49,591 bases of DNA from Kofleriaceae bacterium (GCA_018058095.1 JAGPCO010000040.1:5445-55035); one strand, 5' to 3'; numbered from the stretch's first letter, positions 1-49,591 are shown. Translations and numbers: made by a program. The notes: generated by a model not told the origin, from the letters alone.

Positions 1-213
1 CCTCGACGTCGAGGCGGAGCACGTACTCGACGTTGCCAGCTCGGATCCGATGCGTGATGGGCGACCGCCCACCGGCGGTCAAGCCACCTCGACGTCGAGG
101 CGGAGCACGTACTCGACGTTGCCAGCTCGGATCCGATGCGTGATGGGCGACCGCCCACCGGCGGTCAAGCCACCTCGACGTCGAGGCGGAGCACGTACTC
201 GACGTTGCCAGCT
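1..213. repeat. 86-bp tandem repeat derived from the tlyA 3' end
   Basis: Copies occupy 1-86 and 87-172. A third, 41-bp partial copy (173-213) is the genuine end of tlyA. Read on the minus strand, each full copy re-encodes the last residues of TlyA (ending NVEYVLRLDVEVA and the same stop) with a 6-nt larger junction upstream of it. The window starts at the edge of a copy, so the true copy number is unknown. It may be a real tandem duplication or an assembly artefact at a contig end. Confidence 0.9.
149..166 (-). terminator. Stem-loop at the tlyA stop codon
   Basis: GACCGCC, loop CACC, GGCGGTC form a perfect 7-bp stem overlapping the tlyA stop codon. The same hairpin recurs 86 bp further on at 63-80 because of the tandem repeat. 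No U-tract follows, so a terminator role is only a suggestion; it may equally be a repeat-borne hairpin. Confidence 0.35.
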
Positions 214-944
214 GGCCCGGTGATGGGCGACTCGACCCAGCCGACGCTGCGCAGGCCCACGCTGGGCGCGAACGCCTCGACCTTGGCGATGGCATCGAGC
301 CGGGCGTCCGGATCGCGCACCACACCACCCTTGCCGACGCGGTCGCGCCCGACCTCGAACTGCGGCTTGACCAGGGCCAGGATCGGCTTGCTGGCCGGCG
401 CGGCCCCCCCGGCACCGGCGCCGGGCGCGTGGGCGCGCAGCAGCTCGGCCACCCGCGGCAGCACCAGGGTGAGCGAGATGAACGACACGTCGATGACCGC
501 GAGGTCGGCCGCCTCGGGCACCAGCGCCAGGTCCATGTCGCGCACGTTGGTGCGCTCGATCACCACCACCCGCGGGTCCTGCCGCAGCGACCAGGCCAGC
601 TGGCCGTAGCCGACGTCGATGGCGTAGACCCGGGCCGCGCCGCGCCGGAGCAACACGTCGGTGAAGCCTCCGGTCGACGCGCCGATGTCGAGCGCGACCA
701 GGCCGGTCGGGTCGATCGCGAAGTGGTCCAGCCCGCGCACCAGCTTGAGCGCGCCGCGCGAGACGTACGGGTGGTCGTCCTCGCGCAGGGTGACTACCGC
801 CTCGGCCGCGACCGCCTGCCCGGCCTTGTCGGCGCGGTCGCCATCGACCAGCACCTTGCCGGCCAGGATCAGCGCCCGCGCCCGCTCCCGGCTGACGACC
901 AGGCCACGGTCGACCAGGACCTTGTCGAGGCGTTCGCGGGTCAT
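165..944 (-). CDS. tlyA: TlyA family rRNA (cytidine-2'-O)-methyltransferase
   Basis: Predicted 259-aa S-adenosylmethionine-dependent methyltransferase. TlyA proteins 2'-O-methylate cytidines in 16S and/or 23S rRNA; older annotation calls them haemolysin A. An N-terminal S4 RNA-binding domain (about residues 1-60, opening TRERLDKVLVDRGL) is followed by an FtsJ-like Rossmann domain with the SAM motif DIGASTGGFTD and a later VIDVSFISL strand. Length is normal for the family. The start is ATG, with a TAGGAT box 9 nt upstream that suggests a leaderless or nearly leaderless transcript. The last codons lie in the 86-bp tandem repeat, so two further copies of its C-terminal coding sequence lie downstream. 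Confidence 0.93.
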   Translation of the reverse strand: MTRERLDKVLVDRGLVVSRERARALILAGKVLVDGDRADKAGQAVAAEAVVTLREDDHPYVSRGALKLVRGLDHFAIDPTGLVALDIGASTGGFTDVLLRRGAARVYAIDVGYGQLAWSLRQDPRVVVIERTNVRDMDLALVPEAADLAVIDVSFISLTLVLPRVAELLRAHAPGAGAGGAAPASKPILALVKPQFEVGRDRVGKGGVVRDPDARLDAIAKVEAFAPSVGLRSVGWVESPITGPAGNVEYVLRLDVEVA

Positions 945-953
945 GGCCGCGGC

Positions 954-959
954 ATCCTA
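954..959 (-). promoter_or_regulatory. -10 box of tlyA (TAGGAT)
   Basis: TAGGAT lies 9 nt before the tlyA ATG. It is one of a series of TANNNT boxes next to start codons in this window. Confidence 0.5.
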
Positions 960-987
960 CCCGGCCATGGCAGGCCGACGCGCGGCC

Positions 988-1015
988 TTGCAAAACAGAA
1001 CGACCGTGCTATTGT
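988..1015 (+). promoter_or_regulatory. tetR promoter with overlapping operator
   Basis: A -35-like TTGCAA (988-993) and a -10 TATTGT (1010-1015) are 16 bp apart. The -10 ends 6 nt before the regulator's ATG. The spacer holds AAAACAGAACGACCGT (992-1007), which recurs with one mismatch upstream of the hydrolase gene. This is the arrangement expected for TetR autorepression. Confidence 0.65.
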
Positions 1016-1021
1016 GCCGGC

Positions 1022-1660
1022 ATGGTCGAGCCACGCCCCGGCAAGGGTGAGCACACCCGGCAGGTCATCCTGCAGCGGGCCTTCGCGCTCGCCGCCCAGG
1101 GCAGCCTGGCCGCGGTCAGCATCGGCCGCCTGGCCGAGGAGTCCGGCCTGTCCAAGAGCGGCCTGTTCGCCCACTTCGGCTCGAAGGAGGCGCTCGACGT
1201 CGCGATCGTCGGCTGGGCCACCGATCAGTTCGTGCGCGAGGTGGTGGCGCCGTCGCTGCGGGCGCCGCGCGGCGAGCCGCGGGTGCGCGCGCTGATCGAC
1301 CGCTGGGTCGAGTGGGGCCAGCGCCCCGGCGGCTGCTTCTTCGTCGCCGCCGCGGTCGAGCTCGACGACCAGCGTGGCCCGCCGCGCGACGCGCTCGACC
1401 AGTCGATCCGCGACTGGCTCGACGCCCTGGCCACCGCCGCCCGCATCGCCGTCGACGAGCACCACTTCCGGGCCGACCTCGACCCGGCCCAGTTCGCGTT
1501 CGAGGGCTACGGCCTCATGCTCGGCGCGCACTTCTACCTGCGCTTCCTGCGCGACCCGAGCGCCCTGGTCCGCATCCGCGCCTCGTTCGACGACCTCATC
1601 CACCGGGCCCGGGCCACCGACGCCGGCAAGGGCCGCGGCCGGCCCGCGCCCAGGCCCTGA
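1022..1660 (+). CDS. TetR/AcrR family transcriptional regulator
   Basis: A 212-aa predicted one-component repressor. The N-terminal helix-turn-helix is clear: TRQVILQRAFALAAQGSL, then IGRLAEESGLSKSGLFAHF and GSKEALDVAIV, the standard TetR_N pattern at about residues 12-60. The C-terminal ligand-binding half resembles the TetR group whose C-terminus has a WxEWGxRPGGC-like segment. The start is ATG at the end of a strong leaderless promoter that contains a putative operator. The next gene, an alpha/beta hydrolase, carries the same operator sequence upstream and is the likely target. The effector is unknown. Confidence 0.9.
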   Translation: MVEPRPGKGEHTRQVILQRAFALAAQGSLAAVSIGRLAEESGLSKSGLFAHFGSKEALDVAIVGWATDQFVREVVAPSLRAPRGEPRVRALIDRWVEWGQRPGGCFFVAAAVELDDQRGPPRDALDQSIRDWLDALATAARIAVDEHHFRADLDPAQFAFEGYGLMLGAHFYLRFLRDPSALVRIRASFDDLIHRARATDAGKGRGRPAPRP

Positions 1661-1697
1661 CCCACCTCGCCCGCACACCCCGCTCCTCACATCCCCC

Positions 1698-1710
1698 AGG
1701 AGGCCCCATG
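1698..1710 (+). promoter_or_regulatory. AGGAGG ribosome-binding site before an upstream in-frame ATG
   Basis: AGGAGG (1699-1704 region) sits 4 nt before an ATG at 1708 that is in frame with the hydrolase. If used, it adds 30 residues and places the second operator inside the coding sequence. It is a much better ribosome-binding site than anything before the ATG at 1798, so the start of the hydrolase is unsettled. Confidence 0.4.
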
Positions 1711-1744
1711 CCACTCGCCCTGCTCCCGTCCTCCGCACGATCCA

Positions 1745-1768
1745 AAAACAGCACGACCGTTCGTTCTG
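1745..1768 (+). promoter_or_regulatory. Second TetR-type operator, upstream of the hydrolase
   Basis: AAAACAGCACGACCGT (1745-1760) matches the tetR operator at 15 of 16 positions. Bases 1749-1768 form an imperfect palindrome with arms CAGCACGA and TCGTTCTG around CCGT. This suggests that the neighbouring TetR protein regulates the hydrolase. Confidence 0.65.
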
Positions 1769-1797
1769 GAAGTGGTGATCCGGCCACCCGGCAGCGT

Positions 1798-2724
1798 ATG
1801 GCCAAGGCCGCGGTGCAGCTGGCGTTCGCGCTGTCGGACGACCTCGGCGGCCGCGCCGCGACCTACCTGTTCACCACCCCACACCGGCACCACCAGCCCG
1901 AGCGCGAGCGGGTGGTGCTCGAGGGCGCGCGCCCGTTCACCGTCGAGGTGCAGCGCGAGGCGCCGCGCTGGCGCGGCCAGCCCATCCGGGTCGCGGCCTG
2001 GCGCTGGGGCCACGGCCCGGCCGCGCTGCTGGTGCACGGCTGGGAGGGCCGCGGCGGCCAGCTCGGCGCCCTGGTCGCGCCGCTGCTGGCGGCCGGCCTG
2101 TCGGTGGTCACCTTCGACGCGCCCGGCCACGGCGGTAGCGGCGGCGACCGCCTGTACCTGACCGATCACGCCGACGCCATCGTCGCGGTGGCCCAGGCCA
2201 CCACCGACGTCCACGCGGTCATCGCCCACTCGTTCGGCGCCCCGGCCGCGCTGCTGGCGCGAGCCCGGGCCGGCCTCGACGCCGCGCGCACCGTGTTCGT
2301 GGCGCCCAACGCGCTGGTCGACCGCGCCGTCGGCCACTTCTGCCAGGCCATGGCGCTCGACCCGGCCGCGCGCGCCGCCTTCGTCGCCGCGGTCGAGCGC
2401 GACGCCGGCCTCCCGCTCGGGGCGCTCACCCTCGACGCGCTGGTCGGCGCGCGGGAGGGGGCGGCGCTGGTGATCCACGACGCCGATGACCGCGAGATCC
2501 CGCTCGAGCAGGGCGAACGCCTGGCCCAGGCCTGGCCCGGCGGCGCCGAGCTGATGGTGACCCACGGCCTGGGCCACCGCCGCATCCTGCGCGACCCGGC
2601 GGTCATCACCCGCATCGTCGAGTTCGCCGGCCACGGCGTCGCGCCGCCCCGGTCCGAGCTGGTCCGCCGGCTCGATGCCGGGCAGGCCGGCGGGTCCCGC
2701 GCCGAGGCCGACGCCGACCGTTGA
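1798..2724 (+). CDS. Alpha/beta-fold hydrolase
   Basis: A 308-aa predicted serine hydrolase without an obvious signal peptide. The oxyanion strand LLVHGWEGRGGQL, the nucleophile elbow IAHSFGAPAALL (Ser in A-H-S-F-G, a variant of GxSxG), an acidic-residue region IHDADDREIPLEQG and a late THGLGHRRIL histidine form a complete catalytic set. The start at 1798 fits the family N-terminus (hydrophobic helix, then the LFTTPHRHHQP segment). An alternative in-frame ATG at 1708 has a good Shine-Dalgarno sequence. The gene lies 3' of the TetR gene, on the same strand, and its upstream region has the shared operator. The substrate is unknown; detoxification of an ester or lactone that also acts as TetR ligand is a guess. 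Confidence 0.82.
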   Translation: MAKAAVQLAFALSDDLGGRAATYLFTTPHRHHQPERERVVLEGARPFTVEVQREAPRWRGQPIRVAAWRWGHGPAALLVHGWEGRGGQLGALVAPLLAAGLSVVTFDAPGHGGSGGDRLYLTDHADAIVAVAQATTDVHAVIAHSFGAPAALLARARAGLDAARTVFVAPNALVDRAVGHFCQAMALDPAARAAFVAAVERDAGLPLGALTLDALVGAREGAALVIHDADDREIPLEQGERLAQAWPGGAELMVTHGLGHRRILRDPAVITRIVEFAGHGVAPPRSELVRRLDAGQAGGSRAEADADR

Positions 2725-2784
2725 CAGCGGCCGGCCGGTGCTGCTACCAGTACGCCCTGCCTCGGTGCCGAGGCCTGACAAGTC

Positions 2785-2857
2785 GGGGCTGTAGCTCAGC
2801 TGGGAGAGCGCTAGAATCGCACTCTAGAGGTCTGGGGTTCGATCCCCCACAGCTCCA
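2785..2857 (+). tRNA. tRNA-Ala (anticodon CGC)
   Basis: A complete cloverleaf. The acceptor arm GGGGCTG pairs with CAGCTCC with one G-U. The D stem is GCTC/GAGC. The anticodon stem CTAGA/TCTAG encloses the loop ATCGCAC (anticodon CGC, reading GCG). The T arm TGGGG/CCCCA has loop TTCGATC, and the discriminator is A. The 3' CCA is not encoded (the sequence continues CGA), so it must be added by tRNA nucleotidyltransferase. Confidence 0.96.
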
Positions 2858-2869
2858 CGACCAACGACC

Positions 2870-2902
2870 GGAGCCTCGCAACCGCGGGGCTCTGGTTGTT
2901 TT
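2870..2902 (+). terminator. Terminator after tRNA-Ala
   Basis: GAGCC and GGCTC arms with an extended, imperfect G/C inner stem surround a short loop near CAAC, followed by TGGTTGTTTT. The hairpin plus T-rich tail just after the tRNA fits an intrinsic terminator. Confidence 0.65.
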
Positions 2903-2912
2903 CGGGGCGTGT

Positions 2913-2918
2913 TACCGT
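2913..2918 (+). promoter_or_regulatory. -10 box TACCGT, leaderless geometry
   Basis: TACCGT ends 8 nt before the ATG at 2927 and follows the tRNA terminator. It supports 2927 as the start rather than the internal ATGs at 2936 and 2972. Confidence 0.5.
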
Positions 2919-2926
2919 CGCCGCGA

Positions 2927-4150
2927 ATGCAGTCCATGACTGGACCGATCCGCGCCTGGGGGCCGCACACGATGGGAGGCGTCCTGGCCACGGCGCTGGT
3001 GCTGGCCCTGACCGGCTGCTACGACGGCGCCGCCCTCGACCCGTGCTCGGCCAGCTGCTCGGCGGCCGAGCCGTGCGCCGAGGGCCTGGTGTGCTCGGCG
3101 GGCCTGTGCGCCGAGCCGGGCCAGAGCTGCGCGCCGAGCACGCCGGTCCTGCACCTCGACCTGGTCGGTCCGGGCAAGGTCCAGCGCGGCACGCTCGAGG
3201 TCCTGTGCGACTCCACCGCCGGGAGCGCCGCGTGCGACGTGCCGTGGGAGGGCTCGGACAGCGAGACGCTGGTCGCCATCGGCGCCGACTTCGCGGGCTG
3301 GAGCGGCGACTGCGCGGGCCTGGGCGACTGCGTCCTGCCGCGCGGGGCCAGCCACCGCGTCGGTGCGTCGTTCGGCGCCGGCCGGCGCACGGTCAGCGTG
3401 ACCGTGGTCGGCGGCGAGGCGGGCGAGGTGGTGACGTCGGAGCCGCCTGGCATCACGTGCGCCGGGGGGATGTGCGAGGCCAGCTTCCTGCCGGCCGACA
3501 CCATCACGCTGACCGCCAGCGCCGGCAAGCTCGGGCGCTGGCGCACCGACGACTCCTGGACCGGGCCGTGCGCCTCGCAGGACGCGACCTCGTGCGTGCT
3601 GCGCCCGGACAGCGGCACCAGCGTGGTCGGCTACACGTTCGTGCGGACGCCCAAGGTGACGCTGCAGACCATGGGCACAGACGACTACCGGATCACCGGC
3701 AACCTCGGCACCTGCACGGCGGTTGCGCCGTGTGCGCCGGTCGCCCTCGACGCCGGCACCAACATCGCGCTGACCGCCGAGGTCACTGACAGCGGCCAGG
3801 TCAGCGGATGGAGCTGCCTTGGCTGCCTCGTCTCCGGGGTCCGGAATGAGAAGGTGACCACCGTGCTCGGCACCGACGACCTGACGATCTCCGCCACCGT
3901 GACGCCGGGGTTCGCCGTGGTGGCCACGACCCTGACCCGGACCACGATCACCACTCCGCCCGCGCTGGCGACCCCGCCGATGGGCTCGGCCCGGGCCAGC
4001 TTCTCCGGCCCCCTCTCGGTCGAGGGAGTGATGACGGCGTGTACGGCCGGGGACCTCGGGGCGGCGGGCTGCACCATCGGGGGGTGCATGGGTGACGACT
4101 TCACCTGCCAGATCGACGTGACCACGCCACGCGTCCTGAACTTCCCGTAG
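2927..4150 (+). CDS. Putative outer-membrane lipoprotein, Cys-rich N-terminus
   Basis: A 407-aa protein of unknown function. The N-terminus runs through a hydrophobic stretch to a lipobox-like LALTGC (Cys at about residue 31), so it is probably lipidated and exported. After the lipid site a Cys-rich segment (CSASCSAAEPC, later VCSAGLCAEPGQSC) resembles the short disulfide modules common in Myxococcota surface proteins. The rest consists of repeated beta-rich segments with paired cysteines, such as FAGWSGDCAGLGDC, resembling bacterial Ig-like repeats of the InlB/Listeria type (WSGDCxG). No catalytic motif was recognised. The gene is monocistronic: a tRNA terminator lies upstream and a convergent gene begins 21 bp downstream. 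Confidence 0.75.
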   Translation: MQSMTGPIRAWGPHTMGGVLATALVLALTGCYDGAALDPCSASCSAAEPCAEGLVCSAGLCAEPGQSCAPSTPVLHLDLVGPGKVQRGTLEVLCDSTAGSAACDVPWEGSDSETLVAIGADFAGWSGDCAGLGDCVLPRGASHRVGASFGAGRRTVSVTVVGGEAGEVVTSEPPGITCAGGMCEASFLPADTITLTASAGKLGRWRTDDSWTGPCASQDATSCVLRPDSGTSVVGYTFVRTPKVTLQTMGTDDYRITGNLGTCTAVAPCAPVALDAGTNIALTAEVTDSGQVSGWSCLGCLVSGVRNEKVTTVLGTDDLTISATVTPGFAVVATTLTRTTITTPPALATPPMGSARASFSGPLSVEGVMTACTAGDLGAAGCTIGGCMGDDFTCQIDVTTPRVLNFP

Positions 4151-4171
4151 CGCCGACCCGCGCCCGCCCGG

Positions 4172-4858
4172 TCAGAACCGGTGGCTGTCGGCCAGCGACA
4201 GCGACAGCTGGCTCGAGTCGTTGCCGCCGTCGCCGTAGGCCAGGCCCAGCTCGATCGACGGCGTGTTGCCGGTGGCGCCGATGGGTACACCCAGGCCGAG
4301 GCTGGCGCCGTACCACCAGGTGGTGGTGGCCAGCTCCGGCTCGCCATGGCCAAACGGGCGCCCCCGCCGCAGCGGCACGCTGACGGCGGCGAACGTGCCG
4401 AGCGCCGGCACGGCGTAGCGGTTGGGAAAGGACAGCGCCCCGCCCAGCGCCAGCGTGCCGGCGACCAGGCCGGTGTCCATCGCGCTGAGCCCGACGCTGG
4501 CCAGGCCGGCGGCCCAGTCATGACGCGGCGACGCGGTGCGGCCGTAGCCGCGCAGCTCGACCAGCCAGCGCGTCACCTTGGGATCCTTGTCGTCGAGCTG
4601 GCCCTCGTTGCCGCGCCCGCCGCCGAGCTGGACCCCGGCGCTGACCGCCTCGGTCGCCTGGTGCTCGGCCCGCACCGCCACGCCGACGCCGTCGCCGCCC
4701 AGGATCTCGCCGGCCATGCCGACGACCAGGGTGACGGTGGTGGCGCCGCGCTCGGCCGGCGCGGTGCCGGCGTGCATGGGCATGAGCGGCGGCGGCGACA
4801 CCGCGTTGCAGGCGACGACCGCCAGCGCGACCGACACCGTCGAGGCGGCCCGCCTCAT
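4172..4858 (-). CDS. Outer-membrane beta-barrel-like lipoprotein
   Basis: A 228-aa exported protein. The N-terminus MRRAASTVSVALAVVAC ends in a lipobox-like VVAC. The body alternates hydrophobic and polar residues with many glycines, and the chain ends LSLSLADSHRF with a terminal Phe, typical of outer-membrane barrels recognised by BAM. Its ATG overlaps the ddl stop (ATGA), so it is translationally coupled to the murC-murB-ddl operon. No homology-based function is recognised. Its operon position suggests a role in the envelope, but that is inference. Confidence 0.72.
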   Translation of the reverse strand: MRRAASTVSVALAVVACNAVSPPPLMPMHAGTAPAERGATTVTLVVGMAGEILGGDGVGVAVRAEHQATEAVSAGVQLGGGRGNEGQLDDKDPKVTRWLVELRGYGRTASPRHDWAAGLASVGLSAMDTGLVAGTLALGGALSFPNRYAVPALGTFAAVSVPLRRGRPFGHGEPELATTTWWYGASLGLGVPIGATGNTPSIELGLAYGDGGNDSSQLSLSLADSHRF

Positions 4859-5799
4859 CGCGCCGACGCCAGGATACGCTCGCACAGCGTCGGGTAGTCC
4901 ATGCCGATCGACTTGGCGATCTTGGGCAGCAGCGAGGTGCCGGTCATGCCCGGCAGGGTGTTGACCTCGAGCACGAACGGCGCGCCGTCGGCGCGGATGC
5001 GCAGGTCGGGCCGGGCGTGGCCGGTGCAGCCGAGCGCCCGGTACGCCGCCAGCGCCAGCTCCTCGGCCCGCGCCACGATCGCGCGGTCGAGCTCGGGCGG
5101 GATGAGGTACCTGGTGTCGGTCCGCTTGTACTTGGCCTCGTAGTCGTAGAAGCGAGTGGCCGGCTTGACCTCGACCGAGCCGAGCACGGCGCCGTCGAGG
5201 ATGCCGACGAAGACCTCGGTGCCAGCGATGTACTCCTCGACCAGGACCGGGCCATGGTGGTGGCGGGCCAGCGCGACCGCGGCGGCCAGCTCGGCCCGGT
5301 CCTCGACCACGCTGACCCCGACCGAGCTGCCCTCGTTGGCCGGCTTGACCACCAGCGGCAGCGGGTGATCGGCCAGCGCGGCCGGGCCGTCGCTGCCGTC
5401 GACCGGGCCGCCGTCGGCCGCGCCGGGCAAGAGGCGCCAGGCCGGGGTCGGCACGCCGTTGCTCTCGAAGATGCGCTTGGACATGACCTTGTCCATGGCC
5501 AGCGCGCTGGCCAGGATACCCGAGCCGGTGCAGGCGATGCCGAGGCACGTGCACAGGCCCTGGACCGCGCCGTCCTCGCCGTACGTGCCGTGCAGCGCGT
5601 TCCACACCACCGCCACGCCGGCGCTGGCCAGCAGGTCGGGCAGCCGGGTGCCGTCCTTCCAGTCGATGGCGACGGCGCGATAGCCGCGCTCCTGCAGCGC
5701 CGCCAGCACGCCGACGCCGGTGTTGAGCGACACCTCGCGCTCGGCCGACAGGCCGCCCATGACCACGCCGACCACGCGGTCCTTCCACGGATTGGACAT
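4855..5799 (-). CDS. ddl: D-alanine--D-alanine ligase
   Basis: A 314-aa ATP-grasp enzyme joining two D-Ala residues for the peptidoglycan pentapeptide. Recognisable elements are VVMGGLSAEREVSLNTG at the N-terminus, NALHGTYGEDGAVQGL, the ATP-grasp segment PLVVKPANEGSSVGVS, VEEYIAGTEVFVGIL, and the C-terminal metal and substrate region VLEVNTLPGMTGTSLLPK. The usual RxDF metal-ligand stretch reads ARPDLR, keeping the Asp. The start at 5799 is preferred over an upstream ATG at 5817: a TACAAC box lies 6 nt before it and homologs begin close to the MGG motif. It lies 31 nt after murB and overlaps the following lipoprotein gene by 4 nt. Confidence 0.95.
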   Translation of the reverse strand: MSNPWKDRVVGVVMGGLSAEREVSLNTGVGVLAALQERGYRAVAIDWKDGTRLPDLLASAGVAVVWNALHGTYGEDGAVQGLCTCLGIACTGSGILASALAMDKVMSKRIFESNGVPTPAWRLLPGAADGGPVDGSDGPAALADHPLPLVVKPANEGSSVGVSVVEDRAELAAAVALARHHHGPVLVEEYIAGTEVFVGILDGAVLGSVEVKPATRFYDYEAKYKRTDTRYLIPPELDRAIVARAEELALAAYRALGCTGHARPDLRIRADGAPFVLEVNTLPGMTGTSLLPKIAKSIGMDYPTLCERILASAR

Positions 5800-5805
5800 G
5801 GCCGG

Positions 5806-5811
5806 GTTGTA
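5806..5811 (-). promoter_or_regulatory. Possible internal -10 box before ddl (TACAAC)
   Basis: TACAAC ends 6 nt before the ddl ATG. It departs from TANNNT at the last base, so an internal promoter in the mur operon is only possible. Confidence 0.3.
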
Positions 5812-5830
5812 CCGCATCGATGTTCCCAGG

Positions 5831-6847
<1,017 letters not shown>

Positions 6848-6875
6848 GGCCGCCTCCCCGCGCGCGCGCTCGGGC

Positions 6876-8294
<1,419 letters not shown>

Positions 8295-8387
8295 GGCGGG
8301 CTCCAGGGGCGAGGGCTCGAGGCGGGGACGCGGGATCAACGCGCGGCGGGTCATAGCAGATTCCAGGCGGGCTGCGCGCGGCCGTGA

Positions 8388-8393
8388 TATCAC
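8388..8393 (+). promoter_or_regulatory. Possible -10 box (TATCAC) in a short palindrome
   Basis: TATCAC ends 8 nt before the ATG at 8402 and lies in the palindrome GTGATATCAC in the murC/DUF971 divergent region. It is a near match to the leaderless TANNNT pattern; a regulator site is also possible. Confidence 0.35.
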
Positions 8394-8401
8394 CCGCGGC
8401 C

Positions 8402-8719
8402 ATGGTCAGCCCCGTCGAGATCATCGGCCTCGGTCAGGCCCAGGTCCGCTTCGTGTGGGACGACGACACCGAGGTGACCTGGCCGACCCGGACCCTGCGC
8501 CTGCGCTGCACCTGCGCCCTGTGCGTGTCGGAGCACTCCGGCTTGCCCCTGCTCGACCCGACGACGGTGCCGGCCGACATCACGATCAAGGACATGAGCC
8601 TGGTCGGCAACTACGGCGTCGGCGTGGTGTTCTCCGACGGCCACTCGACCGGCATCTACCGCATCCGCGAGCTGGTCAAGGGTCCCGACGGTGCCGGCTC
8701 GACGCCGGTGGCGTCGTGA
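8402..8719 (+). CDS. DUF971 family protein (GBBH-like N-terminal domain)
   Basis: A 105-aa single-domain protein. The sequence VEIIGLGQAQVRFVWDDD, then RTLRLRCTCALCVSEHSG, then a GNYGVGVVFSDGHSTGIYR core matches the DUF971 pattern, also found at the N-terminus of gamma-butyrobetaine hydroxylases and beside iron-sulfur carrier proteins. CTCALC holds the Cys residues of the possible metal site. The start is ATG 8402; an in-frame GTG at 8384 overlaps the palindromic promoter region. Its stop overlaps the nitroreductase GTG by 4 nt, so the two are co-translated. The exact biochemical role of stand-alone DUF971 proteins is not settled. Confidence 0.88.
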   Translation: MVSPVEIIGLGQAQVRFVWDDDTEVTWPTRTLRLRCTCALCVSEHSGLPLLDPTTVPADITIKDMSLVGNYGVGVVFSDGHSTGIYRIRELVKGPDGAGSTPVAS

Positions 8720-9402
8720 CCTCGCTGCCCGACCTGCACGCCGTCCTGGCCCGGCGCCACAGCGTGCGCGGCTTTGCGCCGACGCCGGTGCCGGCGCCGA
8801 CGCTGGAGGCGATCTTCGCGGCGGCGCAGCAGGCGCCGTCGTGGTGCAACGTCCAGCCGTGGCGGGTCACCGTGACCAACCCGCCGCGCACCGCCGCGCT
8901 GGCGCAGGCCATGCAGCAGGCGGCCCGGACCAGCCTGCCCCACCCCGACGTCGCCTTCCCGATGACCTACCCCGAGCCGTATGACGCCCACCGCAAGGTG
9001 TGTGGCGGGGCGCTGTACCGGGCCATGGGCGTGGCCCGCGACGACAAGGCCGGCCGCTACGACGCCTGGCTGCGCAACTACGCCTTCTTCGACGCGCCGC
9101 ACCTGGCGGTGGTGGCGTGTGACCGCCGGCTCGGGCCGTACGCCTTCGTCGACGTCGGCGTCTGGCTCGGCCTCCTCCTGGCGGCGGCGACCGCGGCCGG
9201 GGTGGCCACCTGCGCCATGGCCTCGGTCGCGGCCTACCCCGACGTGCTGCGGGCCGAGCTCGCGCTGCCGGCCGACGAGACCATCCTGCTCGGGGTCGCG
9301 CTCGGGTACGCCGACGACCAGATCGCCGCCAACACGGCCCGGACCGACCGCTCACCGCTCGGCGCCAACGTCCGCTTCGTGCCGGCGGCGGAGGGCGGGT
9401 GA
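8716..9402 (+). CDS. Nitroreductase family protein
   Basis: A 228-aa predicted FMN-dependent oxidoreductase. The N-terminal LARRHSVRGFAPTPVPAPTL and the following AAQQAPSWCNVQPWRV are the usual nitroreductase FMN-binding signature, and the C-terminal half has the family helix DVGVWLGLLLAAATAAGVATC and LGVALGYAD. The electron acceptor cannot be told from sequence. The GTG start overlaps the DUF971 stop as GTGA, and a lectin-like lipoprotein gene follows after 3 nt, so the three genes probably form one transcript. Confidence 0.9.
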   Translation: MTSLPDLHAVLARRHSVRGFAPTPVPAPTLEAIFAAAQQAPSWCNVQPWRVTVTNPPRTAALAQAMQQAARTSLPHPDVAFPMTYPEPYDAHRKVCGGALYRAMGVARDDKAGRYDAWLRNYAFFDAPHLAVVACDRRLGPYAFVDVGVWLGLLLAAATAAGVATCAMASVAAYPDVLRAELALPADETILLGVALGYADDQIAANTARTDRSPLGANVRFVPAAEGG

Positions 9403-9405
9403 GGC

Positions 9406-9942
9406 ATGGCCCGGGTCGACCTGCACCTGCTCGGCGCCGTGCTGCTCGCCTCGTGTGGCCGGATCGACTTCGCGCCCGCGACGCAGGCGGTCGCCGACGC
9501 CGCGCCGGCGCCGGTCGATGGCCCGCCGTGCCCGGCCACCTTCACGCCGAGCGGCGGCAGCTGCTACCTGGTGGTGGCCAACACGCCGGTGGCCGGCACC
9601 TGGCAGGAGCTCGAGGCGCGGTGTGAGGCGAGCGAGCCGGGCGCCCACCTGGCGGTGATCGAGGACGAGGCCGAGCTCGACCACCTGATCGCGATCATCC
9701 GCACCGCGGGCATGGCCGACGCGGTGGTCGGGTTCTCCGACCTGGTGACGGAGGGCACGTTCCTCACGGTGGTCGGCTCGCCCGCCTTCCTGCGCTGGGC
9801 CCCGGGCGACCCCGACGGGGACGACTGCGGCGCCATCCAGGCCACCCCGGGGACGGAGGGGACCGAGGACACCGTGTGCACGGGCCTCGACGACTACGTG
9901 TGCGAGGCCGACGGTCGGGCCGTCGACCCATCGGCGTTCTGA
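9406..9942 (+). CDS. Lipoprotein with a C-type-lectin-like domain
   Basis: A 178-aa surface lipoprotein. The signal peptide ends LLASC, and right after the Cys comes GRIDFAP, a motif shared by three other lipoproteins in this window. An Ala/Pro/Asp linker leads to a C-type-lectin-like fold: the opening CPATFTPSGGSCYLV, the helix WQELEARCEASEPGAHLAVI, then the RWAPGDPDGDDC core and a final Cys pair. The calcium-binding EPN/QPD triplet is not obvious, so sugar binding is unproven. It is the third gene after DUF971 and nitroreductase. Confidence 0.85.
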   Translation: MARVDLHLLGAVLLASCGRIDFAPATQAVADAAPAPVDGPPCPATFTPSGGSCYLVVANTPVAGTWQELEARCEASEPGAHLAVIEDEAELDHLIAIIRTAGMADAVVGFSDLVTEGTFLTVVGSPAFLRWAPGDPDGDDCGAIQATPGTEGTEDTVCTGLDDYVCEADGRAVDPSAF

Positions 9943-9954
9943 CCAGGTCGCGCC

Positions 9955-9976
9955 CTGCCCTGGCGACACCGGGCAG
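9955..9976 (+). terminator. Hairpin after the lectin lipoprotein gene
   Basis: CTGCCC (9955-9960) and GGGCAG (9971-9976) form a 6-bp stem, 12 nt after the stop codon and just before the next promoter. No T-run follows, so termination is uncertain. Confidence 0.35.
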
Positions 9977-9983
9977 AACCGGC

Positions 9984-10004
9984 TATCCTTCCCGGCCGAA
10001 GGGG
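9984..10004 (+). promoter_or_regulatory. -10 box and Shine-Dalgarno of the PEGA operon
   Basis: TATCCT (9984-9989) is followed about 10 nt later by GAAGGGG and then the ATG at 10012. Unlike most promoters here, this one predicts a short leader of roughly 15-18 nt with a real ribosome-binding site. Confidence 0.5.
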
Positions 10005-10011
10005 CAACTGG

Positions 10012-11499
10012 ATGAACCTACGACGAAGACTCGTGATTTCGGCCACGCTCGTGCTGGTGATGGGGCTGGTGACGGCGTTGGCGCGACCCGCCTTCGCCGC
10101 CGATGACGGCGCCCTGGTCGCAGCACAAGCAGCGTTCGACCGGGCCCAGGACGACTACGTGGCCAAGCGTTATGACGAGGCCGCCGCCGGCTTCCTCAAG
10201 GCGTACGAGTCGCGCCCGTTCCCGCAGTTCCTCTACAACAGCGCCGCCGCCTTCCACATGAAGGGCAAGGCCGGCGCCGACGTCGCCGCCTACGAGAAGG
10301 CGGTCGAGGGCTACAAGCGCTACCTCCAGGCCGACCCGGCCGCGAGCGACAAGGCCAAGGTCGAGAAGGCCATCACCGTCCTCGAGGCCGAGATCAAGCG
10401 GCTCAAGGCGGCGCCGGTCGTGCCGCCCGGGACGGCGCCCAACCCGGCCACCACCGCACCGTCGCAGGAGGTGCAGAACCTCGGCGACGTCAAGGTGCGC
10501 GGCCTCCTGGTCATCGAGAGCGAGCCGACCGGGGCGACCATCTATCTCGACGACAAGAGCAAGGGCAAGTTCGGCACGACGCCGTGGAGCGGTCAGCTCG
10601 AAGGCGAGCACCTCGTCATCGTCGAGAAGGAGGGCTACAAGGCGGCCGACTCCAAGATCGCCGCCAACCCCGATCGCCTGACCGTGCTCAAGCTCGACAT
10701 GTCGGAGGCCAGCTTCTTCGGCCGCGTCGAGATCACCTCCAACGTGCCGGGCGCCGAGGTCTACGCCGACGATCGCACCGTCGGCGCCATCGGCAAGACC
10801 CCGCTCAAGACCGAGTTCAAGCCGGGCAAGCACAAGATCTGGGTCACGGCCGAGGGCTACGACGAGGTCGAGAAGGAGCTCGACGTCATCGCCGGCGAGA
10901 CGGCCGAGGTGGCGGTCACGCTCAAGGGCGGCCCGGTCGGCTACGTCTACGTGCGCGGCCAGGACATCGAGCAGAGCTCGATCTGGGCCGACGGCGAGCT
11001 GCTGTGCGAGCGCGGCCCGTGCCGCAAGGCGCTGCGCGAAGGCTGGCACCGCGTCACGGTCAGCCGCGACGGCTACAAGTCGTACACCCGCCGGATCGAG
11101 GTCCAGGCCAAGACCGAGACCTCGATCAAGGTCAGCCTGGCCAAGAAGCCGAGCCGGAGCGACGCCATCGCCGCCTACGCGCTGTCGGCGGTGTTCCTCG
11201 GCGGCGGCGCCTACGCCGGCCTGCAGAGCAACAAGCTGCGCGACGAGCTCGACGCCGACATCATGGCCGGCACCCCGCCGGTCGACAGCGAGGACCCGCG
11301 CTTCCTGCGCGGCAAGATCTACGCCTGGGTCGCCGACGGCGCGTTCGTGCTCGGCGGGGTGACCGCGCTGACCGCGATCTACTACACGTTCCGCGACAAG
11401 GGCCTGCCGTCGACCGCCATCCTCGATGTCGGCGCGGTCGGGTTCAGCCCGCAGGTCGGCCCGACGTACGCGGGCCTCGGCATGGAGGTGAGCTGGTGA
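10012..11499 (+). CDS. PEGA-domain exported protein with TPR-like N-terminus
   Basis: A 495-aa predicted envelope protein. A signal peptide (residues 1-27, ending RPAFA/ADD) is followed by a helical, TPR-like segment (about 30-125: AAQAAFDRAQDDYVAKRYDEAA). Three PEGA repeats follow: VIESEPTGATIYLDD, EITSNVPGAEVYADD and a diverged third with WADGELLCERGPC. A hydrophobic stretch (AYALSAVFLGGGAYAGL) and a second one (VADGAFVLGGVTALTAIYY) near the C-terminus suggest membrane anchoring. PEGA domains are extracytoplasmic and common in Myxococcota next to Ser/Thr kinases, as here. The stop shares one base with the next ATG. Ligand unknown. Confidence 0.85.
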   Translation: MNLRRRLVISATLVLVMGLVTALARPAFAADDGALVAAQAAFDRAQDDYVAKRYDEAAAGFLKAYESRPFPQFLYNSAAAFHMKGKAGADVAAYEKAVEGYKRYLQADPAASDKAKVEKAITVLEAEIKRLKAAPVVPPGTAPNPATTAPSQEVQNLGDVKVRGLLVIESEPTGATIYLDDKSKGKFGTTPWSGQLEGEHLVIVEKEGYKAADSKIAANPDRLTVLKLDMSEASFFGRVEITSNVPGAEVYADDRTVGAIGKTPLKTEFKPGKHKIWVTAEGYDEVEKELDVIAGETAEVAVTLKGGPVGYVYVRGQDIEQSSIWADGELLCERGPCRKALREGWHRVTVSRDGYKSYTRRIEVQAKTETSIKVSLAKKPSRSDAIAAYALSAVFLGGGAYAGLQSNKLRDELDADIMAGTPPVDSEDPRFLRGKIYAWVADGAFVLGGVTALTAIYYTFRDKGLPSTAILDVGAVGFSPQVGPTYAGLGMEVSW

Positions 11500-12788
11500 T
11501 GCGCACGATCGGCTTCCGTCTCACCGTTCCCGCCCTGGCCTGCGTCGGCCTCGGCTCCGGCTGCCTGTGGAGCAAGTTCGACGAGCTGCAGGACGACACC
11601 TGGGTCGAGGCGGTCGGAGCGCCCGACAGCGTCGCGTCCGGTCGCTGGGGCGAGAGCTTCGTCGAGGGTATCGCCGGCTCGGCCGCCGACGGCACCACCA
11701 TCACCGTGCTGGCCCGCAACGGGGCGGCCCTGGCCAGCCTGCGCTACGACGCCGCCGGCAAGCGCACGGTCGTCCCGACCACCCAGCCCATCAGCGACCT
11801 CGCCGTGTTCGAGACCAACTTCGCCGAGCAGCAGCTGATGATCGGCAGCGCGACCACCTCGGAGGTGGCGCTGGTGGTGGTGACCGCGGCCGACAACGAC
11901 CCGCGCGCCAACACCAAGGTCATCGTCGTCGACGCCGCCACCGGCGCGCTGTCGGGCGGGCCGTACGAGCCGCCGCAGGCGCCCAACACGCTGTTCGGCG
12001 GCAAGGTCTCGCACGGCCTGGCCTTCGGCGCGTCCGACGCCGAGATGTGGATCGCCCGGACCGACCAGGTGCTCCGGCTCGATCGCGCCGGCGCCGGCAC
12101 CTTCCTCGGCTGCTCGCTGCAGGGCGAAGAGGCGTTCGCCATCAGCTTCGGCGACGTCACCGGCGACGCCGTGGCCGACATCGTCGTCGCCAGCGCGCCC
12201 AACGTCGACCTGTCGGTGCCCGAGAACGGCCGGGTCTGGCTGCTCGACCCGGCCACGGTGACCGGCGACGGCACCCAGCCGGCCCTGCCGATGTGCGGCG
12301 TGCTGGGCGAGCTGACCGGCGCCCTGCCGATGGGCCCCGGCTCCCGCCTGCTGCTGGCCGACCTCGGGGCCGGGCCACGCCTGGTGTTGTCGACGCTGGG
12401 CGAGGCCGGCAAGGTGTCGATCCTCAACTTCGCCAGCGGCGCGCCCCTCATCGAGGCGGCCTACCCGGTGCCGGACCTCGGCTCGCTCACGATCGGCAAC
12501 GTCGACGACTCGACGCTGCCGCCCGAGCTCATCGTCGGCATCCCCAACATCGCCGCCGGCGGGGTGTCGGGCGCTGGCCAGGTCAAGGTGCTGTCGCCGG
12601 CCGGGGCCGAGCTGCTCACGCTCAGCGACGCCACGCCCGAGACCGGCGCCAAGTACGGCAAGTCGGTGGCGGCGGTCCCGTTCGGCGCCAACCGCACCAT
12701 CCTCGTCGTCGGCGACGAGGGCGAGGCGTCGGAGGCGTTCGTGTACTTCCGCACTACCCTGTACGACGACGTTCGGACCGGGCGCTGA
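11499..12788 (+). CDS. Lipoprotein with FG-GAP/VCBS-like beta-propeller
   Basis: A 429-aa exported protein. The N-terminal signal sequence ends GLGSGC, a lipobox, followed by LWSKFDELQDD. The body has repeated blade-like segments with integrin-style acidic loops, for example SFGDVTGDAVADIVVAS, and TIGNVDDSTLPPELIVG, as in FG-GAP/VCBS propellers that bind calcium or protein partners. It starts on the last base of the PEGA gene stop (TGATG) and ends 15 nt before the kinase gene, so PEGA protein, propeller and kinase are likely co-expressed. No enzymatic motif. Confidence 0.82.
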   Translation: MRTIGFRLTVPALACVGLGSGCLWSKFDELQDDTWVEAVGAPDSVASGRWGESFVEGIAGSAADGTTITVLARNGAALASLRYDAAGKRTVVPTTQPISDLAVFETNFAEQQLMIGSATTSEVALVVVTAADNDPRANTKVIVVDAATGALSGGPYEPPQAPNTLFGGKVSHGLAFGASDAEMWIARTDQVLRLDRAGAGTFLGCSLQGEEAFAISFGDVTGDAVADIVVASAPNVDLSVPENGRVWLLDPATVTGDGTQPALPMCGVLGELTGALPMGPGSRLLLADLGAGPRLVLSTLGEAGKVSILNFASGAPLIEAAYPVPDLGSLTIGNVDDSTLPPELIVGIPNIAAGGVSGAGQVKVLSPAGAELLTLSDATPETGAKYGKSVAAVPFGANRTILVVGDEGEASEAFVYFRTTLYDDVRTGR

Positions 12789-12803
12789 CCGATCGGGTGC
12801 CGG

Positions 12804-14810
12804 GTGGCGTTCCACACGTGCCCGACGTGCAAGCGGGTGTTCGAGGTCGCCGGCTACTGCCCGTATGACGGGCAGACGCTGACCCTCGTCACCGACAGCA
12901 CGCCGACGGTGGCGTCGGTCGCGATGCCGGCGGTCGAGCAGCCGGTGACGCTGGCCTCGGCGATCATGCCGGCCCAGGTCCAGCTGCAGACCTTCCGCTC
13001 GCACTCGGCCCACACCAACACCGACTCGGCGCTGTCGGCGATGCGCGCGCACGAGAGCGAGTACGACCGGATGATCGGGCAGACCCTCGACGGCCGGTAC
13101 CACATCGACCGCAAGCTGGGCGAGGGCGGCATGGGCGTGGTGTTCGCGGCCCGGCACGCGGTGATCGAGCGGCCGCTGGCCATCAAGGTGCTCAAGCGCG
13201 AAGTGATGCGCGAGGCCGCGACCATCAAGCGCTTCGTGCAGGAGGCCAAGGCGGCCTCGCGTATCGGCCACCCCAACATCGTCGACGTGACCGACTTCGG
13301 CACGACCGCGGATGGCCTGACCTACCAGGTCATGGAGCTGATCGACGGCGTCACGCTCGGCCACGCGCTGCGCGTCGGCGGCGTGATGCCAGCGACCCGG
13401 GTCATCCGCATCATCGCCCAGATGGCGCGGGCGCTCGGCGCGGCCCACACCAAGGGTATCGTCCACCGCGATCTCAAGCCCGACAACGTCTTCCTGCTCG
13501 AGCGCGACGGCCGGCACGACTTCGTCAAGATCGTCGACTTCGGCATCGCCAAGGTGATCCCGGTCGGCGGCGAGCGCGGCGACGGGCCCAAGCTGACCCG
13601 GGCCGGCTCGGTGTTCGGCACGCCCGAGTACATGGCGCCGGAGCAGGCGTCGGGCCGGGGCGACGTCGATGGCCGGGCCGACATCTACGCCCTCGGCACC
13701 ATCGCCTACGAGCTGCTGACCGGCCGGGTCCCGCACCGGGGCGACTCGGTGGTGCGGACGCTGGCCATGCAGATGCTCGATCCAGTCGAGCCGCCGAGCC
13801 GGGTCCGACCCGATCTGACCATCCCGCCCGCGCTCGAGCAGGTGGTCATGCGCGCGCTGGCCAAGAAGCCGGCCGAGCGCTACCAGACGATGGCCGAGCT
13901 GGTCGTCGCGCTCGAGGCGGCCAGCGGCGGATCGCTGGCCGAGCCAGTCAGCACCGCGGCGGCGCAGGCCTATCAGCTGCCGGCCCTGCCACCCGGCGCC
14001 AGCGCCGAGGCCGACGGCACCCCGACCCAGGTCGACCGGACCCGGCGCGACTCCGGCCCCGATCCGAGCGCGCCCCCCACCGTCAACGACGGCCCGCTCA
14101 CCACCCCGGGCGGCCGACGCCGACCGGAGTCGACCCAGCGCCGCTACGTCGACGAGCCGGCCTTCGTCAGCAACCCGTCGGCGTCGGCGTTCGAACACCT
14201 GCTGGCGCGAGACAGCCAGCAGGACCTTCCGGAGCCGACGCCGGGTCGACGCGGCCGCGGCCGGATGCTCGTCCTGGTCGTGCTGGTCCTGGCCGCCGGC
14301 GCCGGCGGCGCGGCCTTCGCGCTGTGGGGGCAGGGTCGCGGCGGCGACGGCGACCAGGCCGCCATGCCGGCCGACGCGGCGATGATCGCGGTCCGCGTGA
14401 GCGACGCCGCGCCGGCGAAGGTGCCGACCGCCGAGCTCGCCGACGCCGCCGTGGTGGCGCGTGGCCCGGTCGACGCCCGCGTCGGGGCGGGCCACGGGCG
14501 GCAAGCCGACGCGGCGGAGGTGGTGACCGGCCCGCCGGTGACGGTCAAGGTGCTGACCGAGCCGGCGCGGTCCACTGTGTACCTGGGGCGGACGTTCCGC
14601 GGCTCGGGCGGCGTGACCATGCAGGAGCCGCGTGGAACCCAGGCCCAGGTCCGGTGCAGCGCCGAGGGGCACGTCGATGGCACGGTCGCCGTGACCTGGG
14701 ATCACGACAAGACCGTGACCTGCCGCATGCGCCGACGCAGCAAGTGCGTCGACGGCCTGCACAACCCGTTCGACGACTGCCCCGACGCCGGCCCGGTGTC
14801 GAGCCCGTGA
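12804..14810 (+). CDS. Transmembrane Ser/Thr protein kinase with zinc-ribbon and PEGA-like ends
   Basis: A 668-aa Hanks-type kinase. Residues 1-25 hold a zinc-ribbon-like CPTCKRVFEVAGYCPYDG. The kinase domain spans about 99-372: glycine loop LGEGGMGVVF, Lys128 in LAIKVLK, HRDLKPDN (catalytic Asp 223), DFGIAK (245-250), and GTPEYMAPEQ. All catalytic residues are present. A Pro/Thr-rich linker precedes one transmembrane helix (about 488-508), and the extracytoplasmic end has a PEGA-like segment (LTEPARSTVYLGRTFRGSG) and four cysteines. The start is GTG, 15 nt after the lipoprotein gene. The outside PEGA part could sense the co-encoded PEGA or propeller proteins. Confidence 0.93.
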   Translation: MAFHTCPTCKRVFEVAGYCPYDGQTLTLVTDSTPTVASVAMPAVEQPVTLASAIMPAQVQLQTFRSHSAHTNTDSALSAMRAHESEYDRMIGQTLDGRYHIDRKLGEGGMGVVFAARHAVIERPLAIKVLKREVMREAATIKRFVQEAKAASRIGHPNIVDVTDFGTTADGLTYQVMELIDGVTLGHALRVGGVMPATRVIRIIAQMARALGAAHTKGIVHRDLKPDNVFLLERDGRHDFVKIVDFGIAKVIPVGGERGDGPKLTRAGSVFGTPEYMAPEQASGRGDVDGRADIYALGTIAYELLTGRVPHRGDSVVRTLAMQMLDPVEPPSRVRPDLTIPPALEQVVMRALAKKPAERYQTMAELVVALEAASGGSLAEPVSTAAAQAYQLPALPPGASAEADGTPTQVDRTRRDSGPDPSAPPTVNDGPLTTPGGRRRPESTQRRYVDEPAFVSNPSASAFEHLLARDSQQDLPEPTPGRRGRGRMLVLVVLVLAAGAGGAAFALWGQGRGGDGDQAAMPADAAMIAVRVSDAAPAKVPTAELADAAVVARGPVDARVGAGHGRQADAAEVVTGPPVTVKVLTEPARSTVYLGRTFRGSGGVTMQEPRGTQAQVRCSAEGHVDGTVAVTWDHDKTVTCRMRRRSKCVDGLHNPFDDCPDAGPVSSP

Positions 14811-14834
14811 CGGGCGGCCAGCCTCGTCCCCTGG

Positions 14835-14840
14835 TACGGT
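14835..14840 (+). promoter_or_regulatory. -10 box of serA (TACGGT), leaderless geometry
   Basis: GGTACGGT ends 7 nt before the serA ATG at 14848. No Shine-Dalgarno sequence fits in the remaining space. Confidence 0.55.
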
Positions 14841-14847
14841 CGGCGCG

Positions 14848-16080
14848 ATGACGGCCGCTCCCACCTCGTTCCCCAAGTCCGAGATCAAGGTCCTCCTGCT
14901 CGAGAACATCCACCCGGTCGCGCGCGACCTGCTCGCCGCCGACGGGTTCGCGGTCGAGCTGCTGCCGAGCGCGCTGCCCGAGCCCGAGCTGATCCAGCGG
15001 ATGCGGGACGTCCACGTCCTCGGCATCCGCTCCAAGACGCAGGTCACCGCGGCCGCGCTGGCCGAGGCGCGCCGCCTGCTCGCGGTCGGCGCGTTCTGCA
15101 TCGGCACCAACCAGATCGCCACCGCCGCCGCCAACCGGGCCGGGGTGCCGGCCTTCAACGCGCCGTTCTCCAACACCCGCAGCGTGGCCGAGATGATCAT
15201 CGCCGAGATCATCGTGCTGGCCCGCCACCTCGGCGACCGCAGCCGCGAGGTCCACGCCGGGCGCTGGCGCAAGGTCGCGGTCGGCAGCCACGAGGTGCGC
15301 GGCAAGCACCTCGGCATCATCGGCTACGGCCACATCGGCCGGCAGGTCGGGGTGCTGGCCGAAGCGATGGGCCTGCGGGTGGCGTTCTACGACGTCGCGG
15401 CCCGGTTGCCGATGGGCAACAACGCGGCCCTGGCCGACCTCGACGAGCTGCTCGCGACCTCCGACTTCGTGACCCTGCACGTCCCGGCCACCCCACAGAC
15501 CGAGCGCATGATCGGCGCGGCCGAGCTGGCCCGGATGAAGCGTGGCAGCTACCTGCTCAACGCCAGCCGCGGCTCGGTGGTCGACCTCGACGCGCTGGCG
15601 GCGGCGCTGCGCAGCGGCCACGTGGCCGGAGCCGCCGTCGACGTCTACCCCGATGAGCCCGAGGGCGCCAGCGACGTGTTCTCCTCGCCGCTGCGCGAGC
15701 TGCCCAACGTCCTGCTCACGCCGCACATCGGCGGCTCGACCGAGGAGGCGCAGGAGGCCATCGGCCGCGAGGTGGCGGCGGCGCTGCTCAAGTACGTCAA
15801 CGCCGGCACCACCACCGGCGCGGTCAACTTCCCGCAGGTCGAGGTCCCGTTCACCCGTGGTACCCACCGCATCCTCAACGTCCACCGCAACGTGCCCGGC
15901 GTGCTGCGCGACATCAACAAGATCGTGTCCGACGTCGGCGCCAACATCCGGGCCCAGGTGCTGTCGACCGACAGCGAGATCGGCTACCTGGTGATGGACC
16001 TCGACCAGGACGTGTCGCAGGAGGTCCGGCGCCAGGTCGGCGAGCTGCCGACCAGCATCCGCACCCGCATCCTGTTCTGA
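14848..16080 (+). CDS. serA: D-3-phosphoglycerate dehydrogenase
   Basis: A 410-aa NAD-dependent enzyme that oxidises 3-phosphoglycerate to 3-phosphohydroxypyruvate, the first step of serine synthesis. The length equals that of the E. coli-type SerA. The N-terminal substrate domain has GIRSKTQV and GAFCIGTNQI. The NAD-binding domain carries IIGYGHIGRQVG, NASRGSVVDLDAL and the catalytic-His region LTPHIGGSTEEAQ. A C-terminal ACT domain (LNVHRNVPGVLRDINKI to the end) suggests serine feedback inhibition. It precedes sdaA, which degrades serine, by 118 bp, an unusual pairing. Confidence 0.96.
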   Translation: MTAAPTSFPKSEIKVLLLENIHPVARDLLAADGFAVELLPSALPEPELIQRMRDVHVLGIRSKTQVTAAALAEARRLLAVGAFCIGTNQIATAAANRAGVPAFNAPFSNTRSVAEMIIAEIIVLARHLGDRSREVHAGRWRKVAVGSHEVRGKHLGIIGYGHIGRQVGVLAEAMGLRVAFYDVAARLPMGNNAALADLDELLATSDFVTLHVPATPQTERMIGAAELARMKRGSYLLNASRGSVVDLDALAAALRSGHVAGAAVDVYPDEPEGASDVFSSPLRELPNVLLTPHIGGSTEEAQEAIGREVAAALLKYVNAGTTTGAVNFPQVEVPFTRGTHRILNVHRNVPGVLRDINKIVSDVGANIRAQVLSTDSEIGYLVMDLDQDVSQEVRRQVGELPTSIRTRILF

Positions 16081-16198
16081 CTTCGTCTCCAACCACGTTC
16101 ACGCCGGTCACCGCCGCGGTGCGATAGCCCGGGCCAGCGCCGAACCGGGCGCGTGATCTGTGGCAGCATGAAGGTCGGAAGCCGGGTCGCGCCCCTTC

Positions 16199-19587
<3,389 letters not shown>

Positions 19588-19597
19588 ACGAGCTGCC

Positions 19598-19864
19598 ATG
19601 GCCAAGATCGATCCGAGTCGCGTCGACGAGCTCCGCCGGGCCCTGGTCAAGCGCGGGTTCAAGCACGACGACCCGCTCGGCCACGAGTGCGCCGGCTGCG
19701 GCGAGTTCGCGGTCGTCCGCTACGTGCTGCAGAGCCGGCTGGGCGGGCGCGACATCGATCTGTGCATCCGCTGCGGCCTGGCCCGGTCGTGGAGCCGACG
19801 GGCCGGGACCGAGGATCGCGAGGAAGAGGCCGAGTTCGACCTGATCCGGTTCCTGCGGCTGTAG
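19598..19864 (+). CDS. Small zinc-ribbon-like protein
   Basis: An 88-aa protein of unknown function. Two CxxC pairs (ECAGCGEF and DLCIRCGLAR) about 32 residues apart should bind one zinc ion. The N-terminus is basic and helical (PSRVDELRRALVKRGFKHDD) and the C-terminus acidic then hydrophobic. The start ATG lies 10 nt after the poly-Asp protein gene, on the same strand, so it is probably its operon partner. Small two-CxxC proteins often bind nucleic acid or chaperone metals, but neither is shown here. Confidence 0.72.
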   Translation: MAKIDPSRVDELRRALVKRGFKHDDPLGHECAGCGEFAVVRYVLQSRLGGRDIDLCIRCGLARSWSRRAGTEDREEEAEFDLIRFLRL

Positions 19865-19883
19865 GCGGCGGCCCCGGCCAAGC

Positions 19884-20234
19884 TCACCACGGCCACCAGC
19901 GCCACAACCCCAGGCCGAACAGGGTCGAGGCCAGGTTGGCCAGCACGGCGGCCAGCACCGCCCGCCGCACCGACCAGCCGCCGGCGCGCGCACCCAGCGC
20001 CGCCAGCGCCGCCTCGACGACGACCACCGCCACCTCGCCGGTGCAGACCGACCACCAGTACGGCGCGCGGATGGGCCAGGCCAGCCACAGCAGCGGGTGG
20101 GTCAGGGCGTTGAGCCCGAGCGCCAGCGCCGGCGCCGCCCACCAGCGCGCCGGCGGCGGCGCCAGCACCAGCACCCACACCGGCAGCTCGATCGCCAGCG
20201 TCCACACGAACGCCAGCAGCCACAGCGTGGTCAT
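19884..20234 (-). CDS. Unknown 116-aa membrane protein
   Basis: A short, very hydrophobic protein with probably four transmembrane segments (LWLLAFVWTLAIELPVWVLVL; WAAPALALGLNALTHPLLWLAW; CTGEVAVVVVEAALAAL; AVLAAVLANLASTLFGLGLW). A TGEV element in the third segment may be a conserved polar site. The ATG overlaps the stop of the 307-aa membrane protein upstream (ATGA). It is the last gene of a three-gene minus-strand operon and is convergent with the zinc-ribbon gene 19 bp away. Function not recognised. Confidence 0.7.
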   Translation of the reverse strand: MTTLWLLAFVWTLAIELPVWVLVLAPPPARWWAAPALALGLNALTHPLLWLAWPIRAPYWWSVCTGEVAVVVVEAALAALGARAGGWSVRRAVLAAVLANLASTLFGLGLWRWWPW

Positions 20235-21154
20235 GGTCGGATCGTCACGTGCGAGCGCCGCGCACCGGCGAGCCGGTCGACCACCGCCACCAGCTCCCAC
20301 CACACGTGGACGAAGGCCAGCGCCAGGTAGGCGTCGCGGGTGACCAGGGTCGGCGCGACGCCGCCGAGCACCAGGAGCGGCAGCGGCGCGGCCAGCACCA
20401 GCTGCCAGCGCCACCGCAGCCCGAGGCCTGGCGCGGGCGGCGGCGCCAGCCAGCCCAGCCAGGCCGCGTAGTGCACCAGCTGCAGCAGCGCATAACCGAC
20501 GACGATCCGCGGCCCCCACGCCGCGCCTGCCCCCGGCGCCAGCACCGCGGCGGCACCCTCGAGCGACAGCCCGGCCAGCCGGCCGTCGCCGAGCGCGTGG
20601 TCGAGCAGGCCGAGCCCGATCGCCGCCAGCACCAGCCCCACCACGACGACGATCAACCCGGCGCCGCGGCGGTCGCGCGCACACGCGACCAGCAGGCCGA
20701 GCGCGACCAGGTTGTGGCCGTGCAGCAACCCCAGCATGGCCGGGCCGGGCCAGCGCAGCGCGAGCGCGGTCACCGCGACGACCACGCCGGCGACGCCGAG
20801 GCGGCGGGCCCAGCCGCCGGCCGCGACCAGCGCGGTGGCCAGCAGGGCCAAGCCGGCCAGGCCGAGCTCGAGCCACGGCGCCGCGCCGCCGCTCCAGGTC
20901 GCGTGTGCGCGGCCGACGGCGATGAGCGCGAGCGGACCGAGCGCGACCAGCACGGTGCGCGCGTGCCGGACCAGGCCGCGGTCGCCGAGGACGATCCGGG
21001 CGCTGGCCGCGACGTGGGGCAGCCCGAGCAGCAGCGGCGCCACCACCAGCACGGCGATCGGCGCCGCCAGCGCCAGCGCGGCCAGCGCCAGCGCGACCAC
21101 CACGCCGCGTGCGCCGCGCAGGGTCGTCGCGGCGCCGGCCAGCGCCGGCAGCAT
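20231..21154 (-). CDS. Unknown polytopic membrane protein, His-containing helices
   Basis: A 307-aa integral membrane protein with roughly eight or nine predicted helices. Histidines recur inside or at the ends of helices (LLGLPHVAAS, MLGLLHGHNLVAL, LLQLVHYAAWLGW, LAFVHVWWELVAV), a pattern seen in haem-, metal- or retinoid-linked membrane enzymes, but no named family is recognised. The ATG shares one base with the stop of the upstream Cys-rich protein gene, and its stop overlaps the next gene, so three membrane-associated proteins are made from one message. Confidence 0.72.
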   Translation of the reverse strand: MLPALAGAATTLRGARGVVVALALAALALAAPIAVLVVAPLLLGLPHVAASARIVLGDRGLVRHARTVLVALGPLALIAVGRAHATWSGGAAPWLELGLAGLALLATALVAAGGWARRLGVAGVVVAVTALALRWPGPAMLGLLHGHNLVALGLLVACARDRRGAGLIVVVVGLVLAAIGLGLLDHALGDGRLAGLSLEGAAAVLAPGAGAAWGPRIVVGYALLQLVHYAAWLGWLAPPPAPGLGLRWRWQLVLAAPLPLLVLGGVAPTLVTRDAYLALAFVHVWWELVAVVDRLAGARRSHVTIRP

Positions 21155-21573
21155 CACCGCCGCGACTTCCGGTAGGCCAGGTACACGCCGCCGCCGACCA
21201 TCAGCACGCCGATCACGATCCCGGCGATGAGCCCGGTCGAGCCGCCGCCACCACCGCCGCCAGCCCCGGCGGCCGCACCCTCGACGCAGCGCACGCACTC
21301 CCACGAGCTGATCTGCATCTGCCCGTCCGGCCCGGGCCGGCCCCGGCTGCAGGTGTCGGTCTGGCACACCCGGCCCGGACCGCAGGCCTGCCCGACCGCC
21401 TTGCCGCCGCACGCCTCGACGTCGGGCGACGGCACGTCGGCCCGGGCCGACGGCGCCGCGCCGAGCACGACCAGGGCGAGCGCGGCCAGGGTCACCAGCA
21501 CGCCGCGACGAGAAATCGCAACGCAACCGCCGGCGAGGCCGGCCGAGAACACGCGCCACCAGGAGGACATCAT
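21154..21573 (-). CDS. Secreted Cys-rich protein with C-terminal membrane anchor
   Basis: Up to 139 aa. A signal peptide with twin Arg (ISRRGVLVTLAALALVVLG) ends near PSARA/DVPS. The exported part has six cysteines in the order CGGKAVGQACGPGRVC, then QTDTC and WECVRC, a module often seen on Myxococcota surface proteins. A Gly-rich hinge leads to a C-terminal helix (GLIAGIVIGVLMVGGGVYLAY) and a KSRR tail, an anchor of the sorting-tag type. The start is uncertain: ATG 21573 and ATG 21570 overlap the divergent gene, while GTGs at 21552 or 21501 give shorter leaders. Confidence 0.62.
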   Translation of the reverse strand: MMSSWWRVFSAGLAGGCVAISRRGVLVTLAALALVVLGAAPSARADVPSPDVEACGGKAVGQACGPGRVCQTDTCSRGRPGPDGQMQISSWECVRCVEGAAAGAGGGGGGGSTGLIAGIVIGVLMVGGGVYLAYRKSRR

Positions 21574-21811
21574 GAGCTTGTACATCACCTTCGGCATCGT
21601 CTTCGCTTCGATCTGCGCCATCGTCGCCAGCAACCGCAACCGCAGCATCATCGGCTGGTTCTTCGCCGGCCTCCTGTTCGGCTGGCTCGGCCTGCTGGTC
21701 CTGGCGCTCCTGCCGCGCGCCACGGGCGAAGCCGTCGCGGCCACCACGCCCGCGGCCGGCCCGGCCCAGCCGATGCGGCTGGCCGAGGGCGCGGTCGCCT
21801 GGTGGAAGTGA
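21572..21811 (+). CDS. Small two-helix membrane protein, family copy A
   Basis: A 79-aa protein with an N-terminal helix (YITFGIVFASICAIVASN), a short charged loop (RNRS) and a second helix (IGWFFAGLLFGWLGLLVLALL) followed by Pro and a soluble tail. The pattern R-x-R, W, G-x-x-F-G, G-L-L-V-L, P recurs in the gene at 21853 and in the gene at 41889-42077, marking one small family. AGGAGG lies 5 nt before the ATG. The gene is divergent from, and at its first bases overlaps, the possible start of the Cys-rich anchored protein. No function recognised. Confidence 0.72.
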   Translation: MSLYITFGIVFASICAIVASNRNRSIIGWFFAGLLFGWLGLLVLALLPRATGEAVAATTPAAGPAQPMRLAEGAVAWWK

Positions 21812-21852
21812 ACGACCCCGCCACCCCACCCCGCCATCCACAGGAGCCTCCC

Positions 21853-22050
21853 ATGCAAGACTTCAGCGTCGACAACCTCGCCATCCTTCTCCTGTTCGCC
21901 TTCACCTCCGCCGGCTTTGCCAACATGCGCCACCGCAACCCCCTCGGCTGGGCGGTGCTCGGCTTGATCTTCGGCGCGGTCGGCCTGCTCGTCCTGCTGG
22001 CGACGCCGCCAGGCCAACCGGCGCTGGCCACGCCGCGCGACCCGACCTGA
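21853..22050 (+). CDS. Small two-helix membrane protein, family copy B
   Basis: A 65-aa protein related to its upstream neighbour: first helix LAILLLFAFTSAGFANM, loop RHRNP, second helix LGWAVLGLIFGAVGLLVLLA, then TPPGQP and a short tail. AGGAG lies 6 nt before the ATG, 42 nt after the neighbour's stop, so the two are probably one transcript and arose by duplication. It ends 19 bp before the convergent thymidine kinase gene. Confidence 0.72.
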   Translation: MQDFSVDNLAILLLFAFTSAGFANMRHRNPLGWAVLGLIFGAVGLLVLLATPPGQPALATPRDPT

Positions 22051-22064
22051 CCGACGCCGGTCGG
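22051..22064. terminator. Possible bidirectional hairpin between convergent genes
   Basis: CCGAC and GTCGG arms around a GCCG loop lie between the small membrane gene and tdk. The stem is only 5 bp with no T-run, so this is weak. Confidence 0.25.
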
Positions 22065-22069
22065 CGCCT

Positions 22070-22678
22070 TCAGTGCGGCAACACGCCGTCGCCGCTGCTG
22101 GCGCGCGCGGCGGCGGCCTGGGTCAGGCGGTCGTAGTGGCTCCAGCACACCGGCACGTACTGCTCGTCGGCACCGAGCTGGATCTGCGGGCCATCGATCG
22201 CGGCCTGGCCGTCGACCAGCCGCAGGTTGCAGGTCGCCTTCTTCTGGCAGTACTGGCAGGTGACCTTGACCTCCTCGATGGCGTCGGCCAGCTCCATCAG
22301 GCGCTGCGAGCCCGGGAACAGCCGGGTCTTGAAGTCGGTGCGCAGGCCGTAGCAGATGACCGGCACGCCGGGGGTGACCGAGATGCGGCGCAGCTCGTCG
22401 ACCACCGCCGGTGACAGGAACTGGGCCTCGTCGACCAGCACGCAGTCGAGGCCGGCGAAGTCGGCCGGGTCGAGCGTGGTGTCGGCGTCGACCAGCAGGT
22501 CGGCGTCGGCCTCGAGCCCGCTGCGCGAGGCGATCTTGGTCGAGCCAAACCGGTCGTCCAGGCGCGGCTTGAGGAGCAGCACGCGCTTGCCCTGCTTGCG
22601 GTAGTTGTGGGCAACCGCCAGCAGGTTGAGCGTCTTGGCGGAGTCCATGGTCCCGTAGCGGAAGTACAGCTTGGCCAC
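22070..22678 (-). CDS. tdk: Thymidine kinase (type II)
   Basis: A 202-aa enzyme that phosphorylates thymidine with ATP in the salvage pathway. The P-loop reads RYGTMDSAKTLNLL, with Ala where most relatives have Gly before the Lys. The acidic switch VLVDEAQFLSP and the thymidine lasso with CQYCQKKATC and a late VCWSHY (four zinc-ligand positions) are present. The start is GTG with TAGGGT 6 nt upstream, a leaderless arrangement. Confidence 0.95.
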   Translation of the reverse strand: MAKLYFRYGTMDSAKTLNLLAVAHNYRKQGKRVLLLKPRLDDRFGSTKIASRSGLEADADLLVDADTTLDPADFAGLDCVLVDEAQFLSPAVVDELRRISVTPGVPVICYGLRTDFKTRLFPGSQRLMELADAIEEVKVTCQYCQKKATCNLRLVDGQAAIDGPQIQLGADEQYVPVCWSHYDRLTQAAAARASSGDGVLPH

Positions 22679-22684
22679 GGCCGG

Positions 22685-22690
22685 ACCCTA
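22685..22690 (-). promoter_or_regulatory. -10 box of tdk (TAGGGT), leaderless geometry
   Basis: TAGGGT ends 6 nt before the GTG start of thymidine kinase. Confidence 0.5.
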
Positions 22691-22757
22691 CGATCGCCGC
22701 CTGACGGCCGTCGACGGGATGACGGCTCTGCCATGTAACCCGTCGAGATCGCTGGAC

Positions 22758-24068
22758 TCAGGGCACCACGAAGCGCCGGACCGCGAGGTCGCGGTCGGCC
22801 CGGACCACGGTGCCGAGCACGACCACCCGGCCGGCGCTGTCGATGGCCAGCGCCAGCACCTGGGTCAGCGGGCTGACGTCGAGCTCGGCGACCATCGTGC
22901 CAGCGGCGTCGAGCACCACCAGGGCGCCGGCCTCGCCACCGACCGGGCGGGTGATGCCCCCGGCGACGATCCGGCCATCGGCGAGCACGGCCAGCGCCCG
23001 CACCTCCTCGTCGGCCGCGCGGTCGAAGGTGGCGAGCCCGCCGGCGCCGAAGGCCGGGTCGAGCGCCCCCGTGCTGGTCAAGCCGACCACCAGCGCGTCG
23101 CTGCCGCCGACGACGTCGACCGTGCCCCCGGCGAGGATCTGCCCCGCGCTGGTACCGGCGATGGTGAACAGGCGGTCGGCGCCGGGCCCGGGGTCGATCA
23201 CCGCTGCACCGGGAAAGGCGGCGCTGCCGAAGCTCGGCTCGAGCGAGCCGTCGGCGCCGACCCGCAGCACCACGCCGGCGAAGCTGGTGGCCGCACCCAG
23301 GTAGCTGTGGCCGACGACGTACATGCCGCCGCCGACGGGCAGCATGAGCCCGCCGAACTCGTCGCCCATGCTGAGATCGTAGCCGCGCCAGCCCGGACCA
23401 AACATGGGGTCGACCCCACCGGCGGCGAGCTGGCGCGCCAGCACCATGCTCGTGCCCTGGCCGCTGTAGCGGGCCTGGCCGCCCAGCCAGATCCGGCCGG
23501 CCGAATCCTCGCGCACGCCGTTGAACGAGGCGCCGTCGACGCTGCCGATCGGCGGCCGCACCACGCCCGCCCCGAGCGGCGCGCCGTCGGCGCCGAGCCG
23601 GGCGTACAGGGCCTGACCGTCCACGCGCTCGCCGGCGACGAGCAGGCTGCCGTCGGCGCTGACCGTCACCGCGTTGAGCTCCTCGTTCAGGCCGCCGCCG
23701 TCGAGCTCGACCACCCCGCCGATCCCGAAGCTCGGATCCCGGCCGCCGTCGACGGCGAGGCGGACCACCAGCAGGTCGAGGTCGGCCGCGGTGCCGCCGC
23801 GCCCGACCACCACCACCCGGTCGTCGGGCTGCACCGCCAGGCCCTGGCCGGCGAACGAGACGTTGTCGACCGCGCCGACGTCGATGACGACCAGGCCGCC
23901 TGTGCCGAACGAGGGATCGGCGCACAGCGGCGCCCCACACGGCGCCGCGTCGAGGCGGGCGTCGGCGGCGGAGGGCGCGTCGGGACCGTCGGTGGCTCCA
24001 CCGGCGCGGACCGCGAAGTCGAGCCGGCCACACCCGGCCAGCACCAGCAGCGGGAGCGCGCGGCGCAT
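22758..24068 (-). CDS. Lipoprotein with delta-60 repeat propeller
   Basis: A 436-aa surface lipoprotein. The very short signal MRRALPLLVLAGC is followed by GRLDFA, the post-lipobox motif shared with three other genes here, then an Ala/Asp/Pro linker and two cysteines (CGAPLC). The body is made of about 50-60 residue repeats with DPSFGTGG, DPSFGIGG, DPMFGPG, EPSFGS and DPAFGAGG, each followed by a VxxxDGRIVAGG-like strand. This is the delta-60 (uncharacterised beta-propeller) repeat family. TACGCT lies 6 nt before the ATG. No catalytic motif; a binding scaffold on the cell surface is likely. Confidence 0.87.
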   Translation of the reverse strand: MRRALPLLVLAGCGRLDFAVRAGGATDGPDAPSAADARLDAAPCGAPLCADPSFGTGGLVVIDVGAVDNVSFAGQGLAVQPDDRVVVVGRGGTAADLDLLVVRLAVDGGRDPSFGIGGVVELDGGGLNEELNAVTVSADGSLLVAGERVDGQALYARLGADGAPLGAGVVRPPIGSVDGASFNGVREDSAGRIWLGGQARYSGQGTSMVLARQLAAGGVDPMFGPGWRGYDLSMGDEFGGLMLPVGGGMYVVGHSYLGAATSFAGVVLRVGADGSLEPSFGSAAFPGAAVIDPGPGADRLFTIAGTSAGQILAGGTVDVVGGSDALVVGLTSTGALDPAFGAGGLATFDRAADEEVRALAVLADGRIVAGGITRPVGGEAGALVVLDAAGTMVAELDVSPLTQVLALAIDSAGRVVVLGTVVRADRDLAVRRFVVP

Positions 24069-24074
24069 GGGGGC

Positions 24075-24080
24075 AGCGTA
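24075..24080 (-). promoter_or_regulatory. -10 box TACGCT, leaderless geometry
   Basis: GGTACGCT ends 6 nt before the ATG of the delta-60 lipoprotein. It lies in the 18-nt gap after the CREST gene, giving that lipoprotein its own promoter within the gene string. Confidence 0.5.
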
Positions 24081-24086
24081 CCGCGA

Positions 24087-24857
24087 TCAGGTCAGCGCGC
24101 GCAGCGCCAGCGCGGCGGCGCCGGCCGCCAGCAGGTGCTTGAGGCTGTGGCCGCCGAGTCCGACGGCGTCGAGCAGCGCGCGGTCGTGCGCGCCGGCGAC
24201 GCGGGCCAGCACGAACAGCGCGGTCGCGGCCAGGATCAGGCGAGGGTCGATCCGCCCGCCACGAGTGACGAGCACCACCAGGGCCGGGCTGGCCACGCCG
24301 ACCAGCTGGGTCGCGACGTACCAGCGCAGGTCGCCGCCGGCGGTGCCGCCGCCGAGATACCAGACGGCGACGCCGGCCACCGCCGCCGCCGACAGCCCGA
24401 GCGCGACCGCACGCCCGGCGGCGCGGCCGGCCCGATCGGCGACGACGGCGCCACTCACCGCCGCCAGCGCCAGCACGATCGGCAGCCAGTCCGCGGCCAG
24501 GGTGCCGTCGCCGGGCCAGGCGTGGTAGCCGGCCGAGCCGAGGCCGATGCCGCCCACCGCCAGGCCGGCCCACGCCACCAGCCACGCGCGCGGCGCCGGG
24601 CCGCGCCACCAGCGGCCGAGGCCCCAGGCCGCGGCGGCCAGGAACGCGGCGTTGCTGAGCACGTCGCCGACGCGGGGCACGCCGGCCACCGTCCGCTGGT
24701 CGGCGTAGAGGTGGAAGCCGGGGCCGCGCTCGACCGGCCCGACGACCAGCGCGGCGATGAGCGCGACCAGCGCCGCCGCCGCCACCACCGCGGCGGCCAG
24801 GGTGGTCGGACGCGGCGCCGCGGCCACCGCCAGCGGCGTGGGCGCGGGCGTCGTCAC
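24087..24857 (-). CDS. CREST-superfamily membrane hydrolase (ceramidase-like)
   Basis: A 256-aa polytopic membrane protein with about seven helices. The hallmarks of the alkaline ceramidase/PAQR/CREST superfamily are visible: YADQRTVAGVPRVGDVLSNAAFL, the SAGYHAWPGDGTLAADWLP loop with His and Asp, GGDLRWYVATQL and a final GGHSLKHLLAAGAA with an HxxxH pair for zinc. Members hydrolyse lipid amides or act as receptors; the substrate here is unknown. The GTG start overlaps the Nudix stop by 4 nt (GTGA), so lipoprotein, Nudix and this gene form an operon. Confidence 0.8.
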   Translation of the reverse strand: MTTPAPTPLAVAAAPRPTTLAAAVVAAAALVALIAALVVGPVERGPGFHLYADQRTVAGVPRVGDVLSNAAFLAAAAWGLGRWWRGPAPRAWLVAWAGLAVGGIGLGSAGYHAWPGDGTLAADWLPIVLALAAVSGAVVADRAGRAAGRAVALGLSAAAVAGVAVWYLGGGTAGGDLRWYVATQLVGVASPALVVLVTRGGRIDPRLILAATALFVLARVAGAHDRALLDAVGLGGHSLKHLLAAGAAALALRALT

Positions 24858-25513
24858 CGCGCCGGCGTCGGCCAGACCATCGGCCCGACCGCGCCGAGAC
24901 TCTCCAGCAGCGTGTACACCATCTTGTACGTCAGGCCCCACACCTGCTCGCCCTGGTAGCGCCAGCACGGCAGCGTCAGCGGCGGGTCGAGGTGCGCGTA
25001 CACGAACGTGTCGTCGAGCTCGCCGCGCGCGGCGGCCGCCAGCGGCAACCAGAACGCGTGAGTGGCCTCGGCGCTCGGGCTGGGGCGGATCGGCGCGGTG
25101 GCCACGAACACGAACGGGGTCACCGTCATCGGGATGATCTTGCCGCGGCCCATGGCCTGGATCGGCGCCAGCTGGCCGAGCGCGCGGGCGTCGCGCCCGA
25201 GGTCGACGCCCAGCTCTTCGTGGGTCTCGCGCCGGGCGGTGTGCAGCAGGTCGGGATCGGACGGCTCGTGCCGGCCGCCGGGGCACGACACCTGGCCTGA
25301 CCACGGGTCCCCGGCGCGCTCGGCCCGGCGCATGAGCAGCACCTCGGGCGCGTCGCTCAGCCGTAACACCATGGCGACGGCGGCGCGCCGCTCGGCCACC
25401 AGGACCTCGTCGCCGCTGGCGCGGGCCGCCTGGGCCAGCGCGCCGCGGACGTCGTCCTCGCTCCAGGTGCTGGCGGTGGCGCGCGGCGCGGATCGGCTCA
25501 GAGGGGCTGACAC
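24854..25513 (-). CDS. Nudix hydrolase, CoA-pyrophosphatase-like
   Basis: A 219-aa hydrolase of nucleoside-diphosphate-linked compounds. The Nudix box is complete: GGRHEPSDPDLLHTARRETH followed by EELG (GX5EX7REUXEEXGU). The preceding LMRRAERAGDPWSGQVSCPG and the following LGQLAPIQA segment match the CoA diphosphatase (NudL/YeaB) group, so CoA or acyl-CoA turnover is likely. The start is taken as a GTG at 25513 that overlaps the end of the lipoprotein gene by 16 nt, because no closer ATG exists before the conserved part; an ATG near 25372 would cut into the first strand. Confidence 0.85.
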   Translation of the reverse strand: MSAPLSRSAPRATASTWSEDDVRGALAQAARASGDEVLVAERRAAVAMVLRLSDAPEVLLMRRAERAGDPWSGQVSCPGGRHEPSDPDLLHTARRETHEELGVDLGRDARALGQLAPIQAMGRGKIIPMTVTPFVFVATAPIRPSPSAEATHAFWLPLAAAARGELDDTFVYAHLDPPLTLPCWRYQGEQVWGLTYKMVYTLLESLGAVGPMVWPTPAR

Positions 25514-25983
25514 AGGTTGGCGACGCAGGTCATCTGCGCGGGGCAGTAGCCGTAGTCGACGTTGCCGACCAGATCGCAGCGGATGGCGCAGGTCCACAGG
25601 CGCTGATCGGCCTCGACCTTCGACAGCGTGCACTGCGGGGTGCCGGAGTTGAGCGCGGTGAACTGGGCCGCACACAACGCGTCGCTGCCAGCCGGCGGGG
25701 TGGTCTGCGCCGCCGGGGTTGTGCCGCACGGCAGCGAGCAGAAGCCGTTGGCGGCGGCCGGCTGCAGGGTGATGCACTCGGGGGCGGCGGCCGGGCAGGC
25801 GTTCTGGATGTTGCAGATCTTGCCCAGGCCGAGCACCTCCTCGCCGCCGCCATCGGGGCGGGGCGGGCGGGCGTCGGGCGGAGGCGGAGCGGCGTCGATC
25901 TCGACGACCGGCTCGCGGGTCGGCTCGACGCAGGCGACCGCGCCGCCCAGCAGGAGGATCGCGACCAGAGCGTGGCGGGTCAT
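25498..25983 (-). CDS. Cys-rich lipoprotein
   Basis: A 161-aa exported protein. The signal peptide MTRHALVAILLLGGAVAC ends in a lipobox, followed by a Pro/Asp-rich linker and a compact domain with about ten cysteines (ICNIQNACPAAAPEC, GFCSLPCG, QCTLS, WTCAIRC, YCPAQMTCVANLC). This is the disulfide-rich module frequent in Myxococcota lipoproteins. TAGGCT lies 6 nt before the ATG. It leads the lipoprotein-Nudix-CREST operon and is divergent from the acyltransferase gene. Function unknown. Confidence 0.83.
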   Translation of the reverse strand: MTRHALVAILLLGGAVACVEPTREPVVEIDAAPPPPDARPPRPDGGGEEVLGLGKICNIQNACPAAAPECITLQPAAANGFCSLPCGTTPAAQTTPPAGSDALCAAQFTALNSGTPQCTLSKVEADQRLWTCAIRCDLVGNVDYGYCPAQMTCVANLCQPL

Positions 25984-25989
25984 GCCCCG

Positions 25990-25995
25990 AGCCTA
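25990..25995 (-). promoter_or_regulatory. -10 box TAGGCT, leaderless geometry
   Basis: TAGGCT ends 6 nt before the ATG of the Cys-rich lipoprotein, divergent from the plsC-type promoter 41 bp away. Confidence 0.5.
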
Positions 25996-26035
25996 CTCCG
26001 GCGGCCTGGGCCCGTGCGGACAAAGCGCCAGCTGG

Positions 26036-26041
26036 TATCGT
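26036..26041 (+). promoter_or_regulatory. -10 box TATCGT, leaderless geometry
   Basis: GGTATCGT ends 5 nt before the GTG at 26047, the tightest spacing in the set. It selects that GTG over in-frame starts upstream at 25972. Confidence 0.5.
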
Positions 26042-26046
26042 CGGCC

Positions 26047-27516
26047 GTGGCCTACCGCATCCTGGCCTGGTTCCTGCGGCTGGCGTCCCGGGTGTTCTTC
26101 CGCCACATCGAGGTGGTCGGGCGCGAGCACCTGCCCGCGGCCGACAGCGGCACCGCCGTGCTGTTCGCCGGCAATCACCCCAACTCGCTGATCGACCCGC
26201 TGCTCATCATCACGACGTGTGGCCGCAAGGTCCACTTCGCCGCCAAGGACACCCTGTTCAAGCACGGCCTGATGCGCATGGTCCTGCGCGGGCTGGGCGC
26301 CGTCCCGGTGGCACGGCGCGACGACCACGGCGGCGCCGGCGGCAAGGTCGACAACGACGCGGCGTTCACCGCGATGTTCGACGTGCTCGGCGCCGGCGGC
26401 GCCATCGGCATCTTCCCCGAGGGCCTGTCGCACGACGAGTCGCAGCTGGCCCGGCTCAAGACCGGGGCGGCCCGCCTCGCGGTCGGCGCCCGCGCGCGCG
26501 GCGCCAAGGTCGTGATCGTGCCGTGTGGCCTCACGTTCATCCACCCCAAGCGGTTCCGCAGCCGCGTGCTGGTGCAGTACGGCGCGCCGATCGAGGTGGC
26601 CGCAGCCAGCACCGGCGACGACGAACGGGCCGAGGTGCGGTCCCTGACCGAGCGGCTCGAGCGGGCCCTGCGTGCGCTCACCATCAACGCGCCCGACTGG
26701 GAGACGGTGCGGGCGCTCGACGTGGTGCGCCGGCTGTACCAGCCGGCCGAGGTCTCGATCGAGGACCGGGTCGAGCTGGCGCGCCGCTTCAACACGTACT
26801 ACCCGGCGGTCGAGGACGACCCGCGGGTCATCGCCCTGATGGCGCGGGTGCGGGCCTACCAGCAGGAACTCGACGAGCTCGGGCTGTCGGACCGCGAGCT
26901 GGCCGATGGCCTGGGCCACCTGCACATCGGCGGGCGCCTGCTGCGCCACCTCGGCCTGGTCACGTTCTGGCTGCCGATGGCCCTGCCCGGCGCGCCGCTG
27001 CACCTGCCGACGGTGCTGTTCGCACGGGTGGCGGGCCACCGCCTGACCCCGCGCAAGGACGTGGTGGCCACGACCAAGCTGGTCATCGGCCTGCTGCTGG
27101 TGCTGCTGTCGTACGCGGCGGTCATCGCCGTGCTGGCGTGGAAGGCCGGCTGGGGCTGGGCCGCGCTGGCCGCGGTCGTGCTGCCGATGTCGGGCTGGGC
27201 CACCCTGCGCGTCCTCGACCGCATCCGCCTGGTCCGGCGTGGCCTGGGCGCGCTGGCCCGCCTGCTGCGCTACCGGACGGAGATCGATCGCCTGCGCGCG
27301 CTGCGTGGCGAGCTGGCGGCCGCGGTGGTCGAGGTGGTGGCGACGCTGCGGCCCGAGCACCTGCGCCTGTTGTTCCCGCCCGACGACCCGCGCCGGGTCC
27401 CGCTGCTGCCGTCGCGCAGCGCCGAGCGCCACGCCGAGCTCGACGCCGAGTTCGACAAGGACGCCGCCGAGGACCGCGCCGACGGCGCCGAGGCGCCGGA
27501 GCCAGGCCGGCCATGA
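26047..27516 (+). CDS. 1-acyl-glycerol-3-phosphate acyltransferase-like (PlsC domain)
   Basis: A 489-aa membrane-associated acyltransferase. The N-terminal PlsC domain shows all blocks: NHPNSLIDPLL (the H-x4-D catalytic pair), FAAKDTLFKHGLMRMVL, GIFPEGLSHDESQL and VIVPCGLTFI. The extra C-terminal half has hydrophobic helices (TFWLPMALPGAPLHLP; LVIGLLLVLLSYAAVIAVLA; GWAALAAVVLPMSGW) and a basic, then acidic, tail, a layout seen in bacterial relatives of lysophospholipid acyltransferases rather than the 250-aa PlsC. The substrate is probably a lysophospholipid or glycerol-3-phosphate with acyl-CoA or acyl-ACP. The stop overlaps the next gene by 4 nt, linking it to a lipase-like hydrolase. Confidence 0.9.
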   Translation: MAYRILAWFLRLASRVFFRHIEVVGREHLPAADSGTAVLFAGNHPNSLIDPLLIITTCGRKVHFAAKDTLFKHGLMRMVLRGLGAVPVARRDDHGGAGGKVDNDAAFTAMFDVLGAGGAIGIFPEGLSHDESQLARLKTGAARLAVGARARGAKVVIVPCGLTFIHPKRFRSRVLVQYGAPIEVAAASTGDDERAEVRSLTERLERALRALTINAPDWETVRALDVVRRLYQPAEVSIEDRVELARRFNTYYPAVEDDPRVIALMARVRAYQQELDELGLSDRELADGLGHLHIGGRLLRHLGLVTFWLPMALPGAPLHLPTVLFARVAGHRLTPRKDVVATTKLVIGLLLVLLSYAAVIAVLAWKAGWGWAALAAVVLPMSGWATLRVLDRIRLVRRGLGALARLLRYRTEIDRLRALRGELAAAVVEVVATLRPEHLRLLFPPDDPRRVPLLPSRSAERHAELDAEFDKDAAEDRADGAEAPEPGRP

Positions 27517-28160
27517 GCGCGGCGCGCCCGCTGGTGGTGCTGCTGCACGGGCTGGCCCGGACCCACACCTCGATGGCCGGGCTGGGCCGGGTCCTGCACG
27601 CCCACGGCTACGACGTGTGGGCGCGCAGCTACCCATCGCGCCGGGCCTCGATCGCCGAGGCCGCGCGCGAGGTCGTCGATGCGCTGGTGCCGATCGCGGC
27701 CGACCGCCCGCTGCTGGCCGTGACCCACTCGATGGGCGGCGTGCTCATCCGCCACATGCACGACCCGCGGCTGCGCTGGCAGCGCATCGTCATGCTGGCG
27801 CCACCCAACACCGGCAGCCGCCTGGCCAAGGTCATCGCCGCCAGCGCGCCGCTGCGCTGGTTCTACGGCCCGGCCGGCGTCGAGCTGGCCGACGGCGCGG
27901 CCTGGCCGGTGCCGCCGGCGCCGTTCGCGGTCATCGCCGGCACGCGCCGGCTGGCGGTGAGCAACCCGACCTCGTGGACCATGGGCCTGCGTTTCGGCCG
28001 CCACGTCGCCCACGACGGCACCGTCGCCGCCGCCGAGACCCAGCTGCCCGGCATGGCGGCCTACGCCGAGGTCGACGCCACCCACACGTGGATCATGAAC
28101 CACCCGGTCGTGCACCAGCAGGTCCTGGCCTTCCTCGCCGACGGCCGCCTGCCGGCGTGA
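27513..28160 (+). CDS. Lipase-like alpha/beta hydrolase
   Basis: A 215-aa hydrolase. The LVVLLHGLARTHTSM oxyanion region, the nucleophile elbow AVTHSMGGVLIRHM and the final ATHTWIMNHP histidine match the bacterial lipase/EstA-like class (Ser-His with a mid-chain Asp). The ATG overlaps the acyltransferase stop as ATGA, so both come from one message, which fits a deacylation/reacylation pair for phospholipids. No signal peptide, so it is probably cytoplasmic. The substrate is inferred from context only. Confidence 0.86.
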   Translation: MSAARPLVVLLHGLARTHTSMAGLGRVLHAHGYDVWARSYPSRRASIAEAAREVVDALVPIAADRPLLAVTHSMGGVLIRHMHDPRLRWQRIVMLAPPNTGSRLAKVIAASAPLRWFYGPAGVELADGAAWPVPPAPFAVIAGTRRLAVSNPTSWTMGLRFGRHVAHDGTVAAAETQLPGMAAYAEVDATHTWIMNHPVVHQQVLAFLADGRLPA

Positions 28161-28244
28161 CGCCACGGCCACCCGCCGGCGAGGCGCGGACCGGGTCGGG
28201 TCGCCGCCGGCGGGAAGATCCGGCTGGGTGTGCGTCGGCCCGCC

Positions 28245-30155
28245 ATGAAGCTGTTCCACGCCTGCTTGGCCACCCCACTCCTGCTGCTGCTCACGGCTGG
28301 TTGCGTCGCCGATGGATCCAACCTCGACGATGACGACCTCGCCACCACGAGCTCCGAACTCGGCAACGACACCAATGCCAAACTCCTGTCGACAGCCGCC
28401 GCCGGGGCCGGCTCCCCCCTGGCGCTGACCCAGGTCGGGGCCTGGCAGGACTGGGCCAAGACCTACCACCGCGCTGTGGCCCTCGACGCCACCCGCGTCG
28501 CGTTCTACGACCGCACCACTGGCAAGGTCCGGGTGATGGCCTTGACCAGCACCGGCGCGGCCACCATCTCCGGCTACGTGCCGGCCGGGTACGACGAGGT
28601 CCTGCCCGGAGAGTTCGCAGGGTCCAAGGCGCGGCGCGACCTGGCCTTCTACCGGCGCGACACCGGCGCGGTCATGCTGTACGAGGTGACGGCGACCGGT
28701 GGCCTGGCCTGGCTAGAGACCCACGTCGTGGCCCCGACCTCGAACGGCGGTCGGTGGGATCTCATCACCTCGGGCTACCTCGGACAGGCCGATGGCCGCG
28801 ATGACCTGCTGGTCTACAACAAGGCCGAAGGCAAGGCGCGGATCTACCGCCACCTGACCAGCGGCAGCGGCTTCGTGGTGGCGGAGGACTACACTGGCTG
28901 GCGCCGCAACTGGGACCACATCGTGCCTGGTCGCATCGATGCCGACGTCCTGACCGACTTCGCCTTCTACAACCAGGATGGCGGCGGCGTCGTCGGCACG
29001 CAGGACCTCGTGACCTCATCCAATCCGCTCAACGGGCACGTCAAGTTCTTGTCGTTCGCCAACCTGGCGGCGCCGGCCCTGATCTCCGAGCGCTTCGACC
29101 ACTGGCCGATGGCCGCGCACGTCACCGTCGTGCCTGGGCAGTTCGGCGGCAACGACCGTACCGACTTCCTCGTCTACGAGGGTGACCCTGACGGGACCAG
29201 CCGCGCCACCTACTGGATCAACAACGGCGCCGGGCAGTACAGCTCGCTCGGCACCGACACCACGTGGCAGGGCCGGTGGACCACGATCGCCCCCATGCAG
29301 GTCAACGGAGGCACGACCGACCTCTTCTTCTACACGCGGCAACAGGAGGTCAAGCTGCTGGTGGTGGTCGACCAGGATGGCGTCGGCGGCATCGTCGACA
29401 GCGACGCCACCATCCGCACGGACGTGGTCGACTGGATGCGGCTGGTCAACCGCGCCTACGCGCCGGCGGGGGTCCACTTCGCGGTGGCAAGCACCGTCGA
29501 GCACTTCGACATGGACGACGTCGGCGGGGTCGACGCGACCAGCCCGACCAACGCCGCCGGGAGCTACACCAACTGCTACGCCCCCGACGCCAGGGACGCG
29601 CTCAACGACCTGGCCGCCTCCTTCGGCGCGACCTACCCGGGCCACCTCGTGGTCTACGTCCGGGCCCGTGGCGCCGGTGGCTGCAGCAGCAGCAGCGCCG
29701 ACTTTGCCGTCATGCCGGCCCCGAGCTCGACCGGCAAGGCGGTCTACACCCGGGCCAGCAACAGCGCGATGAACGTGGCCACCAACGCCAAGCTGTTCGC
29801 CCACGAGCTGGGGCACTTCTTCGGCCTGGGCCACTCGCAGCCCGAGAGCGTCCTGGCTGCCCAGGCCGACCGCTACGCCTATGACCTCGACGAGGGCAAG
29901 GTGCGCGACACCCCACCCAACCCGACCAACGCGACCCCGGCCTGGGCTGCGCTGGCCAACCCGTGTGACGACTCCGGCAACAACGATCTCGTCATCAGTG
30001 GCGCCGGTTTCTCCTACACGCTCAACCCGGAGCGGCACGAGATCATGTCGAAGGGCTCGTTCGCCAACTGCGATCAGCTGTACCGGGTCACGCCCGACCA
30101 GAGCCAGGTCATCCACACCGTGCTGTACGAGCGGGCCTGGCTGCTCGCCGAGTAA
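28245..30155 (+). CDS. Zinc metalloprotease-like lipoprotein with VCBS/FG-GAP-like region
   Basis: A 636-aa exported protein. The signal peptide MKLFHACLATPLLLLLTAGC ends in a lipobox. Residues about 55-370 hold repeated, propeller-like units of the secreted-glycosidase/VCBS type (RVAFYDRTTGKVRVMA; DLAFYRRDTGAVMLYE; DFLVYEGDPDG). The C-terminal part has a gluzincin/metzincin-like motif AHELGHFFGLGH, an exact HExxHxxGxxH zinc site with the catalytic Glu, preceded by the substrate-strand sequence HLVVYVRARGAGG. This fits a secreted peptidase with a binding module. It lies 84 nt after the lipase gene with no clear promoter. Confidence 0.88.
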   Translation: MKLFHACLATPLLLLLTAGCVADGSNLDDDDLATTSSELGNDTNAKLLSTAAAGAGSPLALTQVGAWQDWAKTYHRAVALDATRVAFYDRTTGKVRVMALTSTGAATISGYVPAGYDEVLPGEFAGSKARRDLAFYRRDTGAVMLYEVTATGGLAWLETHVVAPTSNGGRWDLITSGYLGQADGRDDLLVYNKAEGKARIYRHLTSGSGFVVAEDYTGWRRNWDHIVPGRIDADVLTDFAFYNQDGGGVVGTQDLVTSSNPLNGHVKFLSFANLAAPALISERFDHWPMAAHVTVVPGQFGGNDRTDFLVYEGDPDGTSRATYWINNGAGQYSSLGTDTTWQGRWTTIAPMQVNGGTTDLFFYTRQQEVKLLVVVDQDGVGGIVDSDATIRTDVVDWMRLVNRAYAPAGVHFAVASTVEHFDMDDVGGVDATSPTNAAGSYTNCYAPDARDALNDLAASFGATYPGHLVVYVRARGAGGCSSSSADFAVMPAPSSTGKAVYTRASNSAMNVATNAKLFAHELGHFFGLGHSQPESVLAAQADRYAYDLDEGKVRDTPPNPTNATPAWAALANPCDDSGNNDLVISGAGFSYTLNPERHEIMSKGSFANCDQLYRVTPDQSQVIHTVLYERAWLLAE

Positions 30156-30172
30156 CGACCGGGCCGCCGCGC

Positions 30173-30240
30173 TCAGCCGCCGAGGCCGAGCTGCTTCATG
30201 AAGGTGGCGTTGTCCCAGAACGGCCCACCCCGGCCGCCGC
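30173..30240 (-). pseudogene. Possible 3' remnant of a coding region
   Basis: On the minus strand a short open stretch reads GPFWDNATFMKQLGLGG and a stop, with every third base G or C as in real genes here. Nothing upstream in frame looks like a complete protein. It may be the decayed end of a lost gene or a chance effect of base composition. Confidence 0.25.
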
Positions 30241-30367
30241 CTGGCCGGGGCCGAAGACCTGGTGTGCGCCACTCCGGCGCGCCGCCGTGGGCGAGGCGCC
30301 CGCGCACGCACGTCGCCGCGCTGACGCTTGCGCCCACGCGCCAGCGCGCGCGATGGTGCGGCCCGCG

Positions 30368-31984
30368 ATGGCCCACGGCTCGACCTCGTCCACCGGTTCG
30401 CACGCGCGCTGCGACGTCCTCGTCATCGGCGGCGGCCACAACGGCCTGTGCGCGGCGGCGCTGCTGGCCCGGCGCGGCCTGGCCGTGACCGTGCTCGAGC
30501 GGCGCGACGTCGTCGGCGGCGCGGCCATCACCGAGACGCCGTTCGGGCCCGACTTCAAGGTGACCTCGCTGTCGTACGTGGTCAGCCTGCTGCCGCCCAG
30601 CCTGGTCGACGGCCTCGACCTGGTCCGCCACGGCTACAAGGTGTACCCGCAGCACCCGTACTTCGCGCCGCGCCGCGACGGCCGCTACCTCATGATGTGC
30701 GACGACCCGGCCCGTCGCCACGCGGAGGTCAGCAAGTTCGCGTCGACCGACGCCGACGAGCTGGTGCGATGGGACCGCTGGCTCGGCCAGCTGGCCGCGG
30801 TGCTCGGCCCGCTCCTGACCCGGGTCCCGCCCCGGCTCGGCAGCAAGCGGCCGGGCGACCTGTGGGCGGCGGCGGCGCTGGCCTTCCGCATGCGTGGGCT
30901 CGACCAGCACGGCGTGGCCGACCTGACCCGGCTCATGACGATGAGCGTGGCCGACCTGCTCGAGGAGCGGTTCACGTCCGACGCGGTGCGCGGCGTGCTG
31001 GCGGTGAGCGGCATCATCGGCACCTGGGCCGGGCCACGCGCGCCCGGCACCGGCTACGTCATGGCCCACCACAAGCTGGGCGACCTCGGCGAGGGCCAGC
31101 CCGGGGCGTGGGGCTTCCCCGAGGGCGGCATGGGCGGGGTGACCGAGGCGATGCGGCGGGCTGCGCTGGCCGGCGGCGTCACCATCCGCACCGAGGCCGA
31201 GGTGGTGCGCATCAAGGTCGAGGCCGGCCGCGCCACCGGCGTGGTGCTGGCCGGTGGCGACGAGCTCGACGCCGACACCGTCATCGCCACCACCCACCCG
31301 CGCGTGACCTTCCTCGAGCAGCTCGACGAGGCCGACCTGCCGGCCGAGTTCGTGGCCGCCATCCGGCGCTGGAAGTCGCGCAGCGGCGTGGTCAAGGTCA
31401 ACCTCGCGCTCGATCGCCTGCCTGAGTTCACCTGCAAGCCGGGCTTCGACCCCGAGGTGCACGGCGGCACCATCGTCCTGGCCGAGTCGCTCGACGACCT
31501 CGAGGGCGCGTTCCAGGACGCGGTGGCCGGGCGCGCCGCCGCGCTGCCGTTCGCAGACGTGTGTATCCCGTCGGTGTTCGACCCGACGCTGGCGCCGCCC
31601 GGCCAGCACGTGATGTCGATGTTCACGCAGTGGGTGCCGCACCAGTTCGCCTCGGCACCACACCAGGCCGAGCTCGACGCCTACGCCGACCGCCTGATCG
31701 CCCGCATGGAGGCCATCGCGCCGGGGTTCACGTCGTCGATCCTGCACCGCCAGGTCATCGGCCCGCACCAGATGCAGACGACCTACGGCCTGGTCGGCGG
31801 CAACATCTTCCACGGCGAGCTGTCGGCCAACCAGATGTTCCACCTGCGGCCGGCGCCGGGTTACGCCGACTTCGCGACGCCCATCCGCGGCCTGTACCAG
31901 GCGTCGTCGGCCACCCACGGCGGCGGCGGCGTGACCGGGCTGCCGGCGCTGGCGGTGGTGCGGCGGATCCTGCGCGACCTGTAG
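30368..31984 (+). CDS. FAD-dependent oxidoreductase, PYROXD2/phytoene-desaturase-like
   Basis: A 538-aa amine-oxidase-fold flavoprotein. The dinucleotide-binding motif DVLVIGGGHNGLCAAALLAR and the LERRDVVGGAAITE segment define the phytoene desaturase/PYROXD2 group, and the remaining conserved blocks include GFPEGGMGGVTEAM, DTVIATTHPRVTFLEQL and the C-terminal GLYQASSATHGGGGVTGLP. The physiological substrate of PYROXD2-like proteins is unknown. The start is set at the ATG closest to the FAD motif; an ATG at 30353 is an equally possible start. A poly-Asp protein gene follows after 3 nt. Confidence 0.9.
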   Translation: MAHGSTSSTGSHARCDVLVIGGGHNGLCAAALLARRGLAVTVLERRDVVGGAAITETPFGPDFKVTSLSYVVSLLPPSLVDGLDLVRHGYKVYPQHPYFAPRRDGRYLMMCDDPARRHAEVSKFASTDADELVRWDRWLGQLAAVLGPLLTRVPPRLGSKRPGDLWAAAALAFRMRGLDQHGVADLTRLMTMSVADLLEERFTSDAVRGVLAVSGIIGTWAGPRAPGTGYVMAHHKLGDLGEGQPGAWGFPEGGMGGVTEAMRRAALAGGVTIRTEAEVVRIKVEAGRATGVVLAGGDELDADTVIATTHPRVTFLEQLDEADLPAEFVAAIRRWKSRSGVVKVNLALDRLPEFTCKPGFDPEVHGGTIVLAESLDDLEGAFQDAVAGRAAALPFADVCIPSVFDPTLAPPGQHVMSMFTQWVPHQFASAPHQAELDAYADRLIARMEAIAPGFTSSILHRQVIGPHQMQTTYGLVGGNIFHGELSANQMFHLRPAPGYADFATPIRGLYQASSATHGGGGVTGLPALAVVRRILRDL

Positions 31985-31987
31985 CCC

Positions 31988-33388
31988 ATGACCACGCTCA
32001 CGCTCACCGCCGTCACCGCCTGGCTCGACCAGCTGCTCGACGACACGCAGCCGCCACCGGCGCCGCTGCCGCTGCCGCCGTGGCACGGCTGGCTGCTGCT
32101 GGCGCTCGGCGCCTACCAGGCCCGCTGCCAGTGGCGGGCCGAGGCCTTCGCCCGCATCGGCCCCGATGACGACGATGATGGTGACGATGATGACGATGAT
32201 GACGACGACCTGCGCACCGGCGACGTGCCGGGCGCGCCCGGCTGGCGCTACGAGATCGACGTCGAGGACGGCTACGCGCTGACCGGCCCCGACGGCGAGG
32301 TGCTGAGCACGGACTGGGGCGTCGACGCCGGCGCGTTCAAGAGCTGGACCCCGGCGCGCTGGGTCGACTCGGTGCGGCCGACGCGACCGACGCTGGCCCG
32401 GCTGTGGCGGTGGCGGCCGGGGCCGGCCCTGATCGAGGACGGATTCGAGGTGCTGTCCGAGGTGGGGCTGGTGATCCGCACCGGTCCGGACGCCTGGCGG
32501 CCGTGGACGCTGGCCCCGGCGCTGGTCACCCGCGCCGGCCGCCTGGAGGCGGCGATGCGCGCCGCCGACGTCGAACCGGCCCGGCTGAGACGCTGGCGCG
32601 CCGCGCTGGGCGACACCGACGACGCGGACCTGGCAGCGGCGCACCACGCCTGGCTGCAGGAGCGCGCCCGCACCGCGCCGCGCCGCGGCAACCTGCTCGA
32701 CGAGGTGCTGGCGGTGACGCCGGCCGAGGTCGGTCTGGAGCTGCTGCGTGCGCTGCTGAGCGGGCCGGTCGACTACGGCACCGGCCACGCGGTCGAGCTG
32801 CTGCGCGACGCGCGCTGGCCGGACTGCGCCGAGGTGGTCGCCCTGCTGCGCCGACTCGGCCCCGAGGATCCTCCCTTCGCCGGCGCGCAGTGCCTGGCCT
32901 ACCTGTTCGAGCGCGGGCTCGAGCCGCCCCTGGCGCGGCAGCGGTTGCTCGAGCTGGCCGCCGTGCAGCAGGCCCCCGGCTTCGGCGGCAACCCGTTCCA
33001 CAGCGACCACGCCCTGCTGGCCCTGGTGCACGCGCCCGAGCTGGCGCCGGCGCTGGTCGAGCAGGCCCTGCGCAGCTCGGTGCCGCTGTGTGTGCTGGAG
33101 ATGGCGGCGGCGCTGGTGATCATCGACGAGCCGTGGGCCACCCACGCCCTGACCCGGGCCCTGGCCGATCCGCGCCAGGCCAGCCACGCCTACCTGGCGG
33201 CGGCGCTGCGCCGGGACGGCACCGATCTCGGCCGCCGACGCGCCGACGCCGACACCAACCGCATGCCGGCGCGAGCGCCCGATGCGGTCGGCTACAGCTT
33301 CGACGAGGTCGCGGCCGCCGGCGCCGACGGGTTCCTCGAGCGCACGATCGACGAGCTGCGGCCACGCCTGGCCCGCCGCCCGCGCTGA
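31988..33388 (+). CDS. Unknown helical-repeat protein with poly-Asp tract
   Basis: A 466-aa protein, no family recognised. After a hydrophobic N-terminal region (LPPWHGWLLLALGAYQ) comes an acidic block at about residues 59-75, nearly all Asp. Residues about 190-440 consist of repeated amphipathic helices resembling HEAT/ARM repeats (LLRALLSGPVDYGTGHAVELL; ECAEVVALLRR-like units; AHAPELAPALVEQALR-like units). No signal peptide or catalytic motif. The ATG follows the oxidoreductase stop by 3 nt, so the pair is co-transcribed. It is the second poly-Asp protein in this window. Confidence 0.75.
   Translation: MTTLTLTAVTAWLDQLLDDTQPPPAPLPLPPWHGWLLLALGAYQARCQWRAEAFARIGPDDDDDGDDDDDDDDDLRTGDVPGAPGWRYEIDVEDGYALTGPDGEVLSTDWGVDAGAFKSWTPARWVDSVRPTRPTLARLWRWRPGPALIEDGFEVLSEVGLVIRTGPDAWRPWTLAPALVTRAGRLEAAMRAADVEPARLRRWRAALGDTDDADLAAAHHAWLQERARTAPRRGNLLDEVLAVTPAEVGLELLRALLSGPVDYGTGHAVELLRDARWPDCAEVVALLRRLGPEDPPFAGAQCLAYLFERGLEPPLARQRLLELAAVQQAPGFGGNPFHSDHALLALVHAPELAPALVEQALRSSVPLCVLEMAAALVIIDEPWATHALTRALADPRQASHAYLAAALRRDGTDLGRRRADADTNRMPARAPDAVGYSFDEVAAAGADGFLERTIDELRPRLARRPR
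32164..32209 (+). repeat. GAT/GAC tract coding for poly-Asp
   Basis: A run of Asp codons alternating GAT and GAC (GATGACGACGATGATGG and similar). GAT is otherwise rare in this GAC-preferring sequence, so the mix may reflect selection against slippage. Confidence 0.75.
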
Positions 33389-33442
33389 GCTGGAGGCACC
33401 GGCCCGCTTGCGCCGGCCGCGCCAGGGCGGCAAGGTCGCGCC

Positions 33443-34138
33443 ATGATCCGCGCCGTCGTCACAGGAGCCAACCGCGGCATCGGCCTCGAGCTGGTGCGTC
33501 AGCTCGCCGCCCGCGGCGACCAGGTCGAGGCGTGTGTACGTACCGCCGGGGCGGCGACCGCCCTGGCCGCGCTGGCCGGGGCGCAGGTGCGGATCCACAC
33601 GGTCGACGTCACCGCGCCGACGACGGTGGCGTCCCTGGCCCGAAGCCTCGGCGACGGCGCGGTCGACACGGTGTTCAACGTCGCCGGAGTTTTCGGCGAG
33701 GACGACGCGGTCGACACGCTGGCCGGAGATCTCTCCCTGGGCGACGCCGCCCGGACCTACGACGTCGACGCGCTCGGCGCGCTCCGGGTCAGCCTGGCCC
33801 TGCTTCCGCACCTCCGGCGCGGCCAGGGCAAGAAGCTGGTGCACATCTCGTCGGGGCTGGCCTCGATCGCCGACAACAGCAGCGGCGGCTACTACGGCTA
33901 CCGCATGGCCAAGGCGGCGCTCAACATGATGTCGCGCTCGCTCGCGGTCGACCTGCGCGCGGACGGTATCGCCTCGTACGTGATGGATCCCGGATGGGTC
34001 CAGACCGACATGGGCGGCCCGAGCGCGCCGACGCCGGTGGCCGACTCGGTGCGCGGCATCCTGCGCGAGGTCGATCACGCCGGCCTGGGCGACTCCGGCG
34101 AGTTCCTGTGCTGGAAGGGCGGCCGCACCATCTGGTAG
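33443..34138 (+). CDS. Short-chain dehydrogenase/reductase
   Basis: A 231-aa NAD(P)-dependent SDR. The cofactor motif is TGANRGIGLELV, NVAGVFG is the NNAG-equivalent, the catalytic Ser lies in LVHISSGLASI and the catalytic pair in YYGYRMAKAALNMM (YxxxK). The DPGWVQTDMGG segment after the active site is typical of classical SDRs. A CAAGGT box, a poor TANNNT match, lies 6 nt before the ATG. The substrate cannot be deduced. Confidence 0.92.
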   Translation: MIRAVVTGANRGIGLELVRQLAARGDQVEACVRTAGAATALAALAGAQVRIHTVDVTAPTTVASLARSLGDGAVDTVFNVAGVFGEDDAVDTLAGDLSLGDAARTYDVDALGALRVSLALLPHLRRGQGKKLVHISSGLASIADNSSGGYYGYRMAKAALNMMSRSLAVDLRADGIASYVMDPGWVQTDMGGPSAPTPVADSVRGILREVDHAGLGDSGEFLCWKGGRTIW

Positions 34139-34180
34139 GGCCACCAGGTCGCGCAACCTACCGCTCCTGCAGTAGCTGAA

Positions 34181-34323
34181 CCTGCTGCTGTTGCTGCACC
34201 TGCTGCTGTTGCTGCACCTGCTGCTGTTGCTGCACCTGCTGCTGTTGCTGCACCTGTTGCTGTTGCTGTTGCTGCACCTGTTGCTGTTGCTGCTCCTGTT
34301 GCTGTTGCTGTTGCTGTTGCTGT
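34181..34323. repeat. 18-bp minisatellite (CTG/TTG-rich)
   Basis: Four near-perfect tandem copies of CCTGCTGCTGTTGCTGCA are followed by variants made of CTGTTG units. On the plus strand the frame reads five Leu then His repeatedly; on the minus strand it reads five Gln then Val. Neither reading frame has a proper start codon and a plausible gene context, so it is treated as a non-coding minisatellite. Confidence 0.85.
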
Positions 34324-34447
34324 ACGGGGGCGAACCCTCCCTGATCGTCAGCGTCATCTCGGGCAAGGCGCGCAAGGTGTTCGAGACGCCAGCACCGCCG
34401 GGCGCTGAGCGGTCGCCGTCACGTTGGCGCCACCGGTGCGCCGCTGC

Positions 34448-34453
34448 TACCTT
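34448..34453 (+). promoter_or_regulatory. -10 box TACCTT with possible -35, leaderless geometry
   Basis: GCTACCTT ends 7 nt before the ATG at 34461. A TTGGCG about 18 bp upstream may be the -35 element. The position indicates that translation begins here and not in the Leu-repeat frame upstream. Confidence 0.55.
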
Positions 34454-34460
34454 GACCGGG

Positions 34461-35099
34461 ATGAGGATGGGCAGGGACCGCGGCCCGCGCGTGGCACGAG
34501 TGGGCCTCGTCCTGGCCGGGCTCACCATCGCCGGGGTGCCCGCGACGGCCAAGCCCGGCCCGCGGCTCCTGCGCGGCGAGGTCCACTACAACTACGTCGA
34601 CCAGAACGGCGTCGGCTGGGTCACCTCGTCGGGCCAGGCCACCGTCGAGCTGCGGCTCGGCGCCCAGCCGTCGCTGACCTTGCGCGGCGCCAGCCAGGTT
34701 GGCGACGGCCAGCTCGTGGCCGGGCCGACCCCAGGCGGCCCCCCCGACATGAAAGTGCAGGAGTGGGATGGCGCCGCCGTGCAGACCTTCGCGCTCGCCG
34801 ACGTCGCCCGCGCGGGCGCGGTCGTCACCTTCACGCTGACGGCCGGGCACGATCACCTCACCGGCAGGTGCGCCCCGGTCCGCCTGCCCGAACTGCCGCG
34901 CCGCCGCACGCTGTACGCCTGCACGTTCGACGGCTTCACCTGGCACTCGGTGCCGCACCTGCCCGCCCTGCGCCACGAGTTCGTGCTCGACGCCGCGGCC
35001 TCCATCCGCCGGCCGATCCGCAACCTCATGTCGGGCAAGACGCGGCCCCAGTTCGGGCAGCGCAAGGTGGTCGAGGCGCCGGCGCCGCGGCGGCGCTAA
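34461..35099 (+). CDS. Secreted protein of unknown function
   Basis: A 212-aa protein with a signal peptide (positive n-region, VARVGLVLAGLTIAGV, cleavage near ATA/KPG). The mature part is beta-rich (GEVHYNYVDQNGVGWVTSSG; TFALADVARAGAVVTFTLT) and has two cysteines. The C-terminus is very basic. The leaderless promoter and start codon fix the start; the frame is open further upstream through the minisatellite, which explains a misleading longer reading. It is convergent with a small lipoprotein gene 12 bp downstream. Confidence 0.72.
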   Translation: MRMGRDRGPRVARVGLVLAGLTIAGVPATAKPGPRLLRGEVHYNYVDQNGVGWVTSSGQATVELRLGAQPSLTLRGASQVGDGQLVAGPTPGGPPDMKVQEWDGAAVQTFALADVARAGAVVTFTLTAGHDHLTGRCAPVRLPELPRRRTLYACTFDGFTWHSVPHLPALRHEFVLDAAASIRRPIRNLMSGKTRPQFGQRKVVEAPAPRRR

Positions 35100-35111
35100 C
35101 GCCAGCCGTCG

Positions 35112-35405
35112 TCAGCGGCAGACCTTGCTCGGGCGGCTGGCGATCGCCTTGCACGCGAGCCCGGCCGGGCACTCGCTATCGTCCTGACACGGATCCTCGC
35201 ACGCATTGCCGGTGCGCCCGTCGGGCGTGGTGAACGAGACGCATCGCATGTCGTCGGGGCACTCGGTGTCGTCGGGGCAGCCCAGGCCTCGCATCGAGCT
35301 CGCGGACTCGCTGGGGCGCGGCCGCTGCGGTCCGGCGCTACACGCGGCCACGAGGAGGGCGAGGCCGGTGAGGGCGAATGAGCTTGTCCGCGACGAGGGG
35401 CGCAT
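35112..35405 (-). CDS. Small Cys-rich lipoprotein
   Basis: A 97-aa exported protein. The signal peptide ends LALLVAAC, a lipobox. The mature chain has a disulfide-rich pattern GCPDDTECPDDMRC and EDPCQDDSECPAGLACKA, the same type of short module as in the other Cys-rich lipoproteins in this window. TACACT lies 6 nt before the ATG. Function unknown. Confidence 0.8.
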   Translation of the reverse strand: MRPSSRTSSFALTGLALLVAACSAGPQRPRPSESASSMRGLGCPDDTECPDDMRCVSFTTPDGRTGNACEDPCQDDSECPAGLACKAIASRPSKVCR

Positions 35406-35411
35406 GGGCCG

Positions 35412-35417
35412 AGTGTA
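35412..35417 (-). promoter_or_regulatory. -10 box TACACT, leaderless geometry
   Basis: GCTACACT ends 6 nt before the ATG of the small Cys-rich lipoprotein. Confidence 0.5.
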
Positions 35418-35453
35418 GCGGCTAACCAGGGCGGGTCCGCGCGGCGGTCGGCC

Positions 35454-36506
35454 TCAGCCCATGGCCGGCACGTCGACGGTGACGCCGTCGGCGCCGTCGG
35501 CGCTCGGGGTCACCACCAGGTCGCGCTCGAACCAGGTGCGCAGGAGCAGGCGCTGGGTCTCGGCGTGTGACGACCAGGTCACCACGCGCAGGCGGCCGCC
35601 GCGGGTGAGCGCCAGCGGCACCAGCAGCTGGTCAGCCAGGTACTCGCCGACCGGCGCGGTCGCGCGCAGGTAGCCGCGCAGCTCGTCGGCGCAGCCGGCG
35701 GCGACCCGCTCGGCCGCGCGGCCGCGCTCGCCGTGGGCGATGACCAGCTCGCGCACGTGTTCGAAGTCGACCCGGGCCAGCACGGCGTTACCCGCCCCGG
35801 TACAGGCGTCGGTGTGGACGATCTCCGCGGCCTCGGCCTCGGGGTCAGCCGGCGCCGGCCAGCCCAGCGCGGCGCGCAGCGTGGCCAGCTCGCGCCGGGC
35901 GATGTCGACCGGCAGGTTGGCGACGATGGCGCGCAGCTGCGCGCCGGTGCGGGCGCCGCGCTCGGTCAACACCAGCGGCGCCGGCGCGGCGGTCGCCGGC
36001 GCGATCGACAGCGCGAGCTGACCACCGCCGGCCGGGACGAAGCCGTGCCGGACCAGCGTCGGCGTGACGTGCCAGCCCAGCCGCGCCAGCGTCGGCGCCA
36101 GCACCTCGGCCAGGTACTCGAACGGCGGCGCCAGCGGGTTGTGGGTACCACCGACGATGTCGACCCGCGACGGCGCGTCGAGCCGCGCCAGCGCCGGCAG
36201 CAGCGCCTGCGCCACCAGCGTGGTGCCGCCGGCGCTGCCGATGTCGAACCGGTAGCGCCCGGCCAGGGCCGGCCCCGGCGTGAACTCCAGCACCGACGCG
36301 CCCAGCTCGGCGCCGCTGACCTCGGCCGCACACACCGTGGCCACCGCGCGCACCGCGGTCAGGTGCTGCCGCAAGAGGCCCGGCTTCTTGCGCCGGGCCC
36401 GGATGCCGACGATGCGGAACGCGCGGCCGGTCGCCGCCGCCAGCGCCAGCGCGCCGCGCAGCACCTGCCCTCCACCTTCGCCAGCGCTGCCGTCGAGCTC
36501 GATCAT
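35454..36506 (-). CDS. rtcA: RNA 3'-terminal phosphate cyclase
   Basis: A 350-aa ATP-dependent enzyme that converts RNA 3'-phosphate ends to 2',3'-cyclic phosphates. The N-terminal GSAGEGGGQVLRGALALAA is the family motif, followed by RARRKKPGLLRQHL, FDIGSAGGTTLVAQALLPAL and VGEYLADQLLVPLAL. The catalytic His (His309 in the E. coli enzyme) is in WSSHAETQ near the C-terminus and is conserved. No rtcB or rtcR is nearby; instead an unknown 230-aa protein is encoded 10 nt upstream on the same strand and is likely co-transcribed. Confidence 0.95.
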   Translation of the reverse strand: MIELDGSAGEGGGQVLRGALALAAATGRAFRIVGIRARRKKPGLLRQHLTAVRAVATVCAAEVSGAELGASVLEFTPGPALAGRYRFDIGSAGGTTLVAQALLPALARLDAPSRVDIVGGTHNPLAPPFEYLAEVLAPTLARLGWHVTPTLVRHGFVPAGGGQLALSIAPATAAPAPLVLTERGARTGAQLRAIVANLPVDIARRELATLRAALGWPAPADPEAEAAEIVHTDACTGAGNAVLARVDFEHVRELVIAHGERGRAAERVAAGCADELRGYLRATAPVGEYLADQLLVPLALTRGGRLRVVTWSSHAETQRLLLRTWFERDLVVTPSADGADGVTVDVPAMG

Positions 36507-36516
36507 CGGTCGCCGA

Positions 36517-37209
36517 TCACTGGTCCCCGTCGAGGAGCAGGACGAGGGCGGGCGGGTCGATCGCCGCACGGCGGGTGCAGGCCTGCTCGACCCACGTGGC
36601 GAGCGCGCCGACCCCTCGCTCGACCTCGGGCCGGCTCAGGTAGACGGCGTCGTCCGCGGCCGCGTCGTCCGCCTCGGGATCGAACGTGCTGCTGGGCAGG
36701 CCCGCGAGGCGAACGCGCCACGGCGCCGCGAGCTCGGCCTGCCAGCGCGCGAGCGACTCCGGTTCGATCAGGCTGAGGATCGGCCAGCCCCAGGCCTTCG
36801 CGCCCGCCGGCAGCGCCAGGCTGGGGGTTCCCCACTGCCCGGCGATGGTGGGCATCTCGAGCGCCCGGAACGCCGGCCGCCACAGGCCATCCTCGTCGGC
36901 CGGCATGTAGTTACACTCCATCATCGCCGGCTCGAGCGGCGCGGCGTGGGCATGCAGCACGAGCTGGATCAGGCGCTCCGGGTACGCCACCGTCGGCGCC
37001 GCGCCGGCGGCGAGCTGGTCGAGCCCGGCCGTGACCTTGGCCAGGCCCACGTCCCGCTTGCCGTTGCCGAAGGTCATGACCATGTCATCGAAGATCGGCT
37101 TCTTGCCGATCGAGCGCGAGATGGCGGCGAAGCCGACCTCTGGTGTTCCCAAGAGCGACGACAGACGCGATGGCGCGATCAGGAAGGCCTCGACGAACCG
37201 CTCCGACAT
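36517..37209 (-). CDS. Unknown 230-aa protein upstream of rtcA
   Basis: No family recognised. A soluble protein without signal peptide; features include a basic KVTAGLDQL region, tryptophans (EDGLWRPAF, QWGTPSLALP, AWGWP) and an acidic Asp/Glu block near residue 190. CAGACT, a weak TANNNT match, lies 6 nt before the ATG at 37209. It precedes rtcA by 10 nt, so a link to RNA end metabolism is plausible but unproven. Confidence 0.7.
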   Translation of the reverse strand: MSERFVEAFLIAPSRLSSLLGTPEVGFAAISRSIGKKPIFDDMVMTFGNGKRDVGLAKVTAGLDQLAAGAAPTVAYPERLIQLVLHAHAAPLEPAMMECNYMPADEDGLWRPAFRALEMPTIAGQWGTPSLALPAGAKAWGWPILSLIEPESLARWQAELAAPWRVRLAGLPSSTFDPEADDAAADDAVYLSRPEVERGVGALATWVEQACTRRAAIDPPALVLLLDGDQ

Positions 37210-37282
37210 CGGTCCAGTCTGCGCCGGGTGTCCGGGCGCAGCAACCGGGCAGGCGCGCCGTCGCTGCGCTCGCGCGTGCGCC

Positions 37283-37879
37283 TCACGCCGCCGACTTGGC
37301 GGCGCGGACGCGGGCGCGCCACGGCGCCTCGCGCAGATCGAGGCTGCCCTCCGGCCCATCGTCGGGCAGGGCGCGCTCGGCGCAGCGGACGGCGTCGATG
37401 ACGTCGACGTCGTCGAGGGCGACCCGGCGCACCGCGCGATCGGCCCGGCTGACCAGCGGGTCGAGCACGTCGAGCAGGGCCGCCACCGCGTCCCACGCCT
37501 CGCCTGCGCCGCGCGCGCCGCCGCGGTTGGCCGGGCGCAAGCGCTGGGCCAGGGTGACGACGCTGAGGTAGGCCTCGTGGGTCGAGAACCACAGCAGCGC
37601 CAGGTCGCTGCGCGAGCTGCGATCGGCGCCGTCGATGTACGGCAGCGCGTGTGACACGTGGTGGATGGCGTCGAGCAGGGCGTGCTCGATGCCGGGCCAG
37701 TCGTAGGCGACGCGGGCCACGGTCGTGACCATGGCCTCGCAGATGGCCTGGACCTGCGCCCCGGTCGGGTGACCGGGGCGTGGTCCGCGGCCGGCGCCGG
37801 GCTCGGGCTCGAGCGACGGCGACGGCGCCGACGAGATGGATGCGGAGGCGAAGGAGTCGGGCTTGGTGGGTTGCTGCAT
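37283..37879 (-). CDS. Unknown helical protein
   Basis: A 198-aa protein with a disordered Ser/Pro N-terminus (about 45 residues) followed by a helical core (QVQAICEAMVTTVARVAYDW; LLWFSTHEAYLSVVTLAQRL; AWDAVAALLDVLDPLV). It resembles helical-bundle regulators or four-helix proteins, but no family is recognised. The ATG at 37879 is chosen because longer upstream reading gives low-complexity Arg/Pro sequence. No promoter is clear. The gene upstream is divergent, 241 bp away; the next gene downstream starts 73 bp further. Confidence 0.6.
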   Translation of the reverse strand: MQQPTKPDSFASASISSAPSPSLEPEPGAGRGPRPGHPTGAQVQAICEAMVTTVARVAYDWPGIEHALLDAIHHVSHALPYIDGADRSSRSDLALLWFSTHEAYLSVVTLAQRLRPANRGGARGAGEAWDAVAALLDVLDPLVSRADRAVRRVALDDVDVIDAVRCAERALPDDGPEGSLDLREAPWRARVRAAKSAA

Positions 37880-38108
37880 GGTGCGTGGTGGTGCAGTCGC
37901 CGTGCCGACCTGCCCGCGCCGGCACCACGCCGAGATCACAGGCGCGCACGCCGCCCACCGTCCGGCCACTGGACGTCCCCGGCCCGGACCCGGACAGCGT
38001 GGCGCGAGCGGACAGCCCTCGCGCCGCGCCGACACCACGTCGAACCTGCGCGTGGCGCCGATCACGTGGCCTGGCGCCGGGCGATCCGGAGCCGTGGCGA
38101 TCCTGCGG
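37880..38108. other. Divergent intergenic region
   Basis: 229 bp between divergent genes. Apart from the leaderless promoter at its right edge, no repeat, RNA or regulatory motif was recognised. Confidence 0.4.
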
Positions 38109-38114
38109 TAGGGT
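38109..38114 (+). promoter_or_regulatory. -10 box TAGGGT, leaderless geometry
   Basis: GGTAGGGT ends 7 nt before the ATG at 38122. Confidence 0.5.
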
Positions 38115-38121
38115 GGCGCCC

Positions 38122-38763
38122 ATGCTCAGCCCCTGTCGCCGTCACCGCCGCCGCCTCGCCGCCGGCGCCGTCGTCACCGCCGCCACCCTGGCCAGCACGG
38201 CCGCACCCGCCCCGGCCCGCGCCGACGGCTTCGCCGAGGCGGTGCTCGGCCTGGCCGTGCCGCTGGCCGACGACGACTACGCCGACGCCTTCGACCCGTC
38301 GTTCAAGCTGGGCGGCCGCTTCGGCGGCGGCGCCGGCGCGATCGGCTTCGAGGCTGGCGTCGATTACACCCTGGGCAACCTCGAGGGCGACGACAGCTTC
38401 GGCAACCTCGAGGCGTCGGCCTCGCGCATCCGCCTCCTGGCCGGCGCTCGCTACCGGACCGGCGTGGGCGCCCGCGCCACCGGCTTCTTCCGCGCCGGCC
38501 TCGGCGCCGACATCGCCACCTTCGCGCTCAGCGGCGACCTGCTCGGCCTCCCGGTCGACAGCTCGGAGACCGACGTCGGCCTGGCGGTCGAGCTCGGGGC
38601 AGGCCTGGTCGTGCGCTCCGGCAACCTCCTGTTCGGCGGCCAGGTCGCGCTGCCGATGGGCTTCCACGCCGACGACGACGACCCGGCCGACCCCGACGAC
38701 GCCGACTTCGAGTACACCAGCGTCGAGCTCGACCTCCTGCTCACGCTCGGCACCGCGTTCTGA
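38122..38763 (+). CDS. Outer-membrane beta-barrel protein
   Basis: A 213-aa protein with a signal peptide (RRRLAAGAVVTAATLASTAAPAPARA). The mature chain has the alternating, Gly- and aromatic-rich strands of a small OmpX/OmpA-type barrel (FKLGGRFGGGAGAIGFEAGV; RIRLLAGARYRTGVGARATG) and ends with LLTLGTAF, the C-terminal Phe that BAM recognises. An acidic loop (DADDDDPADPDDADF-like) probably faces outwards. No specific transport function. Confidence 0.85.
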   Translation: MLSPCRRHRRRLAAGAVVTAATLASTAAPAPARADGFAEAVLGLAVPLADDDYADAFDPSFKLGGRFGGGAGAIGFEAGVDYTLGNLEGDDSFGNLEASASRIRLLAGARYRTGVGARATGFFRAGLGADIATFALSGDLLGLPVDSSETDVGLAVELGAGLVVRSGNLLFGGQVALPMGFHADDDDPADPDDADFEYTSVELDLLLTLGTAF

Positions 38764-38786
38764 CACCCCGACCCGGCGGCCGCTGC

Positions 38787-38792
38787 TACGAT
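38787..38792 (+). promoter_or_regulatory. -10 box TACGAT, leaderless geometry
   Basis: GCTACGAT ends 8 nt before the ATG at 38801. Confidence 0.5.
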
Positions 38793-38800
38793 CAGCGTCG

Positions 38801-40012
38801 ATGGCCCCACGCCCCGCCCGGCCTCTCCGCGTCGCGCCCGCGCCCGGCGTGCTGGCCGCGGTGATCGCGCTGGCCGGCTGCGGCCAGATCAACTTCGCCG
38901 AGCGCCAGCAGCCCGACGGCGCCGGCCCGGGCGGGCTGTCCATCGGTGGCGCCCGCCTGACCAACGTCAACAGCCGCACCGTCCTCACCGCCAGCGGCGG
39001 GGTGCCGCCGTACCGGTTCGGCCTGATCGCTGGCCAGGGCCGGCTCGACGCGGCCACCGGCGAGCTGCTGACGCCGGCGTTCGCGCAGGCGCTGGAGGTC
39101 GAGGTGCGCGACGCGGCCGGCGCCAGCGGCCGGGCCACGGTGGACGTCGGCGGCACGTACCTCTACTACGTGGCCGGGCGCGACGCGAGCGACACCACCC
39201 ACGACCAGGTCTGGCGCAGCGAGGACGGCGGCGCGACCTGGCAACTCCACGGCACGTTGCCCGGCACCTCGTACAACGGCGGCCTGGTCGTCCTCGACGA
39301 CGCCATGGTGTGGATGGCCGGGCGCCCGGGCGGGTGGCGCGACGAGGTGTGGCGCAGCACGGACGGCGTCACCTGGGACCTCATCGGCCGCCTGCCGAGC
39401 ACGCGCGCGTCCTTCTATCCGGCGGTGTTCGCCGGGGCGCTGTGGGTGGCCGGCGGCTACTCGGACGGGGTCACCCGCGATCAGGTGTGGCGCAGCGACG
39501 ATGGCGGCGCGACGTGGTCGGGGGTGGGCACGTTGCCCCTGACCATCCACGGCGGGCCGCTGGTGCCGCACGCCGGGCGCCTGTGGTACCTGGGCGGCCT
39601 CGACGAGGGCGGCACTGGCTACCGCGACGACGTGTGGTGGAGCACCGACGGCGCCAGCTGGACCGAGGTGGCCGACGTGTTGCCTGGCGCCTGCGCGTAC
39701 ACCAGCGTGCACGTCGACGCCGACGGGCTGATGCTCGCCGGCGGCTCCGGTAGCCCCTGTGGCAAGGATGTGTTCCGCAGCGCCGACGCCGTCGCCTGGC
39801 GGACCTGGGGCACGCTCGAAGGGGCCCACAGCAACGGCCGGCTGCTGCGCCACCGCGGCGAGCTCCTGTACGTGGCCGGCGGCGCCAACCTCGATGGCCA
39901 GCCCGCGTCGGACCTGGTGCTGGTCAGCCCCGACGGGGTGGCCTTCGTCGAGCGCGGCCGCCTGCCGGCGCCGCGTTACGGCGGCGGGCTGGTCGCGTTC
40001 ACGCCGCGGTGA
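38801..40012 (+). CDS. Lipoprotein with BNR/sialidase-like beta-propeller
   Basis: A 403-aa surface lipoprotein. The signal peptide ends LAGC, followed by GQINFAE, a variant of the shared post-lipobox motif, and a Gly/Pro linker. A short Ig-like segment (GGVPPYRFGLIAGQGRL) precedes repeated BNR-type units: DQVWRSEDGGATW, DEVWRSTDGVTW, DQVWRSDDGGATW, DDVWWSTDGASW, each with the Asp-box S-x-D-G-x-x-W. This is a propeller of the sialidase/neuraminidase or VPS10 type, but catalytic residues cannot be assigned. It overlaps the convergent methyltransferase gene by 14 bp. Confidence 0.87.
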   Translation: MAPRPARPLRVAPAPGVLAAVIALAGCGQINFAERQQPDGAGPGGLSIGGARLTNVNSRTVLTASGGVPPYRFGLIAGQGRLDAATGELLTPAFAQALEVEVRDAAGASGRATVDVGGTYLYYVAGRDASDTTHDQVWRSEDGGATWQLHGTLPGTSYNGGLVVLDDAMVWMAGRPGGWRDEVWRSTDGVTWDLIGRLPSTRASFYPAVFAGALWVAGGYSDGVTRDQVWRSDDGGATWSGVGTLPLTIHGGPLVPHAGRLWYLGGLDEGGTGYRDDVWWSTDGASWTEVADVLPGACAYTSVHVDADGLMLAGGSGSPCGKDVFRSADAVAWRTWGTLEGAHSNGRLLRHRGELLYVAGGANLDGQPASDLVLVSPDGVAFVERGRLPAPRYGGGLVAFTPR

Positions 40013-40613
40013 CGGCGGGTGCCGCCCCGCGCCGGCGCAGCACGACGGCGTGGTTGTTGGCCGGCAGCGCGTCGATCGCGGCCGGGCCGAAGCCGACCGC
40101 CGCCGCCGCCGCCTCGACCTCGCGCAGCTCGCGCACGCCGTAGCGCGGGTCGCGCCCGTGTAGCCAGCGCTCGAACTCGAGGTTCGACGGCGCGGTCGCC
40201 CCGTCGATGCGGTACGGCCCGTACAGCACCAGCGGCGCGCCGGCCGCCAGCACGCGGGCGGCGCCGGCCAGCAGCGCCAGCGTGGCCGACCACGGCGCGA
40301 TGTGGATCATGTTGATACACACCACGGCGTCGGCGCGCTCGACCGGCCACGGCGCCTCGACGTCGAGCGGCAGCGGCGCGCGCAGGTTGGCCAGGCCGGC
40401 CTCGTCGCGCCAGGCGGTGATGCTGGCCCGCGAGTCGGGATCGGGATCGGTCGGCTGCCACTGCAGCGCCGGGAAGGCGCGCGCGAAGTACACCGCGTGT
40501 TCGCCGGTGCCTGCGGCGACCTCCAGCACCAGGCCGGCCGGCGGCAGCACCCCGGCCAGCACCTGGCGGATCGGCTCGCGGTTGCGCTCGGTCGCCGGGG
40601 CGAGCTTCTTCAT
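39999..40613 (-). CDS. DUF938 family SAM-dependent methyltransferase
   Basis: A 204-aa class I methyltransferase-like protein of the DUF938 family. The N-terminal PATERNREPIRQVL segment and the SAM motif VLEVAAGTGEHAVYFA are diagnostic, followed by QPTDPDPDSRASI, CINMIHIAPWSATLALL and a C-terminal PANNHAVVLRR. Substrate unknown for the family. TACGGT lies 6 nt before the ATG, divergent from the phosphatase promoter. Its 3' end overlaps the convergent propeller gene. Confidence 0.92.
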   Translation of the reverse strand: MKKLAPATERNREPIRQVLAGVLPPAGLVLEVAAGTGEHAVYFARAFPALQWQPTDPDPDSRASITAWRDEAGLANLRAPLPLDVEAPWPVERADAVVCINMIHIAPWSATLALLAGAARVLAAGAPLVLYGPYRIDGATAPSNLEFERWLHGRDPRYGVRELREVEAAAAAVGFGPAAIDALPANNHAVVLRRRGAAPAVTAA

Positions 40614-40619
40614 GCGCGC

Positions 40620-40625
40620 ACCGTA
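40620..40625 (-). promoter_or_regulatory. -10 box TACGGT, leaderless geometry
   Basis: GCTACGGT ends 6 nt before the ATG of the DUF938 gene, paired with a divergent promoter at 40687-40692. Confidence 0.5.
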
Positions 40626-40686
40626 GCAAGCGCGGGCGCGGGCGCGAGGGGTGGTGACCCGATGGCGGCGACCCGCACCGGTGCGG

Positions 40687-40692
40687 TAGCCT
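40687..40692 (+). promoter_or_regulatory. -10 box TAGCCT, leaderless geometry
   Basis: GGTAGCCT ends 6 nt before the GTG at 40699, predicting a leaderless message that starts with GUG. Confidence 0.5.
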
Positions 40693-40698
40693 GCCGGC

Positions 40699-41355
40699 GT
40701 GAACGTCCTGCTCGCTCGCCACGGCGAGACCGCCTGGAACCGCGAAGGCCGCTACCAGGGCCGCACCGACATCCCGCTGTCGGCCGAGGGCGAGGCCCAG
40801 GCGCGCGCGCTCGGCGCCCGGCTGGCGACGCTGCCGATCGACCGCGCCGTCGCCTCGCCGCTGGCGCGGGCGCGCCGCACCGCCGAGCTGGCCCTGGGCG
40901 AGCGTGCCGCGCTGCTCAGCACCGACGCCGACCTGGTCGAGATCGGCCACGGCGCGTGGGAGGGCCGCGTCGTCGACGACATCCGCGCCAGCGATGGCGA
41001 GCGGCTGGCGCGCTGGCAGGCCGGCCCGAGCGCCGACCTCGTCGCCGGCGCCGGCGGCGAGTGCCTGGCCGAGGTCGAGGCCCGCGCCTTCCGCGCGCTG
41101 GCCCGCGCCTGCGCCGGCCTGCCCGCCGACGCCACCGTGCTGATCGTCGCCCACGACGCCGTCAACCGCGTGCTGCTGTGCCGCGTCGCCGGCATCCCGC
41201 CCGAGCGGGTGTGGTCGTTCCAGCAGGCGCCGGCCACCCTCAACGCGCTGCGCGGCCCCGACGTCGACCACCTGCAGATCGTGCTGCTCAACGACGCCAG
41301 CCACCACTGCGGGCCGGCCGGCCTGTTCGCCGGCGCGACCCACCGCGCGCTGTAG
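40699..41355 (+). CDS. Histidine phosphatase family protein
   Basis: A 218-aa phosphoglycerate-mutase-like phosphatase. The catalytic loop LLARHGETAWNREGRYQG (RHGE), SPLARARRTAELAL and the second catalytic His in LIVAHDAVNRVLL are present, as is the mid-chain Glu in LVEIGHGAWEG. These features fit the branch that includes alpha-ribazole-phosphate phosphatase (CobC) and broad phosphatases; the exact substrate is not assignable. The start is GTG in leaderless position. Confidence 0.92.
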   Translation: MNVLLARHGETAWNREGRYQGRTDIPLSAEGEAQARALGARLATLPIDRAVASPLARARRTAELALGERAALLSTDADLVEIGHGAWEGRVVDDIRASDGERLARWQAGPSADLVAGAGGECLAEVEARAFRALARACAGLPADATVLIVAHDAVNRVLLCRVAGIPPERVWSFQQAPATLNALRGPDVDHLQIVLLNDASHHCGPAGLFAGATHRAL

Positions 41356-41404
41356 CGGCGCAACCCGCCGCACGCCGCGCTGTCCCCCGGCCGTGGAGGC
41401 GACC

Positions 41405-41884
41405 GTGAACGACCTGACCTTCCTGGTCGAGTTCGAGGACCCCGACCGCGAGTACCGGCCGTGGGTCATCCCGTTCGTCGACGGGCTCGATCTGCGCGAC
41501 CTGGTCGTCGCCGCCGATCCCCGCCCGGTCAGCCCCGCGGCAGGTGGCGTCCGCTTCGGCGGCATCCCGGCCAACCTGCTGCCGCGCCTGGACGAGTACT
41601 ACTACGGTCGCAACCTCGGCCGGCTGTGGCTCGGCCGGGTCGCCCTGCTCGGATGCAGCTGCGCGTCGGTCGGCTGTAACCCGGTCTACGCGCGGGTCCG
41701 GCTCGGCCCCGGCCAGGTGACCTGGTCCGACCTGGTGGGCGGGACCGGCGAGACCCCGGTCCCGCTCGGGCCGTTCCGGTTCGAGCGCGCCGCATACCAG
41801 CTCGCGCTCGATCGGGCCGCGACCGAGCTGGCCATCCTGCGCGGGCGCGAGGCGCGGGCCTGGAATCGGGCCGCCTCGCCGTAG
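41405..41884 (+). CDS. Conserved hypothetical protein (Trp/Cys motif family)
   Basis: A 159-aa cytoplasmic protein. A central VALLGCSCASVGCNPVYARV with three cysteines, followed by VTWSDLV, a Pro/Leu-Gly stretch and a final FRFERAAYQLALDRA helix, matches an uncharacterised family widespread in Actinobacteria and other soil bacteria. The start is the GTG at 41405, which has GGAGG 5 nt upstream; an in-frame GTG at 41393 lacks this. Function unknown. It follows the phosphatase gene by 49 nt. Confidence 0.75.
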   Translation: MNDLTFLVEFEDPDREYRPWVIPFVDGLDLRDLVVAADPRPVSPAAGGVRFGGIPANLLPRLDEYYYGRNLGRLWLGRVALLGCSCASVGCNPVYARVRLGPGQVTWSDLVGGTGETPVPLGPFRFERAAYQLALDRAATELAILRGREARAWNRAASP

Positions 41885-41888
41885 CGGG

Positions 41889-42077
41889 TCAGCGCCAGGC
41901 GTGATCGCGCCGGACCGGTGCCGGCTCGACCGCCGGCGTGGCGAACAGCACGAGCAGGGCCAGCCCGCCGAACACGAAGCCGACCATGGCCCAGATCGCC
42001 GGGTTGCGGCCCCGGCTGTCGGCGGCCAGCGCACACACCAGGGACATCACGAAGGCGATGCTGACGATGTACTCCAT
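41889..42077 (-). CDS. Small two-helix membrane protein, family copy C
   Basis: A 62-aa protein with first helix YIVSIAFVMSLVCALAAD, loop SRGRNP and second helix IWAMVGFVFGGLALLVLFA followed by TP. The R-x-R-N, W, G-x-x-F-G, L-L-V-L, P pattern matches the pair at 21572-22050, about 20 kb away. The ATG at 42077 is chosen as the first that leaves the hydrophobic helix intact. It is convergent with the previous gene at 4 bp distance. Confidence 0.68.
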   Translation of the reverse strand: MEYIVSIAFVMSLVCALAADSRGRNPAIWAMVGFVFGGLALLVLFATPAVEPAPVRRDHAWR

Positions 42078-42231
42078 GCGTGCATCGGGGTGCTGCAACC
42101 GCCAGACCACCGCCGGCCGGTCCGTTCCGACCGCCGCCCGCGGGGTTGCGCTGTAGGCAGGTGCCGACAGTGTCGGCCCCCCCCTCGAGGATCCCGTCGA
42201 CGGCAGGCTCGCCGGCGCTGGCCCCGGTTGC

Positions 42232-42237
42232 TACGAT
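42232..42237 (+). promoter_or_regulatory. -10 box TACGAT, leaderless geometry
   Basis: GCTACGAT ends 7 nt before the GTG at 42245 and chooses this start over in-frame starts further upstream. Confidence 0.5.
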
Positions 42238-42244
42238 CGGCGCC

Positions 42245-43321
42245 GTGCTGCTCGCTCGCTCACCCGCCGCTGCCCGCGCCTACCAGCTGGTCCTCGACCT
42301 GCAGCGGCGCATGGTCGCGGCACAGGAGGCCGTCGCCCGCGGCCGCGGCGACGAAGCCCGCTTCGCCGAGGTGACCTGGCAACGCGACGACGGCCGCCAC
42401 GGCGGCGGCAACCGCTGGTCGATCGCCGACACCGCCACGTTCGATCGGGCCTCGGTCAACGTGTCGCAGGTCCACTACGACGACGAGCCCGGCAAGCGGC
42501 TCGGCTCGGCCACCGCGCTGTCGACCATCATCCACCCGCGCCACCCGCACGCGCCGTCGGTGCACCTCCACGTCAGCTGGACCGAGCTGCGCGACGGCCA
42601 CGGCACCTGGCGCATCATGGCCGACCTCAACCCGGCGCTGCTCGATCGCCCCTGGCTGGCGGTCGAGGCGCCGGTGGGCGGCGCGTTCGTGACCGCCGCG
42701 CGTGACCGCTTCGCCGCCGCGGTGCGGGCCGCGGCCGGCGCGACCTGGGCCGACGGCGCGCGCCAGGGCGACCGCTACTTCGACATCCCCGCCCTCGGCC
42801 GCGCCCGTGGCGTGTGCCACTTCTACCTCGAGCAGTACGCCAGCACCGACGCCGAGGCCGACGCCGCGCTGGCCCACGCCGTCGCCGCCGCCGCCATCGA
42901 CACCCACGCCGGCCTGGTCGCCGACGCGCTGCGTACGTACGGCCCGGCCAGCGCCGATGAGGACGCGGCGCAGCGGGCCTACCACACGCTGTACTTCTTC
43001 CAGGTCCTCACCCTCGACCGCGGCACCACGTCGGGCCTGCTCATCCACGATCAGAACGACGTCGGCATCCTCGGCTCGCTGCCGTCGCGGGTCGACCGCC
43101 GCTTGCTCGCGGCCTGGCGCACGCGGGTGCCGGCCCCGGTCGACCAGCTGGTCGACGTGCTGCTGGCCGCGCTGCCGGTCGGCGAGGTGGTCGTGGTCGA
43201 CGAGCCGAGCAAGCAGCGGCTGGCCCACGCGGTGCGCACCTTCTACCAGGCCCACCCGGCCGCGCTCGACCTGCAGGCCCGGGCCGACGTGGTCCCGCCG
43301 ACGGTGGCCAACCACCGATGA
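42245..43321 (+). CDS. Coproporphyrinogen III oxidase-like protein (HemF family)
   Basis: A 358-aa protein resembling the oxygen-dependent enzyme that decarboxylates coproporphyrinogen III to protoporphyrinogen IX. Family landmarks are HGGGNRWSI, ASVNVSQVHYD, STIIHPRHPHAPSVHLHVSW, RGVCHFYLEQY and a C-terminal DRGTTSGL. After DRGT-xx-GL classical HemF proteins have a GGRTESILMSLPP stretch; here it reads IHDQNDVGILGSLPS, so the Arg/Glu are missing and activity may differ. The start is a leaderless GTG. The stop overlaps the start of the RCC1-repeat lipoprotein gene by 4 nt, an odd partner. Confidence 0.82.
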   Translation: MLLARSPAAARAYQLVLDLQRRMVAAQEAVARGRGDEARFAEVTWQRDDGRHGGGNRWSIADTATFDRASVNVSQVHYDDEPGKRLGSATALSTIIHPRHPHAPSVHLHVSWTELRDGHGTWRIMADLNPALLDRPWLAVEAPVGGAFVTAARDRFAAAVRAAAGATWADGARQGDRYFDIPALGRARGVCHFYLEQYASTDAEADAALAHAVAAAAIDTHAGLVADALRTYGPASADEDAAQRAYHTLYFFQVLTLDRGTTSGLLIHDQNDVGILGSLPSRVDRRLLAAWRTRVPAPVDQLVDVLLAALPVGEVVVVDEPSKQRLAHAVRTFYQAHPAALDLQARADVVPPTVANHR

Positions 43322-45432
43322 GGCGCGCGCTGGCCATCGCCACCCTGCTCGGCGCGGGCTGCCGCATCGGCTTCGACGGCGCCGGCGGCGACGGCGCTGG
43401 CAGCGGCAGCCCCGACGCACCCGACCCGGCCTGCCGCCTGCGCGACGTGGCCATCGGCTGGGGCCACGCCTGCGCCGCCAACCAGAGCGGCGCGGTGTAC
43501 TGCTGGGGCGAGAACCACGACGGCGCCATCACCGGCGCCGACGAGCTGTCGGCCACGCCGCGCCGGGTCGACCTGCCCGGCCCGGCCGTCGCCGTCGCCG
43601 CCGGCCAGGGCACCTCGTGTGCGCTCGGCGACGACGCCCGGCTGCGCTGCTGGGGCCTGCCCGACGGTGGCGACCCGGGCGCGGCCTCGATCGTGCCGAC
43701 CGAGGTCGACCTGCCGGGCCCGGTGACCGACGTGGCCGCCAGCCGCCACTTCACGTGCGCCCGGGCCGGGGCCGACGGCGCCGCGTTCTGCTGGGGCCTG
43801 TCGGTCGACGGGGAGCTCGGCCTGCTCGGTGGCCCCGACCCGGTGCGCCAGCCCATGGCGGGCACCGAGGGCGCGACCAGCCTGACCGTGGGGCACCGGC
43901 ACGGCTGCGTCGGCGGACCCGACGGACCGGTGTGCTGGGGCCTGGCCACCAGCTCGCGCCTGGCCATGGCCAGCGCCGGAACGTGGACCGCGCCCACCGC
44001 GGTCAGCTCGCTCACCGCCGCCAGCCAGGTCGCGCTCGGTGGCCGTCACGGTTGCGGCCTGTTCGCCGGCGACGTGCGCTGCTGGGGCAGCAACTTCGCC
44101 GGGCAGCGCGGCGACAGCGAGCCGAGCGACCGCGAACAGCCGGGGCCCTCGGGGGTCACCGGCGCGGTCGAGATCGCCGTCGGCGCCCAGCACAGCTGCG
44201 CCCGCCTGGGCGATGGCACGGTGCGCTGCTGGGGCCGGGGCGACCGCAACGAGCTCGGCGCCGGGACGCTCGCGCGCGACCCCGGCGCGGTGGCGGTGAC
44301 CGGGCTGACCGCGGCGGTCAGCCTGTTCGCGGGGCCCCACGCGAGCTGCGCCGAGCAGGGCGGCCAGCTGTGGTGCTGGGGTGACGAGGGCCGCGGCCTG
44401 CTCGGGCGCGGCAGCCGCGACCTCGAGGTCACGCCGATCGCGGTCGCGACCACGCTGTCGGCCGGGGTGCTCGATGTCGACGCCGAGGGCACCACGCTGT
44501 GTGCGGTCGAGGCCACCACCGACCCGGCCGACCGCCCGGTCTGGTGCTGGGGCAACAACCGGCGCGGCCTGCTGGGCGACGCCGCCCTGGCCGCCTCGTG
44601 GCTGCCGGTGCGGATCGCCGGCGTCACCGGCGCTCGCCAGGTCGCGCTGTCGCCGTACGAGGCGTGTGCACGCCGGGACGACGGCGTGGTGTGCTGGAGC
44701 GCGGATGGGGGCCCGGTCGCGGTGGCCGGCGTCTCGGCCCCGACCACGCTGGCGCTGGGTAAACACTTCGGCTGCGTCGTCGAGGGCGGCCAGGTCCTGT
44801 GCTGGGGCGACAACCAGGTCGGCGAGCTGGGGGATGGCACCCGTATCGCCCGCGCCAGCGCCGCGCCGGTGCCCGGGCTGGCCGGGGCCATCGCGGTGTC
44901 GGCCCGTGCTCACCACGCCTGCGCCGTGACCACCGCCGGGACGCTGTGGTGCTGGGGCGGCAACGGGCTGGGCGTGACCGGGGTGATGGAGAGCCTCACG
45001 CCGGTCCAGGTCGTCCACCCCGGCGGCCTGGGCTGGCGCGGCGTCGCCGTCACGTTCGCCGGCGGCGCGGCGATCGACGTCGCCGGCCAGCTGTGGCTCT
45101 GGTACGACGACGCGCCGACCCAGACCGTGTTGCCGGTGGTGGCCGAAGCGGTCCACGCCAGCGGCGCCCGGACCTGCGTGCTGGCCGGTGGCCAGGCCTG
45201 GTGCCTGGGCCGGACCTTGACCGGCGCGTTCGGCACCGGCGCCGAGATCGTCGAGGGGCCGGCACGGTTCGGCAGCCTGACCGCGCTGACCGATCTGGCC
45301 ATCCCCGACGACACCGTGTGTGGCCTGAGCGAGGGCGCGCTGTACTGCGCCGGCTCGGGCAGCCACGGCGAGCTGACCCGCCCGCCGGCCGGCCTGACCG
45401 CGGCGCCGGTGCTGTTGCCGTGTTCGGAGTGA
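43318..45432 (+). CDS. RCC1-repeat lipoprotein
   Basis: A 704-aa surface lipoprotein with a signal peptide ending LLGAGC and then RIGFDG, a variant of the shared post-lipobox motif, plus a Gly/Asp linker. About a dozen RCC1-like repeats follow, each with a C-W-G core (VYCWGENHDG, AFCWGLSVDG, VRCWGSNFAG, VRCWGRGDRNELG, LWCWGDEGRGLLG, VLCWGDNQVGELG, LWCWGGNGLG), forming one or two seven-bladed propellers held by cysteines. Binding scaffold; no catalytic role. The ATG overlaps the hemF-like stop (ATGA), so both are co-translated. Confidence 0.88.
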   Translation: MRRALAIATLLGAGCRIGFDGAGGDGAGSGSPDAPDPACRLRDVAIGWGHACAANQSGAVYCWGENHDGAITGADELSATPRRVDLPGPAVAVAAGQGTSCALGDDARLRCWGLPDGGDPGAASIVPTEVDLPGPVTDVAASRHFTCARAGADGAAFCWGLSVDGELGLLGGPDPVRQPMAGTEGATSLTVGHRHGCVGGPDGPVCWGLATSSRLAMASAGTWTAPTAVSSLTAASQVALGGRHGCGLFAGDVRCWGSNFAGQRGDSEPSDREQPGPSGVTGAVEIAVGAQHSCARLGDGTVRCWGRGDRNELGAGTLARDPGAVAVTGLTAAVSLFAGPHASCAEQGGQLWCWGDEGRGLLGRGSRDLEVTPIAVATTLSAGVLDVDAEGTTLCAVEATTDPADRPVWCWGNNRRGLLGDAALAASWLPVRIAGVTGARQVALSPYEACARRDDGVVCWSADGGPVAVAGVSAPTTLALGKHFGCVVEGGQVLCWGDNQVGELGDGTRIARASAAPVPGLAGAIAVSARAHHACAVTTAGTLWCWGGNGLGVTGVMESLTPVQVVHPGGLGWRGVAVTFAGGAAIDVAGQLWLWYDDAPTQTVLPVVAEAVHASGARTCVLAGGQAWCLGRTLTGAFGTGAEIVEGPARFGSLTALTDLAIPDDTVCGLSEGALYCAGSGSHGELTRPPAGLTAAPVLLPCSE

Positions 45433-45468
45433 CCGCGCCGGCTCGTGACAGCGGCGGGTGACCTCGGG

Positions 45469-45474
45469 TATCCA
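45469..45474 (+). promoter_or_regulatory. -10-like box TATCCA, leaderless geometry
   Basis: GGTATCCA ends 6 nt before the ATG at 45481. The last base departs from TANNNT but spacing and GG lead-in match. Confidence 0.4.
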
Positions 45475-45480
45475 CGCCGG

Positions 45481-46227
45481 ATGCACCGACGTGTCGCCGT
45501 CCTGTCGATCGCCTCGGCGCTCACCGTGCCGGCGTGTGGCGACCCGGACGACCTGAGCCCGGATGGCATGGCCCTCGATGGCGCCGGCGCTGGCGCCGAC
45601 GCCGCGCCCGGCCCGGACGCTGGCCCGACGCTGCCGACCGCGGCCGAGCTGCTGGCGCTGCTCACCAGCTGCGACGCCATCGGTGGCCCGTACGCGCGCG
45701 ACAGCGGCGGCACCGCCAGCATCGACGTGTGTTCCCTCACGCGCGGGACCACCACCGCCATCTGGTGGCAGGCCGACCTCGACGTCGACTGCGACGGCCA
45801 GGTCAGCACCGAGTGCAACCTGATGACCGACCCGTCGTTCCTGCCGCAGACGGCGGCGACCGACTCGATGGGCAACTACCTCGACGCCGCCACCTTGCCG
45901 TTCGTGGTGTTCCCCGGCGCCAGCACACGCTGGGACTACCGCGACCACGAGCTGGGCATGCGCTCGATCGTGGCGGTGATCTACCAGGACCGGGTCGTGT
46001 ACGGACCGGCCGGCGACGTCGGGCCACAGGCGATCATCGGCGAGGCCTCGTACGCGATGGCCGCCGCCCTCGGCATCGACCCCGACCCGCGCGTCGGCGG
46101 CAGCCCCGGGCCGGTCACCTACGTCGCCTTCCCTGGCGTGGCCAGCCGGGTCACGGTGATCGAGGACCCGACCGAGGCGACGACCCTCGGCATCGCCCGG
46201 GCCCAGGCCCTGCTGGCCGGAAACTGA
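45481..46227 (+). CDS. GH75 chitosanase-like lipoprotein
   Basis: A 248-aa exported protein. The signal ends LTVPAC (lipobox) and a Gly/Ala/Asp linker follows. The catalytic region matches glycoside hydrolase family 75 (fungal/bacterial chitosanases): TAIWWQADLDVDCDGQVSTE, LDAATLPFVVFPG, WDYRDHELGMRSIVAVIY, then VVYGPAGDVGPQAIIGEASY holding the family Asp and Glu, and LGIDPDPRVGGSPGPVTYV. It would cut glucosamine-rich polymers from fungi or arthropods, fitting a predatory or polymer-degrading lifestyle. Near-consensus box TATCCA lies 6 nt before the ATG. Confidence 0.85.
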   Translation: MHRRVAVLSIASALTVPACGDPDDLSPDGMALDGAGAGADAAPGPDAGPTLPTAAELLALLTSCDAIGGPYARDSGGTASIDVCSLTRGTTTAIWWQADLDVDCDGQVSTECNLMTDPSFLPQTAATDSMGNYLDAATLPFVVFPGASTRWDYRDHELGMRSIVAVIYQDRVVYGPAGDVGPQAIIGEASYAMAAALGIDPDPRVGGSPGPVTYVAFPGVASRVTVIEDPTEATTLGIARAQALLAGN

Positions 46228-46253
46228 GCCGCGCGCGCCGCCTCCGCCAGCGG

Positions 46254-46259
46254 TATCAT
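46254..46259 (+). promoter_or_regulatory. -10 box TATCAT, leaderless geometry
   Basis: GGTATCAT ends 7 nt before the ATG at 46267, which is chosen over an in-frame ATG at 46258 that lies inside the box. Confidence 0.5.
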
Positions 46260-46266
46260 GGCGACG

Positions 46267-47637
46267 ATGCGCCCTGGACGAAGCCGAGCCCCGGCGTACG
46301 CGCTCGGCCTCGCCATGCTGGTGGCGACGGCGTGCAGCGACCAGACCGGGGTGGTGATCGAGCTGGAGGTGCCCGAAGCGCTGCGTGGCCAGCCGGCGAC
46401 CACCGCCTGGATCATCGTCGGGGTCGACGCCGGCGTCGACGACCAGCCGGATCGTGGGCAGGTCCGCCAGGTGGTCGGCGACGAGGCCGACGACCAGCTC
46501 GCGCTGGTGACCCTGGGCGACCTGCACGGCCGCACCCTGTTCTTCGAGCCTGGCCCGGACGCTCCGTCGACGTTCTCCGTCGCCGTGATCGCCACGACCG
46601 GCGCCAGCCGGGATGGGCGTGCGGTGGCCGCGGTCGACGCGACCATGAGCTCGAGCGGGCTGCGCTGGTACACCACGACGCTGGCGGCGGCCGACAACCG
46701 GCAGGTCCTGGGGCGCCTGTACGGACGCTCGCCCGACCCCACGTTCGCCGGGCAGATCGAGCCGCACAGCTGCGTCGAATACGCCACCGCCGACAGCGGC
46801 GGCCAGCGCATCATCCGCCGGGCCGGCGACTACGACTGCGACGGCACCCTGCCGACCCGCGACGGGTGCGATCCGGGCCAGGTCCGCCGCGACTACCCCG
46901 ACCACATCAGCATCGAGGTCGACGACGACAACGACCGCTCCGTCGTCCGCTGCGCGGTGTGCCAGGCCGGCGACGGCACCTGCGACTGCGACGATCAGAA
47001 CGGCGCGGTCAACCCGGGCGCGCCGGAGGTGTGCGACGGGGTCGACAACGACTGCGACCTGGACGTCGACGGGGATGTCCCTGGGCCCTTCCCGACCCGT
47101 CCCTGCTTCGAGCCGGCGGCGATGGGCTGCACGCTGGGCGTGGCCATGTGCGACGGCAGCTGTCGGCCCAACCCACTCCCCCTCGCGACCGGGGTGTGCG
47201 CGACGCCCCCGCCGCCCCTGTGCGATCCGATCGTGAACGGTTGTGGCTTCGTGCTGGACGCCGCCCTCGACGGGAACTTCCGGTGTGTGGTTGGCGAGCT
47301 GGGGATGGGCTGCGGCGAGGAGATCGCGCTGGAGGACTTCTTCCTTCAGGTGCTGTCGCAGCCACCGACCACCTGCGCGGCCGCGTTGTGGTGGGCCAGT
47401 GACCTTCACCCTGGCTGGGACCTCGTCCTCGACGATGGCGCGCAGCCACCCGGGCAGGTGTTGCCCGTGACCAGCTGCACCGCCCGGCTCGTGGTCCAGT
47501 CGCGCGGGATGTCCCCCGTCGACGTGATCGTGACGATCCGCGCCGACGACATGCTCGACGTCGCGGTGCCGCTGACCTTCGTGCCGGCCGCCGGCGCCGT
47601 GTGCCCGCTCGAGCTGTGCCCCGGCTTCCTGCCCTGA
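46267..47637 (+). CDS. Lipoprotein with MopE-type metal-binding motif
   Basis: A 456-aa exported protein with the signal ending LVATAC. The middle contains Asp-rich metal-binding loops of the MopE kind (NPGAPEVCDGVDNDCDLDVD) together with DYDCDGTLPTRDGCD, a type common in Myxococcota surface proteins and able to bind calcium or copper. Many paired cysteines (VCQAGDGTCDCDD; CTLGVAMCDGSC) suggest a disulfide-stabilised C-terminal half. It follows the chitosanase gene, so both may act at the cell surface, but each has its own promoter. Confidence 0.83.
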   Translation: MRPGRSRAPAYALGLAMLVATACSDQTGVVIELEVPEALRGQPATTAWIIVGVDAGVDDQPDRGQVRQVVGDEADDQLALVTLGDLHGRTLFFEPGPDAPSTFSVAVIATTGASRDGRAVAAVDATMSSSGLRWYTTTLAAADNRQVLGRLYGRSPDPTFAGQIEPHSCVEYATADSGGQRIIRRAGDYDCDGTLPTRDGCDPGQVRRDYPDHISIEVDDDNDRSVVRCAVCQAGDGTCDCDDQNGAVNPGAPEVCDGVDNDCDLDVDGDVPGPFPTRPCFEPAAMGCTLGVAMCDGSCRPNPLPLATGVCATPPPPLCDPIVNGCGFVLDAALDGNFRCVVGELGMGCGEEIALEDFFLQVLSQPPTTCAAALWWASDLHPGWDLVLDDGAQPPGQVLPVTSCTARLVVQSRGMSPVDVIVTIRADDMLDVAVPLTFVPAAGAVCPLELCPGFLP

Positions 47638-47657
47638 CCGCGGCAGGCGACCGGAGT

Positions 47658-48896
47658 TCAGGCCGATCGCCAGTGGCCACGCTCGAAGCGCGGGCCGATG
47701 GCCTGCAGCCGCGCCAGCAGGTGCTGGCCCATGGCCGCGGCCGGGGTGGTGATGCCGCCGGGTGAGGTCAGAGGGTCACGCGCCAGGCACGTCGCCGACT
47801 GCGCCAGCATCTTGCAGGTCGAGCCGTAGCCGGGGTCGGCGTCGTCGCTCACGGTGACCATCGGCCGCCCGGGTGCGTCGACCGCGACCAGGTGCAGGCG
47901 GAAGCGACCGCGCGCCCGGGCCTCGGCGTCGGGGCCAGCCCCGGCCGGCAGACGACGGGCCAGCGCAGCGGCGACGGTCGGCACGCCGGCGGCGGCGAGC
48001 AGGCCGAGGGTGGCGCCGGCCATCGTCAGCGCGCGCACGGCGCCGCGCGGGCTGGCCGGGCGCGACATCACCTCCTGGTAGCGGAAGTCGGCGCCGTAGG
48101 TGTGGCCGAGCAAGGCGTTGCTGCGGTGGACCACGCGGCGGTTGATCGAGGCCATCAGCCACGGGCCGGTCACCACGCCGAGCACGCGGTCCCAGCGCAC
48201 GCCGAGCTGGTCGGGCACCTCGCCGCGGTGGCGGCGCGGCTCGGGATCGAGCCCGTGCGGGTTGGCCATGATCCGCCGCGCCGCCGGGTCGCGCCGGGCC
48301 GCCTCGGCCACCCCGATCATCGAGGCCAGCGTGCCGCCGCTGGCGCCGCCGCGCAGCGAGGCGACCAGGCCGAGCACCGACGCCGCCGGGCCGCCGTCGT
48401 CGATCAGGCCGCGCTGCAGGTACCACACCCCCAGGTCGGACGGGATGGAGTCGAACCCGCAGCAGTGGACGATGCGGGCGCCGCTCGCCTGCGCCTCGGC
48501 GTGATGGCGATCGATCATCTGCCGGACCCAGTGCGCCTCGCCGGTGAGGTCGCAGTAGTGAGTGCCGGCGGCGACGCAGGCCGCCACCACGCCGCTGCCG
48601 TGCTGGGCGTACGGGCCGACGGTCGAGCACACCACGCTGGTACGCGCGGCCAGCGCCGCCAGCGCCGCGCCGTCGGTGACGTCGACCACCAGCTGGGCCG
48701 GTGCCGGTGCACCGGGTGAGATGGTCGCCAGCGCGGCCGCCACCTCGGCCAGCTTGCCGGCCGAGCGGCCGGCGATGGCCCAGCGCAGCGGACGCGGGTC
48801 GGATGGGTCGGGCCTGGCCAGCTGCTCGGCGACGAGACGGCCGGTGAACCCGGTCGCTCCCAGCAGCACGATCTCGAACTCGCGGGACGTAGCCAT
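47658..48896 (-). CDS. Saccharopine dehydrogenase-like / trans-acting enoyl reductase family protein
   Basis: A 412-aa protein with an N-terminal NAD(P) fold (EFEIVLLGATGFTGRLVAEQL) and WAIAGRSAGKLAEV, CSTVGPYAQHGSGVVAAC, GTHYCDLTGEAHWVRQMI and FDSIPSDLGVWYL, the pattern of the saccharopine dehydrogenase-like family that includes mycobacterial trans-acting enoyl reductases. True saccharopine dehydrogenase activity is unlikely. The ATG at 48896 has AAGGAG 6 nt upstream; an in-frame ATG at 48911 overlaps the previous stop. It sits 11 nt after the pseudouridine synthase gene. Confidence 0.85.
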   Translation of the reverse strand: MATSREFEIVLLGATGFTGRLVAEQLARPDPSDPRPLRWAIAGRSAGKLAEVAAALATISPGAPAPAQLVVDVTDGAALAALAARTSVVCSTVGPYAQHGSGVVAACVAAGTHYCDLTGEAHWVRQMIDRHHAEAQASGARIVHCCGFDSIPSDLGVWYLQRGLIDDGGPAASVLGLVASLRGGASGGTLASMIGVAEAARRDPAARRIMANPHGLDPEPRRHRGEVPDQLGVRWDRVLGVVTGPWLMASINRRVVHRSNALLGHTYGADFRYQEVMSRPASPRGAVRALTMAGATLGLLAAAGVPTVAAALARRLPAGAGPDAEARARGRFRLHLVAVDAPGRPMVTVSDDADPGYGSTCKMLAQSATCLARDPLTSPGGITTPAAAMGQHLLARLQAIGPRFERGHWRSA

Positions 48897-48907
48897 CGAC
48901 GACTCCT

Positions 48908-49591
48908 TCATCGGCCACCGCGGCCGCGTTGACCACCACCAGAGCCACGCCCACCACCACCACCCGGACGGCCACCACCGGGACGGCCACCACCCGGACG
49001 GCCACCACCCGGACGGCCACCACCCGGACGGCCACCACCACCGCCGCCACCCGGACGGCCACCGCCACCGCCGCCACCCGGACGGCCGCCGCCGCTATCC
49101 GGACGCCCGCCGCCCGGATGTCCGCCGCCACCACCCGCACGTCCGCCGCCGCCGCCACCCGGACGTCCGCCGCCACCGCCACCCGGACGTCCGCCGCCGC
49201 CACCCGGACGTCCGCCGCCGCCACCCGGACGTCCGCCGCCGCCACCTGGATGTCCGCCACCGCCACCAGGGCGACCACCACCGCTGTCGCCGGCGCCCGG
49301 ACGTCCGCCGCCGCCGCCACCACCCGGACGTCCGCCGCCGCCACCGCCGCCACCCGGACGTCCGCCGCCGCCACCGCCGCCACCGCCGCCGCCGCCGCCG
49401 CCCGGACGTCCGCCGTCACCACCACCACCGGGCCGCCGCATCCCGGCCGGCATGAGCCCGTCGATCTCCGCCGGCGACAGGTTGCGCCAGCGCCCGACCG
49501 CCAGGTTGCCGAGGAGGATGTGCATGATGCGGACCCGCCGCAGGGCGACGACCTCGTAGCCGAACGCCTCGCTCATGCGCCGGATCTGCCG
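48908..49591 (-). CDS. RsuA/RluB-type pseudouridine synthase C-terminus with Gly/Arg-rich tail (partial)
   Basis: Only the last 227 residues are in the window; the gene runs off the right edge. The first about 50 residues (RQIRRMSEAFGYEVVALRR, then IMHILLGNLAVGRWRNLSP) match the end of the catalytic domain of small-subunit/RluB-like pseudouridine synthases. The following about 170 residues are almost pure Gly with Arg/Pro steps (GGRPGGGGG units and RGG-like ends), far beyond the family length. Such tails bind RNA non-specifically in RGG proteins. Stop and next start are only 11 nt apart. Confidence 0.85.
   Translation of the reverse strand, partial: RQIRRMSEAFGYEVVALRRVRIMHILLGNLAVGRWRNLSPAEIDGLMPAGMRRPGGGGDGGRPGGGGGGGGGGGGGGRPGGGGGGGGRPGGGGGGGRPGAGDSGGGRPGGGGGHPGGGGGRPGGGGGRPGGGGGRPGGGGGGRPGGGGGGRAGGGGGHPGGGRPDSGGGRPGGGGGGGRPGGGGGGGRPGGGRPGGGRPGGGRPGGGRPGGGGGRGSGGGQRGRGGR
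48945..49435 (-). repeat. Gly-Arg-Pro coding repeat (CCACCGCC/CCACCCGG-rich)
   Basis: Tandem units of 15-30 bp built from GGC/GGT-GGA-CGT/CGG steps on the coding strand, each giving GRPGGGG with variable Gly number. On the plus strand the same DNA reads His/Asp/Gly/Arg mixtures and is not coding. Confidence 0.85.

Follow-up and report, generated by a model that had tools for sequence, protein, structure and literature searches.

Myxobacteria have very large sets of Ser/Thr kinases, and to our knowledge inputs are known for few of them. Can the genes that neighbour such a kinase reveal what it responds to? The question is raised by a 49,591-nucleotide stretch of DNA from a Kofleriaceae bacterium (hereafter the window), which sits on G000:C212, one of the 227 contigs of a 7.57 Mb genome. 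A PEGA-domain protein, an FG-GAP-like lipoprotein and a Ser/Thr kinase are encoded in it one after the other, and a first-pass annotation, made from the sequence alone, had read the three genes as a self-contained envelope-sensing unit. The features of the locus, numbered from the first nucleotide of the window, are the following.

10012-11499, + strand: gene 1, an open reading frame for a TPR protein with three PEGA domains, 495 residues.
10093-10410, + strand: TPR-like helical region of gene 1 (residues 28-133), with pLDDT of about 90 and Foldseek matches to TPR proteins.
10501-10698, 10720-10926 and 10972-11148, + strand: the three PEGA domains (PF08308), found by a six-frame PF08308 scan at G000:C212:15945-16142, 16164-16370 and 16416-16592 in contig numbering.
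11155-11391, + strand: two long helices of gene 1 (residues 382-418 and 429-460), a probable membrane pair in the model.
11499-12788, + strand: gene 2, FG-GAP-like lipoprotein, 429 residues.
11562-11564, + strand: lipobox cysteine of gene 2 (Cys22).
12804-14810, + strand: gene 3, Hanks-type Ser/Thr kinase with a GTG start, 668 residues.
12819-12872, + strand: N-terminal ribbon of the kinase (residues 6-23, CPTC...CPYD), with three cysteines and one aspartate.
13098-13889, + strand: kinase domain, with VAIK-type Lys128, HRD Asp223 and DFG Asp245.
14268-14324, + strand: single transmembrane helix of the kinase (residues 489-507), its sole strongly hydrophobic segment.
14541-14789, + strand: PEGA-like ectodomain of the kinase, ending in C-x-x-G-x-x-N-P-F-x-x-C.

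The stop codon of gene 1 and the start codon of gene 2 overlap by 1 nt, and genes 2 and 3 are separated by 15 nt. This spacing, the strand and the gene calls of the first-pass annotation were confirmed on the sequence. The claimed operon is real and conserved; because the same genes recur in the same order in relatives, the arrangement is not due to chance. No sigma-70 promoter or terminator pattern was found, a result that is uninformative at 73% G+C. A role in anti-phage defence was considered and rejected, as the PADLOC matches are generic kinase-domain matches only.

The gene 1 product comprises a signal peptide, TPR-like helices, three PEGA domains, two long helices and a C-terminal beta hairpin (AlphaFold model, mean pLDDT 76). 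The three PEGA repeats claimed for this gene are borne out by Pfam, in which PF08308 matches three stretches with 126.4 bits against a cut-off of 20.8. The only two cysteines of the protein, C332 and C337, fall in the third PEGA domain and are invariant in 16 relatives. The nearest relatives are encoded in MAG records labelled 'Kofleriaceae bacterium', 'Myxococcales bacterium' and 'Deltaproteobacteria bacterium'. The protein had been described as exported. Judging from the two C-terminal helices of the model, the hydropathy of which is borderline, it is more likely to be anchored in the membrane than merely exported. In the alignment, the helices and the D-x-R..GK loop between them are conserved throughout the class. 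The loop was considered as a kinase docking site or phosphosite, an idea weakened by its conservation in families lacking the kinase.

The gene 2 product scores just below the FG-GAP cut-off (PF01839, 21.5 against 22.1 bits), while 25 of its 37 relatives match FG-GAP, the best at 1.9e-20; it is therefore named FG-GAP-like rather than assigned to the Pfam family. The profile of the gene 2 family matches integrin alpha chains with an E-value of 5e-20. The protein is modelled as a beta propeller (pLDDT 85.7, pTM 0.86), for which Foldseek gives integrin alpha-5 as the best match (E 2e-10). These results agree with the FG-GAP-like propeller that had been proposed. Integrin-alpha propellers share with the protein the predicted fold, detectable sequence similarity and, in many relatives from other genera and families, DxDxDG loops. 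In contrast to integrin alpha, gene 2 encodes a stand-alone, predicted bacterial lipoprotein. DxDxDG Ca2+ loops, apparently lost in most of the window's genus, are missing both from this protein and from every other aligned protein of the genus.

The position of the lipobox is conserved. The sequence in the window, LGSGC, is non-canonical; relatives feature canonical LGAC, LAAC or VGAC at the same place, and a C-x-W-x-x-F-D-D-L start is common after it. Lysine at position +2 of a lipoprotein is an inner-membrane signal (PMC3222651). Many gene 2 relatives have this lysine, and the window's protein has leucine. Identity to the window's lipoprotein ranges from 19 to 34% in the class; the PEGA protein reaches 54-63% within the family and the kinase 43-54% within the order. 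By these values, obtained at different sampling depths, the propeller lipoprotein appears to be the fastest-changing part of the trio. A scan of the genome contigs for the lipoprotein only, by short peptide patterns, gave no match, as the sequence is too divergent for such patterns.

The Pkinase domain of gene 3 (Pfam, 155 bits) spans residues 99-362. Lys128, Asp223 and Asp245 are invariant in 23 orthologues, as expected of a Hanks-type kinase, and from its intact active site the protein is predicted to be catalytically complete. All seven cysteines, three in the ribbon and four in the ectodomain, are invariant or nearly so. In the ribbon, C6, C9 and C19 are invariant and D22 is nearly so in 18 relatives; in the ectodomain, C618, C640, C648 and C659 are all invariant in the orthologues. 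The zinc-ribbon-like N-terminus of the first-pass annotation is present, but with three cysteines and an aspartate instead of four cysteines. The protein also contains an Asp/Ala/Pro-rich linker. Its single transmembrane helix and intact catalytic residues support the claim of a single-pass membrane kinase, in which the kinase domain would lie inside and the PEGA-like end outside. The products of genes 1 and 2 are predicted to be proteins of the cell envelope, as had been proposed. Against PF08308 (cut-off 20.8), the tail scores 17.8 in the protein scan and 22.1 in the six-frame scan, and 4 of the 23 orthologues match PEGA at the tail (E 0.01). The ectodomain is weakly similar to the PEGA domains of gene 1 (hhalign probability 22%), and its derivation from them finds no support past this similarity.

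With a PknB-type cytoplasmic core, one transmembrane helix and a small extracytoplasmic domain, the protein resembles PASTA-type kinases such as PknB and StkP. It scores 310 bits against NCBIfam NF033483, the cut-off of which is 450, and hence lies outside this group; no PASTA domain was matched in the kinase by the Pfam scan. It further differs from PknB and StkP in the PEGA-like four-cysteine ectodomain, the extra N-terminal ribbon and the operon partner genes. It is also similar to the PEGA-tailed Ser/Thr kinases of Myxococcota. The genome contains about 150 kinase matches. Of the 149 listed, 17 or more are followed on the same strand, within 1.3 kb and mostly in frame, by a PEGA match. The PEGA tail, which had been taken as an unusual trait, is consequently not one. 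The ribbon profile matches six places in the genome, three of which are kinases, an undercount since the profile is short; the ribbon is a minority feature, as had been supposed, but it is not unique. What distinguishes the gene 3 product from other PEGA-tailed kinases is its membership of a separate clade, a C-terminal cysteine motif restricted to the order, and its association with the PEGA and FG-GAP genes. As the parts of the kinase are unremarkable for this genome, the neighbourhood is the interesting feature.

The window belongs to the order holding the Kofleriaceae, which includes families f1, f2, f3 and f4. Within the family, 20 of 30 genomes are matched by the lipoprotein query, and all of the 19 loci fetched feature a PEGA gene followed by an FG-GAP gene. 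In the order, a gene 1 relative is found with the PEGA profile in 32 of 35 genomes, and the kinase follows in 25 of the 27 loci at which this place is readable, distributed among f1, f2 and f4. The co-occurrence in relatives on which the first-pass annotation depended is thus observed. Only two loci depart from it: G016, a small genome, carries the PEGA gene alone, with no FG-GAP or kinase gene next to it, and in G032 (f3) the PEGA and FG-GAP pair is followed by a gene on the opposite strand. In f1 and f2 the three genes are found in the same order, with gaps mostly near zero. In f4 the kinase follows the PEGA gene directly (gaps of 21 and 37 nt), no FG-GAP gene lies between them, and FG-GAP matches elsewhere in the genome are weak and partial. 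The operon kinases of the order form one clade in the tree (100/100 support), and a single landing therefore accounts for all of them; by this phylogeny, the kinase joined the pair once in this order.

A single landing would also suffice if synteny did not reflect a shared pathway, and the kinase, once inserted in the ancestor of the order, had simply stayed by inertia. The GBBH-like_N and nitroreductase genes found upstream in f1 and f2, which are apparently metabolic, are conserved almost as well as the trio. Tight synteny in these families is therefore no proof of shared function, as apparently unrelated genes can persist; moreover, the abundance of kinases in the genome makes chance neighbours frequent. 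However, the f4 loci maintain the tight PEGA and kinase arrangement in the absence of both the FG-GAP gene and the two upstream genes, a different kinase has joined the pair in f8 (see below), and G021, a 99% complete genome, has none of the three, be it PEGA, FG-GAP or the kinase ectodomain. On balance, persistence by inertia seems to us rather improbable.

The same loci bear on the strictest form of the original proposal, a three-gene sensor in which the PEGA protein and the lipoprotein are both dedicated to this kinase. Essentially all Kofleriaceae-type loci (f1 and f2) conform to it, in gene order as in spacing. Nonetheless, f4 manages without FG-GAP, and the partnership with the kinase is younger than the pair itself, which elsewhere is followed by another gene or by no third gene; we regard such exclusive dedication as very improbable.

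By profile search, 98 of the 192 genomes sampled from the class contain a gene 1 relative; among 282 genomes sampled from the phylum, none was found outside the class. In the readable loci, which represent about 17 families, FG-GAP follows PEGA on the same strand with just three exceptions. The conserved core is the PEGA and FG-GAP pair, and it is class-wide in this class of Myxococcota. The distribution of the kinase across the class was judged by a profile of its ectodomain, matches of which are confined to the window's own order and one marginal place. Outside the order, the pair mostly lacks an adjacent kinase and often has an NtrC-type gene behind it, which, along with the f4 loci, speaks against a self-contained trio.

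In f8, f12, f13, f14, f15, f16, f25 and f28, the third gene encodes an NtrC-type sigma-54 response regulator, at a distance from the FG-GAP gene that is mostly short (about -16 to +124 nt). REC, sigma54 AAA+ and Fis-type HTH domains are present in all 13 aligned members, which are 62-78% identical to the first. These genes form one orthologous group, the tree of which broadly follows the PEGA tree; a different NtrC-type gene occupies the third place in f19. The orthologue is near-universal, being found in 160 of 192 genomes of the class. In the window's order and in f7 it is located elsewhere in the genome, usually behind a histidine kinase, and hence does not need the pair. That the gene of the window's order might be a different paralogue was ruled out, as it belongs to the same orthologous group. 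Neither the kinase nor NtrC was seen behind the pair in f7, f10, f11, f17 and f23, the contigs of f10 ending early; in f7 an MgtE-like gene usually takes the third place, and in one f17 locus a PhaC-like gene does. The NtrC-linked loci are distributed over both deep sides of the PEGA tree. For this reason, linkage to NtrC is probably the ancestral condition and linkage to the kinase a derived one, although the association of NtrC with the pair may be recurrent instead.

Both kinase and NtrC are found beside the pair in f8. The kinase gene is directly upstream of the PEGA, FG-GAP and NtrC genes, and its product features a ribbon, a kinase domain, a transmembrane segment, an Asp/Ala-rich linker and a PEGA-like end; a third f8 locus (L089) shows the tail of the upstream kinase. 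Orthology to the operon kinase was rejected, since in the tree the f8 protein falls outside the operon-kinase clade. Kinases of this architecture have therefore joined the pair at least twice.

We tentatively favour, at slightly short of an even chance, the view that the TPR-PEGA protein and the propeller lipoprotein form a receptor pair of the envelope, the cytoplasmic output of which, a kinase or a sigma-54 activator, can be exchanged. The view draws on analogy with the E. coli QseE-QseG-QseF system, in which the lipoprotein QseG binds the periplasmic part of the kinase and stimulates it (PMC6075780). This system illustrates that such a mechanism is feasible where a lipoprotein gene shares an operon with the genes of a membrane kinase and of an NtrC-type regulator. 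In both cases the gene of an envelope lipoprotein lies beside that of a membrane kinase in one operon, and an NtrC-type sigma-54 activator, an output like QseF, is linked to the pair in the eight families listed above. QseE, however, is a histidine kinase, whereas the kinase described here is of the Hanks type and is found in one order only, that of f8 being a different one. The E. coli operon, moreover, consists of three genes and includes no TPR-PEGA protein. The likeness is drawn as an analogy of layout.

Under the receptor hypothesis, the pair would read the state of the envelope or a ligand, and hand the signal to the output encoded beside it. The propeller, as the fastest-changing component, would face the ligand or the envelope state, and the PEGA protein would keep it close to the membrane. 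The PEGA-like ectodomain of the kinase would be engaged in the periplasm by the PEGA protein, the propeller or both, which would alter kinase dimerisation and activity. In families without the operon kinase, another transmembrane partner would read the pair, and in many of them the linked output would be the NtrC-type response regulator. Physical contact, the direction of signalling and a shared function are what we infer to lie behind the conserved neighbourhood. A broader formulation, that receptor and output are separable across two signalling chemistries, with a class-wide pair serving a probably ancestral sigma-54 regulator, a Hanks-type kinase in the window's order and both in f8, is possible, but we hold it with somewhat less confidence.

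The opposite direction was also considered. The pair may be the effector, made up of envelope structural or assembly factors (for instance, a TPR/PEGA scaffold and a lipoprotein client), the production or activity of which is regulated by the kinase or NtrC. The occurrence of the pair with neither output behind it in f7, f11, f17 and f23 would indicate a job of its own. TPR helices and tandem PEGA beta-sandwiches are scaffold-like, fold matches of gene 1 also include pilin, usher and S-layer proteins (Foldseek), and the inter-helix loop is conserved with or without a kinase. In contrast, a purely cytoplasmic regulator needs no ectodomain, and that of the kinase is conserved and has four invariant cysteines; furthermore, the lipoprotein evolves far faster than PEGA and kinase, as is more typical of a ligand-facing part, with the reservation that the sampling depths differ. 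We therefore consider an effector role unlikely, though it is, with persistence by inertia, one of the two main rivals of the receptor hypothesis.

Each part of the locus is of a known kind; the combination, the class-wide core and the proposed exchange of outputs were not found in a literature search that covered few subscription papers. A review credits a 2008 study of the myxobacterial kinome with the observation of conserved neighbourhoods around kinase genes in general (PMC8538405). The neighbourhood described here provides a specific receptor candidate for one kinase. For the PEGA domain, the same search, likewise covering few subscription papers, yielded no function, which a clean genetic system would supply. 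As the same pair is tied to a sigma-54 regulator elsewhere, the locus also raises the question of whether the output of an envelope receptor can be switched from transcription to phosphorylation.

Nearly all loci from families f1 and f2 have kept two genes upstream of the operon, which runs on the forward strand from gene 1 (a TPR and triple-PEGA protein) through gene 2 (an FG-GAP-like lipoprotein) to gene 3 (a Hanks-type kinase). The relevant features of the window are as follows.

8402-9402, GBBH-like_N domain gene and nitroreductase gene, conserved upstream of the operon
9406-9942, small C-type-lectin-like gene (PF00059)
11437-11490, forward strand, C-terminal strand of gene 1, also in relatives, final Trp/Phe

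The C-type-lectin-like gene separates gene 1 from the conserved nitroreductase gene, and none was found at that site in the relatives examined. In genus g6 (L030-L034, L042 and L043), an extra PEGA gene is located upstream of the operon; it shares about 46-50% identity with gene 1. Throughout the class, gene 1 products end in a strand whose last residue is Trp or Phe (GLGMEVSW, ..RF), resembling an outer-membrane beta-signal, though the protein has no barrel.

Behind the PEGA and FG-GAP gene pair, the third gene in many other families is the NtrC orthologue, a sigma-54 response regulator. The following loci from related genomes are relevant here (locus-internal coordinates).

L180, 5992-9810, NtrC orthologue neighbourhood in the order that includes Kofleriaceae; also L181-L190
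L119, 5450-6799, non-orthologous NtrC-type gene, family f19, at the site behind the FG-GAP gene

In most loci of the former set (L180-L190), the partner gene of the NtrC orthologue encodes a large histidine kinase with multiple transmembrane segments, and a conserved gene follows the orthologue, whose product looks FadL/OmpP1-like, as judged from its sequence. In family f7, the pair is followed by an MgtE-like magnesium transporter gene, assigned as such in L110 and, by membership of the same sequence cluster, in L109, L114 and L134. The f19 gene, which falls outside the NtrC orthologue group, may represent an independent recruitment.
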